A stretch of 64,000 nt of DNA from Methylobacterium nonmethylotrophicum (GTDB lineage: Bacteria > Pseudomonadota > Alphaproteobacteria > Rhizobiales > Beijerinckiaceae): NCBI RefSeq assembly GCF_004745635.1, contig NZ_SRLB01000012.1, forward strand, positions 186,001 to 250,000. Reading direction: 5' to 3'. Under the pieces are notes generated by a model. That model saw nothing but the letters and a program-made list of their open reading frames with translations, had not been told where the DNA came from and did not search any database. The position numbers and the translations under genes were made by a program. The stretch's first letter is position 1, and every line of letters starts with the position of its first letter. This document shows positions 1 to 64,000 of the stretch, in pieces.

Positions 1-2
1 AC

Positions 3-968
3 GACCCCGTGACGGCGGTGCGCCGGGGCGAGGTCGACGTGGCGCTCGTGCTGCGCGGCGACCTCGCGGCCGGCAGCAGCGCCGCCGACGCGCCGATCCT
101 CGTCGTCGAGAGCCCGGCCCGGGCGCTGGCCACCCCGATCGCCCTCGGCCAGGTGCAGCGGGTGCTCAACGAGGCCCTGCCCGACGTGGTGCTGTCGCGG
201 GTCGTCGCCGACGTCGAGCGCACCGGCAGGATCGGGCCGGACGAGCGCGCCTTCCTGGACCGCGCCTTCGCGGAGAGCCGGGAGAAGCGCGAGGCCTTCT
301 CCTTCGCGGCCCTGGTGGCCCGGACCTCGACGGCGGAGGGCCATGGTCATGACGGGGGCAATGCCCGCGTCGCCTATTATGCCGGGGCGATCGCCGCGGT
401 GTTCCTGATGTTCGCCGCCATGCAGGGCGCCCTGTCCCTGGTCGAGGAGCGCCAGTCCGGCATCGCCGACCGCCTCGCCGCGGCGCCGGGCGGCCTGCCG
501 GTGGTGGTGCTGGGCAAGTTCCTGTTCCTGGTGCTCCAGGGCATCGCCCAGGGGGCGCTGATCTTCGGGGCCGCGGCCCTCGTCTACGGCGTCTCGGTCG
601 GGCCGTATTTCGGCGCCTGGCTCGTCACCGGGGTGCTGGTCGCCGCCATGGCGGCGGGCCTGGGGCTCGCCGCCTGCGCGGCCTCGCGCAGCCGCCAGCA
701 GGCCCACCTCGTCTCGACCTTCGGGGTGCTGCTGCTCTCGGCGGTCGGCGGCAGCATGGTGCCGCGCTTCCTGATGCCGCCCTGGCTCCAGAGCCTCGGC
801 TGGCTCACCCCCAATGCCTGGGCGATCGAGGCCTACCAGGCGGCGCTCGCCGAGGGCGCGGCCGCGGCCTGGCCGGCCTGGGCGGTGCTGGCGGGCCTCG
901 CCGCCGCGGGACTGGGCGTGGCGCTGGCGCTGACGGCGCGGCCGGCCCCGGGGCCGGCGCGCGCCTGA
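3..968 (+). CDS. ABC-2 type transporter permease, 5'-truncated by window edge
   Basis: Membrane subunit of an ABC-2 export system, which moves a substrate out of the cytoplasm with a separate ATPase. The frame is open to the left edge, so the N-terminus lies outside; the GTG at 9 is only the first possible start inside the window. About 320 residues are visible. The first 110 are a hydrophilic extracytoplasmic domain with a [12 protein letters not shown] segment typical of DrrB/YbhR-like permeases. Then come a [16 protein letters not shown] helix, the conserved cytoplasmic stretch [13 protein letters not shown], and four further hydrophobic segments, including the [11 protein letters not shown] motif near the C-terminus that is diagnostic of the family. 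The substrate cannot be inferred. The ATPase gene is expected just upstream. Confidence 0.85.
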
Positions 969-990
969 CGGGGGCGATGCCCCGCGGGCG

Positions 991-1386
991 TCAGCCCTTC
1001 AGCCGCTTGTTGCACTCCGAGTAGTAGCCGCCGCCCTTCTCGATCCAGTTCATGCCGCCGTTGCCGGCGCCGCCGGCCGCCTTGTTGGCATTGTACTGGT
1101 CGAGGCAGGTGTTCTGGCGGGCGGTGCCGGCCGGCTCCTTGGCGTATTTCGGCGCGATCGCGGTGGGGTAGATCGCGCCGGCGGCCGGGGCCGCCGACGG
1201 GCCGGTGGTGGAATGGCCGGCGGGGGCCGGAGCCGCGGGCTTGGCCGGGATGGCGGGCGGGTTGGGCGGCGGGGCCTGGGCCGGCTTCGGGGCGCCGGGG
1301 CCGAACGGGTTCGGGGCGGAGGTCTGGGCGTGGGCCGGGGCGGCGAGCGCGCCGAGGAGCAGCAGGGAGGCGAGGGAGAGGCGCAT
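991..1386 (-). CDS. small secreted proline-rich protein
   Basis: 131 residues, convergent with the ABC permease. Residues 1-20 form a clean signal peptide (LASLLLLGALAAPAHA, cleavage after AHA). Residues 22-75 are a proline/alanine-rich disordered linker. The last 40 residues form a compact domain with two cysteines (TCLDQYNANKA ... GGGYYSECNKRLKG), which could form a disulfide in the periplasm. Short proteins with this CLDQYNANKA/GGYYSECNK ending recur in Rhizobiales, but I know no function. The start is supported by the signal peptide. Confidence 0.7.
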   Translation of the reverse strand: MRLSLASLLLLGALAAPAHAQTSAPNPFGPGAPKPAQAPPPNPPAIPAKPAAPAPAGHSTTGPSAAPAAGAIYPTAIAPKYAKEPAGTARQNTCLDQYNANKAAGGAGNGGMNWIEKGGGYYSECNKRLKG

Positions 1387-1652
1387 CGAGGATGTCCGGA
1401 TTCGGGCGGCCCGAGCTTAGCAGCACCGCCGGGCCGGGGCGACACCTGACGCACGAGGAAGCCGGCACGGCCCTACGCCTTGCGGCGCAAGGCCTCTCCC
1501 TTTTGCGGCGCTCCCTCCGGCACGGGGGGCGGCTAAGCAGGGCGCTTGCGGCCCGGGCGCACCGGGCCGGTTTCCCGCCAGGGCCGGGCTGTCGGGCCGG
1601 CCGGCACCGGCCCGGTTGCCCGTCGGGGCCGGGCCAGGAGCCTGTGACGCCG

Positions 1653-2927
1653 ATGCTGATCGCCGCGAGCGCCCTGCTGATCCTCCTGGCCTGGTTCGTC
1701 GGGCCGCGCCGCTTCGTCGAGGGCGTGATCCTGACCCGCTCGGCCTGCGACCCGCTCTTCACCCTGACCAAGATCAACGGCCTCGACGACATGGGCGTCG
1801 GCGCGGCGGTCAACCTCGCGGTGCTGGTGGTGGTGGGGGCCTGCGTGGTGACCCGGCCGCGGATGAGCCCGGCGCCGGCGCTCGCGCTCTGGCTGCCGCT
1901 CCTCCTGGTCTGCCTGGTCTCGTCGCGGCTGGTGGCGCCCGATCCCGGGGCCGCGATCCGGCTGATGATGCTGCTTGCGACCCACGCCGCCTTCTGCCTG
2001 CTGGCCTTCACCTTCGTGCGCGACCTCGCCGACCTGCGCCATTTCCTGCTGCTCATCGTCGCCGGCTCGGTCGTGCCGACGCTCTATGCCGGCCTGCAGC
2101 TCGCCATGGGCTGGGCGGTGTTCGGCGACGACGGCATCCGGGTGCAGAGCAGCTTCACGCATCCCAACATCTACGCCTTCTACCTGATGACGGTGCTGGC
2201 GGTGGTCCTGACGCTGCTGGCGGGCGACGGCTTCTGCCTGACGCCGCGCCTGCGCCGGGCGCTGACGCTCTACGGGCCGGTCCTGCTCGCCCTGATCGTG
2301 CTGACCAAGACCCGCAGCGCCTGGGCCGGCACCGGCCTGATCCTGCTCGTCTACGGCCTGCGCTTCGACCGGCGCGTCCTGCTCGCCTTCCTGGGCCTGC
2401 CGCTGGTCCTCCTGGCGATGCCGGACATCACCGAGCGCCTCGCCGACCTGCAGCAGGGCAACACCACGGACGCCTACGAGCGGATGAACTCCTACGCCTT
2501 CCGGATGCTGCTGTGGCAGGGCGCCATGACCTGGTTCTGGGAGCGCCCGCTCTTCGGCTGGGGCCTGTCGAGCTTCCCGCATTACGTGGCGCAGTTCTTC
2601 CCGCTGCCGCTCGAGAACGACAGCATCGAGTCGCACAGCGTCTACGTGCAGCTCCTGTTCGAGACCGGGCTGATCGGCCTCCTGGCCTATCTCTGGCTCT
2701 ACGCGCGGGCCGTCGCCGCTGTGTGGGGGCTGATCGCCCGGGGCGCGTCCTGGGCGTGGATGCCGCTGGCGATGACCGCCGGCTACCTGTCGATGGCCTA
2801 TTCGGACAACATGCTCTACTACCTGGTGCCGACCTGGTACATGTGGTTCGTCCTCGGCGGCGCCTGCGCGGTGCTGCGGCGGCACCGGGCGGCGCGGCTC
2901 CGGCGGCCCGCGCCGCTCGCGGTGTGA
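1653..2927 (+). CDS. O-antigen ligase / Wzy polymerase family membrane protein
   Basis: About 425 residues with 10-12 hydrophobic segments. In the middle is the Wzy_C-type region (SSFTHPNIYAFYLM, TKTRSAWAGTG, then a long periplasmic loop with FGWGLSSFPHYV and ESHSVYVQLLFETGLIGLLAY). That HSVYVQLLFETG/GLIG pattern is the signature of O-antigen ligases and polysaccharide polymerases, which join or polymerise undecaprenyl-linked glycans at the inner membrane. The frame is open upstream to 1392, but the upstream residues are not protein-like. ATG 1653 has CAGGAG 12 bases before it; GTG 1644 is a possible alternative. No other glycan genes are adjacent, so ligase and polymerase cannot be separated. 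Confidence 0.8.
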   Translation: MLIAASALLILLAWFVGPRRFVEGVILTRSACDPLFTLTKINGLDDMGVGAAVNLAVLVVVGACVVTRPRMSPAPALALWLPLLLVCLVSSRLVAPDPGAAIRLMMLLATHAAFCLLAFTFVRDLADLRHFLLLIVAGSVVPTLYAGLQLAMGWAVFGDDGIRVQSSFTHPNIYAFYLMTVLAVVLTLLAGDGFCLTPRLRRALTLYGPVLLALIVLTKTRSAWAGTGLILLVYGLRFDRRVLLAFLGLPLVLLAMPDITERLADLQQGNTTDAYERMNSYAFRMLLWQGAMTWFWERPLFGWGLSSFPHYVAQFFPLPLENDSIESHSVYVQLLFETGLIGLLAYLWLYARAVAAVWGLIARGASWAWMPLAMTAGYLSMAYSDNMLYYLVPTWYMWFVLGGACAVLRRHRAARLRRPAPLAV

Positions 2928-2939
2928 GGGGTGATGTTT

Positions 2940-3905
2940 AGGGAAGAGATCTTTGTTATATGGAATAATATTTAGATCGGCACATAGGTTTTATTGTAAA
3001 TTAAAGTTTAAATATATTATTTTTTAAGCAGCATATATTGAAGAATGCAAATCTACAATAGTTTCTTTCATTGTTCATATTCACCTCGCGAGTGCCCAAC
3101 ACAAATATTTATACAGTAAGAAATTTCGGTATTGACTGGGTGTTTGTCCATTGTATCCTGACGGCTAAGGAATTATATTTGAAATAGGCGCTGAGATGGA
3201 CTTTGTAATTCATACTTACAAGCTTATAGTTTATGGTCTGACATTTTCATTTTTTGCGCTTGTAGTACTATTGACTGGAGCAGGCAAGGTAAAACATTCA
3301 ATATCTGATCAAGGATTTATTGGAATTAAATATCCAAAAATAAGGCCCTTTTTAAAAAATTTAGCGAATTTGTACGAACTATTTTCGATTCCAGTCGTGA
3401 CTTTGGGAGCTATATATTCTTTTGCCGATATATTTCGAAACGACTTTATCAAGAACAAGATAAGCGATAATATACTATTGATAATTATAATATATTTTAG
3501 CATATTCCTTGGATTTAATGTTATTTCAGTATTTAATATATTGATTTTTAGGGAAAGTAAAAACTTGAAGATTTCATATATTATACTATCGGAAAGAGTT
3601 GGTCGCATGAATCATACTATGCTTGATTTGCTTCGAGTACAAATACAATGTCTCATATTCGTATTTTTACCTTATGTAATTTTCGTCTTATATACAAGCA
3701 ATAGCTACCGCTATAACTCAAAAATTGAAGAGTTTTTATTCTTGTTTTTTTATTTTGTACTATTAATAGTTGCGGTAGAAATTTTGAGACAGAGAACAAA
3801 AAGAGGTCTACTGATTAGAGATTTAGGATATCTACTATCTTCCTTGGCTATAGCTGCATTTCTATTACCAGACGTGAAACTGGCACTGCACAGATGAGAT
3901 GATTC
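2940..3905. other. AT-rich island
   Basis: About 960 bases whose composition drops abruptly to roughly one-third GC, while both flanks are around 70 percent or more. The shift begins right after the ligase stop codon and ends right after the single gene inside. The first 250 bases (2940-3195) are non-coding and full of A/T runs and likely carry the gene's promoter. No transposase, tRNA or direct repeat is visible at the edges. This is a sign of horizontal acquisition by illegitimate recombination. Confidence 0.75.
3196..3897 (+). CDS. AT-rich hypothetical polytopic membrane protein
   Basis: 233 residues encoded in AT-rich codons quite unlike the neighbours. Five or six hydrophobic segments are visible: residues 8-28, 60-80 (FSIPVVTLGAIYSF), 95-115 (ILLIIIIYFSIFLGFNV), 150-165 (CLIFVFLPYVIFVLY), 183-200 (FLFLFFYFVLLIVAVEIL) and 215-228. 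Charged loops separate them. ATG 3196 is the first start after a stop-rich stretch. I do not recognise a family. The composition argues for recent transfer from a low-GC donor. Being in-frame over 700 bases in AT-rich DNA, where stops are frequent, makes it a real gene. Confidence 0.7.
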   Translation: MDFVIHTYKLIVYGLTFSFFALVVLLTGAGKVKHSISDQGFIGIKYPKIRPFLKNLANLYELFSIPVVTLGAIYSFADIFRNDFIKNKISDNILLIIIIYFSIFLGFNVISVFNILIFRESKNLKISYIILSERVGRMNHTMLDLLRVQIQCLIFVFLPYVIFVLYTSNSYRYNSKIEEFLFLFFYFVLLIVAVEILRQRTKRGLLIRDLGYLLSSLAIAAFLLPDVKLALHR

Positions 3906-3915
3906 GAAATATCAA

Positions 3916-4020
3916 TCAGCGCAGGTGGACGGCGATCCAGAGCACCGCGACGGCGACGAGGCCGGCGACGAGCCAGCGCAGCAGGCGCGGGAGGACCGGC
4001 GGCACGCGTCCCGCCCTCAC
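3916..4020 (-). CDS. tiny predicted single-pass membrane protein
   Basis: 34 residues starting at GTG: a basic N-terminus (RAGRVPPVLPRLLRW) followed by one hydrophobic helix (LVAGLVAVAVLWIAV). Its GTG overlaps the stop of the small frame to its right as GTGA, which suggests translational coupling. All third positions favour G/C. No function is recognised. Short length keeps confidence modest. Confidence 0.4.
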   Translation of the reverse strand: MRAGRVPPVLPRLLRWLVAGLVAVAVLWIAVHLR

Positions 4021-4187
4021 TCCGCCGAGCGCCGGGCGGCCGCGCCCGCGATGATGGTGGCGAGCGCCGCCGCGCCCAGGCCGTCCTGCAGCGCCCGCAC
4101 CGGCTCGTCCGGCATCGCCAGCAGCCACAGGGCGGCCGTGGCCGCGATGCACACGGCGACGGCGCCGAGGATTCCCCGCTCGATCAC
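4017..4187 (-). CDS. small predicted membrane protein upstream of the 34-residue frame
   Basis: 56 residues from a GTG start. Two hydrophobic stretches (GILGAVAVCIAATAALWLLAM and LGAAALATIIAGAAA) flank a short acidic loop (PDEPVRALQDG). An in-frame TAG lies a little upstream, which limits the start. It overlaps the next small frame by GTGA, so the two may be a co-translated pair of membrane peptides. No family is recognised. Confidence 0.4.
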   Translation of the reverse strand: MIERGILGAVAVCIAATAALWLLAMPDEPVRALQDGLGAAALATIIAGAAARRSAE

Positions 4188-4469
4188 GCTGAAGACCGGC
4201 CTCCGCTCGCAGGGCGCGTCGCGCGCCCCGACGTCCCTCTACGCCAGACCGGCCGGCTTGGACAGCGGCTCTTGGACAGCGGCTCTTGGACAGCCCCTCG
4301 CTGCAACGGTCGGTCCGGGGAGCCGCGACCGGGACGTTAACCCTCCGCGCCCACCACCGATTGAATTCCACCGCGTCATGGTGAATTTCAACCACGGATG
4401 ATTCGGCAAGGCCGGACCATCATGCCCGGAGCCGGCCCGGAGGGGGCGCGGCGGGGCGCGGAGACGGTG

Positions 4470-4781
4470 ATGGCGAAGCCCCTGGTCGTCGTGATTCCCC
4501 ACCAGCTCGGCCGGGCCGAGGCCCGCCGGCGCATCGACGCCCGCATCGGGCAGGGCCGGGACATGGTGCAGAAGGCCGGCCTCTCGATGGACGACCCGGT
4601 CTGGGACGGGGACACCCTCTCGTTCCTGGTCGGCGCCCTGGGCCAGACGGTCAGCGGCACCATCGCGGTCGAGGACGAGGCCGTCCGCGCCGAGGTGAAC
4701 CTGCCGCTGCTGCTCGGGATCTTCTCCGGCAAGGTGCGGGACGTCATCGTCGAGAAGGGCGGGCAGCTCCTGGCCCCCTGA
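4470..4781 (+). CDS. polyhydroxyalkanoic acid system family protein
   Basis: 103 residues. The fold signature is an N-terminal PLVVVIPHQLGRAEARRRID segment followed by a beta-rich half (DTLSFLVGALGQTVSGTIAVEDEAVRAEVNLPLLLG, then an amphipathic C-terminus). This matches the small PHA_gran_rgn family, found in PHA-accumulating proteobacteria and also described as resembling a polyketide cyclase/START-like mini-domain. Its exact role in granules is not settled. ATG 4470 has GGAG 7 bases upstream. The frame extends left to 4398, but those residues look non-native. Confidence 0.7.
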   Translation: MAKPLVVVIPHQLGRAEARRRIDARIGQGRDMVQKAGLSMDDPVWDGDTLSFLVGALGQTVSGTIAVEDEAVRAEVNLPLLLGIFSGKVRDVIVEKGGQLLAP

Positions 4782-4838
4782 TCTTGGCCCCCTGATCTTG
4801 GCCCCCTGATTTTGGCGCCCTGATCCTGGCCCCCTGAC
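4769..4838 (+). repeat. five tandem copies of a 14-bp repeat
   Basis: Unit CTTGGCCCCCTGAT, repeated at exactly 14-bp steps (TGGCCCCCTG-like cores at 4771, 4785, 4799, 4813 and 4827). The first copy contains the last codons and the TGA of the PHA-system gene. The unit is not a multiple of three and each copy carries TGA, so expansion or contraction cannot read through. It is probably a slippage-prone minisatellite. Confidence 0.85.
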
Positions 4839-5005
4839 CGGGTCTCTCGCGAGGCTCCGCTCGAGGCGAAGCCCGGCCGCCCGGCCCTGCCTCCCGCTCG
4901 CGTTGATGGAATCCTGATATCGCGGCCCGGCCAGCCGCATCGTTTCCCCCTGTCGCCGGACGCAAAGACCCTGGGTGCGTGGCGTCGCCCGGGGAGTGAA
5001 GCGCG

Positions 5006-5290
5006 ATGGATGGGGGTCACGGCCGGCGCGCGTCGGCCGACGTCGTCCGCTGCGTCGGCGGGGCGACGGCGACGCGGGGCGGGCAGCTGGCGCTCCGCCG
5101 GGTGCGCGCCGCCTGCCGGCTCTGCGGCTTCTCAATCCGCGGCTTTCTCAACGGCACCACCTGCGTGCTGCAGGTCGAAGGCCGGGCGCTGCGCGCGGCC
5201 TGCCGCGAGGCCGGCACCCCCGGGGCTTGTGGCGTCGCCCGGGCCTGCGCCGGCCTGCAGGAGGCGGTCCGGGCCGCGAGACGGCCCTGA
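5006..5290 (+). CDS. cysteine-rich hypothetical protein
   Basis: 94 residues with seven cysteines, including CRLCGF, and a conserved-looking core (RGFLNGTTCVLQVEGRALRAACREAG) followed by an alanine-rich helix ending [10 protein letters not shown] lies about 9 bases before ATG 5006. Two other frames are also open here, as usual at this GC, but this one gives the most protein-like composition. No family is recognised. It could bind metal, but the cysteine spacing matches no motif known to me. Confidence 0.45.
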   Translation: MDGGHGRRASADVVRCVGGATATRGGQLALRRVRAACRLCGFSIRGFLNGTTCVLQVEGRALRAACREAGTPGACGVARACAGLQEAVRAARRP

Positions 5291-5445
5291 ATGCGGCCCT
5301 GAAACCCGCCCGTCTTTATGCCGCCTTAACATCGCGGCCCCCGCGGCCCTCTCGAATCCCTACGCGATCGGGAGGATCTGGCAGGGCGGGGCCGCGGCTC
5401 GGCGGCCCGATGCGGCGCGTGGCGCGCCGCCCGATGGGGACACCC

Positions 5446-5529
5446 ATGTTCGATCTTCTGATGCTGGCGGCCGGCCTGGGCTTCTTCGCCCTGTCGCTCG
5501 GCTACGTCTCCTTGTGCGAACGCCTGTGA
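5446..5529 (+). CDS. 27-residue membrane peptide upstream of kdpF
   Basis: A single hydrophobic helix ([21 protein letters not shown]) ending in a short polar tail (CERL). It lies 11 bases before kdpF and in the same operon, with GGAGG of the next gene right after its stop. Small 'pre-KdpF' peptides of this kind occur at kdp loci of Rhizobiales. It may be an extra accessory peptide of the Kdp complex. Position and hydrophobicity are the only support. Confidence 0.55.
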
Positions 5530-5540
5530 GGAGGCCCGCG

Positions 5541-5630
5541 ATGACCCTCGATTACGGGCTCGGCGGCCTGATGACCCTCGGGCTGCTCGCCTACCTCGCC
5601 TACGCCCTCGTGCGCCCCGAGCAGTTCTGA
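5541..5630 (+). CDS. kdpF: KdpF, small stabilising subunit of the K+-transporting ATPase
   Basis: 29 residues: one hydrophobic helix ([19 protein letters not shown]) ending RPEQF. The 'ALvRPErF' C-terminus is the classic KdpF ending. KdpF packs against KdpA/KdpB in the inner membrane and stabilises the complex. GAGGAGG precedes the ATG and kdpA follows after 11 bases. Confidence 0.9.
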
Positions 5631-5641
5631 GGAGCGCTCCG

Positions 5642-7360
5642 ATGACCCTCGCAGGCTGGATCCAGATCGCGCTGTTCTGCGCCGCTGTCCTCGCCCTGGT
5701 GAAGCCCCTCGGTCTCTACATGACCCGGGTCTTCTCCGGCGCGCGCACCCCCCTCTCCCCCCTGCTGCGCCCGGTCGAGCGCGGCCTCTACCGCCTCGCC
5801 GGCATCGACGAGGCGCACGAGCAGCACTGGCTCGCTTACGCGGGCGCCATGCTGGTCTTCCACGCCGCCGGCTTCGTCCTGCTCTACGCGATCCTGCGGC
5901 TGCAGGGCCTCCTGCCGTTCAACCCCGCCGACCAGGGCGCGGTGGCGCCGGACCTCGCCTTCAACACGGCGGCGAGCTTCGTCACCAACACCAACTGGCA
6001 GAACTACGGCGGCGAGAGCACCCTCTCCTACCTGTCGCAGATGCTGGGGCTGACGCACCAGAACTTCCTCTCGGCGGCGACCGGCATCGCGCTCGCCGTG
6101 GCGCTGATCCGGGGCTTTTCCCGCGCCTCGGCCCGCACGGTGGGCTCGTTCTGGGTCGATCTCACCCGCTGCACCCTCTACGTGCTGCTGCCGCTCTGCG
6201 TCGTCTACACGCTGTTCCTGGTCTGGCAGGGCGTGCCGCAGACGCTCGCGCCCTACGCCGAGGCCACCACACTGGAGGGCGCGAAGCAGACCATCGCCCT
6301 CGGCCCCGTGGCGAGCCAGGTGGCGATCAAGATGCTCGGCACCAACGGCGGCGGCTTCTTCAACGCCAACGCCGCGCACCCGTTCGAGAACCCGACCGCT
6401 GTGTCGAACTTCGTCCAGATGGTGTCGATCTTCGCGCTGGGCGCGGCGCTCACCAACGTGTTCGGCCGCATGGTCGGGGACGAGCGCCAGGGCTGGGCGA
6501 TCCTCGCCGCCATGGGGGTGCTGTTCCTGGCCGGCACCGTCGTCACCTACTGGGCCGAGGGCTCGGGCAACCCGCTGCTGAACGCCCTCGGGCTCCAGGG
6601 CGGCAACCTCGAGGGCAAGGAAATCCGCTTCGGCATCCCCGGCTCGGCTTTGTTCGCGGTGGTGACCACCGCCGCCTCCTGCGGCGCGGTCAACGCCATG
6701 CACGACGCCTTCACGGCGCTGGGCGGCCTGATCCCGCTCGTCAACATGCAGCTCGGCGAGATCATCGTCGGCGGCGTCGGCGCGGGCCTCTACGGCATGC
6801 TGGTCTTCGTCGTGGTGGCGATCTTCGTCGCCGGCCTGATGGTCGGGCGCACCCCGGAATATCTCGGCAAGAAGATCGAGGCCCGGGAGGTCAAGATGGC
6901 GATGCTCGCGATCCTCTGCCTGCCCCTGATGATGCTCGGCTTCACCGCCCTCGCCACCGTGCTGCCGGCGGGCCTTAGCGGTCCCGCCAATGCCGGCCCG
7001 CACGGCTTCTCGGAGATCCTCTACGCCTTCACCTCGGCGGCGGCCAACAACGGCTCGGCCTTCGCGGGCCTCTCGGGCAACACCCCGTTCTACAACCTGA
7101 CGCTCGGGACCGGCATGCTGGTCGGCCGGTTCTTCGTCATCATCCCGGCCCTCGCCATCGCGGGCGCGCTCGCGGCGAAGAAGACGGTGCCGGCCTCCGC
7201 CGGGACCTTCCCGACGGATGGCGGCCTGTTCGTCGGCCTGCTGGTCGGGGTGATCCTGATCGTCGGCGGCCTGACCTTCTTCCCGTCGCTGGCGCTGGGA
7301 CCCATCGTCGAGCACCTGGCGGGCGCCGCCGGCCAGACCTTCGCGGCGGCGGGGGGCTGA
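5642..7360 (+). CDS. kdpA: KdpA, K+-binding channel-like subunit
   Basis: 572 residues, full length. KdpA is the potassium-selective membrane subunit of the high-affinity Kdp P-type ATPase. It contains four degenerate selectivity-filter repeats; visible signatures are [42 protein letters not shown] and [13 protein letters not shown]. Ten hydrophobic segments are evident. GAGGAG lies 7 bases before ATG 5642. It belongs to the kdpF-A-(small)-B-C-D-E cluster. Confidence 0.97.
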
Positions 7361-7362
7361 CC

Positions 7363-7551
7363 ATGAGCGCCACCCACGCGGCCCGCATCCGCCGCGGGCT
7401 CTCCCGGCACCGGCCGCGCTCCGGCCCGCCGCGCGACCGCTCCGCCTTGCGGCCCTGCGACATCGTCCTGGCGCTCACCGGCCTCGCGCTGCTGGGCACC
7501 GGCGCGATCTGGGCGGCGATCATGCTCGGCGGCGCGGCGCTGGCGCCCTGA
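7363..7551 (+). CDS. 62-residue membrane protein inserted between kdpA and kdpB
   Basis: Starts two bases after the kdpA stop. Residues 1-31 are very basic (HAARIRRGLSRHRPRSGPPRDRS); residues 32-58 form one hydrophobic helix (IVLALTGLALLGTGAIWAAIML). By position it could be an accessory subunit or regulator of Kdp. It is not part of the textbook kdp operon and I know no family. Confidence 0.5.
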   Translation: MSATHAARIRRGLSRHRPRSGPPRDRSALRPCDIVLALTGLALLGTGAIWAAIMLGGAALAP

Positions 7552-7591
7552 GGACTCGCTCGAGCGAAGAGAACTCCTCCCGTTCGCGACC

Positions 7592-7723
7592 TCATCCTGA
7601 GGTGCGAGCGTCAGCGAGCCTCGAAGGAGGCCTCCAGGAATCACAAGGACTCCTGGAAGCCTCCTTCGAGGTCAGTCGATCTTCGATCGTGTGCGATCTC
7701 CGATCGCCAACACCTCAGGATGA
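7592..7723. repeat. nested long inverted repeat between kdpA and kdpB
   Basis: Outer arms TCATCCTGAGGTG (7592-7604) and its exact complement CACCTCAGGATGA (7711-7723). Inner arms at 7620-7639 and 7651-7670 match in 19 of 20 positions around CTCGAAGGAGGC. The whole 130-bp unit folds into one long imperfect hairpin. The outer 13-mer occurs again exactly at 24141-24153, so this is a dispersed intergenic element, MITE- or REP-like. It fills most of the 321-bp gap before kdpB. Confidence 0.85.
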
Positions 7724-7872
7724 CGTCGCGAGTGGGAGATGATGGGCCTGATATCGATCTGCTTGATCGCAGAAAAGACGGCCCTCTCCGCTCGAAATTC
7801 GACACGTAACTTCTTGGTGCGGCTGCCAAAGCCGCCCACTCCGATCTCTCGCCTCATCCGGATCCCAGGATC

Positions 7873-9987
7873 ATGGCCCAGACCCAAAAATCCTCCCTGT
7901 TCAGCGCCGCCCTGATCGGGCCGGCCTGCCTGGGCGCGGTCACGAAGCTCGACCCGCGCCAGATGGTGAAGAACCCCGTGATGTTCGTGGTCGAGGTCGT
8001 GGCGGCCTTCACCACCCTGCTGTTCGTCCGCGACCTCGTCTCGGGCGGCCAGGACCTCGCCTTCACCGGCCAGATCATCCTCTGGCTGTGGTTCACCGTG
8101 CTGTTCGCCAACTTCGCCGAGGCGGTGGCGGAGGGGCGCGGCAAGGCGCAAGCCGATTCCCTGCGCCGCACCCGCACCGAGACGACGGCGAAGCGGCTGG
8201 CCGGCCCCGCCGCCGCGATCGGCGGTCCGCGCGAGGACTACGGGACCGTGCCGGGGGCGAGCCTCAAGGTCGGCGACGTGGTGCTGGTCGAGGCCGGCGA
8301 CGTGATCCCGTCGGACGGCGAGGTGATCGAGGGCATCGCCTCGGTCAACGAGGCGGCGATCACCGGCGAATCCGCCCCCGTCATCCGCGAATCCGGCGGC
8401 GACCGCTCGGCGGTGACCGGCGGCACGCAGGTGCTCTCCGACTGGATCCGGGTGCGGATCACCGCCGCCGCCGGCTCGACCTTCATCGACCGGATGATCG
8501 CGCTGGTCGAGGGCGCGGCCCGGCAGAAGACCCCCAACGAGATCGCCCTCAACATCCTGCTCGCCGGCCTCACCATCGTGTTCGTGTTCGCGGTGGGCTC
8601 GATCCCGAGCTTCGCCGCGTATGCCGGCGGCGCGATCCCGCTCGCGGTGCTGGTGGCCTTGTTCGTGACGCTCATCCCGACCACGATCGGGGCGCTGCTC
8701 TCGGCGATCGGCATCGCCGGCATGGACCGGCTGGTGCGCTTCAACGTGCTCGCCATGTCGGGCCGGGCCGTCGAGGCGGCGGGCGACGTCGACACGCTGC
8801 TCCTCGACAAGACCGGCACCATCACGCTCGGCAACCGCCAGGCGACGGCGTTCCGCCCGGTGCACGGCGTCACCGCCGAGGCGCTCGCCGACGCGGCCCA
8901 GCTCGCCTCGCTCGCCGACGAGACCCCGGAAGGCCGCTCGATCGTGGTGCTGGCCAAGGAGACCTACGGCATCCGCGGCCGCGACATGGGGAGCCTCAAC
9001 GCCACCTTCGTCCCCTTCACCGCGCAGTCGCGGATGTCGGGGATCGACCTCGACGGGTCGTCGATCCGCAAAGGGGCGGTCGAGGCGGTGATCGCGAGCC
9101 TGGACTCCGCCCCGGCCCTCGTCGGCGCGGGCGCCGCGGCCCGGGTGCTGCAGCCCCGCCTCGATCCCGCCACCGCGCAGGAGGTGCGGGCCATCGCCGA
9201 GGAGATCGCCAAGGCCGGCGGCACGCCGCTGGCGGTGGCCCGCGACGGCCAGCTGCTCGGCGTCGTCCACCTCAAGGACATCGTCAAGGGCGGCATCAGC
9301 GAGCGCTTCGCGGAACTCCGCCGGATGGGCATCCGCACGGTGATGATCACCGGCGACAACCCGATGACCGCGGCGGCGATCGCGGCCGAGGCTGGCGTCG
9401 ACGACTTCCTCGCCCAGGCCACGCCCGAGGACAAGCTGGCGCTGATCCGGCGCGAGCAGGCGCAAGGCAAGCTCGTGGCGATGTGCGGCGACGGCACCAA
9501 CGACGCCCCGGCTTTGGCCCAAGCCGATGTCGGCGTGGCGATGAACACCGGGACGGTGGCGGCCCGCGAGGCCGGCAACATGGTCGACCTCGATTCCGAC
9601 CCGACCAAGCTCATCGAGATCGTCGAGATCGGCAAGCAGCTGCTGATGACCCGCGGCGCGCTCACCACCTTCTCGATCGCCAACGACGTGGCGAAGTACT
9701 TCGCCATCATCCCGGCGATGTTCGTCGGGCTCTATCCGCAGCTCCAGGCGCTCAACGTGATGCGGCTCGCTTCGCCCCAGAGCGCCATCCTGTCGGCGAT
9801 CATCTTCAACGCGCTGATCATCGTGGCGCTGATCCCGCTCGCCTTGCGCGGGGTGAGCTACCGCGCCGTCGGCGCCGCCGCGTTGCTGCGGCGCAACCTC
9901 CTGATCTATGGTCTCGGCGGGATCCTGGTGCCGTTCGTCGGCATCAAGCTGATCGACCTCGCCGTGAGCGCCCTCCACCTGGCTTGA
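7873..9987 (+). CDS. kdpB: KdpB, catalytic P-type ATPase subunit
   Basis: 704 residues, normal length. It hydrolyses ATP to drive K+ uptake through KdpA. Visible motifs: the actuator TGES (ITGESAPV), the phosphorylation motif DKTGT with Asp312, nucleotide-binding KGAVEAV, and the hinge [18 protein letters not shown] with [16 protein letters not shown]. Membrane helices flank these domains. An unusual 321-bp gap with a hairpin separates it from kdpA; kdpC follows after 14 bases. Confidence 0.97.
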
Positions 9988-10001
9988 ACGGGACCATCGC
10001 C

Positions 10002-10607
10002 ATGCTCCGGCACCTCCGCCCCACCCTCGTGCTCCTCGCCGCCCTGACGCTCGTCACCGGCCTCGCCTACCCCCTCGCGATGACCGGGATCGCCGGCGCG
10101 CTCTTCCCGGCCCAGGCGCAAGGCAGCCTGGTCCGCAACCCGGACGGCACGCTCGTCGGCTCGGCCCTGATCGGCCAGGCGTTCACCAGCGAGCGCTACT
10201 TCCACGGCCGCCCCTCGGCCACCGTGGCGCCGGATCCGGCCGATGCCTCGAAGACGGTGGCGGCGCCCTACAACGCCGCCAATTCCGGCGGCGCCAATCT
10301 CGGGCCCACCAACCCGGCCCTGATCGACCGGGTGAAGGCGGACGTGGCCGCCCTCAAGGCCGAGAACCCCTCCGACCCGGTGCCGCAGGACCTCGTCACC
10401 ACCTCGGGGTCGGGCCTCGACCCCGACGTCTCGCCCGAGGCCGCCCTGTTCCAGGTGCCCCGGGTCGCGCGGGCCCGCGGGCTGTCCGAGGATGCGGTGC
10501 GCGCCCTCGTCGCCGGGCAGGTGCAGGAGCCGAGCCTCGGTGTCCTCGGCGAGCGGCGGGTCAACGTGCTCGCCCTCAACCGCGCCCTCGACGCGCAGGG
10601 TCGATGA
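10002..10607 (+). CDS. kdpC: KdpC, accessory subunit of the Kdp ATPase
   Basis: 201 residues: one N-terminal membrane helix ([21 protein letters not shown]) and a periplasmic domain with the family landmarks [64 protein letters not shown] and [10 protein letters not shown]. KdpC assists ATP binding and assembly. Its stop overlaps the kdpD start as ATGA. It also lies in a long open frame running out of kdpB's alternate frame; the ATG chosen gives the family N-terminus. Confidence 0.96.
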
Positions 10608-13360
10608 GGGACGGCAGGCCCTCGCGCGAGGACCTGCGGCCCTCGCCCGACGCCCTCCTGGCGCAGGCGCGCCGGGAGGCGCCCGGGCGCGGGCGCCTGA
10701 AAATCTTCCTCGGGGCGGCGCCGGGGGTCGGCAAGACCTACGAGATGCTGACGAGCGCCCATGCCCGCAGGCGCGAGGGCGTCGACGTGGTGGTGGGCGT
10801 GGTCGAGACCCACGGCCGGCCCGAGACCGAGGCGCTGGTCGCCGGGCTCGAGGTGCTGGCGCGCAAGAGCGTCCCGTATGGCGGCGGCACGTTCGACGAG
10901 ATGGACCTCGACGGGCTGCTGGCGCGAAAGCCGAAGCTGGCGCTGGTCGACGAGCTCGCCCACACCAACGCCCCGGGCTCGCGCCACCCCAAGCGCTACC
11001 TCGACGTCGAGGAGCTGCTCCAGGCCGGCATCGACGTCCACACCACCCTCAACATCCAGCACGTCGAGAGCCTGAACGACGTGGTGGCGCAGATCACCCG
11101 GATCCGGGTGCGCGAGACGGTGCCGGATTCGATCCTCGACCGGGCCGACGACATCGAGGTGATCGACCTCTCCCCCGGCGACCTGATCCAGCGCCTGCGC
11201 GAGGGCAAGGTCTATCTGCCGCGTCAGGCCGAGCGGGCGCTCAGGCACTACTTCTCCCCCGGCAACCTCACGGCGCTCCGCGAGCTCGCGCTTCGCCGCA
11301 CCGCCCAGCAGGTCGACGACCAGCTCGTCACCCACATGCGGGCCCACGCGATCCCCGGCCCCTGGGCGGCGGGGGAGCGGGTGCTGGTCTGCGTCAGCGA
11401 GGATCCGCGCTCCGCGGGCCTGGTGCGCTACGCCAAGCGGCTGGCCGACCGGCTGCGGGCGCCCTGGACCGCGCTCACCATCGAGGGCCGGCGCAGCGCC
11501 CAATTGAGCGAGGCCGAGCGCGACCGCATCGCCGACACCCTGCGGCTCGCCGAGCGCTTAGGGGCCGAGACCGCGACCCTGCCGAGCCAGGGCCGGATCG
11601 CCGACGACGTGGTGGGCTTTGCCCGCGAGCACAACGTCACCCACGTGGTGATCGGCAAGTCGACCCGCTCGCGCTGGTTCGAGCTCCTGCACGGCTCGGT
11701 GGTGCACGACCTCGTGCGCCGCTCCGGCCCGATCAGCGTCCACGTCGTGGCGGGCGAGGAGATCCCGGGCGCGCCCTCGCCCCACAAGGGGGTGCGCACC
11801 GCACCTCCGCCGCGGCCGAGCGCCCTGCCCTACGCCGCCGCGCTCGCGGCGGTCGCGGGCGCGCTGGGCCTCGGGCTCGCGCTGCAACCCTCCCTCGGCC
11901 ACGAGAGCACCGACCTCGTCTTCCTCACCGCGGTGGTGGCGGTGGCGGTGCGCTTCGGGCTCACTCCGTCGCTGGCCGCGGTGGTGGCGTCCTCGCTCGC
12001 CTACAACTTCTTCTTCCTGCCGCCGCTCTACACCTTCACCATCGCCGACCCGACCAACGTCGTCGCTTTGTTCTTCTTCACCCTGGTGGCGGTGGTGGTC
12101 TCGAACCTGGCGGCCCGGGTGCGCGCCGAGGCGACGATCTCGCGGGCGCGCAGCAAGGCGACCGAGGCGCTCTACGGCTTCTCGCGCAAGCTCGCGGGCT
12201 GCGGCACCCTCGACGACGTGCTGTGGGCCACCGCCTACCAGATCGCCCTGATGCTGCGCCTGCGGGTGGTGCTGCTGCTGCCGCAGAAGGGAGGCGCGAA
12301 CGACGGCACCGTCACGGTGATGGCGGGCTATCCCCCGGAGGACGCGCTCGACGAGGCCGACCTCGCGGCCGCCAAGTGGACCTTCGACCACGGCCGCCCG
12401 GCGGGACGGGGCGCCGACACCCTGCCGGGGGCCAAGCGCCTCTTCCTCCCCTTGCGCACCGGCCGCGGCATGGTCGGGGTGGTGGGTCTCGACGGCGACA
12501 AGCCGGGGCCGCTCCTCACCCCCGACCAGCGCCGGCTCCTCGACGCGCTCGCCGACCAGGGGGCGCTCGCCATCGAGCGGGTCCACCTCGTCGAGGATCT
12601 CGACCGGGCCCGCCGCTCGGCCGAGACCGACCGGCTGCGCCAGGCCCTGCTCTCCTCGCTCTCGCACGACCTCAAGACCCCGCTCGCCGCGGTGCTGGGC
12701 TCGGCGACGACGCTGCGCGACCTCGGAGCCTCGCTCCCGCCGGAGGCGCAAGGAGAGCTCCTGGCCACCGTCATCGACGAGGCCGAGCGCCTGAACCGCT
12801 TCATCGCCAACCTGCTCGACATGACGAAGCTCGAATCCGGCGCGGTGGCGCCGAACCTCGCGCCGCACGACCTCGCGGAGATCGTCGGGACGGCCCTGGA
12901 GCGGGCTCGAAAGATCCTCTCCGGCCACCGGATCGCGCTGGCCCTCGGCCCCGGCCTGCCGCCCTTGCGCCTCGACGCGGTGCTGATGGAGCAGGTGCTG
13001 TTCAACCTCCTCGACAACGCCGCCAAGTATGCCCCCGAGGGCTCCCTGGTGCGGATCGAGGGATGGCGGGAGAGCCGGCGCGAGGGCGACGCGGTGTGCC
13101 TCGCCATCCTCGACGAGGGCGAGGGCATCCCGGCGGGCGACGAGGAGCGGATCTTCGACACCTTCTACCGGGTGAGGAAGAGCGACCGGGTCCGGGCCGG
13201 GACCGGCCTGGGGCTCGCGATCTCCCGCGGCTTCGTCGAGGCGATGGGCGGGCGGATCGCCGCCCGCAACCGGGGCGACCGGCACGATCCCGCTTTCCCG
13301 GGTGCCGCCTTCACCCTGACCCTGCCGGTGCCCCGCGCCGCCCTGGAGGACGCCGCGTGA
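10604..13360 (+). CDS. kdpD: KdpD, K+-sensing histidine kinase
   Basis: 918 residues. N-terminal KdpD domain with Walker [10 protein letters not shown] (about residues 37-45) and [13 protein letters not shown]; a USP-like domain near residues 250-380; four clustered membrane helices (about 405-510); a GAF-like region; and a C-terminal kinase with H-box [14 protein letters not shown] (His688), N-box [13 protein letters not shown] and G-boxes GEGIPAG and GTGLGLAIS. It senses K+ limitation and phosphorylates KdpE. Overlaps of 4 bases with both kdpC and kdpE indicate translational coupling. Confidence 0.96.
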
Positions 13361-14046
13361 GCAACGAGCCCCGCATCCTGGTCATCGACGACGAGCCGCC
13401 GATCCGCCGGCTGCTGCGCGTCGGCCTGACCAGCCAGGGCTACGCCGTGATCGAGGCCCCGAGCGGCCGCACCGCCCTCGACCTCCTCGCCCGGGAGGAG
13501 GTCGCCCTGGCGATCCTCGATCTCGGCCTGCCGGACATCAAGGGGCACGACCTCCTGGCGCAGATCCGCGGGCTGAAGCCCGACCTGCCGGTGATCGTGC
13601 TGTCGAGCCGCGACGACGAGGCCGGCAAGGTCGAGGCCCTCGATCTCGGGGCGGACGACTACGTGACGAAGCCCTTCGGCATGAACGAACTCCTGGCCCG
13701 GATGCGCAACGCCCTGCGCCACCAGCTCGCGGTCGGCGGCGAGCGCCCGGTCTTCCGGGCCGGCGACCTCTCGGTCGATCTCGTGCGCCGGATCGTGCGG
13801 GTGGGCGAGCGCGAGGTGAAGCTCTCGCCCAAGGAATACGACGTGCTGCGGCTCCTCGTGCACCATGCCGGCAAGGTGCTCACCCACGCCCACCTGCTGC
13901 GCGAGGTCTGGGGCACGGCGGCCGACCCGCAATACCTGCGCGTCTATGTCCGCCAGCTGCGCCAGAAGCTCGAGCCGGAGCCCGAGCGCCCGCGCTACAT
14001 CCTGACCGAGACCGGGGTGGGCTACCGGATGCGGGCGGCGGATTGA
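13357..14046 (+). CDS. kdpE: KdpE, response regulator of kdp transcription
   Basis: 229 residues from the GTG that overlaps the kdpD stop (GTGA). Receiver domain with DDE at 11-13, phospho-acceptor Asp55 (LAILDLGLPDIKG), the conserved serine of VLSSRDD, and Lys of YVTKPF. The C-terminal OmpR/PhoB winged helix is seen as LSPKEYDVLRLLVHHAGKVLTH ... YVRQLRQKLE ... TETGVGYRM. It activates kdp under low K+ or osmotic stress. It is the last gene of the operon. Confidence 0.96.
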   Translation: MSNEPRILVIDDEPPIRRLLRVGLTSQGYAVIEAPSGRTALDLLAREEVALAILDLGLPDIKGHDLLAQIRGLKPDLPVIVLSSRDDEAGKVEALDLGADDYVTKPFGMNELLARMRNALRHQLAVGGERPVFRAGDLSVDLVRRIVRVGEREVKLSPKEYDVLRLLVHHAGKVLTHAHLLREVWGTAADPQYLRVYVRQLRQKLEPEPERPRYILTETGVGYRMRAAD

Positions 14047-14212
14047 CGAGGGCCGGTCCGGCGGCATCCTCCGGCCGCATGCGGGGGGTGCGGCACGGCG
14101 GTGGACCGGGCGGGCCGCCGGACGTCCGCGGCTGGCGGCGCGACGACGCGGCCGGTGCCCCGGGGACGGACGCGCCCGGCTGATCCGCGGCGACGCCGAT
14201 CGCCGACGGCCC

Positions 14213-15010
14213 TCACGCCACCTCCAGCCCCACCTGCCCGAAGGCCCCGAACTCCGCCTCGACCCGCTGCCCCGGCCGGATCCGGATCAGCCCGGTGCAG
14301 CTGCCCGTGGCGACCACGTCGCCGGCCTCGAGGCCGCGGCCCACGCGGTCGAGGGCGCGGGCGAGCCAGGCGACGGCGGCGAGGGGGTGGGCCTCCAGGA
14401 TCTCGGCCCCGGACCCTCGCGCCACCGCGTGGCCGTCGAGGCGCAGGGTCACGGGGGCGTCGGCGAGGTCGGCCTCGGCCCGGGCCGGGATCGCGGCCCC
14501 GCGCAGCTCCGCCGCGTCGAGCCCGAAATCCGCCGTCGCGCTCCAGGGGCCGAGCGGCACGCAATCGGGCAGGCGCCGGGCCAGCACCTGCAGGCCGATA
14601 CGCCAGGACAGGATCGCCCCGGCGAGCGCCGCGGGGTCGCCCGGATCCTCGTTCTCCCCCGGGAAGGGACGCCCGAGCACGGCCAGGTACTGCGCCCCGA
14701 CCCCGAGCACGAAGCGGGAGGTCCGGACAACGGCACCGTCCTCGCGGAGCGAGGAGGCCAGGAGCGGGGCGTGGACCGGGCCCGGGCAGGCGAGCAGGCG
14801 GGCGGTGCGCCGCGCGGTGGCGCAGAGCACCGTGCCCCGAACCGCCTCGCCGCAGGCGAGCACGGCCTCGGCCTGCACCGCCTCGGCCGCCGCCGGGTCG
14901 TCGCGCAGGCCCTCGGGCAGCGGGTCGAGGAGGCCCGGCTCGACCGCCGTGCCGGCGCGGCGCGAAGCGGCGAGGGCGCGGCCGAGGGCCATCACGCGCG
15001 CCTCGGTCAT
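14213..15010 (-). CDS. 2-keto-4-pentenoate hydratase / FAH-family protein
   Basis: 265 residues of the MhpD-like branch of the fumarylacetoacetate hydrolase family, which hydrates 2-oxo-4-enoates or opens related 2-keto acids. Recognisable blocks: ALAASRRAGTAVEPGLLDPLPEGL, LREDGAVVRTSRFVLGVGAQYLAVLGR, AILSWRIGLQVLARRLPDC, LRLDGHAVARGSGAEILEAHPLAAVAWLARAL, GRGLEAGDVVATGSCTGL and PGQRVEAEFGAFGQVGLEV. Its ATG overlaps the stop of the DapA-like gene by ATGA, so they are coupled. The natural substrate cannot be deduced. Confidence 0.8.
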   Translation of the reverse strand: MTEARVMALGRALAASRRAGTAVEPGLLDPLPEGLRDDPAAAEAVQAEAVLACGEAVRGTVLCATARRTARLLACPGPVHAPLLASSLREDGAVVRTSRFVLGVGAQYLAVLGRPFPGENEDPGDPAALAGAILSWRIGLQVLARRLPDCVPLGPWSATADFGLDAAELRGAAIPARAEADLADAPVTLRLDGHAVARGSGAEILEAHPLAAVAWLARALDRVGRGLEAGDVVATGSCTGLIRIRPGQRVEAEFGAFGQVGLEVA

Positions 15011-15921
15011 GCGGCCACCGCGCGGGGATCGAGGAGCGCCAGAGCCGCCGCGATCGCCGCCTCGGTCTCCGGCCGCGGCCGCACCAGGGGCAGGCGCAGG
15101 TCCGGGGCGCAGCCGGGGCGCAGGAGCGCGAGGGCGAGCTTGACCGGGCCCGGATCGCTCTCGCGGGCGAGCGCCGCGACGAGCGGCCTCAGCCGGGCCT
15201 GGATCGCCCGGGCGCCGGCGTGGTCGCCGGCCCGGGCGGCGCGCTGCAGGGCGGCGCAGGGCCCCGGGGCCAGGTTGGCGACGACCGAGACGCAGCCCTG
15301 CCCGCCCATCGCCGCATGGGCCGCAGCGGTGGCGTCGTCGCCGGAGAGGAGCCGGAAGCCGGGGCCCGCCGCCTGCTCGGCGAGCCCGAGCCGGGCGAGG
15401 TCGCCGGTCGCGTCCACGAGGCCGACGATCCCCGGCAGGGCGGCGAGGCGCGCGAGGGTCTCGGGCCGGCACTCGATCCCGGTGCGGGCCGGGTCCGCGT
15501 GGAGGAGGAGCGGCAGGGCGACCGCCCCGGCGATCGCCGCGCAATGCCGGTAGAGGCCCTCCTGCATCGGCCGGTTGTAGGAGGGCGTGACCATCAGGGC
15601 GGCGTCGGCCCCGGCGAGGGCCGCCGCCCGGGTCAGGCCGATGGCCGTGCGGGTGCAGTTGCTGCCGGCCGCGGCGATCACCGGCACCCGGCCCCCTGCC
15701 GCCTCGAGGACGACCCGGAGAGCGCGGTCGCGCTCCTGCTCCGTCAGGGTCGGCCCCTCGCCGGTGGGGCCGCCGACCACCAGGCCTTCGGTGCCCTGCC
15801 CGACCTGCCAGGCGACGAGGTCGCCCAGGGCCCGCTCGTCGAGGCGGGTCCCGCCCGCCGCGAACGGCGTGACGAGGGCGGTGAGCGCGCCGCCGAGGCG
15901 GCGGGATTGCGCCCCGGTCAC
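15007..15921 (-). CDS. DapA/NAL-family protein lacking the catalytic lysine
   Basis: 304 residues aligning end to end with dihydrodipicolinate synthase / N-acetylneuraminate lyase TIM barrels (LVTPF, GPTGEGPTLT, TPSYNRPMQEGLYRH, ARTG, DATGDL, LLSGDDATA). The Schiff-base lysine of the GIKEATG motif is Val169 (GLVDATG). The proton-relay tyrosine of LYNVP is His141 (LHADP), and the first Thr of GTTGE is Pro52. It therefore cannot use the class I aldolase chemistry as normally described. It may be a pseudoenzyme, a binding protein or an enzyme with changed chemistry. It is coupled to a 75-residue gene upstream (GTGA) and to the hydratase downstream (ATGA). Confidence 0.85.
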   Translation of the reverse strand: MTGAQSRRLGGALTALVTPFAAGGTRLDERALGDLVAWQVGQGTEGLVVGGPTGEGPTLTEQERDRALRVVLEAAGGRVPVIAAAGSNCTRTAIGLTRAAALAGADAALMVTPSYNRPMQEGLYRHCAAIAGAVALPLLLHADPARTGIECRPETLARLAALPGIVGLVDATGDLARLGLAEQAAGPGFRLLSGDDATAAAHAAMGGQGCVSVVANLAPGPCAALQRAARAGDHAGARAIQARLRPLVAALARESDPGPVKLALALLRPGCAPDLRLPLVRPRPETEAAIAAALALLDPRAVAA

Positions 15922-16145
15922 CGGACGAGGGCCAGGGAGAGGGGCGCGCTGGCGAGGCGCACCGCGTCGGGCCGGCGGCCGGTCTCGCCGGCGGCGTAAT
16001 GCAGGGCGTCGCGGCAGGTGCGGAAGATCCCGCCGCCGAGGCCGTGGGTCTCGACGGCGAGCCAGTGGCCCTCGGGGCTCTGGCCGACCAGGAAGGCGAG
16101 GGGGAGACGGGCCGGGGCCGGCCGGGTGGCGTCCAGGTGGGACAT
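15918..16145 (-). CDS. 75-residue hypothetical protein leading the DapA-like operon
   Basis: Starts at ATG 16145. The sequence reads LPLAFLVGQSPEGHWLAVETHGLGGGIFRTCRDALHYAAGETG and ends LASAPLSLALVR. A WLAVE-THGLGGGIFRT strand-turn segment suggests a small globular fold. The stop overlaps the start of the DapA-like gene. I recognise no function. Conservation with that operon would be its main clue. Confidence 0.6.
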   Translation of the reverse strand: MSHLDATRPAPARLPLAFLVGQSPEGHWLAVETHGLGGGIFRTCRDALHYAAGETGRRPDAVRLASAPLSLALVR

Positions 16146-16186
16146 CGGGGGAATGGGGTTCGCGCGGCCATCCCGTGGCCGCCCCC

Positions 16187-16384
16187 TCAAGGTGTCCCGG
16201 GCGCCGTCAAGGATCGAGGCGGCCGGTGCGGCGCCGGCATAAGGAACCCGTGGGATTTTGCCCGCAGGGCTCTGGGCTTCGCCTGCAGGGCTTGCGCGCG
16301 CGACAGCACGGCGATGCCCCCGCGGAGGACCGCGAGGGCGAGGACGAGACCGACGAGGAGGCGGATCAGGCCGCGGCCCGGCAT
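16187..16384 (-). CDS. small membrane protein, hypothetical
   Basis: 65 residues: a short basic start (MPGRGLIR), one hydrophobic helix (LLVGLVLALAVLRGGIAVL), then a basic, proline-rich tail. It lies five bases downstream of the 117-residue gene and in the same direction, so they are probably co-transcribed. No family is recognised. Confidence 0.45.
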   Translation of the reverse strand: MPGRGLIRLLVGLVLALAVLRGGIAVLSRAQALQAKPRALRAKSHGFLMPAPHRPPRSLTAPGTP

Positions 16385-16389
16385 GGCGG

Positions 16390-16743
16390 TCAGGGCCGCA
16401 GCGCGACCCGGCGGCTCTCGCCGACCGCCACGAGGTCGCACAGGCCCGCCGGGGCGTCGAGGCCGGCAAAGACCGGGGCGCCACCGTTCGCGCCGGTCTG
16501 CTGCACGGTCGCCCCGACGGCGAGCGGCGCGGCGATGCAGGCGAGGTCGCCGACGGTGTCGGACAGCCCGCCGCCCCGACCCCCCGCCTCCCTCGGCGCG
16601 GTGTCCGAGACCACCGCCCGGCCGAGCGCCCCGATGCCCCTGCCCCTGGTGACCCTGCGGAGAGCGGCGGTCGCCATCGGGAGCGGCACGCCCGACACGA
16701 TCGGGACCCGCTTCGCGGCCGCGAGGCCGAGGTCTGCGCTCAT
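16390..16743 (-). CDS. 117-residue hypothetical protein
   Basis: Start chosen at ATG 16743, which is preceded by a strong GGGAGGGAG; the frame extends upstream with unconvincing residues. Composition is hydrophobic but without a clear membrane helix (VPIVSGVPLPMATAALRRV ... LSDTVGDLACIAAPLAVGATV ... GLCDLVAVGESRRVAL). The C-terminal half resembles a small beta-barrel. It leads a two-gene unit with the 65-residue membrane protein. Function unknown. Confidence 0.5.
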   Translation of the reverse strand: MSADLGLAAAKRVPIVSGVPLPMATAALRRVTRGRGIGALGRAVVSDTAPREAGGRGGGLSDTVGDLACIAAPLAVGATVQQTGANGGAPVFAGLDAPAGLCDLVAVGESRRVALRP

Positions 16744-16966
16744 CGTGCTCCCTCCCGGGCGGACCGCGATGGGCCGCGACGGCGTTCTCGTCCGCGCCCA
16801 GCCCTCCCGCGGGCGATGTTCAGGCAGGGGTCTCTGGGCAAGAGCCTTTCGGGACGGGAGCCTGGGGAACGCGGCGCGGGAGGTCCAAGTCAAAGGCTGA
16901 ATGGGTCGATGCGCAAGCAGCATCGCCCAGAACCTGACAGATCGGCTGTTCGCATCGGTGCCGGGA

Positions 16967-17482
16967 TCAGGAGGCGAGCCCGTAGACCGCGTCGCCGAGG
17001 CGGCGAAACACGCTGCCGCTGCCTTGCGCCCGCTTCCACAGCCGGGTGTTGAGGGCGGCGACGGGATCGTGGCCCGGCAGGGTCAGGCCGCGGGCGGCGA
17101 GCCGCTCCCAGATCTCGGCGGCGTGCATCGGCCGCCCGGCCCCGGCCAGGATCTCCTCGGCCGCCGCGATCAGCCGGCGGCCCTCCCGGCGCGCGGCGGC
17201 GCCGGCGGGCGCGGGCGGATCGACCCGGGGCCGGACCGGCACGGGCTCCGCGGCGGGCTCCTCCTGCGGAGGCTCGGACCAGGCCCGCGACGCCGGATCC
17301 GGGCGCGGCGGCTCCCCCGGGGCGGTCCGGGCCGGTTCGGCGACGGGGGCCTGACCCGGCCGGGCGAGGCGCCGGCCGAGATCGAGGTAGAGCTCGTGCT
17401 CGGCGATGGCCCGGTCGAGGGCGGCGCGCTGGCGCCGCAGGTCGTCCAGCCGGGCCTCCGTCTCCGCTTCCGACAGGAACAT
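16967..17482 (-). CDS. HARE-HTH (winged-helix) domain protein with coiled-coil N-terminus
   Basis: 171 residues in three parts. Residues 1-45 are a charged coiled coil (EAETEARLDDLRRQRAALDRAIAEHELYLDLGRRL). Residues 46-105 are a proline/glutamate-rich linker. Residues 106-171 form a HARE-HTH-like winged helix: LIAAAEEILAGAGRPMHAAEIWERLAARGL, then HDPVAALNTRLWKR and VFRRLGDAVYGL. HARE-HTH domains occur in restriction-modification and chromatin proteins and in RNA polymerase delta, where they are thought to read DNA or modification state. An inverted repeat sits just before the start codon, suggesting autoregulation. Confidence 0.7.
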   Translation of the reverse strand: MFLSEAETEARLDDLRRQRAALDRAIAEHELYLDLGRRLARPGQAPVAEPARTAPGEPPRPDPASRAWSEPPQEEPAAEPVPVRPRVDPPAPAGAAARREGRRLIAAAEEILAGAGRPMHAAEIWERLAARGLTLPGHDPVAALNTRLWKRAQGSGSVFRRLGDAVYGLAS

Positions 17483-17493
17483 GCCGCCCCCTT

Positions 17494-17510
17494 GGAATAG
17501 TCCATATTCC
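17494..17510 (-). promoter_or_regulatory. palindromic operator candidate before the HARE-HTH gene
   Basis: GGAATAGTCCATATTCC: perfect 6-bp arms (GGAATA/TATTCC) around five bases, 12 bases before the ATG on the minus strand. ATTCC/GGAAT half-sites recur nearby, including a second palindrome at 17900-17922 with 7-bp arms (TGGAATG/CATTCCA) around nine bases. Repressor binding here would block transcription or ribosome access. The binding protein is not known. Confidence 0.45.
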
Positions 17511-17690
17511 CGGCATCCATTCCGTTGACGCCGGATTGTCGAGAATAGGAATGCTCCGTCAGAGTGCAAGCCCGATCTCGTCCATTCCGTGCGCATTCCA
17601 CCGCGCGGCGGCCGTCGGGTGATCGTCCCTCACCTGTGGCGGGTCGGTGCCGGTCCGTTCGCGGTGTCCGACGGCTCCCGTACCCTCCCG

Positions 17691-17729
17691 GTCATCCCAA
17701 GGCCGCGCAGCGGAGCCCGGGATCCAGAA
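17691..17729 (+). repeat. dispersed intergenic repeat, copy 1
   Basis: GTCATCCCAAGGCCGCGCAG... up to GATCCAGAACGAC. The core GGCCGCGCAGCGGAGCCCGG recurs at 22746-22783 and, inverted, near 40099-40135. It sits in the 540-bp non-coding gap (17483-18024) between the HARE-HTH gene and repA. I see nothing else in that gap beyond ATTCC half-sites. Confidence 0.7.
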
Positions 17730-18024
17730 CGACGGCCTCACAGGGATCGGTCGAACCTCGTGTCGCCTCATCCGCCTCTCACCCGCTGTCCGGGCCTGCC
17801 TGCGGCACTCCGCGCCCCGGTGCGCCACCCCGGAATGCGCCTGAGGCTTCAATTTTGTCGGGAAAACGGATGCGGCGCCCCGGGCCCACTTTCGGCGGCC
17901 ATGGAATGAATGCGAAACATTCCATCGGTAAAACATGCCATTCTCGACGACCCTCCTGGTTCCGGGGCGCGGGGGCGGAGAACCCTGGACGGCGCGGCCG
18001 GTCGGCGGTGCGGGCGCCCTCCCC

Positions 18025-19119
18025 TCAGGCCGCCCCGGCCCCGGCGGCCGCCTTGCGGCGGGCGGGCTTCGGCGGCACCAGGAGGGCGCCGGGGTCGGTC
18101 GGCATCAGCTGCAGGCCGGCCTCGTCGAGGCTGATCGGCAGCTTCGGGAAGACCTCCTTGACGTGGGCGACGTCGGCCTTGAACGCCTGGCGGAAGCTCC
18201 GCAGGGAGGCATTGTCGGCGCCGAACTGCCGATGGACCGTGTCCCAGCTCAGGCGCAAGGGGCGCTGCAGGCTGCGCAGGCGGTAGCCGATCCAGAACAG
18301 CAGGTCGAGCTTGCGCGCCGAGCCCGAGAAGGCGCGGGCGGCCCGGATGTCGACCGGCAGGGCGTGCTGGACCAGGTTGTCGTAGAAATCCTGGTGGAAC
18401 TGCACCGTCTTCGACCAGGCGAGGCCGTCCTGGCCGCCGCCGCGCCAGAGGTCGAGCTGGCGGAACGGCGGCATGGTGAGGGTCGAGGAGCGCGACTGCC
18501 CGTCCCAGAGGCCGATCTGCATCGTGCAGGCGGCCAGGCGATGCAGCTGCTCCTTGAACTGGCGGATGGTGCCGCGCTCGCCGCCGGTGACGGCGAAGCC
18601 CATCTCGCGCATGAAGCCCGACAGGCTGTCGGCGACCTCGATCGTCGGGCTGCGCTGGCGCACCGCCTCGGTGCAGAGATGCAGCAGCACCAGCCGGGCC
18701 TTGGGGCCGTAGGGCAGGCCCTGCAGCTCCATCTGGCCGGTCGCCGGGTTCTTGAGCCGCCCGGCCAGGATGCTGAGCGTGTTGCGGCCGTATTCCCGGA
18801 AGAATTCCCGCTCCTCGCCGGGGTCGCGGTAGGGCAGCCCGCAGAGCGCCAGCACGGAATGGATGTGCTGGATCGTGTCGGGCGTGACCGGCTCGGCCTC
18901 GATCACCATCCGGACCGCGTCGCGCCGGCGCTGGTCGCGCCCCATCGCGGCGCGGGTCTCCTGCCGGCGGCCGGCCTCCGCCCGCTCGGCGTCGCGCAGG
19001 GCCTGGCGGTGGGCGATGTGCTCGACGATGACCCCGAACAGGAAGCCGCCCCGGGCCGCCTCCAGCTCGGCCAGGAGGTCCTCGTCGTGGATCGCCGCGA
19101 TCTTGGCCTCGATGCTCAT
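18025..19119 (-). CDS. repA: plasmid-type replication initiator RepA
   Basis: 364 residues resembling the plasmid-encoded RepA (RepA_C) family of proteobacterial iteron plasmids. Recognised blocks: LPYRDPGEEREFFREYGRNTLSILAG, LPYGPKARLVLLHLCTEAV, IEVADSLSGFMREMGFAVTGGERGTIRQFKEQLHRLAACTM, then QFHQDFYDNLVQHALPVDIRAARAFSGSARKLDLLFWIGYRL and LSWDTVHRQFGADNASLRSFRQAFKADV. The last blocks look like a winged-helix DNA-binding region. The basic C-terminus (PPKPARRKAAAG) is typical. Upstream lie iterons and an AT-rich segment. Finding it between ordinary chromosomal genes is unusual. Confidence 0.8.
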   Translation of the reverse strand: MSIEAKIAAIHDEDLLAELEAARGGFLFGVIVEHIAHRQALRDAERAEAGRRQETRAAMGRDQRRRDAVRMVIEAEPVTPDTIQHIHSVLALCGLPYRDPGEEREFFREYGRNTLSILAGRLKNPATGQMELQGLPYGPKARLVLLHLCTEAVRQRSPTIEVADSLSGFMREMGFAVTGGERGTIRQFKEQLHRLAACTMQIGLWDGQSRSSTLTMPPFRQLDLWRGGGQDGLAWSKTVQFHQDFYDNLVQHALPVDIRAARAFSGSARKLDLLFWIGYRLRSLQRPLRLSWDTVHRQFGADNASLRSFRQAFKADVAHVKEVFPKLPISLDEAGLQLMPTDPGALLVPPKPARRKAAAGAGAA

Positions 19120-19263
19120 GCCCGAAGAACTTGCCTGACGCTTGAGGCGGTGACGCGCCCCGCCCGCGGCGGGCCCGGATGATGCCTCAAGCCTTCATGC
19201 ACGATTCCGCTCCCGGGATTCCGGGGCCGGGGCGGGTTATCCCAAGATTCCCACGACTCATCC

Positions 19264-19299
19264 CCGTTTTCCCGCCCGTTATCCCGCCGGTTATCCCGC
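19264..19299 (+). repeat. three tandem 12-mers in the repA upstream region
   Basis: CCGTTTTCCCGC (19264), CCGTTATCCCGC (19276) and CGGTTATCCCGC (19288) follow each other without spacers. GTTATCCC also occurs at 19236. The 12-bp period resembles the 12/13-mers of iteron origins, or a repressor array for the repA promoter, which must lie in this 19120-19500 stretch on the minus strand. Confidence 0.7.
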
Positions 19300-19517
19300 G
19301 CCGGTGTCCGGGCCTGCCACCGGCGCGAGGCCGGCACGGAGCGCCAGGAGGACCGCCAGAGCCAGCGCCCGCCACGGGACCGCCCTCCCCCGCTCGCGGC
19401 TGTGGGCGGCCTGTGCACGGCCCTGTGGGCCGCCCGGCGACAGGCCTGTGGCCGGTCCGGGACCGGGCCTGTGGGCGAGGCGCGGACGGGCCGGGGGAAA
19501 GCCGGTGGGCGGATCGG

Positions 19518-19741
19518 CGCAGAGTTCGATACGGGGCCGTTTCGCGGGCCGGCCGGCCGCGCAGAGTCCGATACGCCGGGGCGATCCGAAACCGGCCGGA
19601 TTCCGAGGGCTTGGCGGCGCATGATCGCCGAATCCGATGCGCGGCCACGCCGAATCCGATGCGCGAACCCCCGGAATCCCCGCAGAATCCGATGCGCGTC
19701 CCCGCAGAGTCGTATGCCGGTCCACGCAGAACCGTATGCGC
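19518..19741 (+). repeat. array of seven 17-bp iterons upstream of repA
   Basis: Direct repeats, consensus CGCMGARTCCGATRCGC, beginning at 19518, 19560, 19626, 19648, 19681, 19703 and 19725. Spacings are 42, 66, 22, 33, 22 and 22 bases, mostly whole multiples of an 11-bp helical turn, so the sites lie on one face of the DNA. Same orientation, phased spacing and position upstream of repA are the classic features of RepA-binding iterons at plasmid origins. Confidence 0.85.
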
Positions 19742-19774
19742 AAGCACCCCGCAAACCCTTGTCAGAACGAGGGA

Positions 19775-19865
19775 ACTCGCCTCTCCATATAATCCACATA
19801 ACTGACTCTCTGAGAATCCATGACTGATAAGTCACCTATAGGCCGAGAGGACGTTCGTTTTGAAG
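19775..19865. other. AT-rich putative DNA-unwinding element with DnaA-box-like site
   Basis: After the iterons GC content falls sharply (ATATAATCCACATAACTGAC and ACTGATAAGTCACCTATAGG). TAATCCACA at 19790-19798 differs from the DnaA box TTATCCACA at one position. This is the expected place for strand opening in an iteron origin. The same stretch also lies upstream of mazG and could instead be a promoter. Confidence 0.55.
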
Positions 19866-20045
19866 AACGAAGGGCCGCACATCCGGGGCGGATTGGATAC
19901 AATCGCCAGAGTTCTGGAATATAGGGAATAAACGAGGAATATCAGGCCCCTGCCCTGCCAGGACGGGAGCTTTCCCGCGACCGTGGCGGCGCCTATGAGC
20001 GGGCCTGAGGCGCCGGCGGACGCGGCGCGGGCGGAACGGCCGGAC

Positions 20046-20867
20046 ATGAGCACCACCCCGATCGCGCGGCTCCTCGGGATCATGGCGCGCCTGCGCGACC
20101 CGCAAGACGGCTGTCCCTGGGATCTGGCGCAGAGCCATGCCAGCATCGTCCCCTACACGATCGAGGAGGCTTACGAGGTCGCCGACGCGGTCGAGCGCGG
20201 CGACCCCGAGGACCTGCGCGACGAGCTCGGCGACCTGCTGTTCCAGGTCGTGTTCCAGGCCCGGATCGCCGAGGAGGCCGGCGCCTTCGGGTTCGACGAC
20301 GTGGCCACCGCCATCGCCGACAAGATGGTGCGCCGCCATCCCCACATCTTCGGCGACGCCCGCGACCTGGATCAGGCCGCGGTGAACGCGCAATGGGCGG
20401 CGATCAAGGCGCAGGAGCGCGCCGAGAAGGCGAGGCGCGCCGCGCAGGCCGGGACCGGCCGGAGCGCGCCGCAGGGCACTCTGTCCGGCGTGCCGCTCGC
20501 GCTCCCCGCCCTCTCCCGGGCGGAAAAAATCTCCCGCAAGGCGGCCTCGGTCGGCTTCGACTGGCCGGACGCCGCGGAGGTGATCGCCAAGGTGCGGGAG
20601 GAGACCGACGAGGTGGCGCAGGCGCTGGCCGGCGAGGGCCCGGAGGCGGTGGCCGAGGAGATCGGCGACCTCTTGTTCTCGGTCGCCAACCTCGCCCGCC
20701 ACGCGGGCGTCGATCCGGAGGAGGCCCTGCGGCGGGCGAACCGGAAGTTCCAGCGCCGCTTCTCCGCGATGGAGGCGGAGGTGACGAAGGACGGCCGCAC
20801 CCTGCCGGAAGCCGGGCTCGCCGCCATGGAGGCGGCCTGGGCCGCGGTGAAGCGGCGCGAGGGCTGA
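20046..20867 (+). CDS. mazG: MazG nucleoside triphosphate pyrophosphohydrolase
   Basis: 273 residues, normal length. It hydrolyses (d)NTPs to NMP and pyrophosphate in the cytoplasm. Two MazG repeats are visible: LRDPQDGCPWDLAQSHASIVPYTIEEAYEVADAV with RDELGDLLFQVVF, and EETDEVAQAL with VAEEIGDLLFSVANLAR; the EExxE and ExxD metal ligands are present. ATG 20046 gives the family N-terminus (MSTTPIARLLGIMARLRDP). In-frame ATGs at 19983 and 19995 would add a poorly conserved tail. The origin-like region lies immediately upstream. Confidence 0.92.
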   Translation: MSTTPIARLLGIMARLRDPQDGCPWDLAQSHASIVPYTIEEAYEVADAVERGDPEDLRDELGDLLFQVVFQARIAEEAGAFGFDDVATAIADKMVRRHPHIFGDARDLDQAAVNAQWAAIKAQERAEKARRAAQAGTGRSAPQGTLSGVPLALPALSRAEKISRKAASVGFDWPDAAEVIAKVREETDEVAQALAGEGPEAVAEEIGDLLFSVANLARHAGVDPEEALRRANRKFQRRFSAMEAEVTKDGRTLPEAGLAAMEAAWAAVKRREG

Positions 20868-21161
20868 GGGCGGCGCACCGATGAGGGGGCGGCCGATCCG
20901 ACCCGGCCGTCGACGTCGAAACCCCTCGGCTACGCCGTCACCGGCGGGGTTCCGGGCTCTGCCTGCTCGCCGGGGGCGTGCCGGAGCCTTGCACCTTCAT
21001 GCACAAGCGACCGTGAGCCGACCGGCGGACCGTGCCCTGACAAAAGTTTGAACGGCAGATCGCTTGCGCGCAATCGAATTCCGGTGTCACCCTCGTGTCG
21101 GCCGAATCGGTGTCACGGGCCGGCGCGGCGTGTGAGCGAAGCCGAAATCCGCATCGCAAGA

Positions 21162-21231
21162 GCGATCGCCGCGTGATCGCCGACCAGCGATCACCGTGTG
21201 ATCGCCGGAACAGCGATCACGCCGTGATCGC
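21162..21231 (+). promoter_or_regulatory. three tandem palindromic operator-like sites
   Basis: 19-bp sites at 21162 (GCGATCGCCGCGTGATCGC), 21187 (GCGATCACCGTGTGATCGC) and 21213 (GCGATCACGCCGTGATCGC), spaced 25-26 bases. The last is a perfect palindrome with arms GCGATCAC/GTGATCGC. They end 45 bases before the catalase-family start. The rest of the 408-bp gap from 20868 holds no other recognisable element. A dimeric repressor or activator of the peroxidase gene is the simplest reading. Confidence 0.65.
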
Positions 21232-21275
21232 CGGAACAGCGGTCGATCGGATCTCGTACCAGGGGATGACCGACG

Positions 21276-22319
21276 ATGACCCACGCCAGAATCCAGACCC
21301 AGGTCCAGACCAAGGTCCGGCGCTCCCTGAGCGGGTGCGCGCTCCTCGGCGCCGCGCTGCTCGCCGCCGCCGCGCCCGCTTCGGCGCAGGGCGCCCCGCC
21401 CCAGGACGCCGCGTCCACGGCCGAGCAGACCATCGCCACGATGACCAAGATCTTCGGCGACCACCCGGGCAAGCGCTCGAACCACGCCAAGGGCGTGGTG
21501 GTGGAGGGCCGCTTCACCGCCTCGAAGGAGGCCGCTTCCTTGAGCAAGGCGAGCGTCTTCTCCGGCGCCGCGGTGCCGGTGACGGCGCGCTTCTCCGACT
21601 CGACCGGCGTGCCGCAGATCCCGGACGGCGCGCCCGACGCCAACCCGCACGGCCTGGCGATCAAGTTCAAGCCCGCCGACGGCTCCGAGATGGACGTCGT
21701 CACGAACTCCCTGAAGTTCTTCCCCGTGGCGACCGGCGAGGAATTCCGCGATCTCCTGGTGGCGATCACCCGGAGCGGCCCGGACGCACAGAAGCCCACC
21801 CCGGTCGAGCAGTTCATGGCGGCGCACCCGGCGGCCCCGAAGGCGCTGGCCACCGCCAAGACCCCGTCGAGCTTCGGCCGCCAGACCTACAACGGCGTCA
21901 ACGCCTTCGTGCTGGTGGACGCCGCCGGAAAGCGCAATCCCTTCCGCTACCGCATCGTGCCGGTGGCCGGCGAGGAGCTCCTGAGCGCCGAGGACGCCAA
22001 GGCCAAGGGCCCGAACTACCTCCTCGAGGAGATGCCGGCCCGCCTCGCCCAGGGCCCGGTCGCGTTCCGGGTGCTCGCCCAGATCGCGCAGGCCGGCGAC
22101 GCGACCAAGGACTCGACGATCCCCTGGCCGGAGGACCGCCGCCTCGTCGATCTCGGCACCCTGACCCTGACCCAGGCGGTGCCCGACAGCGAGAGCGCCG
22201 AGAAGGCGCTCCTGTTCATGCCCAACAACCTGCCGGACGGCGTCGAGGTCTCGGACGACCCGCTGATCGACGCTCGGGTGCAGGCCTACGCGATCTCGTT
22301 CGGGCGCCGCTCGCAGTGA
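21276..22319 (+). CDS. periplasmic catalase-family peroxidase (SrpA-like)
   Basis: 347 residues. N-terminal export signal (RRSLSGCALLGAALLAAAAPASA, cleavage near 38). The small catalase-like domain includes the distal histidine in NHAKGVVVEGRF, the RFSDSTGVPQIPDGAPDANPHGLAIKF block, the VTNSLKFFPVATGEEFRDLL block, and the proximal tyrosine segment DARVQAYAISFGRR near the C-terminus. Such short heme proteins break down organic or hydrogen peroxide in the periplasm. Three palindromic sites precede it and a strong terminator follows. Confidence 0.88.
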   Translation: MTHARIQTQVQTKVRRSLSGCALLGAALLAAAAPASAQGAPPQDAASTAEQTIATMTKIFGDHPGKRSNHAKGVVVEGRFTASKEAASLSKASVFSGAAVPVTARFSDSTGVPQIPDGAPDANPHGLAIKFKPADGSEMDVVTNSLKFFPVATGEEFRDLLVAITRSGPDAQKPTPVEQFMAAHPAAPKALATAKTPSSFGRQTYNGVNAFVLVDAAGKRNPFRYRIVPVAGEELLSAEDAKAKGPNYLLEEMPARLAQGPVAFRVLAQIAQAGDATKDSTIPWPEDRRLVDLGTLTLTQAVPDSESAEKALLFMPNNLPDGVEVSDDPLIDARVQAYAISFGRRSQ

Positions 22320-22325
22320 GCGGGA

Positions 22326-22357
22326 GCGCGGCCCGGGTTCGCCCGGGCCGCGCGTTT
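22326..22357 (+). terminator. strong intrinsic terminator after the catalase-family gene
   Basis: Perfect 12-bp stem GCGCGGCCCGGG/CCCGGGCCGCGC closed by a TTCG tetraloop, then GTTTCCT. It ends four bases before the stop codon of the convergent higA gene, so it probably serves both directions. Confidence 0.85.
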
Positions 22358-22360
22358 CCT

Positions 22361-22681
22361 CTACGCCGCCTCCCGCGCCGGGGGCCGGATGCGATCGATC
22401 GCGGCCCCGATCCGCCGCTGCGCACACCGCAGGTCGTGATCGCCCTGGAGGTTGATCCACACCTGCGGGTTCATGCCGAAACAGCGCCCGAGCCGAAGCG
22501 CCGTGTCGGCCGTCACCGGTGTCTCCTCCCGCACGATCCGCTCGATCCGCGTACGCGGCACGCCGCAGGCCTTGGCGACGGCGTAAGCGGTGAGCGCGAG
22601 CGGCACCGTGAATTCCTGGCGTAAGATCTCCCCTGGATGGAGCGGCGGGAGCAGGTCGTCGGTTTCCAGTTCGATCGCCAT
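22361..22681 (-). CDS. higA: HigA-family antitoxin / XRE regulator, apparently orphan
   Basis: 106 residues. N-terminal LLPPLHPGEILRQEFTVPLALTAYAVAKACGVPRTRIERIV is the HigA-type helix-turn-helix; NPQVWINLQGDHDLRCAQRRIG is the characteristic C-terminal half. HigA normally neutralises the HigB mRNA interferase encoded just upstream. Here the 150 bases upstream hold only a dispersed repeat and the start of a divergent transporter, and no HigB-like frame is visible. It may act alone as a DNA-binding regulator. Confidence 0.88.
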   Translation of the reverse strand: MAIELETDDLLPPLHPGEILRQEFTVPLALTAYAVAKACGVPRTRIERIVREETPVTADTALRLGRCFGMNPQVWINLQGDHDLRCAQRRIGAAIDRIRPPAREAA

Positions 22682-22745
22682 GGGGCGCTCCCGTCACGAT
22701 TGATGTCGATCGCTCGACAGGCTCGACAGAACTGACATCCGCAGC

Positions 22746-22783
22746 GTCATTCCGGGGCCGCGCAGCGGAGGCGCGGACCCGGT
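22746..22783 (+). repeat. dispersed intergenic repeat, copy 2
   Basis: GTCATTCCGGGGCCGCGCAG... shares the GGCCGCGCAGCGGAG core with 17691-17729 and with the inverted copy at 40099-40135. It lies between higA and the MFS gene. Confidence 0.7.
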
Positions 22784-22864
22784 GAGTTTGACAGGATCGC
22801 ACGATCTCTCCCGGCCCGGGAGACCGCCGTTGCCGTGCTCACCTCACACCGCTACTCCACCGCC

Positions 22865-24097
22865 ATGACCCCCTTCCTCAAGGCCAATGCCCGCTGGCTC
22901 GCGGCGGGGTTCCTGCTCCTGTTCTGTGGCTGCTTCGGCCAGACCTTCGTGGTCGCGCTGTCGGGCGGGGCGATCCGGCGGGAATTCGGGCTGTCGGACG
23001 GGGCGTTCGGGACGCTCTATGCCGGCGTCACCCTGGCCTCGGCGGCGGCGCTGGCGGGGCTCGGCGGCCTGCTCGACCGCTGGCCGGCGTCGCGGGTGGT
23101 GAGCCTCGCGGCCGGCCTCCTGGCGGCCGGCGCCGCCGGACTCGGCGTAAGCCAGAACCTCCTGGTCCTCGCCCCGAGCCTCTTCCTGCTCCGCCTCGCC
23201 GGCCAGGGGCTGATGCTCCAGACCGCCTACACGCTCCTCGGGCGCTGGTTCTCGGCCGAGCGCGGGCGGGCGGTGTCGCTCGCGGCGACCGGGCTCAATG
23301 CCGGCCAGGCCTGCCTGCCCCTCGCCTTCGTGGCGGCGACCTCACTCCTCGGCTGGCGCGGCGCCTGGCTCGGGATCGCCATGCTCCTCGTCCTCGTCGC
23401 CCTGCCGCTGGCCCGGCACCTCGTGCGGCGCGAACGCGTGCCGGCGGCGACGGATCCCGCAGGCCCGGGCGAGAGCGGGCGGTCGGCGACGCGCGCCCAG
23501 GCCCTCGCCGACCCGTATCTCTACGGGCTGCTGCTGGCGATGCTGCCGCCCTCCTTCATCAGCAACACGATCTTCTTCCACCAGGTGCACCTCGCCGAGA
23601 GCCGGGGCTGGCCGCCGGAGGTGCTGGCCGCCGCCTTCCCGCCCTACGCGGCCGCGACCCTCGTTTTCCTGCTGGTGGCCGGCCGCCTCGTCGACCGGTT
23701 CTCGGCTCTGGCGCTGCTGCCTGTCTACCTGGTGCCGTTCGGGCTCGCCTGCCTGATCCTCGGCGGGGTCGGGGCGCCGTGGGCCGCCTTCGCCTTCATG
23801 CTGCTCTACGGCGTCACCGACGGGATCTCGCTCACCCTGTTCGGCGCCCTCTGGCCGGAGGTCTACGGCACCCGCCATCTCGGGGCGATCCGCGGCGCCA
23901 TCGTGGCGATCATGGTGCTCGGCACGGCGCTGGGCCCCGGCCTGTCGGGCCTGCTCATCGATGCCGGCGTGCCCTTCACCGGGATCGTGACCGGGATGGG
24001 CGTCTACTGCTTAGGTGTCTCGGGCGCGTTCTGCCTGGTCCGGCGCCGGATGACCGCGCATCTGCGGGAGCGTCGATTCGAGGCCCTGGCGGCGTGA
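22865..24097 (+). CDS. MFS transporter
   Basis: 410 residues with twelve hydrophobic segments and a central basic loop (about residues 190-220). MFS signature after helix 2: GLGGLLDRWPASRVV, with related GRLVDRFSALALLP in the second half. The N-terminus (ARWLAAGFLLLFCGCFGQTFVVALSGGAIRREFGLSDGAFGTLY) is typical of the NreB/arabinose-efflux-like and monocarboxylate-like exporters. ATG 22865 is chosen; 22835 is possible. The substrate is unknown. Confidence 0.85.
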   Translation: MTPFLKANARWLAAGFLLLFCGCFGQTFVVALSGGAIRREFGLSDGAFGTLYAGVTLASAAALAGLGGLLDRWPASRVVSLAAGLLAAGAAGLGVSQNLLVLAPSLFLLRLAGQGLMLQTAYTLLGRWFSAERGRAVSLAATGLNAGQACLPLAFVAATSLLGWRGAWLGIAMLLVLVALPLARHLVRRERVPAATDPAGPGESGRSATRAQALADPYLYGLLLAMLPPSFISNTIFFHQVHLAESRGWPPEVLAAAFPPYAAATLVFLLVAGRLVDRFSALALLPVYLVPFGLACLILGGVGAPWAAFAFMLLYGVTDGISLTLFGALWPEVYGTRHLGAIRGAIVAIMVLGTALGPGLSGLLIDAGVPFTGIVTGMGVYCLGVSGAFCLVRRRMTAHLRERRFEALAA

Positions 24098-24140
24098 CGT
24101 CGGGGCCTGGCATCGGGAGCATCCTCTGCCTCCCACGCTC

Positions 24141-24153
24141 CACCTCAGGATGA
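24141..24153 (+). repeat. second copy of the 13-mer from the kdp hairpin
   Basis: CACCTCAGGATGA is identical to the right outer arm of the kdpA-kdpB hairpin at 7711-7723. It lies in the gap between the convergent MFS and ATPase genes. The inner arms are absent, so this is a fragment or a solo repeat. Confidence 0.6.
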
Positions 24154-24201
24154 GGTCGAGGGTGGGAGAAGGAAACCAGTCGAGCCGGCTTCGGAAGAAC
24201 T

Positions 24202-25362
24202 CTACCGCTTCGGCCAAGACCAGGACGGCGGGTCGTGGTCGGGGGCCAGGGTCTCGCCCAGCCGCTTCTCGAGGGTGACGCGGGCGGCGCCCTGCCGCTC
24301 CAAGGCCGCCACCAGGGCCGCGGCGTGCGACACCACCAGGACCTGCGTCGTCTCCGAGGCCCGCGCGATCAGGCCGGCGAGCGGCGCCAAGAGGTCGGCG
24401 TGCAGGCTGGTCTCGGGCTCGTTGAGGACCATCAGGTCGGGCGGGCGCGGCGACAGGAGCGCTGCCGCCAGCAGGATGTAGCGCAGGGTCCCGTCCGAGA
24501 GCTCGGCCCCGCGCAACGGGCGCAGGAGCCCGTGCTGGCGCAGTTCGAGGGAGAAGCTGCCGTCGCTGCTCGCGGCCGACAGGGTCGAGCCCGGGAAGGC
24601 CTCCGCGATGGTCTCCTCGAGGGCGTCGCGGTCGCCGATCTCGATGATGGTCCGGATCGCCGCCGCGACGTCGGCGCCGTCACCGGCCAGCACCGGCGTG
24701 CGGGTGCCGATCTGCGGCCGGCGGGCCGGCGCGTCCCGGTCGGTGCGGAAATGGTCGTAGAAGCGCCAGGCCCGCATCCGCTCGCGGAGCACCAGCACCT
24801 CGAGGGCGTCGCGGGGATCGGCGCCGTGGGTCATCAGGCTGTCGAAGGCGGGCAGATCGCGCAGGGCCTCGGTCCAGGTGCCGGTACCGTCGCGCAGGCG
24901 CAGCAGGGGCCCGCGGCGCTCGGCGAAGACGTTCGCTCGCCCGATGAGCGGCCCGGTCCAGACGGACTCCGCCTTGATCTCGGGATCGTGCGAGAAGAAC
25001 GTACCCGCGTCGGACGGCGCCGGCAGGCCGAGCGCGATGGCGTAGCCGTAATCGTCGTCCGAGAAGCCGAGCTTCAGCTCTACGGGATTGCGCCGCACCG
25101 TGCCCTCGACCCGCCGGGCGCCGGACAGGACCTGGCGCCCGAACGTCTCCGGCCCCGCCCACAGGGCCGAGGAGAAGCCGCCTTCGTGCGCGAGCGACGG
25201 GATTGCCCGCCCCTGCGCAACCTCGGCGAGGAGCCGAAGCGCACGGTAGAGGCTCGACTTGCCGCTGCCGTTCGCCCCCGTCACCACCGTCAGCCGGTCG
25301 AGGCCGAGGACGAGGTCGCGCAGGGAGCGGTAGCCGGAGACGGCGAGGCGGTGGATGGGCAC
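24202..25362 (-). CDS. RecF/SMC-like AAA ATPase
   Basis: 386 residues of the ABC-type AAA_21/AAA_23 group. The N-terminus IHRLAVSGYRSLRDLVLGLDRLTVVTGANGSGKSS gives Walker A; RGAELSDGTLRYILLAAALL is the ABC signature; PDLMVLNEPETSLHADLL is Walker B and D-loop; VLVVSHAAALV holds the switch histidine. The insert between (residues 60-260) is smaller than the coiled coil of true SMCs. Such ATPases act in DNA repair, or as the OLD-like half of defence pairs; no nuclease partner is adjacent, so the role is open. Confidence 0.85.
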   Translation of the reverse strand: MPIHRLAVSGYRSLRDLVLGLDRLTVVTGANGSGKSSLYRALRLLAEVAQGRAIPSLAHEGGFSSALWAGPETFGRQVLSGARRVEGTVRRNPVELKLGFSDDDYGYAIALGLPAPSDAGTFFSHDPEIKAESVWTGPLIGRANVFAERRGPLLRLRDGTGTWTEALRDLPAFDSLMTHGADPRDALEVLVLRERMRAWRFYDHFRTDRDAPARRPQIGTRTPVLAGDGADVAAAIRTIIEIGDRDALEETIAEAFPGSTLSAASSDGSFSLELRQHGLLRPLRGAELSDGTLRYILLAAALLSPRPPDLMVLNEPETSLHADLLAPLAGLIARASETTQVLVVSHAAALVAALERQGAARVTLEKRLGETLAPDHDPPSWSWPKR

Positions 25363-25379
25363 GGGCGCTCGCCGTCGCC

Positions 25380-25637
25380 TCAGGGCACGACGAGGGTGAG
25401 ACCGTCCGCCGCCACCGTGGCCAGGGCGCCGGGCGGCTGAGCGAATTCGACCTCGCAGGCGGCGCCGTCGCGCCAGATGCCGACGATCGTGCCCTCGGTT
25501 CCGGCGGGGATCGCGTCGCCGTCGCCGGTCGTGACGGGGATGGTCACCAGGACGCCGTCGAGATCGCGGAACTGCGACTCTCCTTCACCGCGTCGCGCAC
25601 AGGACATCGGATCAGTAGGTGAATGCGAACCTTTCAT
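25380..25637 (-). CDS. DUF4926-like small protein
   Basis: 85 residues in the longest version. The conserved core starts near residue 25: DLDGVLVTIPVTT, AIPAGTEGTIVGIWRDGAACEVEFAQ, LATVAADGLTLVV. This is an SH3-like DUF4926 domain, often found beside toxin or nuclease genes as a putative immunity or accessory protein. The start is uncertain (25637 or the ATG at about 25607). It overlaps the lipoprotein gene's 3' end by 26 bases and lies 17 bases before the ATPase gene. Confidence 0.6.
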   Translation of the reverse strand: MKGSHSPTDPMSCARRGEGESQFRDLDGVLVTIPVTTGDGDAIPAGTEGTIVGIWRDGAACEVEFAQPPGALATVAADGLTLVVP

Positions 25638-25956
25638 CGCCGATCATCCCTTCGCCGCGTCCTTTGCTGTGACCCGGGCCGAGAAGCGATTGGGTTGATG
25701 CCATCGAGAAGGTCCCGGTCCTGCCGTCGGAGCAGCGCACGCTGCCTTCGCCGCCAGAGAATCCATGCTTGTACGAACCGCGACATTCGAGGCCGTCTTT
25801 CGCCTTGAACGTGATCCACGAGCCATCGAGGCAGCCCGAGAGCGGCCGGCCGCTCGCGGAGATGCCTTCCATCCTCGTGAGGAAGCTGCAGGCGCCGGCA
25901 CTCACGCACAGTCCCGCCGTGACGATCATGAGCGGCCATTGGCCGAGGATGGTCAT
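25612..25956 (-). CDS. small putative lipoprotein
   Basis: 114 residues. Residues 6-22 are hydrophobic (WPLMIVTAGLCVSAGAC) with a possible lipid-attachment cysteine in AGAC. The mature part contains DGSWITFKAKDGLECRGSYKHG and VRCSDGRTGTFS, a beta-sandwich pattern (CRGSY...RCSDGRTG) common in small secreted proteins of Rhizobiales. Function unknown. ATG 25956 directly precedes the hydrophobic segment. Confidence 0.65.
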   Translation of the reverse strand: MTILGQWPLMIVTAGLCVSAGACSFLTRMEGISASGRPLSGCLDGSWITFKAKDGLECRGSYKHGFSGGEGSVRCSDGRTGTFSMASTQSLLGPGHSKGRGEGMIGDERFAFTY

Positions 25957-25979
25957 GCGCGGTGCTCGTTCCCCGAATC

Positions 25980-26001
25980 GGTGGCGATGGACATCGCCAC
26001 C
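25980..26001. promoter_or_regulatory. 22-bp near-perfect palindrome upstream of the lipoprotein gene
   Basis: Arms GGTGGCGATG and CATCGCCACC around GA, perfect over 10 bp, 24 bases before the lipoprotein ATG and 117 bases beyond hflX. No T-run follows on either strand, so an operator is more likely than a terminator. Confidence 0.45.
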
Positions 26002-26117
26002 GTACGATCGCGAGCTTACGCGCGTCACGTTCACAAAACAGGAATTTCGTTCGCCGTCCGACACTCGAACGTCGTCCGGCAGGCTAGAGGGCGACCCATC
26101 GCGACCGCCCGGGAGGC

Positions 26118-27503
26118 CTACGCGCTCCCCCGCAACCGCCGCGCCGCCCCGAACCGGTTGAGGAAGCGCGGCTCCTTCTCGGGCGCGACCCGGACCACCA
26201 GATGCAGCGCGCCGGCGGCGTCCTCGCGGCGGTCGAGGACCTCCGCGTTCTCGTAGAGCCAGTGCAGCTCCGCGCCCTGCGCCGGCTCCAGGATCACCGC
26301 GAAGCTCGTGCGGCTCTCGGCGATGCGGGCCTCGATCCGGGCCATCAGGCGGTCCATGCCCTCGCCGGTCAGCGCCGAGATCAGGACCGGCTTGGGCGCC
26401 GCCTTCGTCCCGTCGCCGTTCGGCCGGCTCAGGTTGAGCAGGCGCTCGCGCTCCGCCTCGTCGAGGAGGTCGGCCTTGTTCCAGACCTCGATGATGCGGC
26501 CGGCATCGGGCGCGATGCCGAGCTCGGCGAGCACCTGCGCGACGTCGGCGCCCTGCGCCTCCGCGTCCTCGTGGGCGATGTCCCGGACGTGGAGCAGGAT
26601 GTCGGCCTCGATCACGTCCTCGAGCGTCGCCCGGAAGGCGGCGATCAGCATGGTGGGCAGGTCCGAGATGAAGCCGACGGTGTCGGACAGGATCGCGGTC
26701 TCGCCGTGCGGCAGCTTGATCGCCCGGGCGGTCGGGTCGAGGGTGGCGAACAGCATGTTCTCCGCCAGCACCTCGGCCTGGGTCAGGCGGTTGAACAGGG
26801 TCGACTTGCCGGCATTGGTGTAGCCGACGAGCGCCACGATCGGGTACGGCACCCGGCGCCGGGAGCGGCGGTGCAGGCCGCGGGTGCGGGTGACGGTCTC
26901 GAGCTCGCGCTCGATCCGGGTCATCCGCTCCTGGATCATCCGCCGGTCGGCCTCGATCTGGGTCTCGCCCGGGCCGCCGAGGAAGCCGAAGCCGCCGCGC
27001 TGGCGCTCGAGGTGGGTCCAGGAGCGCACGAGCCGGCTGCGCTGGTAGGCGAGATGCGCGTGCTCGACCTGCAGCGTGCCCTCGCGGGTCGAGGCGCGGC
27101 GCCCGAAGATCTCCAGGATCAGGCCGGTGCGGTCGATGACCTTGACGCCCCACGCCTTTTCCAGGTTGCGCTGCTGCACCGGCGAGAGCGCGCAATCCAT
27201 CACCACGAGGCGGATCCCTTCCGCCTCGATGCGCCCGCCGATCTCCTCGACCCGGCCCTTGCCGAGATAGGTCGAGGGCCGGATCTGCTGGATGGCGACG
27301 AGGAGCCTGTCGGCCACGTCGAGCTCGATCGCGGCGGCCAGGCCCACCGCCTCGTCGAGGCGGGCGACCGGCGGGCGGGGCTCGCCGGCATCGCGCCGGG
27401 TCTGGTAGGGGCCGATCACCAGCGTGCGGGTCTCGGCCGCGATCGCGGCCTCCGGCTCGGCCTGGCGCTGCAGGCGGATCTCGCCCGGTGTCCGCGGTTC
27501 CAT
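26118..27503 (-). CDS. hflX: HflX ribosome-associated GTPase
   Basis: 461 residues. HflX N-terminal domain ([59 protein letters not shown]), a coiled region with [19 protein letters not shown], and a G domain: G1 [10 protein letters not shown]3 DTVGFI, G4 NKAD, and the FATLDPTAR switch. HflX rescues stalled ribosomes, notably after heat shock. It lies downstream of hfq, as in many proteobacteria, but a terminator lies between them. ATG 27503 is chosen because residues further upstream in the frame are not HflX-like. Confidence 0.95.
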
Positions 27504-27662
27504 CGTGTCTCCGGCTGCTCCCGCAGATCCGGGAGTCCATCGGACAGAGGTTGGATGAGGGTGTGCGAGAATCAAGCGGCGGGACGCGCGCCCGGCCCGG
27601 GAATCGCGGTCCCGGCCGTCAAAAGACAGGCTCAGCAGCAGGCCGCCAAAAGCAGGCCGCTG

Positions 27663-27688
27663 GAAAAACAGGCCGCTCTGGGCGGCCT
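27663..27688 (-). terminator. intrinsic terminator of hfq
   Basis: On the minus strand: AGGCCGC / GCGGCCT stem (7 bp) with a five-base loop, then GTTTTTCC. It is about 80 bases after the hfq stop, and partly separates hfq from hflX. Confidence 0.75.
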
Positions 27689-27766
27689 GGACACTGGCAT
27701 GGGTGCGGGCCTGGATCCCGCAGGTCTGGGAGCCGCGCGGGCGGATGCGTCGCGCGTTCGGCCGAA

Positions 27767-28021
27767 TCAGGCCTTCTCGGCCCCCTCCTCGCCCTGCTCG
27801 AACAATTGCACGGGATGGCCCGGCATGATCGTCGAGATCGCGTGCTTGTAGACGAGCTGCGAGTGCCCGTCGCGCCGCAGAAGCACGCAGAAGTTGTCGA
27901 ACCAGGTCACGACACCCTGCAACTTCACGCCGTTGACCAGGAAGATCGTCAACGGAATCTTGTTCTTGCGAACGTGATTGAGGAAGGTGTCCTGCAGATT
28001 CTGAGCGCGTTCGCCCGCCAT
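27767..28021 (-). CDS. hfq: Hfq RNA chaperone
   Basis: 84 residues. Sm1 region [43 protein letters not shown] and Sm2 [13 protein letters not shown], including the YKHAIST motif of the proximal RNA-binding face. It forms a hexamer that pairs sRNAs with mRNAs. The C-terminal tail is short and acidic ([10 protein letters not shown]), as in Alphaproteobacteria. It lies 292 bases downstream of ntrX. Confidence 0.97.
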
Positions 28022-28313
28022 TCTTCTTGTCCTTTGAACCCGCTGCCAGTCCTGTTGACGGGTCGGTCCGTGTTGTTGTGCTGCGGGAGGCGCGGCGCGC
28101 CGCCCCGGGAACCGGCCGCCCCATTACACGGTGAAGCTCGCCCGGGCGCAAGGGCAGACTGGCCGCGGGGGGATCCCCGGGCCGCGAAACCTGCCGCGTC
28201 CGGCCGTGCCCGCGATCCTGTCGCGTCCCGGCCACAGCCCCGTCTAGCAGACGAGCCCCGCGCTTGGCACCCTCAAATGCCGGGCCCCGGTCTCCTGCCC
28301 GCGACGACCCGCC

Positions 28314-29684
28314 TCACGCGCCGATGCCGAGCGACTTGAGCTTGCGGTGCAGGGCCGAGCGCTCCATGCCGATGAACTCGGCGGTGCGGGAGATGTTGCC
28401 GGAGAAGCGGGCGATCTGCGCCACCAGGTACTCGCGCTCGAAGATCTCGCGGGCCTCGCGGAGCGCCAGGCTCATCAGCTTCTCGCCGCCGGCGCCGCTC
28501 GGGGTGGTGGGCACGAGCGCGCCGACCTCGCTCGGCAGCATCTCGGTCGTGACCTCGGTCTCGGGGTCGCCCTGCGTCAGGATCATCAGCCGCTCGACGT
28601 TGTTGCGCAGCTGCCGGACGTTGCCGGGCCAGTCGTGCGACTGCAGCACCGCCATGGCGTCGGCGGCGATGCGCCGCTGCGGCAGGCCGGTGGCGGCCGA
28701 GATCTGCTCCATGAAGAACGAAATCAGCTCCGGCACGTCCTCGCGCCGCTCGGCGAGCGACGGCACCCGGATCGGCACCACGCTCAGGCGGTGGAAGAGG
28801 TCCTCGCGGAAGCGGCCGCCGGCGATCTCCTCGGCGAGGTCGCGGGACGAGGACGAGATGATCCGCACGTCGACATGGACCCGGGTGGTGCCGCCGACGC
28901 GCTGGAAGTTCTGGTCGACGAGGACCCGCAGGATGCGGTTCTGGGTCTCGCGCGGCATGTCCGCGACCTCGTCGATGTAGAGGCTGCCGCCATGGGCCTC
29001 CTCCAGCGCCCCGACCCGGCGCGGGCGGCCGTCCTGGGCCTCGACCCCGAACAGCTCGGCCTCCATCGTCTCGGGCGTGATCGTGGCGGCGTTGATCACC
29101 ACGAAGGGCCCGCTCGCCCGCGAGGAGGCGGCGTGGATGGTGCGGGCCGAGAGCTCCTTGCCGGAGCCGGGCGCCCCCGAGATCATCACCCGGGCGTTGG
29201 TGGGCGCCACCCGCTCGACGGTCTGGCGCAGCTGGTTGGCGGCGACGGACGCGCCGACGATCCGGCTCGCCTGGCCGGAGCGGGCCTTGAGGTCGCGCAC
29301 CTCGCGCTTGAGCCGCGAGGCCTCGAGCGCCCGCTCGGCCACCAGGATCAGCCGGTCGGCCTTGAACGGCTTCTCGATGAAGTCGTAGGCGCCCGCCTTG
29401 ATCGCCGAGACCGCGGTCTCGATGTTGCCGTGGCCCGAGATCATCACCACCGGCAGGTCGGGCGCCTGGGCCTTGATGACGTCGAGCACCTGCAGCCCGT
29501 CGAGGCGCGAGCCCTGGAGCCAGATGTCGAGGAAGACGAGGTGGGGACGGCGCGCCTCGATCGCCGCCAGGGCTTCGTCGGAGGAGCCGGCGGTGCGGGT
29601 GCGGTGGCCCTCGTCGTCCAGGATGCCGGCGACGAGCTCGCGGATGTCGGCCTCGTCATCGACGATGAGAATGTCGGCGCTCAT
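28314..29684 (-). CDS. ntrX: NtrX response regulator
   Basis: 456 residues. Receiver domain with DDE at 9-11, phospho-acceptor Asp53 (VFLDIWLQG) and Lys of IEKPFKA. AAA+ domain with a Walker-A-like GAPGSGKE and IDEVADM. C-terminal Fis-type HTH ARFSGNISRTAEFIGMERSALHRKLKSLGI. The GAFTGA loop needed for sigma-54 contact is replaced by EAQDGRPRRVG, as I understand is usual for alphaproteobacterial NtrX, so it probably works with sigma-70 promoters. It pairs with NtrY, encoded upstream. Confidence 0.95.
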   Translation of the reverse strand: MSADILIVDDEADIRELVAGILDDEGHRTRTAGSSDEALAAIEARRPHLVFLDIWLQGSRLDGLQVLDVIKAQAPDLPVVMISGHGNIETAVSAIKAGAYDFIEKPFKADRLILVAERALEASRLKREVRDLKARSGQASRIVGASVAANQLRQTVERVAPTNARVMISGAPGSGKELSARTIHAASSRASGPFVVINAATITPETMEAELFGVEAQDGRPRRVGALEEAHGGSLYIDEVADMPRETQNRILRVLVDQNFQRVGGTTRVHVDVRIISSSSRDLAEEIAGGRFREDLFHRLSVVPIRVPSLAERREDVPELISFFMEQISAATGLPQRRIAADAMAVLQSHDWPGNVRQLRNNVERLMILTQGDPETEVTTEMLPSEVGALVPTTPSGAGGEKLMSLALREAREIFEREYLVAQIARFSGNISRTAEFIGMERSALHRKLKSLGIGA

Positions 29685-29824
29685 GGCTCAGGGCCTCCCC
29701 GCGATGCGGGTGGCAGGCCTGACGGCCCCGCACCCCGTGCTGTGTCGCATGTGGCTGTGTCGAATCGGGCGGTGACGCGTGTGGCGGCGTCGCGGGTGCC
29801 GGTCCCGGCGGCGGGCCGGGCCCC

Positions 29825-32140
29825 TCACGCGGCGGGCTCCGGCGCGGGCGCCGGCCGCACCGGCCGGGCCGAGCCGCCGCCCGCCGGCTCGTCGCGGCGC
29901 ACCTCCCTCAGGACCCGCATCCGCACCTGCCCGCCGCGCCCGCGCGGGTTGTCGTTCAGCTCGATGCCGCCGCCGTGCTCTTCCAAGACCTTGCTCACGA
30001 TCGCCAATCCGAGGCCGGTGCCCCCCTCGCGGGTCGTCATATAGGGTTCGAGCAGCCGCTGGCGCCCTTCGGCCGGAAATCCCTTGCCGGTATCGGTGAT
30101 CTCGATCACGGCGGCCTCGCCCTCCTCGTAGAGGCGCACCGCCACCAGGCTCTCGCCGCGCGTGTCTTCCGGCACCGCCTGCACCGCCTCGACGGCGTTC
30201 TTGAGGATGTTGGTGACCGCCTGCGACAGGAGCCTGGTGTCGAAGGCGGCGCTGACGCGGGCGTCGCCCTCCTCCAGCGTGAAGGTCACGTCGGGATGGG
30301 CCACCCGCATCATGAACAGGTTCTGCTTCACGATCTCGGTCAGGTCGTTGCGGGCGATCGCCGGCTTGGGCATCCGGGCGAAGGACGAGAACTCGTCCAC
30401 CATCCGCTTGATGTCGTCGACCTGGCGCACGATCGTGGCGACGCACTGCTCGAACACCTCCTTGTCGGCGGTGATCACCTTCCCGTACTTGCGGCGGATG
30501 CGCTCGGCCGAGAGCTGGATCGGGGTCAGCGGGTTCTTGATCTCGTGGGCGATGCGGCGGGCGATGTCGGCCCAGGCCGAGGTGCGCTGGGCCGTGACAA
30601 GGTCGGTGATGTCGTCGAGGGTGACGACGTAGCCGCGGTCGCCGTCCGGCGACTGCTCGCTCGTCGTGCGCACGTCGATGGTGCGCTCGCGGCCGTTGCG
30701 GGCGATCTGGATCTGCTGCTGGGTCGGGCGCGCGCGGGAATCCCCCGGCAGGGCGCCGAGCTCCGGCATCACCGCCTCGAGGGGCCTGCCGACGAGGTCC
30801 GCCGCGGCGCGCCCGAGCACGCGCTCGGCGGACGGATTGGCGATGGTGATGACCCCGCGCCCGTCGACGCCGATGACGCCGGCCGGCACCCCGGCCAGCA
30901 CCGCCTCGGTGAAGCGGCGGCGGCTGTCGATCTGCTCGCTCTGCTCGATCAGCGTGGCGCGCTGGCGGCTGAGCTCCTGCGTCATCTTGTTGAAGCTCTC
31001 GCCGAGGTGCTGCAGGTCGCCCTCGGTCTTCCGGAACGGCACCTGGGCGTAGTAGTTGCCGGAGGCCACCTGGTCGGCGGCGTTGATCAGCCGGCGGATC
31101 GGCGCCACGAAGCGGTTGGCGAAGTTGAGCCCGAACCACACCGCCGAGAGGAGCGCGATCAGCGCGATCAGCGCGAACATCGTCGCGAAGGCGATCTGCA
31201 CGCTGCGCCGCCCGGCATCGATGGTCAGGAACTCGGTCGCGGCGGCCCGCGACACGCCCGGGAACTCGACCGCGAGCCGCGTCACCTCGCGCTCGACCAG
31301 CAGGAAGGCGTCGTCGTAGGCCGGCAGCCGCATCAGCGTGCCGAAGACCCGCCCCTCCCGCGGCAGCAGGCAGGTGGCGTCGGCGGATTTCGCCGCCTCC
31401 TCGAAGTCGCTGGCCGAGGGCAGCGGCGGGTCCTTCAGCACGTCGATATTGGCCCGCGCCACCGTCTCGGTCGGCGAGCGCATGATCCGGGCGATCGGCA
31501 GGCCGAGCGAGGCGGCCCGGGCGGTGAGGAAGCTCTCGAACCAGGCCCGCTCGACGTCGAAGGCGGGGCGCGCCCGGGTGAGGTCGTCGGAGAGGATGCG
31601 GGCCTCGCGGGCCAGGCTCTGGCACTGGTTGGTCAGGTAGGCGTCGGCAACGTCGACCGACATCAGCACGACGTTGCGCATCCGGTCCGAGAACCAGGGC
31701 GACAGGCCGCGCTCCAGGGTGATCGACGCCACCACGGCGAGCAGCACCGTCGGCAGGGTGGCGATCAGGCTGAACAGGCCGACGATGCGGGTGTGCAGCC
31801 GGGCGACGGCCGCGTTGGTGCGGCGCGCCCGCAGGAAGACGCGCGCCTCCCAGGCGATGACCACGACGAGCAGCAGCACCAGGGCGACGTTGCTGAGCAG
31901 CAGCGCCACCACCACCGTGTGGGTCGGCGCGATCGCGGTGGCGCCGACCAGGATCAGGAAGGTGGCGAGCGCCAGCGCCAGGGCGACGATGACCGTCAGG
32001 GCGCCGAACCAGCCCGGACCCCGCGGCGGGGCGTCCGGGACCGGCCCCGGCCGGGTCGATCCGGGCGGGACCGATCCGGAACCTGGGCCGGCCGCGCCGG
32101 AGGGAAGCGCCGAATCCCGGGGGCGTCGTGTGAACAGCAT
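29825..32140 (-). CDS. ntrY: NtrY membrane histidine kinase
   Basis: 771 residues. Two or three N-terminal membrane helices (LTVIVALALALATFLILV, HTVVVALLLSNVALVLLLVVVIAWEA, IVGLFSLIATLPTVLLAVVA), a large extracytoplasmic region, another helix near 320, HAMP (RFVAPIRRLINAADQVASGN), a PAS domain, then H-box [21 protein letters not shown]-box NILKNAVEAV and G-box [13 protein letters not shown]. It senses nitrogen or redox state and phosphorylates NtrX. The gap to ntrX is 140 bases. Confidence 0.95.
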   Translation of the reverse strand: MLFTRRPRDSALPSGAAGPGSGSVPPGSTRPGPVPDAPPRGPGWFGALTVIVALALALATFLILVGATAIAPTHTVVVALLLSNVALVLLLVVVIAWEARVFLRARRTNAAVARLHTRIVGLFSLIATLPTVLLAVVASITLERGLSPWFSDRMRNVVLMSVDVADAYLTNQCQSLAREARILSDDLTRARPAFDVERAWFESFLTARAASLGLPIARIMRSPTETVARANIDVLKDPPLPSASDFEEAAKSADATCLLPREGRVFGTLMRLPAYDDAFLLVEREVTRLAVEFPGVSRAAATEFLTIDAGRRSVQIAFATMFALIALIALLSAVWFGLNFANRFVAPIRRLINAADQVASGNYYAQVPFRKTEGDLQHLGESFNKMTQELSRQRATLIEQSEQIDSRRRFTEAVLAGVPAGVIGVDGRGVITIANPSAERVLGRAAADLVGRPLEAVMPELGALPGDSRARPTQQQIQIARNGRERTIDVRTTSEQSPDGDRGYVVTLDDITDLVTAQRTSAWADIARRIAHEIKNPLTPIQLSAERIRRKYGKVITADKEVFEQCVATIVRQVDDIKRMVDEFSSFARMPKPAIARNDLTEIVKQNLFMMRVAHPDVTFTLEEGDARVSAAFDTRLLSQAVTNILKNAVEAVQAVPEDTRGESLVAVRLYEEGEAAVIEITDTGKGFPAEGRQRLLEPYMTTREGGTGLGLAIVSKVLEEHGGGIELNDNPRGRGGQVRMRVLREVRRDEPAGGGSARPVRPAPAPEPAA

Positions 32141-32306
32141 CCGTGGTGCAAGGCCACTACAGTGTGGCGAAATTAATACGGATGCCGGCGCGGCGGCAAT
32201 CAGTGTCGCCGGCCGCGCGCAGGGTCGCCGGCGGCGAGCGGGCCCGCTCCGGCTCGCCGCGTCGCCCCCCGGCCGGTCGGCCGGGAGCCCCGCGCGCGGC
32301 GCGCCC

Positions 32307-32744
32307 TCAGGCCGCCTGCGTCGAGCGCGGACGGCGGATCACGGGCTTCTGGCCGAGCCCGATGCTCTTGGCGAGCTCGGAGCGCTGGGCGGCGTAGTTG
32401 GCCGCCACCATCGGGTAGTCCGGCGGCAGGCCCCATTTCTGGCGGTAGGCCTCCGGGGTGAGCCCGCGCCCGGCGAGGTGGCGCTTGAGCGTCCGGTACC
32501 GGCGCCCGTCCTCCAGGCTGATCAGGTAATCGGGCGTGACGGTCTTCTTGATCGGCACGGGCGGGGTCAGCCGCTCCGGCTCCGCCGGAGCGGCCGTGCC
32601 GAGGCGGGCCACCGCCTCGTGGACGCTGCGGATCAGGCTCGACAGCTCGCCGACCGGCACGCTGTTGTTCGACACGTAGGCCGACACAATGTCGGACACC
32701 AAGCCAATCATCTGAGGCGTTTCGACGTGGTCAGCTGAACTCAT
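32307..32744 (-). CDS. mucR: MucR/Ros-family transcriptional regulator
   Basis: 145 residues. N-terminal oligomerisation half (LVSDIVSAYVSNNSVPVGELSSLIRSVHEAVARL) and C-terminal DNA-binding half (TPDYLISLEDGRRYRTLKRHLAGRGLTPEAYRQKWGLPPDYPMVAANYAAQRSELAKSIGLG). The zinc-finger cysteines of Ros are missing (ISLED in place of CxxC), as in zinc-less MucR paralogues described in Mesorhizobium. MucR proteins are H-NS-like global repressors of AT-rich promoters. It sits, unusually, between ntrC and ntrY. ATG 32744 precedes the conserved region. Confidence 0.92.
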   Translation of the reverse strand: MSSADHVETPQMIGLVSDIVSAYVSNNSVPVGELSSLIRSVHEAVARLGTAAPAEPERLTPPVPIKKTVTPDYLISLEDGRRYRTLKRHLAGRGLTPEAYRQKWGLPPDYPMVAANYAAQRSELAKSIGLGQKPVIRRPRSTQAA

Positions 32745-33613
32745 TGCGGTCCTCGATAAGTGCGGGCCCCCGTCCGAGGTGATGGATGTTACGCCAGTTC
32801 CCGTCAACCGCAAGGTGTCCGGATTAACATAAGAGACGGATCTGCTTTAGGCGGCCCTGGTTCCGTAACGTCATTGTTTCTGGGCGGTTCGGCGCGCCGT
32901 GGCGGCCGGCCGCCGGCGCCGGGCCGGACCGCGGCACCGCCATGCTGCCGAAAAGATCTTTTCACGACAAGACCTTGCGCCGGAAGCCGGCGCTGCGGGG
33001 CGCGCCGTCGGCCCGGATTTCGGGCCGCCCGCCGGGGCGCGGGGTGCCCCGTCGATCATCACTTAATAATGACTAAAAACTGCGATCCAATACGTTCCCC
33101 CCTTGCTGTCCGGCCCGCAGACAACCAATCCAGGCATCCGCGTGCCACCCGGCGCGACCGGCCTTGACCGTCAGTAAGCTTCTTGCGGCGCAGCGATCGG
33201 ATCGGCGCGGCACGCCGTGCAGAGACGTTCAGCAGTTTATCAGCGTAATGCGAAATATTTAACGCAAAAATACGCTCGGTATGACTATGATTCAAATGGA
33301 TTGGACGCCGGAAGAACATCCTGGTTGGCTGCGAATTCCCTGCAACATCGGGGATGCTGTCGCCCGGGACCGCGTTCGGGCACCGGTGCGGCGCAGGAAG
33401 GGGGCGCGCCGGGTCGCGCGGCCGCGCCGTCCGGCAGGCCAAAAACGGACCAGTCCGGCCCGCTGCCGCGTCGTCCTTGCCGAATTGTCCTGTGAGTATC
33501 CCGCAGAACGCCGCCGGCAGGAGGGCGGCACGCACGGATGTGCGGAAATGCCGCACGTGCCGGGATCGGTTGTCCACGCTCCAGCCGGCACCGCCCGGCC
33601 CGGGGCGCGATGC
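32745..33613. other. 869-bp non-coding gap between mucR and ntrC
   Basis: Contains moderately AT-rich patches at 32815-32850, 33060-33110 and 33235-33300, the last with the most A/T-rich run in this part of the window. Those are possible MucR autoregulatory sites and the mucR promoter on the minus strand. Open frames on both strands are not protein-like. I see no terminator, repeat or RNA that I can name. Confidence 0.5.
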
Positions 33614-35068
<1,455 letters not shown>

Positions 35069-35118
35069 GTGCTCACTCGGTACGAGGCTGGATTGGTGCG
35101 AGGCTCACTTGGCGGGGG

Positions 35119-36312
35119 CTACTCGGCGTCGGCGGAGGATTCGCGGCCGTCGCGGGCATGCGACATCGGCAGGAGGACCCGGAAGGTGGTGCGGCGGGGG
35201 GCGGGGTCGCATTCGACGATGCCGCCGTGGTCGCCGACGATCTTGGCGACGAGGGCGAGGCCGAGGCCCGACCCTTGCGCCTTGGTGGTGACGAAGGGGT
35301 CGAACAGGTCCGGCAGCAGCTCGGCCGAGACGCCCGGGCCGTTGTCGCGCACCGCGACCTCGATCGGCAGGCTGACCCGCTCGCGCGAGCCCGGCACCTG
35401 GAGGCGAAGCCCCGTGCGGAAGGCGGTCGAGAGGGTGATCTCGCCGTCGACCGCGTCGGCGCCGATCGCCTCGGCGGCGTTCTTGACGAGATTCAGGATG
35501 ACCTGGATCAGCTGGTCGCGGTTGCCGAGCACCGGCGGCAGGGACGGGTCGTAGTTCTCGACGAAGCGGATGTGGCGGGCGAAGCCCGACTGGGCCGAGC
35601 GCTTCACCTGATCGAGGACGCCGTGGACGTTGACGGGCCCGCGCTCGACCGGGCGCTCGTCGCCGAACAGCTCCATCCGCTCGACGATGCGCACGATGCG
35701 GTCGGATTCGTCGCAGATCAGCCGGGTCAGCAGCCGGTCGTCCTCGGTGCCGGACTGCTCGAGGAGCTGGGCGGCGCCCCGGATGCCGGCGAGCGGGTTC
35801 TTGATCTCGTGGGCGAGCATGGCGCCGAGCGCCACCATCGAGCGCGCGGCCCCGCGATGGGTGAGCTGGCGGTTCATCTTGTCGGCGATGGTGCGCTCCT
35901 GGAGCATCAGCACCACGAGGTCGTCGTCGAGATGGGTCGCGAACACGTCGACGCTGCGCTCGATGCCGGTGCGGGGCGAGGCCAGCTCGACCCGGTACTC
36001 GCTGACGCTGGCCCGGCGCCGCCGCACCTCGTTGACGAGGGCGATGATCGGCGAGGAGAACGGGATGATGTCGCGCAGGCGCTGGCGCTGCATCATCCGG
36101 CGCGAGTAGTCGAAGAAGTGCTCCGCCGCCATGTTGACCTGGAGGATGCGCTCGTCCGGGCCGATGGTCAGGACGGGCAGCGGCAGGGCGTTGATGATCA
36201 TCTCGCTCGTCGGCGCGCTCATCGGGCTCGGGCTCTTGCTCGGGCTTCTGGCCGGCGCTCTCCCGGGACGGGCGCGGGAGGCAGGGGGTGCGGGCGCATC
36301 GCTCATCCTCAT
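35119..36312 (-). CDS. ntrB: NtrB nitrogen-sensing histidine kinase
   Basis: 397 residues. PAS domain ([33 protein letters not shown]), H-box [25 protein letters not shown]-box [13 protein letters not shown] and G-boxes [15 protein letters not shown] and [18 protein letters not shown]. It is cytosolic; it phosphorylates NtrC and is controlled by PII proteins. ATG 36312 overlaps the dusB stop (ATGA); ATG 36306 and an internal ATG at about 36222 are alternatives, because the first 30 residues are a proline/serine-rich tail. Confidence 0.95.
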
Positions 36313-37448
36313 GCGGCCCGCGTTGCGGGCCGTGCGGCCTGAGACTCAGGCCGTGCGGCCTGCTGCGCAGACCGGGCGACCGGTGCCTCGAAGGCGCGCC
36401 GCAGGAGCCGCGCGGCCTCGGCCGGGTCGGTGGTGGTGACGAGCCGGGCCCGCTCGGACGGGTCGAGCCCGCCGGCATGGTCGGCATAGGCCGCCAGGTG
36501 CTTGCGGGCGTGGCGCACGCCCATCCGGGCGCCGTAGAGGGCGATCAGGCCCTCGTAATGCTCGGCGGCGAGCTCGGCCCGCGCGGCCGCATCCGGCTCC
36601 GCGATCGCCGCGCCGGCGAGCCCCGCCGCGACCGCCCCGACGAGCCAGGGCCGCCCGACCGCGGCGCGCCCGATCATCACCGCGTCGGCGCCGGACTCCC
36701 GCAGGCAGGCCCGGGCGTCGTCGAGGCCGGCGACGTCGCCGTTGGCGACGACCGGGATCGCCACGGCCTCCGAGACGGCGCGGATCGCCGCCCAGTCGGC
36801 GCGGCCGGTGTAGAATTGCTGCCGCGTGCGGCCGTGCACCGTGACGGCGGCGTAGCCGAGCCGCTCGGCGCGCCGGGCGAGGTCCGGGGCGTTGCGGGTG
36901 GCGTCGTCCCAGCCGAGCCGCATCTTGACGGTGACCGGCACCGACACGGCCGCGCGCACCGCGGCGAGCAGGCGCTCGGCGTGGTCGAGGTCGCGCATCA
37001 GCGCCGAGCCGGCCTGGCCGCCGGTGACGGCCTTGGCCGGGCAGCCCATGTTGACGTCGATCACGTCGGCGCCGTTCGCTTCGGCGAGGCGCGCGCCCTC
37101 CGCCATCCAGCGCGGGTCGCAGCCGGCGAGCTGCACCACGTGGGGCAGCACCCCCTCGCCCTCGGCCCTCAAGCGAGCCTCCTCGGTGCCGCGGGCGAAA
37201 TCCTCCGCCGCCACCATCTCCGACACGGTCGCGGTGGCGCCGAGCCGGCGGGCGATGCGGCGCATGTGCAGGTCGGTGACGCCCGAAAGGGGCGCGAGCA
37301 GTGCCCCGTGCACGCCCGAGAGCGGCGCGAGCAGCGCACCCTGCACGTGCAGGGGCGTGCCCGGTGCCCGTGCTGTTGGCAGCGCTGCCGGCTCGGCCCC
37401 CGGCGCCTCGGCGCTCAAATAATGGTCAGTCGTCATTGTGCACAGCAA
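36309..37448 (-). CDS. dusB: tRNA-dihydrouridine synthase (DusB/NifR3)
   Basis: 379 residues. TIM-barrel FMN enzyme reducing uridines in the tRNA D-loop: [38 protein letters not shown] carries the catalytic Cys, followed by [34 protein letters not shown] and [11 protein letters not shown]. It heads the dusB-ntrB-ntrC unit, classic in Alphaproteobacteria. Odd feature: [10 protein letters not shown] occurs twice in tandem near residues 38-57, a DNA-level direct repeat of about 33 bp. The start is uncertain (37448 or ATG 37436). The C-terminal 20 residues are a low-complexity AARP tail. Confidence 0.93.
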
Positions 37449-37806
37449 ATAGCCAAAACGCCGTCATACGCAAGCGCCGTTCGGCCTTTGATCCCCGAAT
37501 TGCCCACGAATGACCGGTGCGTCGGGCCCTGCCCCGGGCCGATGGGCGCCCGGGCGGCGCCGGCGGTCTCTCGCGCGCGGTGACGTCCCGCGCCGGTTAC
37601 GGCCTGTCCAGGCAGGATAGCGGGGCGTTGCGACGGAATGGAAGCGGCGGGGATCGTGTCTTGCTGCCCTGCGGGATGGTCGTGGGCCGAGATTGCCCGG
37701 GTGGGCGCTCTCTCAGAGCGCCCGAGTGATCAGGGCTTGGTTCGAATCGATAATCAGCAAAACAATCGATTCGGGTCGCACTGAATTGAGTAGATATATC
37801 ACCTCC

Positions 37807-37952
37807 CCTTTCCCGTGTGGGAGAGAGGCTGGGGGTTGAGGGTGATACGGTTCTGATTCAAGTGCAAACCGTCGTGCTGGCAACGGTCCGTTTAAAGCTT
37901 GGATTAGAACCGTATCGCCCTCACCCCTGCCTCTCTCCCGGACGGAAGAAGG
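37807..37952. repeat. imperfect long inverted repeat between dusB and ispDF
   Basis: Left arm 37807-37861 (CCGTGTGGGAGAGAGGCTGG ... GGTGATACGGTTCTGATTCA) and right arm 37896-37952, its near-complement (GATTAGAACCGTATCGCCC ... CTCTCTCCCGGACGG). About 50-bp arms flank a 35-bp centre. It resembles a REP/MITE-type palindromic element. The rest of the 714-bp gap (37449-38162) shows a small palindrome around 37750-37770 (GATTCG/CGAATC half-sites) and presumably the divergent promoters. Confidence 0.75.
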
Positions 37953-38162
37953 GATCCCGCGACATCCTGGTTTTGCGAAGATCAGATGAGGCCGCGTCAT
38001 GCGCCGCGCGCAACCCCGGATCCCGGCTGCCGCTGGAGCAGGCACCGACCTTCCCCCACGACCATGGCTCCGTCCTTCCCACGCGGCACCGCCCCTCTCC
38101 CGGTGCATTTGCCTCCCCGGTCCGCCGCCGCTAAGGAGCGGGCAACCCCGGGAGCGACCTCT

Positions 38163-39398
38163 TTGACCTTTCCCCAGATCGCCGCGGTGGTCGTCGCCGC
38201 GGGGCGCGGCATCCGCGTCGGCGGCGACACGCCCAAGCAGTATCGCCGCGTCGGCGGCCAGGCGGTCCTGACCCGGACCCTGGCGGCGCTCGCGGCCCAT
38301 CCGGGCATCACCCGGATCCAGGTGGTGATCGCGGCGGACGCCGCCGCCTTCTACGACGAGTGCCTCGGTGACCTCGCGCCCGAGGCGCGGGTCAAGCTCG
38401 CCCGGCCGACGGAGGGTGGGGCTACCCGCCAGGCGTCGGTGCGGGCCGGCCTCGAGGCGCTGGGGGGCGGACGCGAGCCCGACCTGGTGCTGGTCCACGA
38501 CGCCGCCCGCCCCTTCGTCGATGCCGGCCTGATCGACCGGGCGATCGCGGCGGCGCAGAGCCACGGCGCCGCCGTGCCCGGCGTTCCGGTGAGCGACACG
38601 ATCAAGGTGGTGGAGCCGGACGGGCGGGTGCGCGAGACCCCCAAGCGCGAGGATCTGCGCGCGGTGCAGACCCCGCAGGCCTTCCGCTTCGCGCTCCTGC
38701 GCGAGGCGCACGGGCGGGCCGCCGCGGAAGGGCTCGACGGCTTCACCGACGACGGGGCGCTCGCCGAATGGGCCGGCCTGCCCGTGGCGGTCTTCCCCGG
38801 CGATCCTCGCAACCGCAAGATCACCCAGGCCGCCGACCTCGTCGAGGCGGACCGCGCCTTCTCGCCCGATTCCGGCGCCCAGGACGACACCATGACCCTT
38901 CTGACCCGTCTCGGCACCGGCTTCGACGTGCACGCCTTCACGGAGGGCGACCACGTCTGGCTCGGCGGCGTGCGCATCCCGGCCGATCGCGGCGTGCTCG
39001 CCCATTCGGACGGCGACGTGGTGCTGCACGCGCTCACCGACGCGATCCTGGGCGCGCTCGCCGACGGCGACATCGGCGTGCACTTCCCGCCGAGCGACCC
39101 GCGCTGGCGCGGCGCCTCCTCCGACCGGTTCCTCGCCGACGCGGTGCGGCGGGTCGCCGAGCGCGGCGGCGTCATCGACCATCTCGACATCACGGTCCTG
39201 GCCGAGGCGCCCCGCATCGGCGCCCACCGGGAGGCGATCCGGGCCCGGATCGCCGCGATCGCCGGCGTGCCGCTCTCGGCGGTATCGATCAAGGCGACCA
39301 CGACGGAGAAACTCGGCTTCGTCGGCCGGGCCGAGGGCCTGGCGGCCCAGGCCGCCGCGACCGTCCGGCTGCCCGCGGAGGCGCCCCATGATCGGTGA
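38163..39398 (+). CDS. ispDF: IspDF bifunctional isoprenoid enzyme
   Basis: 411 residues. Residues 1-240 are IspD (2-C-methylerythritol 4-phosphate cytidylyltransferase): [56 protein letters not shown]. From about 244 is IspF (MEcPP synthase): [52 protein letters not shown]. Together they catalyse two MEP-pathway steps. The fusion is common in Alphaproteobacteria. TTG 38163 has GGGAG 9 bases upstream and gives the family N-terminus; an ATG at 38064 is possible but adds a proline-rich tail. Confidence 0.93.
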
Positions 39399-39888
39399 CA
39401 CCGCCCTCATCACCCGCGCAAGCGTGCTGATCGCCGCCTATCGCGAGCGCAAGCGCCGCCTCGTCACCGCCGAATCCTGCACCGGCGGCCTGGTTGCGGC
39501 CCTGCTCACCGAGGTGGCGGGCTCCTCGGCGGTGGTGGAGCGCGGCTTCGTCACCTATTCCAACGAGGCCAAGGCCGAGATCCTCGGCGTCGACTTCAAC
39601 CTGATCTCGGCCCACGGCGCGGTGAGCGAGCCGGTAGCCCGTGCCATGGCCGAGGGGGCGCTCGCGCATTCCCGCGCCGACGTGGCGCTCGCCATCACCG
39701 GCATCGCCGGGCCGGGCGGCGCCACGCCGGCGAAGCCCGTGGGCCTCGTGCATTTCGGCCTCGTCGCCGCCGGCCGGGCGACCCGGCACATCGAGCGCCG
39801 CTACGGCGACCTCGGCCGCTCCGAGGTCCGGCGCTGCGCCGTCGAGGACGCGCTCGGCTTCCTGGAGATGGCGCTCGAGAAGGTGTGA
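39388..39888 (+). CDS. pncC: PncC/CinA C-terminal amidohydrolase
   Basis: 166 residues, the stand-alone CinA C-terminal domain, which deamidates nicotinamide mononucleotide. Signatures: [55 protein letters not shown] and [26 protein letters not shown]. It overlaps the ispDF 3' end by 11 bases, so it is translationally coupled to ispDF. The fold is complete, so lack of the N-terminal MoaB-like domain is normal for this form. Confidence 0.93.
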
Positions 39889-39910
39889 GGCGCCGTCCCT
39901 GCCCTCCCGG

Positions 39911-39970
39911 ACAACAAAAAGGCCGCTCTTGCGAGCGGCCGAAGTCGAGGAGGAACGCCCGCGATGGGCA
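39911..39970 (-). ncRNA. candidate small RNA with intrinsic terminator, minus strand
   Basis: Reading leftward: a -10-like CTATAC at 39982-39977, a small hairpin GCCC-ATCGC-GGGC, a single-stranded GTTCCTCCTCGACTTC with an anti-Shine-Dalgarno CCTCCT, then a perfect 8-bp GC stem (GGCCGCTC/GAGCGGCC) with a four-base loop, followed by TTTTTGTTGT. No coding gene on the minus strand ends here; the nearest (40369-40917) stops 450 bases earlier. The shape is that of a roughly 60-nt Hfq-type sRNA. The -35 box is weak. A plain terminator for read-through is the alternative. Confidence 0.45.
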
Positions 39971-40098
39971 TGCTCTGTATAGACGCATGGACATCGCGGT
40001 GATGTGCGTGGTCACACGCCGGGCGATCGCCGTCGGGGCGGGCTGTCGTTCAGGTTGGCGGCCTGTTCGATTGGTGCCCGACGATATCATGCCGACCG

Positions 40099-40135
40099 GG
40101 TTATTCCGGGCTCCGCTGCGCGGCCCCGGAACGAC
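40099..40135 (-). repeat. dispersed intergenic repeat, copy 3 (inverted)
   Basis: GGCTCCGCTGCGCGGCCCCGG within 40099-40135 is the complement of the core seen at 17691-17729 and 22746-22783. It sits in the 480-bp gap after pncC. From 40200 to 40368 the gap is slightly A/T-rich, with no further element I can identify. Confidence 0.7.
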
Positions 40136-40368
40136 GCAGTGGGTGTCGTTCCTGTCGGGCGCGTCAAACACGCTCTGATACGCGTTCCGCTCGATCTAAT
40201 TCGATAAAGATAGAACGCGGGATCGCCTGGAGAGGAGAGACGCGCTCAATATTTATTTAATCGCGCTAAGCATAGATTGTGTGAGTCCGCTAGTCTGCAG
40301 ACCCTGATCCGTGCGGGAGAGCGGAGATCTGCTCGAGACCGACATGACCCGTCCAAGCGAAACCCGCC

Positions 40369-40917
40369 TCACAGCTGCGGCTGGACGGCCCGCAGGATCG
40401 CGGCGGTGCTCTCGATGAAGCGGAGCGCCGCCCGGACCTTCTCGGCCGCCAGCGGCAGGCGGGCGCAGCGGGTCGAGAGGTCGTCCAGCCGGCGCTGCTC
40501 GATGTCGAGGATCTTGAGCGCGTTCGCGACCGCGAAGCGGATCGCGTCCTTGACCGCGGCGTCGTCGCCCGTCTCGACGAGCTGCCCCTCGATGGTGATG
40601 AGCGACTCGTAGCCGCCGAGCTCGTCCGAGATCTGCGTGAGCGCGCGCAGGGTATCGCGGACGCACTCGCCGTCAGCGGCCGGGAGATCGGCGCGCTCGG
40701 CGGTCCGCGCGACGTCGCCCACCACCTCCGCGTAGCGGGGCTTCATCTGGGCGATGGTGGCCCGGTCGGCCTGGCTCAGGATGCGGGCCGAGGCCGGCGG
40801 TCCGGGAAGCATCAGCGCGGCGGCCGCCGCGGCGGCGACCAGGCGCCGCCAGACCGACGACGGAGGCGGCCCTGCGAGGCGGGCGGCGACCGGGGGGAGA
40901 CGGCGTGCGATCGGCAT
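40369..40917 (-). CDS. secreted helical hypothetical protein
   Basis: 182 residues from ATG 40917. Residues 1-45 are an export signal (basic start, then RLVAAAAAAALMLPGPPASA). The mature part is mainly alpha-helical: ILSQADRATIAQMKPRYAEVVGDVARTAERADL, ADGECVRDTLRALTQISDELGGYESLITIEGQL, DAAVKDAIRFAVANALKILDIEQRRLDDLSTRC and AEKVRAALRFIESTAAILRAVQPQL. Two cysteines may pair. It is divergent from the peptide-exporter operon, 154 bases away, and could share its regulation. No family is recognised. Confidence 0.7.
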   Translation of the reverse strand: MPIARRLPPVAARLAGPPPSSVWRRLVAAAAAAALMLPGPPASARILSQADRATIAQMKPRYAEVVGDVARTAERADLPAADGECVRDTLRALTQISDELGGYESLITIEGQLVETGDDAAVKDAIRFAVANALKILDIEQRRLDDLSTRCARLPLAAEKVRAALRFIESTAAILRAVQPQL

Positions 40918-41071
40918 CGCGGTGACTTGTCGAGGACCGGGCACGGACCGCATCCGGCGGCCGCGCACCGTGCTGGCCTTCGCGAGTGTTTCTAATACAC
41001 TTGCCGCGCGGCTTGCCAGTCGGGTCGTCCCATTCGTAAGAGCCTTGCGACCGTGTCCGGGTGGAGATCGC

Positions 41072-42340
41072 ATGAGTTCATCCCCTCAGCCGATCTTCCG
41101 GGCCCGCGCCCTCGAGCGCATGGCCTCGCCCGAGCAGCTCGACCATCTCGTCCGCGTCACCCGGCCGGCCGACTGGGTGCTGGCCGCCGTCATCGCCCTG
41201 GTGCTCGCGACCGCGGTGACCTGGAGCCTGGTCGGGCGGATCCCGACCCGCGCCGCCGGCGAGGGAATCCTGGTCGGCGTCGGCGGCCAGGTGGTCGATG
41301 CCGTCTCGGGCGCCGGCGGCCGCCTCGGCGCGATCGCGGTCGCGGTCGGCGACCGCGTGGCGCAGGGCCAGCCCATCGCCGAGATCGTCCAGAACGAGAT
41401 CGAGCAGCGCTACCGCGGCGCAACCGAGGTGTATCGCGAGCGCGAGCGCGACCACGCCGACCTGAAGGCGAAAATCGCCGGCGAGCTGAAGACCAAGGCG
41501 GCCAACTTCGTCAAGGTCGAGCGGGCCTTCGACCAGATCGTGCAGGCCACCGACCAGCGGATCGACTATCTGTCGACCGAGGTGCGCAACCTCGAGGGCC
41601 TGCTCGCCAAGGGCATCACCACCCGCCGCGCGGTGGAGGACCGCCGTCGCGAGCTGATCGACGCGCGCCAGCGCCGCGAGGACGCCCAGAACGAGCTCCT
41701 GAAGCTCCGGGCGCAGAAGACCGACCTCGAGACGCAGCGCGAGCGCGAGCTGATGGAGTCGCAGTTCCGCCTCAACGAGGCGCGCCGGCAGATGGAGCAG
41801 GTCGGGGCCGAGCTCGGGCGCAACACCCGGGTGGTGAGCCCGATCGCCGGCCGCATCCTCGAGATCAAGGTCTCGCCCGGCTCCGTCCTGGGCGTCGGGA
41901 CCCCGGTCGTCGCGGTCGAGACGGAGGGCCATTCCCTCGAGGCGATCGTCTACATCCCGGCCGACAAGGGCAAGCAGATCCGGCCCGGCATGGAGGCGAG
42001 GCTCGAGCCGAGCACCGTCAAGCGCGAGGAATACGGCACGCTCATCGGCACCGTGATGTCGATCTCCGACTTCCCGATCACCCCGCAGGGCATGCTGGCG
42101 GTGCTCCACAACGACACGCTGGTCTCGCGCTTCTCCCGCGAGGGGGCGCCCTATGCCGCCCTGATCCGCCTGCAGCCGGATCCGGCGACCGCGAGCGGCT
42201 ACCGCTGGGCGGTCGGCCAGGGCCCCGACCAGCGCCTGAGCAGCGGCACCCTGACCCGGGCCGAGATCACGACCCGCGAGCAGCGGCCGCTCGACCTCGC
42301 GCTGCCGATGCTCCGGCGCCTCACCGGCCTGTCCGGCTGA
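41072..42340 (+). CDS. NHLP/NHLM-type bacteriocin system HlyD-family adaptor
   Basis: 422 residues. One N-terminal membrane helix (WVLAAVIALVLATAVTWSLVGRIPT) anchors a periplasmic adaptor. A half-lipoyl motif (AGGRLGAIAVAVGDRVAQGQPIAEI), a long coiled coil (about 100-250), a second half-lipoyl (VVSPIAGRILEIKVSPGSVLGVGTPVVAVE) and a beta-barrel follow. The truncated ending without an outer-membrane-facing extension, and the following two ABC genes, match the NHLM secretion protein family. It couples the inner-membrane ABC pumps to export. It is the first gene of the operon. Confidence 0.85.
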   Translation: MSSSPQPIFRARALERMASPEQLDHLVRVTRPADWVLAAVIALVLATAVTWSLVGRIPTRAAGEGILVGVGGQVVDAVSGAGGRLGAIAVAVGDRVAQGQPIAEIVQNEIEQRYRGATEVYRERERDHADLKAKIAGELKTKAANFVKVERAFDQIVQATDQRIDYLSTEVRNLEGLLAKGITTRRAVEDRRRELIDARQRREDAQNELLKLRAQKTDLETQRERELMESQFRLNEARRQMEQVGAELGRNTRVVSPIAGRILEIKVSPGSVLGVGTPVVAVETEGHSLEAIVYIPADKGKQIRPGMEARLEPSTVKREEYGTLIGTVMSISDFPITPQGMLAVLHNDTLVSRFSREGAPYAALIRLQPDPATASGYRWAVGQGPDQRLSSGTLTRAEITTREQRPLDLALPMLRRLTGLSG

Positions 42341-42344
42341 CGCC

Positions 42345-44546
42345 GTGCCGGGCGCCACCGACCACCCGGCCGGCGCGCGCGCCCCGCGCGACGCGCTCCT
42401 CCTCGGCCGCACCCCGGTGCGGGCGACGCCGGGCGTGCTGCAGATGGAGGCCGTCGAGTGCGGCGCGGCGGCCCTGGCCATCGTGCTGGCCTTCCACGGC
42501 GCCTGGGTGCCGCTCGAGGAGCTGCGCGTCGCCTGCGGCGTCTCGCGCGACGGCAGCACGGCGAGCAACATCGTCAGGGCCGCGCGCGGCTACGGGCTCA
42601 CCGCCAAGGGGTTCCGCCGCGAGCCCGCGACCCTGCGGGAGCTGCCGATGCCCTGCATCCTGCACTGGAACTTCAACCACTTCGTCGTGCTCGAAGGCGT
42701 GCGCGGTGCCCACGCCTTCATCAACGACCCGGCCGAGGGGCGCCGCCGGGTCAGCGCCGAGGAGCTCGACCTCGCCTTCACGGGCGTCGTCCTCACCTTC
42801 GAGCCGAATGCGGAGTTCCGCCGGGTCGGCCGCCGGCCGCAGGGCTGGCGCCTCCTCCTGCGCGAGCTGCGGGGCTCCACCGCGGCGCTCGGCCTCGTCG
42901 CGGCGGTGAGCCTCGCCCTGGTGGTCCCCGGCATCGTCATCCCGGGCCTCACCAAGGTCTTCGTCGACGAGGTGCTGATCCAGGGCGCGACGGGCTGGCT
43001 CGTGCCCCTCCTGATCGGCATGGGCCTCACGGCCCTCCTGCGCGCCGGGGTGACGGCCCTGCAGCTCTCGCTGACGCTGCGGCTGCAGACCAAGCTCGCG
43101 GTCGTGATGACGAGCCGGTTCCTGTGGCACGTGACCCGGCTGCCGATGGCGTTCTTCGCCCAGCGCCATGCCGGCGACATCGCGAGCCGCAACGGGGTCA
43201 ACGAGGACGTCGCCCGCCTGCTCTCGGGCGGGCTCGCCGGCCAGGTGCTCGGCCTCGTCTCCGTCGCCTTCTTCGCCGCCGCGATGGCGGCCTACGACCT
43301 GCCGCTCGCCGGCATCGCGGTCGGCCTCTCCCTCCTCAACCTCGTGGTCCTGCGCCTGATCGGGCGCCGGCGCGAGGACCTGAGCCGCCGCCTCGCGGTC
43401 GAGCGCGGCAAGCTCGTGGCGAGCACCGTCGCGGCGGTGCGCGGCATCGAGACCCTGAAGGCCAACGGCCTCGAGGACGATGCCTTCGGCCACTGGACCG
43501 GGATCCAGGCGCGGGCCCTCAACGCCGAGCAGGCGCTCGGCACCGCGTCCACGCTCCTCGACGTCGCCCCCGCGCTCCTCACCGGCCTGACCACCGCGGC
43601 GATCCTCGGATTCGGCAGCGTGCGGGTGATCGAGGGCGCCCTGACGCTGGGCGGCCTCGTGGCGTTCCAGTCCCTCACCGCGAGCTTCTCCGAGCCGATC
43701 GGCGCCCTCGTCGGGCAGGCGGGCGCCATCCAGGTGGTGCGGGGCGGCCTCGAGCGGCTCGAGGACGTCTACAACTACCCGGTCGACGCCCCCCCGGCAT
43801 CGCCGGCCGAGCCCTCCGCGCCGCGGCTCGGCGGGCGCGTCGAGCTCGTCGGCGTGTCGTTCGGCTACGCGCCGCTCCAGCCGCCGCTCCTGACCGACCT
43901 GTCGCTCACGGTCGAGCCCGGCACCCGCGTGGCGCTGGTCGGCCTCTCGGGCAGCGGCAAGTCGACCCTCGGGCGGCTGATCTGCGGGCTCAACCGGCCC
44001 TGGTCCGGGCAGGTGCTCCTCGACGGCCGGCCCCTCGAGGCGATCCCGCCCGAGGTGTTCGCGAACTCGGTCGCCTATGTCGACCAGGACATCGTGCTGT
44101 TCGAGGGCACGGTGCGGGACAACCTGACGCTGTGGGACCCGACGGTCTCCGAGGCCGACCTCTCCGAGGCGCTGAAGGACGCGGCGATCCACGCCGAGAT
44201 CGTGACCCGGCCGGGCAACTACGACTGCCCCACGATCGAGGGCGGCGCCAATTTCAGCGGCGGCCAGCGCCAGCGGCTGGAGATCGCCCGGGCGCTGGTC
44301 GGCAACCCGGCGGTCCTCGTCCTCGACGAGGCGACGGCCGCCCTCGACCCGGTGACCGAGCGGAGGATCGACGACAACCTGCGCCGGCGCGGCTGCACCT
44401 GCATCATCATCGCCCACCGCCTGAGCACGATCCGCGATTGCGACGAGATCATCGTCCTCGACCGGGGCCGGATCGCCGAGCGCGGCCGCCACGAGGACCT
44501 GATCGCGCAGGCCGGCCTCTACGCCCACCTGGTCGCACAGCGATGA
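42345..44546 (+). CDS. NHLP/NHLM-type peptidase-containing ABC transporter (C39)
   Basis: 733 residues from a GTG four bases after the adaptor gene. Residues 28-150 are a C39 peptidase that removes double-glycine leaders: the Cys in MEAVECGAAALAIVL, the His in NFNHFVVLEG and the Asp in INDPAEGRRRV. Then come six membrane helices and a C-terminal ATPase with Walker A VGLSGSGKST, signature FSGGQRQRLEIARALV, Walker B VLVLDEATAALD and switch His of IAHRLSTI. It both cleaves and exports a peptide. It overlaps the next gene by ATGA. Confidence 0.9.
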   Translation: MPGATDHPAGARAPRDALLLGRTPVRATPGVLQMEAVECGAAALAIVLAFHGAWVPLEELRVACGVSRDGSTASNIVRAARGYGLTAKGFRREPATLRELPMPCILHWNFNHFVVLEGVRGAHAFINDPAEGRRRVSAEELDLAFTGVVLTFEPNAEFRRVGRRPQGWRLLLRELRGSTAALGLVAAVSLALVVPGIVIPGLTKVFVDEVLIQGATGWLVPLLIGMGLTALLRAGVTALQLSLTLRLQTKLAVVMTSRFLWHVTRLPMAFFAQRHAGDIASRNGVNEDVARLLSGGLAGQVLGLVSVAFFAAAMAAYDLPLAGIAVGLSLLNLVVLRLIGRRREDLSRRLAVERGKLVASTVAAVRGIETLKANGLEDDAFGHWTGIQARALNAEQALGTASTLLDVAPALLTGLTTAAILGFGSVRVIEGALTLGGLVAFQSLTASFSEPIGALVGQAGAIQVVRGGLERLEDVYNYPVDAPPASPAEPSAPRLGGRVELVGVSFGYAPLQPPLLTDLSLTVEPGTRVALVGLSGSGKSTLGRLICGLNRPWSGQVLLDGRPLEAIPPEVFANSVAYVDQDIVLFEGTVRDNLTLWDPTVSEADLSEALKDAAIHAEIVTRPGNYDCPTIEGGANFSGGQRQRLEIARALVGNPAVLVLDEATAALDPVTERRIDDNLRRRGCTCIIIAHRLSTIRDCDEIIVLDRGRIAERGRHEDLIAQAGLYAHLVAQR

Positions 44547-47434
44547 ACGAGAGGGTTGTCGAACCCGCCGCGCCCTCCGCCGCGCCCACGGCCCGGATCG
44601 CCCTCGACGGACGCCGGCCCGAGCGGCTCGACGGGCGGGACCGGCCGCTCGTCATCGCCCGCGGCCACGCCGACGTCTTCCTGGTCCCGGCCTCCGGCGA
44701 GGCGCGCCGGCACCTCCTGCGCGCCGAGGCCGGGGACCTCCTCCCGCCGCTGCCGGCCTGGCCCGACGGCGCGAGCCGGATCGTGGCCCTCGGCGTCCCC
44801 GGCACCCTGGCGGAGGAGCCCGACGCCCTGCCGGAGGACCGCCTCGAGGCCTGGATCCTGCGCGTCTCCGCCCTGGTCGTCGGCCTGCATCCGGCCTGGG
44901 AGATGCGCGAGATCGCGGGGGCGCCGGAGCGCCTGGAGCCGGGCGAGCGCCGCCGCGGCCCGGCCCGGTCGGTGCGCTGGGTCGCGGTCACGGCCGGCAC
45001 GGCGCGGCCGATGGGGTGCGGGCCCGATGCGGAGGCCGGCGACCCCTGCATCCCGCTCGCGGCCGGCCTCTGGCTCGAGGCCGGCGACGAGGGCTGCACG
45101 CTCGCGCAGGCCGATCCGCCGACGGGCCCCGCCTTGCACCAGGCGCTCGACCGCTTCCACGCCTGCGCCTTCGCGGGCCTCGCGCAGGCCGAGGCGGCGC
45201 GGCTCGCCGCGGAGCGGGCTCGCCTGGCGCGCCGCCGGCAGGTCGACGCCGCGCGCGCCTCCGACCTCCTCGAGCGGCTCGCCGGGCTGGTGGTGCGCCG
45301 GCGGGCCGCGGGCCGCCCGCTCCGGGACGGCGGCGACGCCCGCGGCGACGCCCACTTCCACGGCGACGCCCTCTTGGCCGCCTGCGACCTCGTCGCCGCG
45401 ACGCTGCCGGCCCGGCTGGCGCGGCGGGCCGGCCGGGCGCGGCGCCCCGAGGAGCCCGAGGATCCCTTCGCGGCGGTGCTCGAGCTGGCCCGGGCCTCGC
45501 GCCTGCGGGTGCGCCGGACGCTACTGCGTGGGGCGTGGTGGCGGGGCGATCAGGGCGCGCTCCTCGCCTGGCACGGGGAGGCCGCCGATCCGGTCGCGCT
45601 GCTGCCGGACCGCCGCGGCTACGTGATGGTCGATCCCGCGAGGGGGCACCGGCGCCGCGTCGACCCGAGCCTCGCGGCCGGGATCGCCCCCGAGGCCGTG
45701 ACCTTCTACGCGACGCTGCCGGCCCGGGTGCTGCGGCTCACCGACCTCCTCGCCTTCGCGGCCGGCCCCGCCCGCGGCAACATCGCCCGTATCGCCCTCG
45801 CGGCGCTGATGCTGGCCGCCCTCGCCCTGGTAGTGCCGCTGATCACCGAGGTGCTGGTCAACTCGGCCGTCCCGCGCAGCCAGCTCGACCAGGTCGCGGT
45901 CTGCGCCGCCGCCCTCGCCGTCGCGGCGATCGCGAGCGCCGCCATCCAGGCGGCCGAGACCCTGGCGATGCTGCGCCTCGAAGGCCTCATCGACTGGACG
46001 CTCCAGGCCGCGCTCATCGACCGGATGCTCAGGCTGCGCGCCGAGCTGTTTCGCGACTACACCGCCGGCGACCTCGTCGGCCGCGTCATGGGCATCGACG
46101 CCGTGCGGCGCGTGCTCACGGGCCAGACCCTGCGCAACCTGCTCGCCGGCCTGTCCTGCGCGATCAGCATCGGGCTGATGCTCTACTACGACGCGCGGCT
46201 CGCCCTCGTGGGCCTGGGCCTCGCGCTCCTGCGCGGCCTTCTCATCGCGGCCGCGGCCGGGTTCCGGCTGCGGCACGAGGGGCGCCACTTCGAGGTCCAG
46301 GGGCGGGAATCGGGCTTCATCCTGCAGCTCTTCGCCGGCATCCCCAAGCTGCGGGTGGCCAACGCGGCGACGCGGGCCCTCGCCGTCTGGTCGGAGCTGT
46401 TTGCCGCCCAGAAGGCGCACCACGTCGCCGCCCAGCGCGTCGCCAACCGCCTCGCCACCGTCGAGGCCGCCTTCCCGACCCTGGCGACGCTCGCGATCTT
46501 CGCGGCCGCGATGCAGGGCGGGAGCAGCCTGACCCGGGATCTCGGCGCGTTCCTGGCCTTCTTCGCGGCCTTCGGCCAGGCCATGGCGCGGATCGGCGCC
46601 TGGGCGAGCGGGATCAGCGAGCTCCTGGTGGCGGTGCCGCACGTCGCGCGCCTGCGCCCGCTGCTCGCCGCCGAGCCCGAGGTGGCGGAGGACCGCAAGC
46701 CGGCCGGCGACCTCACCGGGGCGGTCGAGCTGTCGCGGGTGACGTTCCGGTACGGCGCAGCGGGCCCGCCGGTCCTCGACGACGTGTCGCTCAGCGTGGC
46801 GCCGGGCGAGTACGTGGCGATCGTCGGCCCGTCGGGCGGCGGCAAGTCCTCGCTGTTCCGCCTGCTCCTCGGCTTCGAGCGCCCCGAGGCCGGCGCCGTC
46901 TTCTACGACGACAAGGCCCTCGACACGCTCGACGTCGGCACGGTGCGCCGGCAGCTCGGCGTGGTGCTCCAGAACGGGCGGCTCACCACCGGCAGCCTCT
47001 ACGAGAACATCTGCGGCGGCGTGCCCCTGCCGATGGAGCAGGCGCTCGAGGCCGCCCGCCTCGCCGGGCTCGAGGCCGACATCCAGGCCCTGCCGATGGG
47101 CCTGCACACGATGGTGGCGGAGGGCGTGAACACCTTCTCGGGCGGCCAGCGCCAGCGCCTCCTCATCGCCCGCGCCATCGCGCGGCGCCCGCGGATCCTC
47201 CTGCTCGACGAGGCCACGAGCGCCCTCGACAACGCCTCGCAGGCGGTGGTGAGCGCGTCCCTCGGGGCGCTCAACGTCACCCGGATCGTCATCGCGCACC
47301 GGCTCAGCACCGTGCGGGAGGCGGACCGGATCGTGGTCCTGGTCAACGGGCGCATCGTCCAGTCCGGCCGCTACGCGGAGCTCAGCGCCGCGCCCGGCGT
47401 CTTCGCGCAATTCGCCGAGCGCCAGCTCCTGTAG
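44543..47434 (+). CDS. NHLP/NHLM-type second ABC transporter with large N-terminal domain
   Basis: 963 residues. Residues 1-400 are a soluble family-specific region, beginning with a cupin-like part (RPLVIARGHADVFLVPASGEARRHLLRAEAGDLLPPLP) and continuing through an arginine-rich helical stretch to the GYVMVDPARGHRRRVDP segment seen before the membrane domain of these proteins. Residues 415-690 are the six-helix membrane domain; 700-963 the ATPase: Walker A VGPSGGGKSS, Q-loop VLQNGR, signature FSGGQRQRLLIARAIA, Walker B LLLDEATSALD. It partners the C39 transporter. A candidate cargo gene follows 117 bases later. Confidence 0.88.
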   Translation: MNERVVEPAAPSAAPTARIALDGRRPERLDGRDRPLVIARGHADVFLVPASGEARRHLLRAEAGDLLPPLPAWPDGASRIVALGVPGTLAEEPDALPEDRLEAWILRVSALVVGLHPAWEMREIAGAPERLEPGERRRGPARSVRWVAVTAGTARPMGCGPDAEAGDPCIPLAAGLWLEAGDEGCTLAQADPPTGPALHQALDRFHACAFAGLAQAEAARLAAERARLARRRQVDAARASDLLERLAGLVVRRRAAGRPLRDGGDARGDAHFHGDALLAACDLVAATLPARLARRAGRARRPEEPEDPFAAVLELARASRLRVRRTLLRGAWWRGDQGALLAWHGEAADPVALLPDRRGYVMVDPARGHRRRVDPSLAAGIAPEAVTFYATLPARVLRLTDLLAFAAGPARGNIARIALAALMLAALALVVPLITEVLVNSAVPRSQLDQVAVCAAALAVAAIASAAIQAAETLAMLRLEGLIDWTLQAALIDRMLRLRAELFRDYTAGDLVGRVMGIDAVRRVLTGQTLRNLLAGLSCAISIGLMLYYDARLALVGLGLALLRGLLIAAAAGFRLRHEGRHFEVQGRESGFILQLFAGIPKLRVANAATRALAVWSELFAAQKAHHVAAQRVANRLATVEAAFPTLATLAIFAAAMQGGSSLTRDLGAFLAFFAAFGQAMARIGAWASGISELLVAVPHVARLRPLLAAEPEVAEDRKPAGDLTGAVELSRVTFRYGAAGPPVLDDVSLSVAPGEYVAIVGPSGGGKSSLFRLLLGFERPEAGAVFYDDKALDTLDVGTVRRQLGVVLQNGRLTTGSLYENICGGVPLPMEQALEAARLAGLEADIQALPMGLHTMVAEGVNTFSGGQRQRLLIARAIARRPRILLLDEATSALDNASQAVVSASLGALNVTRIVIAHRLSTVREADRIVVLVNGRIVQSGRYAELSAAPGVFAQFAERQLL

Positions 47435-47551
47435 GGCCGGCCGACGGGCCGCGTCCGCGCGGGCAGCCCCGCGCGGCCCGGCACATCCGTCCGGCGGGAG
47501 CCGTCGTACCGATGGCCCCGTCAACGGCACAGGCGGCCGCGGAGACTGGCG

Positions 47552-47696
47552 ATGCTCAAGATCGTCAAGGAAGGCATCGTCCGACCGCAAGCCGGCGTCC
47601 GACGCGCCGGCCCTCGCGGACGCGGCCTTGTCCCGGGCCTCCGGCGGCCTGAACCCGCAGCCGCTGCCGCCGCGCCGGGGCGGGCGCGGCCTCTGA
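47552..47696 (+). pseudogene. frameshifted candidate double-glycine precursor peptide (LNPQPLPP type)
   Basis: ATG 47552 has GGAG seven bases upstream and begins MLKIVKE. After the GAAGGC at 47570-47575 the coding signal jumps one base: every codon from TCG (47577) to the TGA at 47694-47696 ends in G or C, while the ATG frame loses that bias at once. Removing one G restores a 47-residue peptide. It has a polar leader (SSDRKPASDAPALADAALS), then RASGG, then LNPQPLPPRRGGRGL. The double glycine is where the upstream C39 transporter would cut, giving a 15-residue proline/arginine-rich product. Position, leader shape and terminator support a cargo role. The frameshift could be mutation, sequencing error or recoding. 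Confidence 0.6.
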
Positions 47697-47779
47697 GGCG
47701 CCTGCCGCCGGCCGTGCACGGCCGGTGCCGGCCGCCGATCAGGGCCGGCGCTCCGACGCGATCGGACGACGCTCCATCA

Positions 47780-47815
47780 CCGAACGGCCTCGCGCGAGCG
47801 GGGCCGTTCGGTTTT
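47780..47815 (+). terminator. intrinsic terminator of the peptide-exporter operon
   Basis: Stem CCGAACGGCC (47780-47789) with GGCCGTTCGG (47802-47811), 10 perfect pairs around a 12-base loop, then TTTT. It lies 84 bases after the precursor-like frame, consistent with that frame being the last gene of the operon. Confidence 0.85.
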
Positions 47816-47897
47816 GCGCGCCCCGGCGCAGGGTCGGCCGTGACGGTGCGGCTCGCGCGCGAGCCGGCCGCGATGCCCGGCGGCGCGGTCCGGAGAC

Positions 47898-47939
47898 GGG
47901 ATGGCCATGACGCGACGGCCATGACGGGATGGCCATGAC
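47898..47939 (+). repeat. three tandem 14-bp repeats
   Basis: GGGATGGCCATGAC (47898), GCGACGGCCATGAC (47912) and GGGATGGCCATGAC (47926). Each holds a palindromic or near-palindromic GGCCAT core; another GGGCCATATGGC follows at 47954. They lie 75 bases before a small membrane-protein gene and might be a regulatory array or simply slippage-derived. Confidence 0.7.
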
Positions 47940-48014
47940 TCGGCCCGAACTGGGCCATATGGCGGCCACCCTGCCCGGCCATCGCTGCGCTTCAACCGAT
48001 CCAGGGCCTCCTCC

Positions 48015-48176
48015 ATGCAGAATCTGCGCGCCGCGATCCTGACTGCCATCGGCATCGGCCTGATCACCCTGGCGATCACCGGCATCGCGGACCGGGACGC
48101 CCAGGCGCGCCTGGAGCGGGCGCTGCGACCCGCTCCCGTGATCCAGGCCGTGACCAGCGTGCCGGCGCCGCGGTAG
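48015..48176 (+). CDS. 53-residue single-pass membrane protein
   Basis: Sequence begins MQNLRAAILTAIGIGLITLAITGIA (one helix) and continues as a charged helix (DRDAQARLERALRPAP) and a short tail. Codon third positions are almost all G/C. No clear Shine-Dalgarno. It is the first gene after the exporter terminator. No family is recognised. Confidence 0.5.
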   Translation: MQNLRAAILTAIGIGLITLAITGIADRDAQARLERALRPAPVIQAVTSVPAPR

Positions 48177-48236
48177 GCCCCGACGGTGACGCCGCCGGCG
48201 CGATCCTCCGGCCAGCGTGACACGGTGGCCCCGGCG

Positions 48237-48566
48237 ATGACCCTGCGTGCCCGCTACGAGAATGCCGTGCGCGCCCTCGCGGAGCGCGCCGCCGGGATGC
48301 GGCGCGCCGGCCTGCCCGCCGAGGCGATCGCGCGCGCGGTGCACGCCGAGCGCCGACGCCTCTCCGCCCACTTCAAGGCCCTGACGCCCGAGCCGGTCCG
48401 GACCCGGATCGTCGAGCGGACCGTCCGGGTCTACGGAAACCCGCACGGCCCCTCGATCGACCTCCTGAGGGGACAGGGAAAGTCCTGGGAGGCCATCATC
48501 GAGAGCGCGACGCGCCCGGGTCCCGCGGTCGGCCTGACCTCCGACGAGGCCGACGGCCTCCCCTGA
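48237..48566 (+). CDS. conserved hypothetical protein
   Basis: 109 residues from ATG 48237 (48186 would add a poor N-terminus). Helical and basic: MTLRARYENAVRALAERAAGMRRAGLPAEAIARAVHAERRRLSAHFKALTP. It ends with a recognisable block YGNPHGPSIDLLRGQGKSWEAIIESATRPG. I recall similar RxYGxxxGPxIxxLRxxGKSWExII endings in mobile-element proteins of Methylobacterium, but no function is known to me. Confidence 0.6.
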   Translation: MTLRARYENAVRALAERAAGMRRAGLPAEAIARAVHAERRRLSAHFKALTPEPVRTRIVERTVRVYGNPHGPSIDLLRGQGKSWEAIIESATRPGPAVGLTSDEADGLP

Positions 48567-48622
48567 GCCGGCATCTGGACGGCGCGATCCTGCCGCCCGC
48601 CGCGCCGGTCCCGGGGCGCTCC

Positions 48623-48886
48623 TTACGGAGGGCAGTTCATGGCCCGCTCCATCGACCGGATGCTGGCGACCTCCGCCCTGTCCCGGGCGGACAGGGGCAG
48701 GTCGGCCGCATCGTCGTACCGGCAGCCGGCATTGCCGAAGTTCCGGATCGCCCTCGCGGTCTTGAAGCAGTAACCCGCCTCCTTGTAGATCATGTTTCGC
48801 TGATACCAGAACTCGTCGCAGGATTGCGCCAGTCCGGAGGCCGTGCCGGACAGGAAGATCAAGGCCGCGAGCGCTGTTCTGTTCAT
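48623..48886 (-). CDS. secreted YARHG-domain protein
   Basis: 87 residues. Signal peptide residues 1-20 (ALAALIFLSGTASGLAQ). The mature part is a YARHG-type domain: CDEFWYQRNMIYKEAGYCFKTARAIRNFGNAGCRYDD, then a helix and MERAMNCP; four cysteines and the WYQRN...GYCF...FGN.GC pattern fit. YARHG domains are short extracellular modules of unknown role. Start ATG 48886 gives the signal peptide. Confidence 0.75.
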   Translation of the reverse strand: MNRTALAALIFLSGTASGLAQSCDEFWYQRNMIYKEAGYCFKTARAIRNFGNAGCRYDDAADLPLSARDRAEVASIRSMERAMNCPP

Positions 48887-49075
48887 GATCGGCACCTGTT
48901 CTGAGTGTGCAACGTGGAGTGACGTGGACGAGGATCTTCGACACCAGGTCCGGGGCGCGCCCGGCGCCACGCCCGCGGACGTGGAGGCCGCTTCCGGGGA
49001 TGAAGGCCAGACCATCGCCGCGAGCGGCCTTCCGTGCGCCCGGTCACCCGATATCCCTCCCCCGGTCACGGGCGT

Positions 49076-50749
49076 CTACCGCAGGTCCTGCCAGCCGGTG
49101 CCGATGACCGGCAGGTCGAGCGTCGCGGCGTGCTCGGCATCCATCGCGATCGACCAGGTGTTGGGAACCGGGTTCTTGCCGGGTCCCTGCGGGAAGGGCA
49201 GCCCGGCCGGCGGCTCCGCCCCGCCGGCGACCGCCAGCCGCATTCGGTGCCCGGCCCCGAACACGTAGGCGACCGGATAGAGGTCGAGGTCGTAGCGCCT
49301 CAATTCCCCGGGGGTGAGCGGCGTCGGGGCGGCCTGGAGGTCGGGCGCGTGGCGCGCGTTGAGGTAGCCCTGCATCACCTGCCGCGACGTCCCGTCGGGC
49401 GCCACGTCGTTGAGGCTGACGACGAGGTCGGCATCCGGCGCGCTCGCGCTCGCCCAGAGCGAGATGCGGGGATAGCCGGTCACCTCGGTCGCCGCCGCGA
49501 GCGGTGCCGTCGTCCATGTCGCGACCTTCGCCTCGACGGTGCGCTGGTCCTGCACCGACCGGCCCTTGGTGGCGCTGAGCAGCACGGGCAGGAACGGGCC
49601 CGTCTCGGGGGAATAGGCCACCGTGACCGGCTCGCCGGCGGCCTGCTGCGTCGTGAGCGAGCCGTCGTTCAGGCTCTGCGCGGAGCCGCTGCGCTGGCCC
49701 GAGAGGAAGAGCCGGGTCGGGTGGGCGTCCGGCAGCGGCCAGTCCGCCTCGAAGCGCCAGCGGTTCGCCCCCTTGACGTAGAGCATGACGCGCGCGCCCG
49801 TGTCGGCCCCGTTCGCCGCGTCCTTGAGCCAGCGGTCGAGCCACTGGACCTGCAGTTCCTGGATCAGCCCGATATGCCAGCCATGCGCGTAGGGGCCGAA
49901 GAACAGGCGCTTCCGCGCGCCCGCGCCGAGCTGGGTGTAGAGGCGCAGAGCGGCGGGCGAGATGTAGTCGTCCTGGCCGCCCGCGACGAAGACCGCGACC
50001 CCGCGCTTCCCGATCTCGGCGGCCGCCTCGGCCAGGGTCGTGCGGGCCTTCCACCAGGCGTCGAAATCGGGATGCGCGATGGCGGTGGCGTACTCGGCCT
50101 CCGCCCCCGGCGACAGCTTGCGCGCCTCCCGCCCCGGCCCGGGCCGCATGCCGCCCGGATACCACAGCGCCCCGTAGCAGTCGCCGCAGGCGACCTCCGG
50201 GACGATGGCCCTGAGGTGCGGCGGCGCCTCCTTGGCGGCGAGCCACTGGCTGATGCCGAGGAGCGAGGGGCCGACCATGCCGACGCGGCCGTTGCACCAG
50301 GGCTGCGCCGCCATCCACTCGACGGCGTCGTACCCGTCCTCGCCGAAATGGGCGTAGAGGTCCGCCTTGCCCTCGGACTTCCCCGATCCGCGCAGCGACA
50401 GGTGAAGGACCGCGTAGCCGCGGCTGGCGATGTCGAAGAGCGGACCGTCGAAGGACGCGCCGGTGTTGCTCGCCCGTCCGTAGCCGTCGGTCATCAGCAC
50501 GCAGGGCGTCGCCGTCTCGCCCGAGGCGAGCGCGGGTCGGAACAGGCGGCCCTCGAGCCGCACGCCGTCCCGCGCGGTCACGATCACCCCGTCCTCGAGG
50601 GTGATGGGGTAGCGCCTGATCGGGTTCTCGGCGGTCGGCGCCTCCGGCAGCCATCGGCGGCCCTCGGTGCCGGCCCCGACCGGGAAGACGTCCGCCCGGA
50701 CGGACGCCGCAAGGCACAGGGCGACGGCCCCGATCACCCACCTGACCAT
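49076..50749 (-). CDS. CocE/NonD-family alpha/beta hydrolase, exported
   Basis: 557 residues with a signal peptide (MVRWVIGAVALCLAASVRA) after ATG 50749, preceded by GGGAGG. Residues 50-330 form the X-Pro dipeptidyl-peptidase/CocE alpha/beta-hydrolase core: VTARDGVRLEGRLFRP, VLMTDGYGR, nucleophile Ser in MVGPSLLGISQWLAA, an Asp near GGQDDY and a His in GPYAHGWH. The last 200 residues are a jelly-roll (TVAYSPETGPFLP, YPRISLWASASAPDADLVVSLNDVAPDG, MRLAVAGG). The family cleaves ester or amide bonds of acyl compounds. The substrate is unknown. Confidence 0.88.
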   Translation of the reverse strand: MVRWVIGAVALCLAASVRADVFPVGAGTEGRRWLPEAPTAENPIRRYPITLEDGVIVTARDGVRLEGRLFRPALASGETATPCVLMTDGYGRASNTGASFDGPLFDIASRGYAVLHLSLRGSGKSEGKADLYAHFGEDGYDAVEWMAAQPWCNGRVGMVGPSLLGISQWLAAKEAPPHLRAIVPEVACGDCYGALWYPGGMRPGPGREARKLSPGAEAEYATAIAHPDFDAWWKARTTLAEAAAEIGKRGVAVFVAGGQDDYISPAALRLYTQLGAGARKRLFFGPYAHGWHIGLIQELQVQWLDRWLKDAANGADTGARVMLYVKGANRWRFEADWPLPDAHPTRLFLSGQRSGSAQSLNDGSLTTQQAAGEPVTVAYSPETGPFLPVLLSATKGRSVQDQRTVEAKVATWTTAPLAAATEVTGYPRISLWASASAPDADLVVSLNDVAPDGTSRQVMQGYLNARHAPDLQAAPTPLTPGELRRYDLDLYPVAYVFGAGHRMRLAVAGGAEPPAGLPFPQGPGKNPVPNTWSIAMDAEHAATLDLPVIGTGWQDLR

Positions 50750-51184
50750 GCCAACCTCCCGCGCCCGACGCCGACCTCTTGGCGGATCGGCATCCTCCGT
50801 CGGCACCCGAGACCCGACCTTCAGCCCCGCCGGCAGCCGCCGAGCGGGGCATTTCGGCCATGTCGTCCGACTTGTCGCGTATGCTCTCACAAGAGACTGC
50901 AGCCCGGTCAAGCCACTCTCCGAAAATGGCTCCGCATGACTCCTTGCAAGCTATCCAGACCACTCATCGGCCAGGCCAATGTCGTCATGCCTCGTCCAGA
51001 ATTCTGAGAAAGCAGGAGCATCCGGTTGAGTGTAATATTCAAGTAATTGAATTGGTTTATAATCAGAATTATTATATCTCGTCTCGAAATATCAATTTAT
51101 CTGGCTGTCGCCTATGGAAACCGGTAGCCGAGGCTCTCTCTGAGCGCAGGCTATCCGGTCCGCAACGCCCGCCGACTCGCGCAG
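50750..51184. other. non-coding gap with AT-rich patch
   Basis: 435 bases between the hydrolase start and the nucleotidyltransferase stop, both leftward. 51020-51110 is strikingly AT-rich (GTAATATTCAAGTAATTGAA and TATAATCAGAATTATTATA). It marks the shift into the lower-GC nucleotidyltransferase gene. No RNA or terminator with a clean T-run is seen. Confidence 0.5.
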
Positions 51185-52078
51185 TCAAACCCTGTCACGG
51201 TAGCGGGCGAGAACGACCTCGATGTCGCGCACCAGTGCTCCGGCAGAGGCGTCCCGGGCGACGAGGTTGTCCAGCGAGCCGTAATGCGCTTCCAGGCACT
51301 CCAGCAGGATCGAACGGATGCGGGCCTCGTCGGGTCGGTGCGGGAGTTTCGAGGCGAGGTAGACCGCTTCGAACTCCTTTTCCTTGGCGACGAAGTGCGC
51401 CTTGATCTCATCAAGGGTCATGTCGCCACGGCGGATGGCCTTCAGTTGCTCACGGTTGCGCATGAGATCAAGGTCGCCCTCAACCATGATCTGCTCCACC
51501 TCTCCCAGGAGCCGCACGACGTGATATGCAAACTTCGTATCAACGCCATGCTTTGCAATAGTCTCGGCGCGCTTCGGATTTGAGGAGTTCGTCTTGGCCT
51601 CAATCTTGTGCATTTGAGCGAAGGCGTACCCCTTGAACTTGTGCCACGCCCCCTTGTGCAGGAACTCCCGACGGGCTTCCCGGACGCGCTGCGCCATCGG
51701 CGTTGCATGAACCACAAGATTTGGCGCCGTAAACAACGAGTCAATCAAGTTCGGGTTGTTTTGCATGCAATGATGGAAATACGATACTATTGAATAGATC
51801 TGAAAATCATATAACTGCGCGGAGTCTTTTCGCTTGACGTGATGCTGCTGCCACACGTTGAACTTCTGCGGCGGCTCACCGAAGCCTTCAATGGCGCCTG
51901 TCGTGTGCGGGAACGCGATGTCCTTTGGTGGCACGCAGAAGCCGTAAAGATCCATGTCCGACGTGTCCGAAGAGACGCCATAGGACACCGATCCCATGAT
52001 GGTGAGGTATTGGCAATTGTCGACCAGCCCTTTCGGTGGTTGGATCAACTCGGCCCGTTGGAGGTCTTGAAGCAGCAT
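51185..52078 (-). CDS. predicted nucleotidyltransferase, foreign composition
   Basis: 297 residues. N-terminal nucleotidyltransferase motif: GSVSYGVSSDTSDMDLYGF with the metal-binding aspartates (SDMDLYG), then helical regions (FNVWQQHHVKRKDSAQLYDFQIYSIVSYFHHCMQNNPNLIDSLFTAPN; YAFAQMHKIEAK; VDTKFAYHVVRLLGEVEQIM). It resembles the DNA-polymerase-beta-superfamily proteins of large phages. GC is clearly lower than in neighbouring genes. It lies just outside the prophage junction. Its target is unknown. Confidence 0.75.
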   Translation of the reverse strand: MLLQDLQRAELIQPPKGLVDNCQYLTIMGSVSYGVSSDTSDMDLYGFCVPPKDIAFPHTTGAIEGFGEPPQKFNVWQQHHVKRKDSAQLYDFQIYSIVSYFHHCMQNNPNLIDSLFTAPNLVVHATPMAQRVREARREFLHKGAWHKFKGYAFAQMHKIEAKTNSSNPKRAETIAKHGVDTKFAYHVVRLLGEVEQIMVEGDLDLMRNREQLKAIRRGDMTLDEIKAHFVAKEKEFEAVYLASKLPHRPDEARIRSILLECLEAHYGSLDNLVARDASAGALVRDIEVVLARYRDRV

Positions 52079-52450
52079 CGGCGCAAGGTCCCCTCTGTCC
52101 TGGCTTCGGTTCTCTTAGGCCCTGCCTCAGCCCCACCCTTCGTCCACGGGACATTCCGCCCGACGACGAGGCATGGCGGCTCGCGCTCTCGCCGGGCGCG
52201 GTGGCGAGCTCACCGTCTTATCCAGCAAACGATGTGATGTCAGACGGTTGGGGTTGTGCGAGGCATGGTGCCGTGCCGGATTGCGTGCGGCCCCGGATTT
52301 GAGCCCGGAACCAGCCTGCCGCTCTCCTCGAAGGGAGACGGGAACGAGTGCGGAACAGGCTGTGCCGGACTTCGTGCCGACGAAGAGGGCATCCAGTGCC
52401 TGGAGGCGCCCCTGACACACCCTCGTCCGCCGATTCTCCAGTGATTGAGA
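52079..52450. other. non-coding left flank of the prophage
   Basis: About 370 bases between the nucleotidyltransferase start and the tRNA remnant. Open frames here are short and inconsistent. Nothing else is recognised; the promoter of the leftward nucleotidyltransferase is expected near 52080-52200. Confidence 0.4.
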
Positions 52451-52502
<52 letters not shown>

Positions 52503-52547
52503 GATCACAAAAGCCTAACTCATCTTTTCCATAGGTGTCGCAATATC

Positions 52548-53720
52548 TTAGGCTCCCGTCGAGCCGGGAAACCGATGCACCTGTGCCGTGTTTTGTGCGG
52601 GTGCATTCTTGGCCCTGCCCTTCTCCTCGGCGGTCAGGAACGCCAGGTAGGCCTCGGTCACCTTGATGCTGGTGTGCCCCATCTCCTGCTGCAGGTCGTA
52701 GATCCCGCCCCGGCCGGACCGCAGGTAGTCGACCGCGAAGCGGTGGCGCAGGTCGTGGAACCGGAAGCGCCGGAAGGTCGGCTCGATCCTCAGTCCCCGC
52801 TTGACCGCCGCGGCGATCTCCTCGGCCTCGGCCGCGACCACGTCCCGGCAGTAGAGCCCGAAACGACTCGCGGCGTTGAGGAACGGCCCCGGCTCGGGCT
52901 GATCCCTCGCGCGGTCGCTGGGCTTCCCCTTCGTGCCTGGATGCCAGAACACGGCCCGGGTCGCGAGGTTGGCTGGGATGTCGGCAAACAGGGCGACAGC
53001 CTCGTCCGTCAAGCTCACCTCCCGGGCTTTGTTGCCCTTGCCTCGGACCCTGATGGCCCGGCGGGCGAGGTCGACGTGCCGCCGCTCCAGCGTCACCAAC
53101 TCGTCCTGCCGACAGCCGGTCAGGAGCGCTGCCCGGATCAGGTGCTTGAACAGACCAGGGGCGCGGGAGATCACGCGCTCAATGTCGCGATCCTCCGGCA
53201 GCACAATCGGATCGCGGCGCTCCTTCATCCGGCGGCTGCGCATCGCGTCGAGCGCCGGATTGCCCTTCCGCCACTTCTCGTCGACCGCGAAGCCGAGCAC
53301 GCTGGACAGCGCCGTCAGGTCGCGTCGGATCGTGGCCGTAGACACGCCGGCCGCGCGCCGGGCACGGATGATCTCCGCCACCGTGTCGTCGGACACCTCA
53401 TCGACGTGGAGCCCGGCCAAGTGATCGTCTATGGTGTCGAGTGAGTTGGTATACCGATCGAACGTCCGGCTGCCGACTTGCGCCACCATGTACTGCCCCC
53501 AGGCAGTTACGGCGTCGGCCCATAGCTTGCGGTCCTCCCCGTAGCTATGGGCCGCCACTATCTTGGCGTGCTCTGCTGCCGCGCGATTTCGCGCAACGCC
53601 CGGATCGCCTGTCTTGAGGCTGAAACGGTACTCTTTCCCTCCGACGACGAAGCGGGCCCATAAGACCTCGCCCCGCCAGTAGCAGCCCTCCGGGGCTTGC
53701 TTCTTTCGATCCGCTGGCAT
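52548..53720 (-). CDS. int: tyrosine-family phage integrase
   Basis: 390 residues. ATG 53720 follows AGGAGGTG. N-terminal arm-binding region (YWRGEVLWARFVVGGKEYRFSLKTGDPGVARNRAA), core-binding SAM-like domain (SRTFDRYTNSLDTIDDHLAGL) and catalytic domain with Arg in LLTGCRQDELVTLERRHVDL, HxxR in FHDLRHRFAVDYL, His in MGHTSIKVTEAYL and the nucleophile Tyr in EAYLAF. It catalyses integration at tRNA-Thr 45 bases away. Orientation and closeness to att are typical. Confidence 0.95.
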   Translation of the reverse strand: MPADRKKQAPEGCYWRGEVLWARFVVGGKEYRFSLKTGDPGVARNRAAAEHAKIVAAHSYGEDRKLWADAVTAWGQYMVAQVGSRTFDRYTNSLDTIDDHLAGLHVDEVSDDTVAEIIRARRAAGVSTATIRRDLTALSSVLGFAVDEKWRKGNPALDAMRSRRMKERRDPIVLPEDRDIERVISRAPGLFKHLIRAALLTGCRQDELVTLERRHVDLARRAIRVRGKGNKAREVSLTDEAVALFADIPANLATRAVFWHPGTKGKPSDRARDQPEPGPFLNAASRFGLYCRDVVAAEAEEIAAAVKRGLRIEPTFRRFRFHDLRHRFAVDYLRSGRGGIYDLQQEMGHTSIKVTEAYLAFLTAEEKGRAKNAPAQNTAQVHRFPGSTGA

Positions 53721-53890
53721 GGTTTCACCTCCTGTTCGACGAGCCAGGTCCGAAGCACCTGGATGTCGAACGTCCACACCCGACCAACTTTGACGGCGCT
53801 CGGCAACTGGCCGGACGAGGCGAGCCGCTGGATGGTCCGCGCGGACACGCCGAGGATCTCGCATGCGCCCGGGATCTGTGTCCGTTCCAC
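53558..53890 (-). CDS. excisionase-like helix-turn-helix protein overlapping int
   Basis: 110 residues from GTG 53890. Residues 1-55 are a MerR/AlpA-like HTH_17 domain: QIPGACEILGVSARTIQRLASSGQLPSAVKVGRVWTFDIQVLRTWL. This is typical of recombination-directionality factors. No stop occurs until 53558, so the last 55 residues overlap the integrase in another frame for 163 bases, an unusually long overlap. The tail may be non-functional. It follows the DUF1643 gene directly. Confidence 0.75.
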   Translation of the reverse strand: MERTQIPGACEILGVSARTIQRLASSGQLPSAVKVGRVWTFDIQVLRTWLVEQEVKPCQRIERSKPRRAATGGARSYGPASSSEGKSTVSASRQAIRALREIARQQSTPR

Positions 53891-53891
53891 G

Positions 53892-54485
53892 TCACCCCTC
53901 CCCCTTCCGCCACACCTTGAGCGCGACCCCATCCGGCACCCGGGCGCGGCCGCGGGCGAGCGGATGGATCGGGCTGCCGTCCGCGGTGATCCCGAAGCAC
54001 ATCAGGTCCGGCCAGGGCGCCTCCCCGGTCTGGACCTGCTCGCATAGGTGCTCGACCCATTCGGGATCCCAGGCGCCGGCGCCCCAACACGCGACGACGG
54101 CGGCGGCGCTCTTCGCCTCCTCGACGACCGCGCCCAGGTTCTCCTGGATGACGTCGCGCGCGTGCCAGTCCGGCCCGTTGTGCTGCCAGCGTGACCACGC
54201 CCGGCACTCGGCCGGCGAGGACGAGCGGAATGGGTAGAGGTTCACCGCCGTGAAGCCGCTGTAGCCCCAGCCGCGCGCGAAGCGGATCCAGCGGCAGACG
54301 GTGGGGTCGTTCTTGCGGTGGTCGGCCGTCGAGGGGTTCAGACCGATGAAGCAGACGTGCTCGCCCTCGCCCCAGGTGCGGGTGAGCGTGAAGCGGTAGG
54401 CCCCGCAGCGCGAGAGCGTGGCGGAGCGCTTGATCGTGGCGGCGAAGGTGTCGCCGAGCAGGTCGGGGGTGTGCAGGTCAAGCAT
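53892..54485 (-). CDS. DUF1643 family protein
   Basis: 197 residues. Conserved blocks: RYRF-like GAYRFTLTRTWGEGEHVCFIGLNPSTADHRKNDPTVCRWIRFARGWGYSGFTAVNLYPFRSSSP, later VVACWGAGAWDPEWVEHL and LMCFGITADGSPIHPL. DUF1643 proteins are common in phages and mobile elements, with no established role. The LNPSTAD segment is the hallmark. It overlaps the next upstream gene by 8 bases. Confidence 0.85.
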   Translation of the reverse strand: MLDLHTPDLLGDTFAATIKRSATLSRCGAYRFTLTRTWGEGEHVCFIGLNPSTADHRKNDPTVCRWIRFARGWGYSGFTAVNLYPFRSSSPAECRAWSRWQHNGPDWHARDVIQENLGAVVEEAKSAAAVVACWGAGAWDPEWVEHLCEQVQTGEAPWPDLMCFGITADGSPIHPLARGRARVPDGVALKVWRKGEG

Positions 54486-54738
54486 CGCTCCCGCCCTCTT
54501 TCGCCGCTGTCACCTCCGGGCTCTTTTCAGTCTCGTAGACGCGGGCACGCTGGCGGGCCGCGGAGATCGCGGCTTCGAGTTCCGGCAGGATCGGGCATGT
54601 CGGCCACGTGCGGCTCAGGTCCGCGTGCTCCTTCTCCAATTCCGTGACGCTGGTGCGAGCCCAGCGGGCGGCGCGCTCGGCGGCCGGGTCGTTTCCAGCC
54701 AGCGGGATCATGCGGGGGTGGTCTGGGGCGAGCGTCAT
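54478..54738 (-). CDS. small phage hypothetical protein
   Basis: 86 residues: MTLAPDHPRMIPLAGNDPAAERAARWARTSVTELEKEHADLSRTWPTCPILPELEAAISAARQR, mostly helical and charged, ending in a polar tail. It overlaps its neighbours on both sides by 4-8 bases, so it is co-translated in the early operon. No family is recognised. Confidence 0.6.
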   Translation of the reverse strand: MTLAPDHPRMIPLAGNDPAAERAARWARTSVTELEKEHADLSRTWPTCPILPELEAAISAARQRARVYETEKSPEVTAAKEGGSDA

Positions 54739-55004
54739 ACGCGGGCCTCTCGCTCGACGACGAAAGTCAGTTCCGGCACGTCGCCAAGCACCAGGAAGCG
54801 CGCGTCGGGGCGATAGTAGGGCTTCTCTTTGATGAAGCTGACGAGATGACCCCGATCTTCGCCGGCAGGAACATCGAACCAATCGACGTTCTGAAATGCG
54901 ATCGGATGGCCCCCGCCGAAGCAGTACCCGTGGGTGAGCCGATCCGGCAGGCGGTAGACGTGGACCCGTCGCCGCTCAACGAACATGAAGTCGATCCCGC
55001 TCAT
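54735..55004 (-). CDS. small phage hypothetical protein
   Basis: 89 residues, beta-rich and aromatic: RVHVYRLPDRLTHGYCFGGGHPIAFQNVDWFDVPAGEDRGHLVSFIKEKPYYRPDARFLVLGDVPELTF. Overlaps of 4 bases on each side fit the operon. Function unknown. Confidence 0.6.
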   Translation of the reverse strand: MSGIDFMFVERRRVHVYRLPDRLTHGYCFGGGHPIAFQNVDWFDVPAGEDRGHLVSFIKEKPYYRPDARFLVLGDVPELTFVVEREARV

Positions 55005-55234
55005 CGCTCAAGCCTCCCCGCCGGAGCGGTCCCGGTCGGGCTCAGGTCCGACGCGAACCGCATGTCGCGCAGCTCGACGAACGTCTCGCCGGGCAGCACC
55101 TCGCGCATGGCCTCGGCCGTCGCGCGGTCGCGCCAGGTGCAGCCGTGGCGCTCGGTGCCGTCGGCGCGGCGGTAGATGTTGCGGAACTCGCCGAGGTCGG
55201 TGGAAATGAAGGGCTTGGGTGCGGTCTCAGGCAT
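55001..55234 (-). CDS. small phage hypothetical protein
   Basis: 77 residues from ATG 55234, which has GGAG 8 bases upstream: KPFISTDLGEFRNIYRRADGTERHGCTWRDRATAEAMREVLPGETFVELRDMRF. A beta-beta-alpha-beta pattern reminiscent of small nucleic-acid-binding phage proteins, but I recognise no family. Confidence 0.6.
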   Translation of the reverse strand: MPETAPKPFISTDLGEFRNIYRRADGTERHGCTWRDRATAEAMREVLPGETFVELRDMRFASDLSPTGTAPAGRLER

Positions 55235-55239
55235 GGCAC

Positions 55240-55497
55240 TCACTCCGCGGCGAAGAGGGGCAGGTTGGGGGCGAGCCGGCGGTGCGGGCGCACATTGGCC
55301 TCGCGGTAGTTCGCAGCCACCAGGGCCTCGGCGAGAGCCGCGTTCGCCGTTTGGCCACGCTTGGATCCCGTGATGTTCAGCGGAATTGATCGAATGGGAC
55401 AGCCGAGGAGACGATTTCGGCTAACTGTTAAGTTTCGAGCCAGGCCATAGGCGAGCCGCTCGGCGCCGGCGGCGAAGAGGTTGGGAGCCGCGGCCAT
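55240..55497 (-). CDS. small phage hypothetical protein
   Basis: 85 residues from ATG 55497. Contains NLFAAGAERLAYGLARNLTVSRNRLLGCPIRSIPLNITGSKRGQTANAALAEALVAANYREANVRPHRRL. Basic overall (possible nucleic-acid binding). The stop is 5 bases before the next gene. Codon use around 55370-55440 is less G/C-biased than elsewhere. Function unknown. Confidence 0.5.
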   Translation of the reverse strand: MAAAPNLFAAGAERLAYGLARNLTVSRNRLLGCPIRSIPLNITGSKRGQTANAALAEALVAANYREANVRPHRRLAPNLPLFAAE

Positions 55498-55626
55498 CAC
55501 GCCCGCCCTCCCGCCACCGGCTCCGGCAGGCTGTCGATGTTGGCGAGGGTTGAGAAAGGTGGCCTGAGCCCGACCTGAACTAGAACAGGCCAAGAGCGTT
55601 GGCGTGCCTCCAGCAAGAGGGACGCC

Positions 55627-55827
55627 ATGAACACGGACAATGGAAAGATGGCCGAGTCCACCTACGACGCTGGGAAGGGTAAGCCCAAGTCTCAGGCGAC
55701 TGAGGCCGACATCTCCGCTCCCCGTCTGACCCCACAGGGACGCGAGAACCCGGAAGCTGCCGGCGAGGATGCGACCGACCCAAATGGCGGAGCGAAGCAG
55801 GGGCAGCGCAGTAAGGCTGAGGGTTAG
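55627..55827 (+). CDS. small hydrophilic protein on the opposite strand of the early operon
   Basis: 66 residues, entirely polar and probably disordered (NGKMAESTYDAGKGKPKSQATEADISAPRLTPQGRENPEAAGEDATDPNGGAKQGQRSKAEG). AGAGGGA lies before ATG 55627. It is the only rightward gene in the leftward early cluster, so it may be a late-acquired moron. Real-gene status is uncertain; the minus strand here has no convincing frame. Confidence 0.45.
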   Translation: MNTDNGKMAESTYDAGKGKPKSQATEADISAPRLTPQGRENPEAAGEDATDPNGGAKQGQRSKAEG

Positions 55828-55856
55828 CGGCTCCCGATTAGGTCTGCGGTCAGCCA

Positions 55857-56204
55857 TCAGCGAGACCCTTCCCCGCTCGTCGCCACGGTCGGCCGCTCGC
55901 CGCGCTCGGCCAGGGCCTCGAGGTCGGGGATCATCTCCGCCTTGATCTCGGCCCGGGTGTAGGACCAGCCCGGCAGGAGGTCGTGCTCGTACCGCCCGTT
56001 CTCACGGCGGAAGCCCGGGACGCCGGACCACCACTCGATCCAGACACCCCTGCGCGGGCGGCTCATGTCGACGTGCATCACGCTGCGGGTCCCGAGCTTG
56101 GTGTGGTCGGCGATGACGGCGCGGAGAGCCTGGGCGGCGATCGCCGCGGCGGCGCGCTCCTGCATGGTCGGGGGCGGGAGGGGCTTCGGGGCGCGGGCGG
56201 TCAT
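55857..56204 (-). CDS. phage hypothetical protein
   Basis: 115 residues. N-terminal helix (QERAAAAIAAQALRAVIADHTK) then a beta-rich middle (VMHVDMSRPRRGVWIEWWSGVPGFRRENGRYEHDLLPGWSYTRAEIKAEMIPDLEALAER). Overlaps the gcrA-like stop by 4 bases. Unknown function. Confidence 0.6.
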   Translation of the reverse strand: MTARAPKPLPPPTMQERAAAAIAAQALRAVIADHTKLGTRSVMHVDMSRPRRGVWIEWWSGVPGFRRENGRYEHDLLPGWSYTRAEIKAEMIPDLEALAERGERPTVATSGEGSR

Positions 56205-56716
56205 GACCTGACCCGCCCCGACGCTCTCGCCTGGGCGAGCGTCATGCCGGCGATGTCACGGGCGACGAAGACGACGGCGGCGTGGTCCGCGCACCAGCTC
56301 TTCCGCGTGGCCCGCTCGCTGCAGAACAGGTGCCGGCCGGTGTCGTCCTGGCCGACGGCGTAGCGGCAGGTGAACGGCCCGAGTTCGACGAGCGGCCGGC
56401 CCGCGGGAGGGACGAAGGCGAGCGCGAGGACCGATTCGGCGGCCGGCTCGGGATCCGGCTCCGGGGCGGCCGGCGGCGCCACTGCCCCGACCTGCTCCGG
56501 CTCGGGCTCAACGGATACCGGGCGTCCGAGGCTGACCCCGAGGCGCATGGCCTTGCCGAGCACCGCGTTCCTGGAGACCGGGAAGCCGTCCTCGGTGACC
56601 TGGCGGGCGATCTCGCTGGCGAAGGCGCCCTCGGCCGCCATGGTGCGCACGGTAGCCTCGTGCTCCTCGGTCCAGCCGGGTCGGGCGAGGTTGCGTGCCT
56701 CGGAGATGGCGGGCAT
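56201..56716 (-). CDS. phage-borne GcrA cell-cycle-regulator homologue
   Basis: 171 residues. N-terminal GcrA DNA-binding region: PGWTEEHEATVRTMAAEGAFASEIARQVTEDGFPVSRNAVLGKAMRLGVSLGRPVS. A proline/glutamate-rich linker follows, then a C-terminal sigma-factor-binding-like domain with cysteines (FTCRYAVGQDDTGRHLFCSERATRKSWCADH). GcrA activates S-phase genes at promoters methylated at GANTC by CcrM in Alphaproteobacteria. A phage copy could redirect host transcription or read methylation of its own DNA. The ATG shares one base with the preceding stop. Confidence 0.82.
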   Translation of the reverse strand: MPAISEARNLARPGWTEEHEATVRTMAAEGAFASEIARQVTEDGFPVSRNAVLGKAMRLGVSLGRPVSVEPEPEQVGAVAPPAAPEPDPEPAAESVLALAFVPPAGRPLVELGPFTCRYAVGQDDTGRHLFCSERATRKSWCADHAAVVFVARDIAGMTLAQARASGRVRS

Positions 56717-57204
56717 CACGCGGCCCTCCTCTTCGAGCTGGAGGGGCGCTTCTGCGCCCACTGGCGGATCTCGGGGTAGGTCACGCCGGAGAGCGCCCGC
56801 CACGCGGCGCGGCACTGCTCCAGGTCGAACAGGCCGGTGTGGGTCTCGTCGCGGGTCAGCCCCATGCGCTCGGCGAGGAAGCCGTAGACGCGGCCCCGCG
56901 CAGCCTGACGCACGACACGCCGACCTTCCTCGTCGAGCGGGCCGTAGGCGCCGCTCCGGTCGGCCGTCTGCCAAAGCGGGTCGATCATCCGCTCGTGGAG
57001 CAGGCGGCGGGCGCGGCGCAGATCGGGGCCCGCCGGGGTGCCGAGTGGGTCGGTGGTGCCCGGGTGGCACCCGACATAGGCGTCGGGGCACACGTCGCAG
57101 CGCCAGATCGGCTTGTCGGCGAGGTCCGGCCGGTGCGGGTAGACCTCGGCGCCGGTGGTGAGGCGGGCCGGCTGCCCGCAGCAGAGGGGAGCGGCCGACA
57201 TCAC
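56716..57204 (-). CDS. zinc-finger DUF3268 family protein
   Basis: 162 residues. Starts with a zinc-finger part (PLCCGQPARLTTGAEVYPHRPDLADKPIWRCDVCPDAYVGCHPG with CC...CxxC) followed by the helical half RRARRLLHERMIDPLW, AARGRVYGFLAERMGL and CRAAWRALSGVTYPEIRQWAQK. DUF3268 proteins are common in phages and plasmids; probably nucleic-acid binding. It overlaps YqaJ by 4 bases. Confidence 0.8.
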   Translation of the reverse strand: MMSAAPLCCGQPARLTTGAEVYPHRPDLADKPIWRCDVCPDAYVGCHPGTTDPLGTPAGPDLRRARRLLHERMIDPLWQTADRSGAYGPLDEEGRRVVRQAARGRVYGFLAERMGLTRDETHTGLFDLEQCRAAWRALSGVTYPEIRQWAQKRPSSSKRRAA

Positions 57205-57839
57205 GCTGCCTCCCGGCGGCAGAGCGCCCGCAGCTGCGCGACCTGCGCGTCGACCTCGGCCAGAAACTCCGTGACGTCGCGCTCGATCGCCGCGACCGCC
57301 TCGTCGTCACGCGGCACGCGGACCCGGAACAGCTGCAGGTCGGCCGGCAGCCGCGGGTCGTAGGACACGAAGTCGGTCCAGGCGCGCGCCGGGAGGCAGG
57401 CCTGCTGCCAGAGGATCTGGGGTCGGTGCTCCTCCGGCAGCGTGCCGGCGAGCCAGTAGCTGAGGTGGGTCGTGGTCTTCGGGCACTTGAACTCGACGAG
57501 CCCGACATCGCCCACCAGCCCGTCCGGGCTGGCGCCGGCCATCGCGATCGCCGGGTGGTCGACGAACCCGACCTGCACCGGGCTCGCGTCGAACAGGAAC
57601 TCGTAGGCGGCTCTGGCGCGGGGCTCCTGCTCGGTGCCCCAGTACATCTCGGCCGTCACGTAGTGCTGGGCGACTTGGCCGGTCAGCCGCTCGGCGACGA
57701 GCTGGTCGCGGTAGCGGGCGCGTTCGCCGCGCCAGCCGCCGCCCTTGAGCCGCCCGATCACGTCGGCGACACGCGAGGCCGTGACCTTGCCGCAGCGGGC
57801 CTCGAACCACGCGGCGGTGCCCTGGATCATCTCCGCCAT
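57201..57839 (-). CDS. YqaJ/lambda-Exo-like phage recombination nuclease
   Basis: 212 residues. YqaJ motifs: WFEARCGKVTASRVADVIGRLKGGGW, MYWGTEQEPRARAAYEF, VDHPAIAMAGASPDGLVGDVGLVEFKCPKTTTHLSYW (Asp and ExK catalytic residues) and ILWQQACLPARAWTDFVSYDPRLP. A 5'-3' double-strand exonuclease that makes 3' overhangs for the annealing protein encoded immediately upstream (ERF), like the lambda Exo-Beta pair. Confidence 0.9.
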   Translation of the reverse strand: MAEMIQGTAAWFEARCGKVTASRVADVIGRLKGGGWRGERARYRDQLVAERLTGQVAQHYVTAEMYWGTEQEPRARAAYEFLFDASPVQVGFVDHPAIAMAGASPDGLVGDVGLVEFKCPKTTTHLSYWLAGTLPEEHRPQILWQQACLPARAWTDFVSYDPRLPADLQLFRVRVPRDDEAVAAIERDVTEFLAEVDAQVAQLRALCRREAA

Positions 57840-58639
57840 CACCGCGCTCCCGTGCCGGGGGTGGCGGCGCGGCGGCGCTTCGCCTCGAGCGCGGCGACGG
57901 CCTGGTCGTAGCGGTCGGCCGGCACGTCGGCGAGGCTCGGCACGCCCATGTGGCGGAGGAAGGCCGGCAGGTCGGCGCCGACCTCCTGCGCCAGCTCGGC
58001 GAGGAAGGACGCCTCCTCCTCGGTGACGCAGCCAGCGGGCGCACGCGGCTTGATCGGCTGCCCGTCGTTGTCCTCGTTCGTCAGCGCGACGTTGAAGATA
58101 AGCAGCGTCAGGTAGCGGCGACCGTAGCTCATGGTGGAGCCGAAGCCCTGGAGCGCGGTCTTGTTGGCGCGGCCCTGGGCGCCGGCCGCATCGGACGGCA
58201 GGTCGGCCCGGTGCTGGCGAGAATGCCCGCCGGCGTGCGCAACGGTGCAGACCATCCGGTAGTGGCCCGCGACGTCGCACGGCTCGGTGTCGAACGAGAG
58301 GGAGAAGCCGTGCGCCGTGATGACCGGCGTGATGGCGGCGTGGATGTCCTCGAGGCGGGCGTACCGCGAGTTGTTGTGCGCGTTCGTGGCGGCCCGGAAG
58401 ACCTGGGGCATCGCGGCCTGCGCCCGGCTGAGGGCCGCGTTGAACTCGCGCTCGGCCGCCTGGCGCCGGGCCTCGTTGCCCATCGCGATCAGCCGCTCCA
58501 TGCGGTCGAGGTCGATGGAGGGATCGCGGGCGGCCCGCTCGACGAGGGACAGGATCGCAGCGGCCTCGGCGGTGACCGGCGATGCGTGCCGGTCCTGCTC
58601 GGCCGGCATCGGCGCGTGATGGGTGGCGGGGACGGACAT
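57839..58639 (-). CDS. ERF-family single-strand annealing protein
   Basis: 266 residues. Core of the ERF family: REFNAALSRAQAAMPQVFRAATNAHNNSRYARLEDIHAAITPVITAHGFSLSFDTE, MVCTVAHAGGHSRQHRADLPSDA, NKTALQGFGSTMSYGRRYLTLLIFNVALTNEDNDGQP. It anneals complementary strands during phage recombination. It shares one base with the exonuclease start (TGATG), and the two probably work as a complex. Confidence 0.92.
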   Translation of the reverse strand: MSVPATHHAPMPAEQDRHASPVTAEAAAILSLVERAARDPSIDLDRMERLIAMGNEARRQAAEREFNAALSRAQAAMPQVFRAATNAHNNSRYARLEDIHAAITPVITAHGFSLSFDTEPCDVAGHYRMVCTVAHAGGHSRQHRADLPSDAAGAQGRANKTALQGFGSTMSYGRRYLTLLIFNVALTNEDNDGQPIKPRAPAGCVTEEEASFLAELAQEVGADLPAFLRHMGVPSLADVPADRYDQAVAALEAKRRRAATPGTGAR

Positions 58640-58827
58640 CAGGCGGTCCTTTCGGTGGTCGAGGACTCGCGCGCCTTGAGGCGGGCGATGGTGGCGGAGA
58701 TGTCGGCGGTGAAACGGGCGTGGGCGTCGGCCTCGTCGGCGGCGCCGGCCGTGACCCGGTCCAGGGCCTCGGCGAGTTCGCGGGTGACGCGCTCGGCGCC
58801 GGTCTCCGGAGTGCTGGCCTCGTTCAC
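58639..58827 (-). CDS. 62-residue phage protein, helical
   Basis: GTG start. One long amphipathic helix pair (TRELAEALDRVTAGAADEADAHARFTADISATIARLKARESS). Overlaps its neighbours by 1 and 4 bases. Probably an accessory of the recombination module; no family is recognised. Confidence 0.6.
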   Translation of the reverse strand: MNEASTPETGAERVTRELAEALDRVTAGAADEADAHARFTADISATIARLKARESSTTERTA

Positions 58828-59183
58828 GCGCGCCTCCCGGGGAACGGGACGACGTTCGCGGCGGGTGACTGCTCGCGCTGCCGAGCCGAGATGCGGTCGA
58901 TCTCCTCGATGCGCGCGAGGGCAGCCCGATGAGCGGCGCGCAGGGCCCGGGCGCCCTCATCGGCGATCTGCCGGACCTGATCCGGCCGGGCAGCGAGGAC
59001 GTCGCGAAAGGCGATCTCGCCGCGGGCGATGTCGGCCGCTGCGGTCTCGAGAGCCCGGCGCAGGTCCTGCGCATCGCGCTCGAAGTTGACCATGTCGCGG
59101 ATGACCCGGAGCACGGCTTGCTGAGTCTCGATCAGGGTCGAGAAGCGGACCATCGGTTCGGGCGTGGTGTCGTGTGCGGCCAT
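58824..59183 (-). CDS. phage coiled-coil protein
   Basis: 119 residues, almost fully alpha-helical (LIETQQAVLRVIRDMVNFERDAQDLRRALETAAADIARGEIAFRDVLAARPDQVRQIADEGARALRAAHRAALARIEEIDRIS) with a short PFPGRRA tail. Likely oligomerises. Function unknown. Confidence 0.6.
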   Translation of the reverse strand: MAAHDTTPEPMVRFSTLIETQQAVLRVIRDMVNFERDAQDLRRALETAAADIARGEIAFRDVLAARPDQVRQIADEGARALRAAHRAALARIEEIDRISARQREQSPAANVVPFPGRRA

Positions 59184-59190
59184 GGCGCCC

Positions 59191-59628
59191 TCACCACCCG
59201 GTCCGGATGCCGACGCACGCGGGCGTCAGGCGGTCGAAGGGGATCTCGACGCGGGGCGCCTTCTCGGCCGGGCCAGGCACGCGGTGGCGCCGGCAGGCGT
59301 CCTCGAGGGAGGCCGGCAGGCCGTCCGCCTCGTCGTCCCGGTCGATCCGATCGACGATCATGCCGAGGACGAGGGGTGTCACGTTGGTGACCTGTGGGGC
59401 GAGCCGGTCGGCGACGTTCAGCTCGTAGACCTCGACGAGTTCCGCGCCGGGCCGCTCGTCGCCGGCCAGGAACCGGATCGTCTCGGCGAGCGTGCCGGTG
59501 ATGCTGGTCTCCTCGATCCAAGCCGTCTCGGGCGTGCCGATCTCGCGCATCTCGACGAGGAAGGGCCCGCGCGGGGCGGGATGGGTGCGGCGGTCGTAGG
59601 CCGCGGGGAGTGGGGCTGGGCGCAGCAT
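59191..59628 (-). CDS. phage hypothetical protein
   Basis: 145 residues: FLVEMREIGTPETAWIEETSITGTLAETIRFLAGDERPGAELVEVYELNVADRLAPQVTNVTPLVLGMIVDRIDRDDEADGLPASLEDACR, a mixed alpha/beta protein. It lies 13 bases before the 68-residue gene. No family is recognised. Confidence 0.6.
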   Translation of the reverse strand: MLRPAPLPAAYDRRTHPAPRGPFLVEMREIGTPETAWIEETSITGTLAETIRFLAGDERPGAELVEVYELNVADRLAPQVTNVTPLVLGMIVDRIDRDDEADGLPASLEDACRRHRVPGPAEKAPRVEIPFDRLTPACVGIRTGW

Positions 59629-59640
59629 CGACGCCTCCCC

Positions 59641-59847
59641 TCAGGACGCGAGGGCGGCGACGACGCGGGACCCGATCTTGCGGACCAGGATCTCGCGAGC
59701 GCGGGCCTTGGGGACGAAGCCGCCCTTGGCCTTCTTCACCTCGACGCCGTTCCAGACGTGGTCGAGGTCGGCCGAGCCGGCCTGACGCACCTGGAAGAAC
59801 TGGCCGGCGGAGGTCTCGACGACGTGGGTGTAGGTGGGGGTCTGCAC
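59641..59847 (-). CDS. first gene of the leftward early operon, hypothetical
   Basis: 68 residues: MQTPTYTHVVETSAGQFFQVRQAGSADLDHVWNGVEVKKAKGGFVPKARAREILVRKIGSRVVAAL. A small basic beta-alpha protein. It is the first gene after the operator region at 59889-59930, hence probably expressed on induction. Function unknown. Confidence 0.6.
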   Translation of the reverse strand: MQTPTYTHVVETSAGQFFQVRQAGSADLDHVWNGVEVKKAKGGFVPKARAREILVRKIGSRVVAALAS

Positions 59848-59888
59848 GGGGCGGCTCCATCGCGGGAGGCGATGGAGGGAGATTGATT

Positions 59889-59930
59889 CGGTATTTATAC
59901 CGCGTCAAGCCGATCCGGTAAAAAAACTGG
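59889..59930 (-). promoter_or_regulatory. repressor operators controlling the leftward early operon
   Basis: CGGTATTTATACCG at 59889-59902 is a perfect palindrome; a weaker half-matching site CCGGTAAAAAAACTGG follows at 59915-59930. The same arms (CGGTA/TACCG) occur at 61109-61122 beside the repressor gene. They lie 42-83 bases before the first early gene, where the promoter should be. Confidence 0.75.
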
Positions 59931-60007
59931 ACGTAAAATGATATGGATCAGGCTGAACGGGAAAGTTGCGCACGCCACCTTGACACACGCTCTCGAAATG
60001 GAACGTA

Positions 60008-60322
60008 ATGGGAACATCTAACGTTGAGGCATTGATGATGTGGGGAGCACCGCAGGATGCTGGTGGCCTGTCAGAAGTCCGGCTCAAGCTCAGGGTTCGT
60101 TGTGTTGGATGCTTCTCAGAAGCTAACCCTATAATTACGCTTGGGTGCATTCGCCAAAATATTTCGGAGATCGACAAACGTGTGAAACATATGGCGAAGA
60201 ACATTCCTTTCGAGTGCGAAATGTGCTCTGGTAAGGTCTCGCGTCTGCTTTCGTACTTTGAAACTGCCGCTGGTCGTGAAGAAGAGCTACAAAGAGTTCA
60301 GCACATTCCTAGCCCAAGCTAG
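60008..60322 (+). CDS. small Cys-containing hypothetical protein
   Basis: 104 residues, lower GC than its neighbours. Two CxxC pairs (VRCVGCFSEANPIITLGCIRQ ... FECEMCSGKV) could bind zinc. It lies rightward between the early operon and the repressor, and its end overlaps the repressor's 3' end by 36 bases. No family is recognised. The start at ATG 60008 lacks a clear Shine-Dalgarno. Confidence 0.5.
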   Translation: MGTSNVEALMMWGAPQDAGGLSEVRLKLRVRCVGCFSEANPIITLGCIRQNISEIDKRVKHMAKNIPFECEMCSGKVSRLLSYFETAAGREEELQRVQHIPSPS

Positions 60323-61048
60323 GATCCGAACCCCGCGCCCGTCATCTGCTTCCATATCGTGCTTTACGATTATAGGCTTGTAACGCTTCACCGATGATCT
60401 CGGGTGAAATTCATATCGATCTTCGTAGACCTCAAGCTGTTTGATGGACCGTTCAACTAAGTGGCCGCCCTCAAGCGACTGCTGAACAACCACGATCATT
60501 CCAGTGTGCAGCGCGACGCGTCCGCCGAGCCCCTCATAATCAAGAGCTATCACCCGATCTCCAGGAAGTATCGGACGCGGCTTGAGATCGTTCATGGAGT
60601 CGCCTTTTACATCAAAGGCGACCTGCTGAACTCGAGGATGATCCTTGTTCGGAGGAAGGTATATTTCTTCTGGATCAACATCCGTGAACTCCGAAATCTC
60701 ACGGAATGATCCGGCTTCCACGAAGCCGCCATAGAGGACACGAACGCTCCTCTGGTCGACGGAGACAATCTCCTCCACCGGAGCGAGACTGGACGGCTTG
60801 TTTCCTACTGTTGCGTCCAAATCCTCTCTGCCGACCCCAGCGAACAACCAGACAGGCGTCGTGCGTAGCACGGGTGCGAGCGCGTTCAGCGTGGCCGTGC
60901 TCATGCCTTGCCGCCCATCCTTCTCGATCGCGCGGCGCAGATTGCGGATGGCGTCCGGCTTCCCGGCCGCTATCCCTGCGGCATGTTCGGATATGCCCAG
61001 AGCCTGCAGGCGGCGATCGATGCGGGAGAGAATGTCGGCCAACTCCAT
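60287..61048 (-). CDS. S24-peptidase-type phage repressor
   Basis: 253 residues. N-terminal HTH (LADILSRIDRRLQALGISEHAAGIAAGKPDAIRNLRRAIEKD ... MSTATLNALAPVLRTTPVWLFAG). C-terminal LexA/CI-like domain: LYGGFVEAGSF (Ala-Gly cleavage site), catalytic Ser in FDVKGDSMNDL, PGDRVIAL. The usual lysine of the dyad (VKR-type strand) reads LVERSIKQL, so its identity is uncertain. It maintains lysogeny; palindromic sites on both sides of its cluster are the likely operators. ATG 61048 gives the family start. Confidence 0.88.
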   Translation of the reverse strand: MELADILSRIDRRLQALGISEHAAGIAAGKPDAIRNLRRAIEKDGRQGMSTATLNALAPVLRTTPVWLFAGVGREDLDATVGNKPSSLAPVEEIVSVDQRSVRVLYGGFVEAGSFREISEFTDVDPEEIYLPPNKDHPRVQQVAFDVKGDSMNDLKPRPILPGDRVIALDYEGLGGRVALHTGMIVVVQQSLEGGHLVERSIKQLEVYEDRYEFHPRSSVKRYKPIIVKHDMEADDGRGVRILAWARNVLNSL

Positions 61049-61080
61049 GGCGGTAATCTGACCGCTACGGTTCAGCCGGG

Positions 61081-61122
61081 ATACCGGTAAGAAGGCCATT
61101 GACTTGCCCGGTATTTTTACCG
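61081..61122. promoter_or_regulatory. repressor operators in the switch region
   Basis: CGGTATTTTTACCG (61109-61122) and TACCGGTA (61082-61089) lie between the repressor start and the divergent rightward gene at 61154. The first matches the operator at 59889-59902 except for the central base. This is the expected location of divergent promoters of a lambda-like switch. Confidence 0.75.
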
Positions 61123-61153
61123 ATCTTGCGGAAGTGAGATCGGACCCCTTCGC

Positions 61154-61423
61154 ATGAATGGCAGAGAGAACATCCTCAGGCTGGCGGACCTGTACGGCGG
61201 CGCGCTCGGCCTGAAGCGTACCACCGTCAGCTGGCGCCTGTTCCAGGACACCAACAAGCTCGACGTCATCGCGGGTGGTCGAGATCTCCTCCTCGGCCGC
61301 TTCGAGCGCGCCATGCAGTTCTTCTCGGATCATTGGCCCGATTCCGTGGCATGGCCCGAGGAGATCGTGCGTCCGCCGCAGTCGCCAGCCCCCGCCCCTC
61401 TCCCGGAGGAGAGCGCGGCATGA
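61154..61423 (+). CDS. small phage protein divergent from the repressor (Cro position)
   Basis: 89 residues: MNGRENILRLADLYGGALGLKRTTVSWRLFQDTNKLDVIAGGRDLLLGRFERAMQFFSDHWPDSVAWPEEIVRPP. The ADLYGGALGLKRTTVSWRLFQDTNKL segment could be a helix-turn-helix. Its place opposite the repressor is where Cro-like proteins lie, but similarity to Cro is not evident. Its end overlaps the next gene as ATGA. Confidence 0.65.
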   Translation: MNGRENILRLADLYGGALGLKRTTVSWRLFQDTNKLDVIAGGRDLLLGRFERAMQFFSDHWPDSVAWPEEIVRPPQSPAPAPLPEESAA

Positions 61424-61998
61424 TCTCGCGTCCGATCACAGCGCCCCTCCATGTCGCGGCCCTCCGCGATGGCATGACGGAGATCTCCGTCGAGGCTCAC
61501 ATCACAGATCGCGTGCGCGGCATTGCCGTTCTTCTGACCGGAGACGAGGTCCGCGGCCTCATCGCTGATCTGGCGGCAACGCTGCCAGAAGGCGCCAGTT
61601 GCGAGATCGAGGCGACAGCCAACGCCGTCGCCTCGAAGCTTCGCGCGGTCGGTCGAGTGGAGTCTGAGCAGCCCGAAGAAGGGATCGTCGCTCGCGCCCT
61701 TCACGAGTACGGCGGCCCCTGCTCCCAGGCCTACGCGGACGTGGTCTCGGCCTACGTCTGCGCGACGCACGGTCAGCGTGACGCCCTGTTCCTGGCGGTC
61801 GCGTTCGAGGCCGCAGGGCGAGAGCGGGCTCCCGATGCAGGCCCAGCTATGCCCACGACCACGGACCGCGCTGGTTCTGCTGCCACTTCCGCTCGCGCTC
61901 TTCACCGGGAGATCGATCTTGCTCTGGCTCGGAAGGAAGCTGTTCTTCAGGAGCAGTTGAGGGCTGTGATAGCGACACGCTCGCAATGTGTGAGCTAA
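61420..61998 (+). CDS. phage hypothetical protein
   Basis: 192 residues starting at the ATGA overlap. N-terminal beta-rich half (PLHVAALRDGMTEISVEAHITDRVRGIAVLLTGDEVRGLIADLAATLPEGASCEIEATANAVASKL), then a helical region with a VVSAYVCATHG segment, and a coiled C-terminus (HREIDLALARKEAVLQEQLRAVIATRSQ). The middle codons show mixed composition. No family is recognised. Confidence 0.55.
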   Translation: MISRPITAPLHVAALRDGMTEISVEAHITDRVRGIAVLLTGDEVRGLIADLAATLPEGASCEIEATANAVASKLRAVGRVESEQPEEGIVARALHEYGGPCSQAYADVVSAYVCATHGQRDALFLAVAFEAAGRERAPDAGPAMPTTTDRAGSAATSARALHREIDLALARKEAVLQEQLRAVIATRSQCVS

Positions 61999-62059
61999 TC
62001 CGATGAAGCTCCGCCCGCGCCAGTTCTTCGGCTTTTCGGAAGTCGTCTTCTTTCGGTAT

Positions 62060-62197
62060 TCAGATTGCCCACTCGCACTCGTAGCCATTGGGCGATCGAA
62101 CGGCGAGGCGCAGTCGGACTTCGCTCTCCCCTGTAGCGGGATTAGTTGCCCGCTCGACTGCTTGGGTAGTGATCGTCGGCACTGCGACGTCAGACAT
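62060..62197 (-). CDS. 45-residue phage hypothetical protein
   Basis: MSDVAVPTITTQAVERATNPATGESEVRLRLAVRSPNGYECEWAI: a small beta-hairpin-like protein. AGGAG lies 8 bases before the ATG. It is on the opposite strand to the surrounding operon. Short length limits certainty. Confidence 0.45.
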   Translation of the reverse strand: MSDVAVPTITTQAVERATNPATGESEVRLRLAVRSPNGYECEWAI

Positions 62198-62462
62198 CCT
62201 CTTGGCTCCTTGGTTCGCTTTGCATCGACCAAGGTAGCGGCACCGGCCGATCTGTGCACGGCAGATCGGCCGGTTGCCCTCATGCTCACGGAGATCACCC
62301 GGTGAGCGCGACCGCCCTCCCACTCGCTGCTGGCCTGCCCTTCAGGAGCCTCAATGAGACGCTCGCCATCGCGCCGGCTGAGGTCGCCCGTGCGATCGCC
62401 ATGCATGCGGGGCGTTACGCGATGCAGTCGATTTATCTGACCCGCACGGTAGCCCGTCAGTG

Positions 62463-62732
62463 TCAGCGGATACTCTGCGGACGTGGCTTCTGCGCTGCGA
62501 AGCCAGCGGCCTTCCGCGCTGCGGCAATCGTAGCGAGCGTCTCCTTGGGGGCTCCATTCTCCTCGGCGCGCTTCTCCAGAAGCTGCAGACGTTTGAACAG
62601 GCTCTCTGCCTGCGTCAGCGCATCGTCGCTGAAGCTCATCTCCATAGCGATATACAAATCGCGAAGGTACGGACAGGTTATTTCTGGTCCGGGCATCATG
62701 AGCGTGGCTGTTCCGAAGAATGGCATGCTCAT
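62463..62732 (-). CDS. phage hypothetical protein
   Basis: 89 residues: a hydrophobic start (MSMPFFGTATLMMPGPEITCPYLRDLYIAMEMSF) followed by a helical, charged region (DDALTQAESLFKRLQLLEKRAEENGAPKETLATIAAARKAAGFAA). The rightward frame across the same bases is less convincing. Function unknown. Confidence 0.45.
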   Translation of the reverse strand: MSMPFFGTATLMMPGPEITCPYLRDLYIAMEMSFSDDALTQAESLFKRLQLLEKRAEENGAPKETLATIAAARKAAGFAAQKPRPQSIR

Positions 62733-63050
62733 TCATGCTCACAGTGCCCCAATTTGTGCGGTAACATGGGTTAGCCGTCCGAGCGAGTGCTGGTCCGCGC
62801 TCGCGATTGATGTGCCCTCCCCTCGCCGCGCCTTCGTAGGATCGCGGCTTGAGGCGCCCGGCCGGCGTCATCGCAAAGCCTCCCGGCCGGGCTGCTCCCT
62901 CTCGCGTGATCGTCGTCGCCCGCAAGCAGTCGATCCCGCCTGCGTAATCGTGCGTAATCCTGTCCATTTCCCGCGCCCTGTCCGTGCTGATGTTCGTCTT
63001 ATGCGGCACGGCGACGGTCTTGCGCGGCCAAAGACGAGGCGCACGGTTCA
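62733..63050. other. 318-bp gap in the rightward phage operon
   Basis: Frames on both strands are open but composition is not convincing. It likely carries the promoter of the rightward gene at 63051. I see no repeat or hairpin worth naming. Confidence 0.35.
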
Positions 63051-63539
63051 ATGACTACGCAAGGGTACGCGTTCGAAGAGGAGAACCGCTTCGTGCGCGA
63101 GCTGACGGAGGCTCTCAAGCCGCTGCACGGCTCGAAGATGGCCACCTACCGGTGGATCGGGGGTCGGATCAAAGCATCTGAACGCTGGGTGCGCCGCCTC
63201 GCCGGGCGTAGCGAGTCCATCCGCGTCGATCACCACGTCGCCCTTCGCCTTCGCGACCTCCACGACCGCCTCTGCGTCCGGGTCGCTCGTGCGGCCGATG
63301 CCGCCGAGGCGCGCAACGCCCTCGTGCAGGAGCAGATCGATGCCGCTGTTCTGGTTGCTGGCGCGCCTGCTGCGCGCGTGGCGAGCGCTCCCGCGGCTGA
63401 AGTGGCGGCTCCGATCCGTCCAGCGCGGCCTCCCGCACCCGCACTGGCCTTCGCGTCACCTCGCACGCGTGGCCCGGCCCAGGCCTCCCTGGAACTGAAC
63501 GACCTGCCGCTGTGGCAGCACCCCGCCGCGCCGCGCTGA
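63051..63539 (+). CDS. phage hypothetical protein with helical N-terminal domain
   Basis: 162 residues: FEEENRFVRELTEALKPLHGSKMATYRWIGGRIKASERWVRRLAGRSESIRVDHHVALRLRDLHDRLCVRVARAADAAEARNALVQEQIDAAVLVAG, then a long alanine/proline-rich linker and a C-terminal short motif (LELNDLPLWQHPAAPR). The first 70 residues could be a DNA-binding helical domain. It is followed after 26 bases by the Gp49-family gene. Confidence 0.6.
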   Translation: MTTQGYAFEEENRFVRELTEALKPLHGSKMATYRWIGGRIKASERWVRRLAGRSESIRVDHHVALRLRDLHDRLCVRVARAADAAEARNALVQEQIDAAVLVAGAPAARVASAPAAEVAAPIRPARPPAPALAFASPRTRGPAQASLELNDLPLWQHPAAPR

Positions 63540-63565
63540 CGGCCGAGCAGCAGAGGAGAGAGAGC

Positions 63566-64000
63566 ATGCCCACACTCGTGAGGAAGGCCCAGAAGCTCCA
63601 GGCCGAGCCGTTCGATGGGACGCCGGCCGGCGCTGCGCGCGTGGCTTCGTTCGGCGGCAGCTTCATTAAGGTCACCGAGGCGGCCGACGGCGGTGCGCTG
63701 ACGGTGTTGGTGCAGACACCGAGCGGCGTCCTTCCGGTCAATCGGGGTGACTGGGTCGCGAAGTCGGCCGAGGACGACTTCTATCCGATCGTCGCCAGCC
63801 GGATCGCCGAGCAGTTCACGATCGAGGCCGAGCCCGTGCTCACCACCGGCCTGCCGGCGCTCACCTTGCCGGAAGCTCAGGCGGTTGTGGCGACCAAGAC
63901 GGCGCCTCGGATCACCGAAGACCTCATGCGGGAGCAGATCGCAACTGTCGAGTACGCCAAGCTGCGCCACCTAACGATCTGCGTCATCACCCTGAAGAAC
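63566..64000 (+). CDS. Gp49-family phage protein, 3'-truncated by window edge
   Basis: 145 residues visible, with GAGGAGAGAGAG before ATG 63566. Residues 1-75 form a separate beta-rich module (LQAEPFDGTPAGAARVASFGGSFIKV ... GVLPVNRGDWVAKSAEDDFYPI). Residues 107-145 begin the Gp49-like domain (APRITEDLMREQIATVEYAKLRHLTICVITLKN). The family is common in temperate phages and of unknown role. The two-module arrangement is less usual than stand-alone Gp49. Confidence 0.8.
   Translation, partial: MPTLVRKAQKLQAEPFDGTPAGAARVASFGGSFIKVTEAADGGALTVLVQTPSGVLPVNRGDWVAKSAEDDFYPIVASRIAEQFTIEAEPVLTTGLPALTLPEAQAVVATKTAPRITEDLMREQIATVEYAKLRHLTICVITLKN

Follow-up and report, generated by a model that had tools for sequence, protein, structure and literature searches.

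A probable frame-shifted gene for a double-glycine-leader peptide downstream of an NHLM exporter in Methylobacterium nonmethylotrophicum

Does the short stretch that follows an NHLM-type exporter in Methylobacterium nonmethylotrophicum encode an exported peptide, and what is to be made of a reading frame that appears to be interrupted by a single base? We analysed a window of 64,000 nucleotides (contig NZ_SRLB01000012.1, positions 186,001 to 250,000, from an assembly of 7.83 Mb in 102 contigs), in which an initial annotation made from the letters alone had proposed such a gene at 47552..47696 of the plus strand; all coordinates of this locus refer to the window, and G, C and L numbers denote genomes, contigs and loci in our collections. 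The proposed interpretation was largely supported. Taken as a whole, the locus is very probably best explained as a frame-shifted copy of a double-glycine-leader peptide gene whose product would belong to the exporter encoded upstream.

The exporter consists of three plus-strand genes in one cluster, each above its curated NCBIfam cut-off: a membrane-fusion protein (NHLM_micro_HlyD, 41054..42340; TIGR03794, 297.5 bits against a cut-off of 156.2), a protein combining C39 peptidase, permease and ATPase (NHLM_micro_ABC1, 42345..44546; TIGR03796, 1033.9 bits against 853.3, and Peptidase_C39), and a second permease/ATPase (NHLM_micro_ABC2, 44546..47434; TIGR03797, 845.6 bits against 709.4). The start codons of the first and last are provisional. 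This combination defines the NHLM export system and bears out the NHLP-type exporter that the initial annotation had placed upstream of the peptide; the NCBIfam models concerned are annotated as bacteriocin export. A divergent gene on the minus strand (40369..41073, start codon provisional), here called acc, encodes a predicted exported helical protein with two conserved cysteines. From the stop of ABC2, 117 bases lead to ATG 47552, which is preceded at a distance of 7 bases by a Shine-Dalgarno-like GGAG (47541..47544, plus strand), both as originally described.

The ATG frame is open until 47938, while the frame one base over is open to a TGA at 47694-47696 and reads ...ASSDRKPASDAPALADAALSRASGGLNPQPLPPRRGGRGL up to that stop. 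The N-terminal part of the gene thus lies in the ATG frame and the remainder in the shifted one, where the coding signal had been said to continue. Third-position G+C is 0.97 in the shifted frame from 47574 versus 0.75 in the ATG frame, so that the claim of G or C at all third bases is nearly, but not quite, correct. The shifted frame holds ...LADAALSRASGGLNPQPLPPRRGGRGL and ends in ...LADAALSRASGG/LNPQPLPPRRGGRGL, split at a Gly-Gly site (47643..47648) after whose second glycine a C39 peptidase is predicted to cut. The predicted core, LNPQPLPPRRGGRGL, has 15 residues (47649..47693) and includes the LNPQPLPP that is common to intact relatives. About 80 bases 3' of the peptide stop, hairpin computation finds 15 pairs followed by TTTG (47779..47812, plus strand), a possible terminator. 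The terminator described as perfect is borne out only in part: the T run of this hairpin is short and a consensus terminator scan did not call it. A gene for an X-Pro dipeptidyl-peptidase of the S15 family (49076-50911, minus strand) lies downstream of the proline-rich peptide. As a candidate processing enzyme it was rejected: it is absent from 18 of 18 related loci compared by tblastn, and its position is probably coincidental.

Alignment of the DNA with three intact relatives (M. variabile, M. terricola and a paralogue on contig C59 of the same genome) shows the ATG and first codons conserved, with the start of the window gene homologous to the MLKIFKK... of the intact forms. The window is one base longer than all three near codons 6-8, just after ATCNTCAA, which puts the extra base within the stretch where a surplus G had been suspected. 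The locus therefore has no intact reading frame, and as assembled this copy cannot give the peptide. It may be a young pseudogene beside three intact paralogues in the genome, or the extra base may be an assembly error, in which case the living cell has an intact gene; we rate the second possibility only slightly below an even chance, and it is compatible with the overall explanation since it concerns the window copy only. The change is a single base, LNPQPLPP and the Gly-Gly are intact, and an exporter gene of M. variabile (ABC1, L084, near 14801) likewise seems to be disrupted by a single base in that species' draft assembly. Against an error, the window copy has five differences of its own across 31 codons at the Gly-Gly: four are non-synonymous and none falls in a third position, compared with non-synonymous to synonymous ratios of 1:2, 4:5 and 3:3 in the other three sequences; one of the four turns Trp to Arg directly after PPR. 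These differences hint at relaxed constraint or decay of the window copy, although five sites are far too few to tell decay from an assembly error. A programmed frameshift, in which ribosomal slippage at a genuine extra base would still yield the peptide, is very improbable: the strong third-position signal does persist past the shift, but three relatives encode a like peptide without one, and inspection by eye revealed no recognised slippery site. A second damaged copy was seen in Bradyrhizobium, where a GGLNPQPLPP peptide (L051, about 3300-3450) has a stop codon within its leader; the same genome holds an intact copy (L056) with identical core and tail.

Homologues in the shifted frame, the subject of a tblastn check set beforehand, were found in relatives as intact open reading frames, and the reading thereby passed the refutation tests proposed on relatives. 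With the Gly-Gly not demanded, LNPQPLPP occurs at 12 places in 8 of 111 Methylobacterium genomes. Four of the places are in the genome studied here, which has intact paralogues on contigs C59, C15 and C47; the reversed control pattern gave 0 matches in the 111 genomes. Gly-Gly precedes the motif at all 12 places, directly at 11 and with two residues between at one. In a collection of named genomes, exact GGLNPQPLPP was found in 25 stretches from several phyla. The alphaproteobacterial ones come from Methylobacterium, Bradyrhizobium, a further Hyphomicrobiales MAG, Rhodoplanes, Acidisphaera, Rhodopila and other MAGs, and the rest from Acidobacteriota (Acidiferrales, Bryobacterales), Hyalangium, cyanobacteria, Dictyobacter, Opitutaceae and Eremiobacterota. 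Identity of the core across these stretches follows from the search pattern. A leucine five residues before the Gly-Gly, which the pattern did not demand, is present in the window and in 23 of the 25 loci, the exceptions being an Opitutaceae leader ending in KGG (L060) and a cyanobacterial leader (L063). This count takes in all 25 loci, including the five omitted from our alignment A1: L051 and L059 (both lacking an in-frame ATG), L058, L060 (unusual leader shape) and L070. These short reading frames, with leucine near -5 and Gly-Gly before the core, fit the sequence definition of a double-glycine-leader peptide. Two of the double-glycine peptides, one from Hyalangium (L053) and one from Eremiobacterota (L061), hold the LNPQPLPP-type motif twice. 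High G+C DNA yields many spurious open frames, and a non-coding stretch might by chance read GGLNPQPLPP; the homologues refute that reading, to which we give practically no weight, as the same ten residues stand in intact frames of several genomes, the M. variabile locus is syntenic and the control pattern is empty.

The family is rare: a profile search of 369 genomes sampled across the phylum (E <= 1e-4) matched the own genome and 0 of the 368 others. Searched with the DNA of the locus, 40 relatives gave no more than short pieces apart from the own genome, and the peptides matched nothing in a plasmid collection (tblastn) and no viral contig. Profile searches of the PDB with the peptides gave no significant match, the nearest being a Nif11 chain (E 0.022), an NHLP leader chain (0.4) and chains of WWP1, NEDD4 and PDCD6IP (0.11-0.99). 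No Pfam or NCBIfam model exceeded its cut-off for the nine homologues scanned, and LNPQP-type strings, including NPQPLPP, were not found in the open-licence PubMed Central papers searched. LNPQPLPP-core peptides look like an undescribed family of secreted peptides, as far as sequence can tell.

How far the family departs from described systems can be judged part by part. Double-glycine peptides of C39 exporters are already known, and Haft, Basu and Mitchell (2010, PMC2887384) report that the NHLM exporter is distributed more widely than the nitrile-hydratase-like peptides (NHLP) behind its name and that it could point the way to additional families of peptides, of which the present cargo would be one; some NHLM exporters would, on that distribution, lack a known cargo. 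The NHLP/N11P systems described there share with the present one the three-gene exporter (TIGR03794, TIGR03796, TIGR03797), the Gly-Gly motif and precursors that either adjoin the exporter or are dispersed over the genome. By comparison, the Methylobacterium leaders differ in being about 25-55 residues long without nitrile-hydratase or Nif11 homology, the core lacks cysteine in the Methylobacterium members read, and reading of the loci showed no gene for TOMM or LanM modification. Scans of nine homologues against NCBIfam and Pfam gave no match to the NHLP or Nif11 precursor models, in agreement with the initial statement that the leader is of neither kind. The homologues share the LSxxELxxVxGG shape with the leaders of generic bacteriocins and pheromones of the double-glycine kind (TIGR01847, TIGR03949, PF10439, NF046113); some members show weak sub-threshold matches to these models, chiefly on the leader, and 0 of the 9 reach a curated cut-off. 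Of the suggested new class of exported proline-rich peptide, then, it is the core that is new, while the leader is of the ordinary double-glycine type.

The link to the exporter goes beyond the window. At seven loci, located by tblastn of the exporter genes, no more than about 1.1 kb separates the peptide from a gene of the exporter, and all seven exporters belong to one sub-group: those of the window, G001, M. variabile, M. terricola, M. crusticola, Rhodoplanes Cfx2-03 and Bradyrhizobium MAG REEB70. Several homologues thus do adjoin NHLM exporters, the second check that had been proposed. M. variabile keeps the window order HlyD-ABC1-ABC2-peptide with the peptide intact and with 92%, 92% and 82% identity in the three exporter proteins; in M. 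terricola, unlike the window, the peptide precedes HlyD, and in MAG REEB70 it stands beside acc and HlyD. TIGR03796 exceeds its cut-off in 18 of the 111 genus genomes, and all 8 genomes with LNPQPLPP are among those 18 (Fisher p = 9.9e-8, kinship ignored). The 20 exporters of the genus separate, in a two-way grouping made after seeing the data, into eight with 69-92% identity to the window ABC1 (the window included) and twelve with 46-51%; with all 20 compared, the first sub-group is found in exactly the 8 peptide genomes. In the 46-51% group, 10 of the 12 exporters had other double-glycine frames nearby, judged by eye.

Outside the genus we compared 18 further named peptide genomes, one locus each, leaving out of the 25 stretches the five from Methylobacterium together with L052 and L056, which share genomes with L049 and L051. 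TIGR03796 exceeds its cut-off in 8 of the 18; at a looser limit 16 of 18 match, yet 6 of 14 controls do too, so that limit is unspecific. Five of the 18 (Hyphomicrobiales, Bradyrhizobium or Rhodoplanes) have an exporter of the sub-group with 64-70% identity to the window, counting G503, whose exporter gene is cut by a contig end and scores below the cut-off. Three alphaproteobacterial MAGs with the peptide (L058, L069, L070) have no NHLM ABC1 over the cut-off. A more distant C39-ABC gene lies nearby in Acidisphaera and in L069 (34% and 32% identical, respectively). Many peptide genes are orphans: ones with no exporter within the stretch read occur on the own contigs C59, C15 and C47 and in G064, G077 (twice) and G078.

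Nor does the exporter sub-group seem to serve this peptide alone. Among 397 genomes of the order, 22 have TIGR03796 over the cut-off, and in three of the order genomes (G222, G431, G479) a window-type exporter adjoins double-glycine peptides with other cores. G479 has a double-glycine peptide with LNPQPLPP elsewhere in its genome (L132), G431 has no match to NPQP[LIMVF]PP, and the one match in G222 is in a long frame without a double-glycine leader (L135). A Bradyrhizobium CB82 plasmid likewise combines a sub-group exporter and an acc-like protein with other double-glycine cargo. Such cargo indicates that the exporter is not dedicated to LNPQPLPP, which, judged from these gene neighbourhoods, is one predicted cargo among others of the sub-group. 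At L036 (2658-4101, minus strand) three further peptides, which we take to be Nif11-leader-like, lie beside an exporter that adjoins an LNPQPLPP peptide, and this exporter may carry both kinds.

The acc protein matches no Pfam or NCBIfam model. It was found in 7 of the 111 genus genomes, all with the peptide, and in 4 of the 397 order genomes, next to the exporter, these being the own genome (counted in both tallies) and G222, G431 and G479, which belong to a single other genus. For six of the seven genus genomes the distance of acc to ABC1 is 1.5-1.6 kb, HlyD being placed between the two; in G001 acc adjoins HlyD and is 5.7 kb away from ABC1. M. terricola (G124), the eighth peptide genome, has peptide and exporter and no acc match. 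Beyond its two conserved cysteines, inspection by eye suggests that acc has an export signal, and its AlphaFold2 model is all-helical (mean pLDDT 80.6, pTM 0.67), resembling helical bundles in the PDB with no match at E <= 0.001. The gene mostly travels with the exporter sub-group of the window. It is probably an exporter accessory, with immunity as the alternative.

What might the peptide do? We infer that in an intact copy a leader of the form LSDxxLxxVxGG would be a substrate for the C39 domain of NHLM_ABC1, which would cut behind the Gly-Gly, and that a short proline-rich peptide starting LNPQPLPP would leave the cell through ABC1/ABC2 and the HlyD-like fusion protein. No modification enzymes were noticed on reading the loci. 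Tentatively, and with well under even confidence, we suggest that the core adopts polyproline-II structure and works extracellularly, its target being not the ribosome but a partner that it meets as an unmodified ligand or signal. A broader pattern gives some context: NPQP[LIMVF]PP has 45 matches in 30 of the 397 order genomes, same-protein repeats included, against 9 for the reversed control. One match per genome (30) was read, and four more in other stretches; among the 30, several appear to be chance matches or to lie in other frames, and several belong to long proteins. Small proteins with signal-peptide-like starts (by eye) occur at L106, L111 and L114. Repeats of [FLI]NPQPxPP were seen in two small proteins, with four copies in L106 (G370:C43) and eight in L108 (G351:C5); in the plasmid collection (tblastn) the eight-copy protein has one weak match, in Borrelia, and the four-copy protein two weak matches. 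Export of this core thus seems not to be confined to a single route, and for that reason we tentatively prefer an extracellular polyproline ligand to a toxin. More speculatively, and we consider this doubtful, LNPQPLPP or loosely NPQPxPP might be a conserved extracellular recognition motif of unrelated bacteria, a polyproline ligand and not a toxin, displayed singly or in tandem (up to eight copies) and exported by NHLM or other C39 exporters with double-glycine leaders or by Sec with signal peptides.

Two antimicrobial readings compete with the ligand. The core is short, cationic and proline-rich, its exporter is annotated for bacteriocins, and NPQPLPPR resembles the apidaecin segment IPQPRPPH given in PMC7736402; the core could be a bacterially made proline-rich antimicrobial peptide (PrAMP) that, like apidaecin or oncocin, gets into other bacteria and inhibits their ribosomes. 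Two further papers place the C-terminal pharmacophore of apidaecin in PRPPHPRL (PMC11549390) and describe P11, R12, R17 and L18 as nearly unmutated in active variants (PMC11347161). The likeness to the insect peptides is confined to short, cationic chains and, for apidaecin, a PQPxPP stretch: the LNPQPLPP core lacks PRPPHPRL and is thus not of the apidaecin-like Type II, lacks the Pro-Arg-Pro by which PMC7736402 marks the oncocin-like Type I, and is made in bacteria with a double-glycine leader. Other bacteria also have the motif in proteins with signal-peptide-like starts and in tandem copies, and we consider a PrAMP aimed at the ribosome unlikely. A bacteriocin or growth inhibitor of the ordinary sort, directed at some other target and with acc giving self-protection, has somewhat more in its favour and is possible, if not probable: a double-glycine leader with a C39 exporter is consistent with it, as is a predicted exported helical protein that stands beside the sub-group exporter wherever it was found. 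However, acc is found as well with exporters whose cargo is of a very different kind, and it has no match in M. terricola, which makes cargo-specific immunity doubtful. Bacteriocin cores usually diversify, whereas LNPQPLPP is the same across phyla, a sameness partly imposed by the search pattern.

One sub-group of NHLM exporters gains a defined candidate cargo and an unclassified helical partner protein. Intact copies are available in the named strains M. variabile DSM 16961, M. terricola and M. crusticola. That unrelated leaders from several phyla should precede one and the same core of eight residues is unusual, and it makes the function of this core directly testable with a short synthetic peptide.

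Further double-glycine reading frames were seen in several of the regions read. On the own contig C47 another such frame (LDDRELDQVTGG; L035, 5064-5267, minus strand) lies about 4.3 kb from the LNPQPLPP paralogue, and in M. terricola four more (L085, 7207-9126) stand upstream of the LNPQPLPP peptide and the exporter. Some exporters of the 46-51% group (group B; L097, L102, L103, L105) adjoin another double-glycine family, marked by GHWDHSGKxSMW after Gly-Gly or Gly-Ala.
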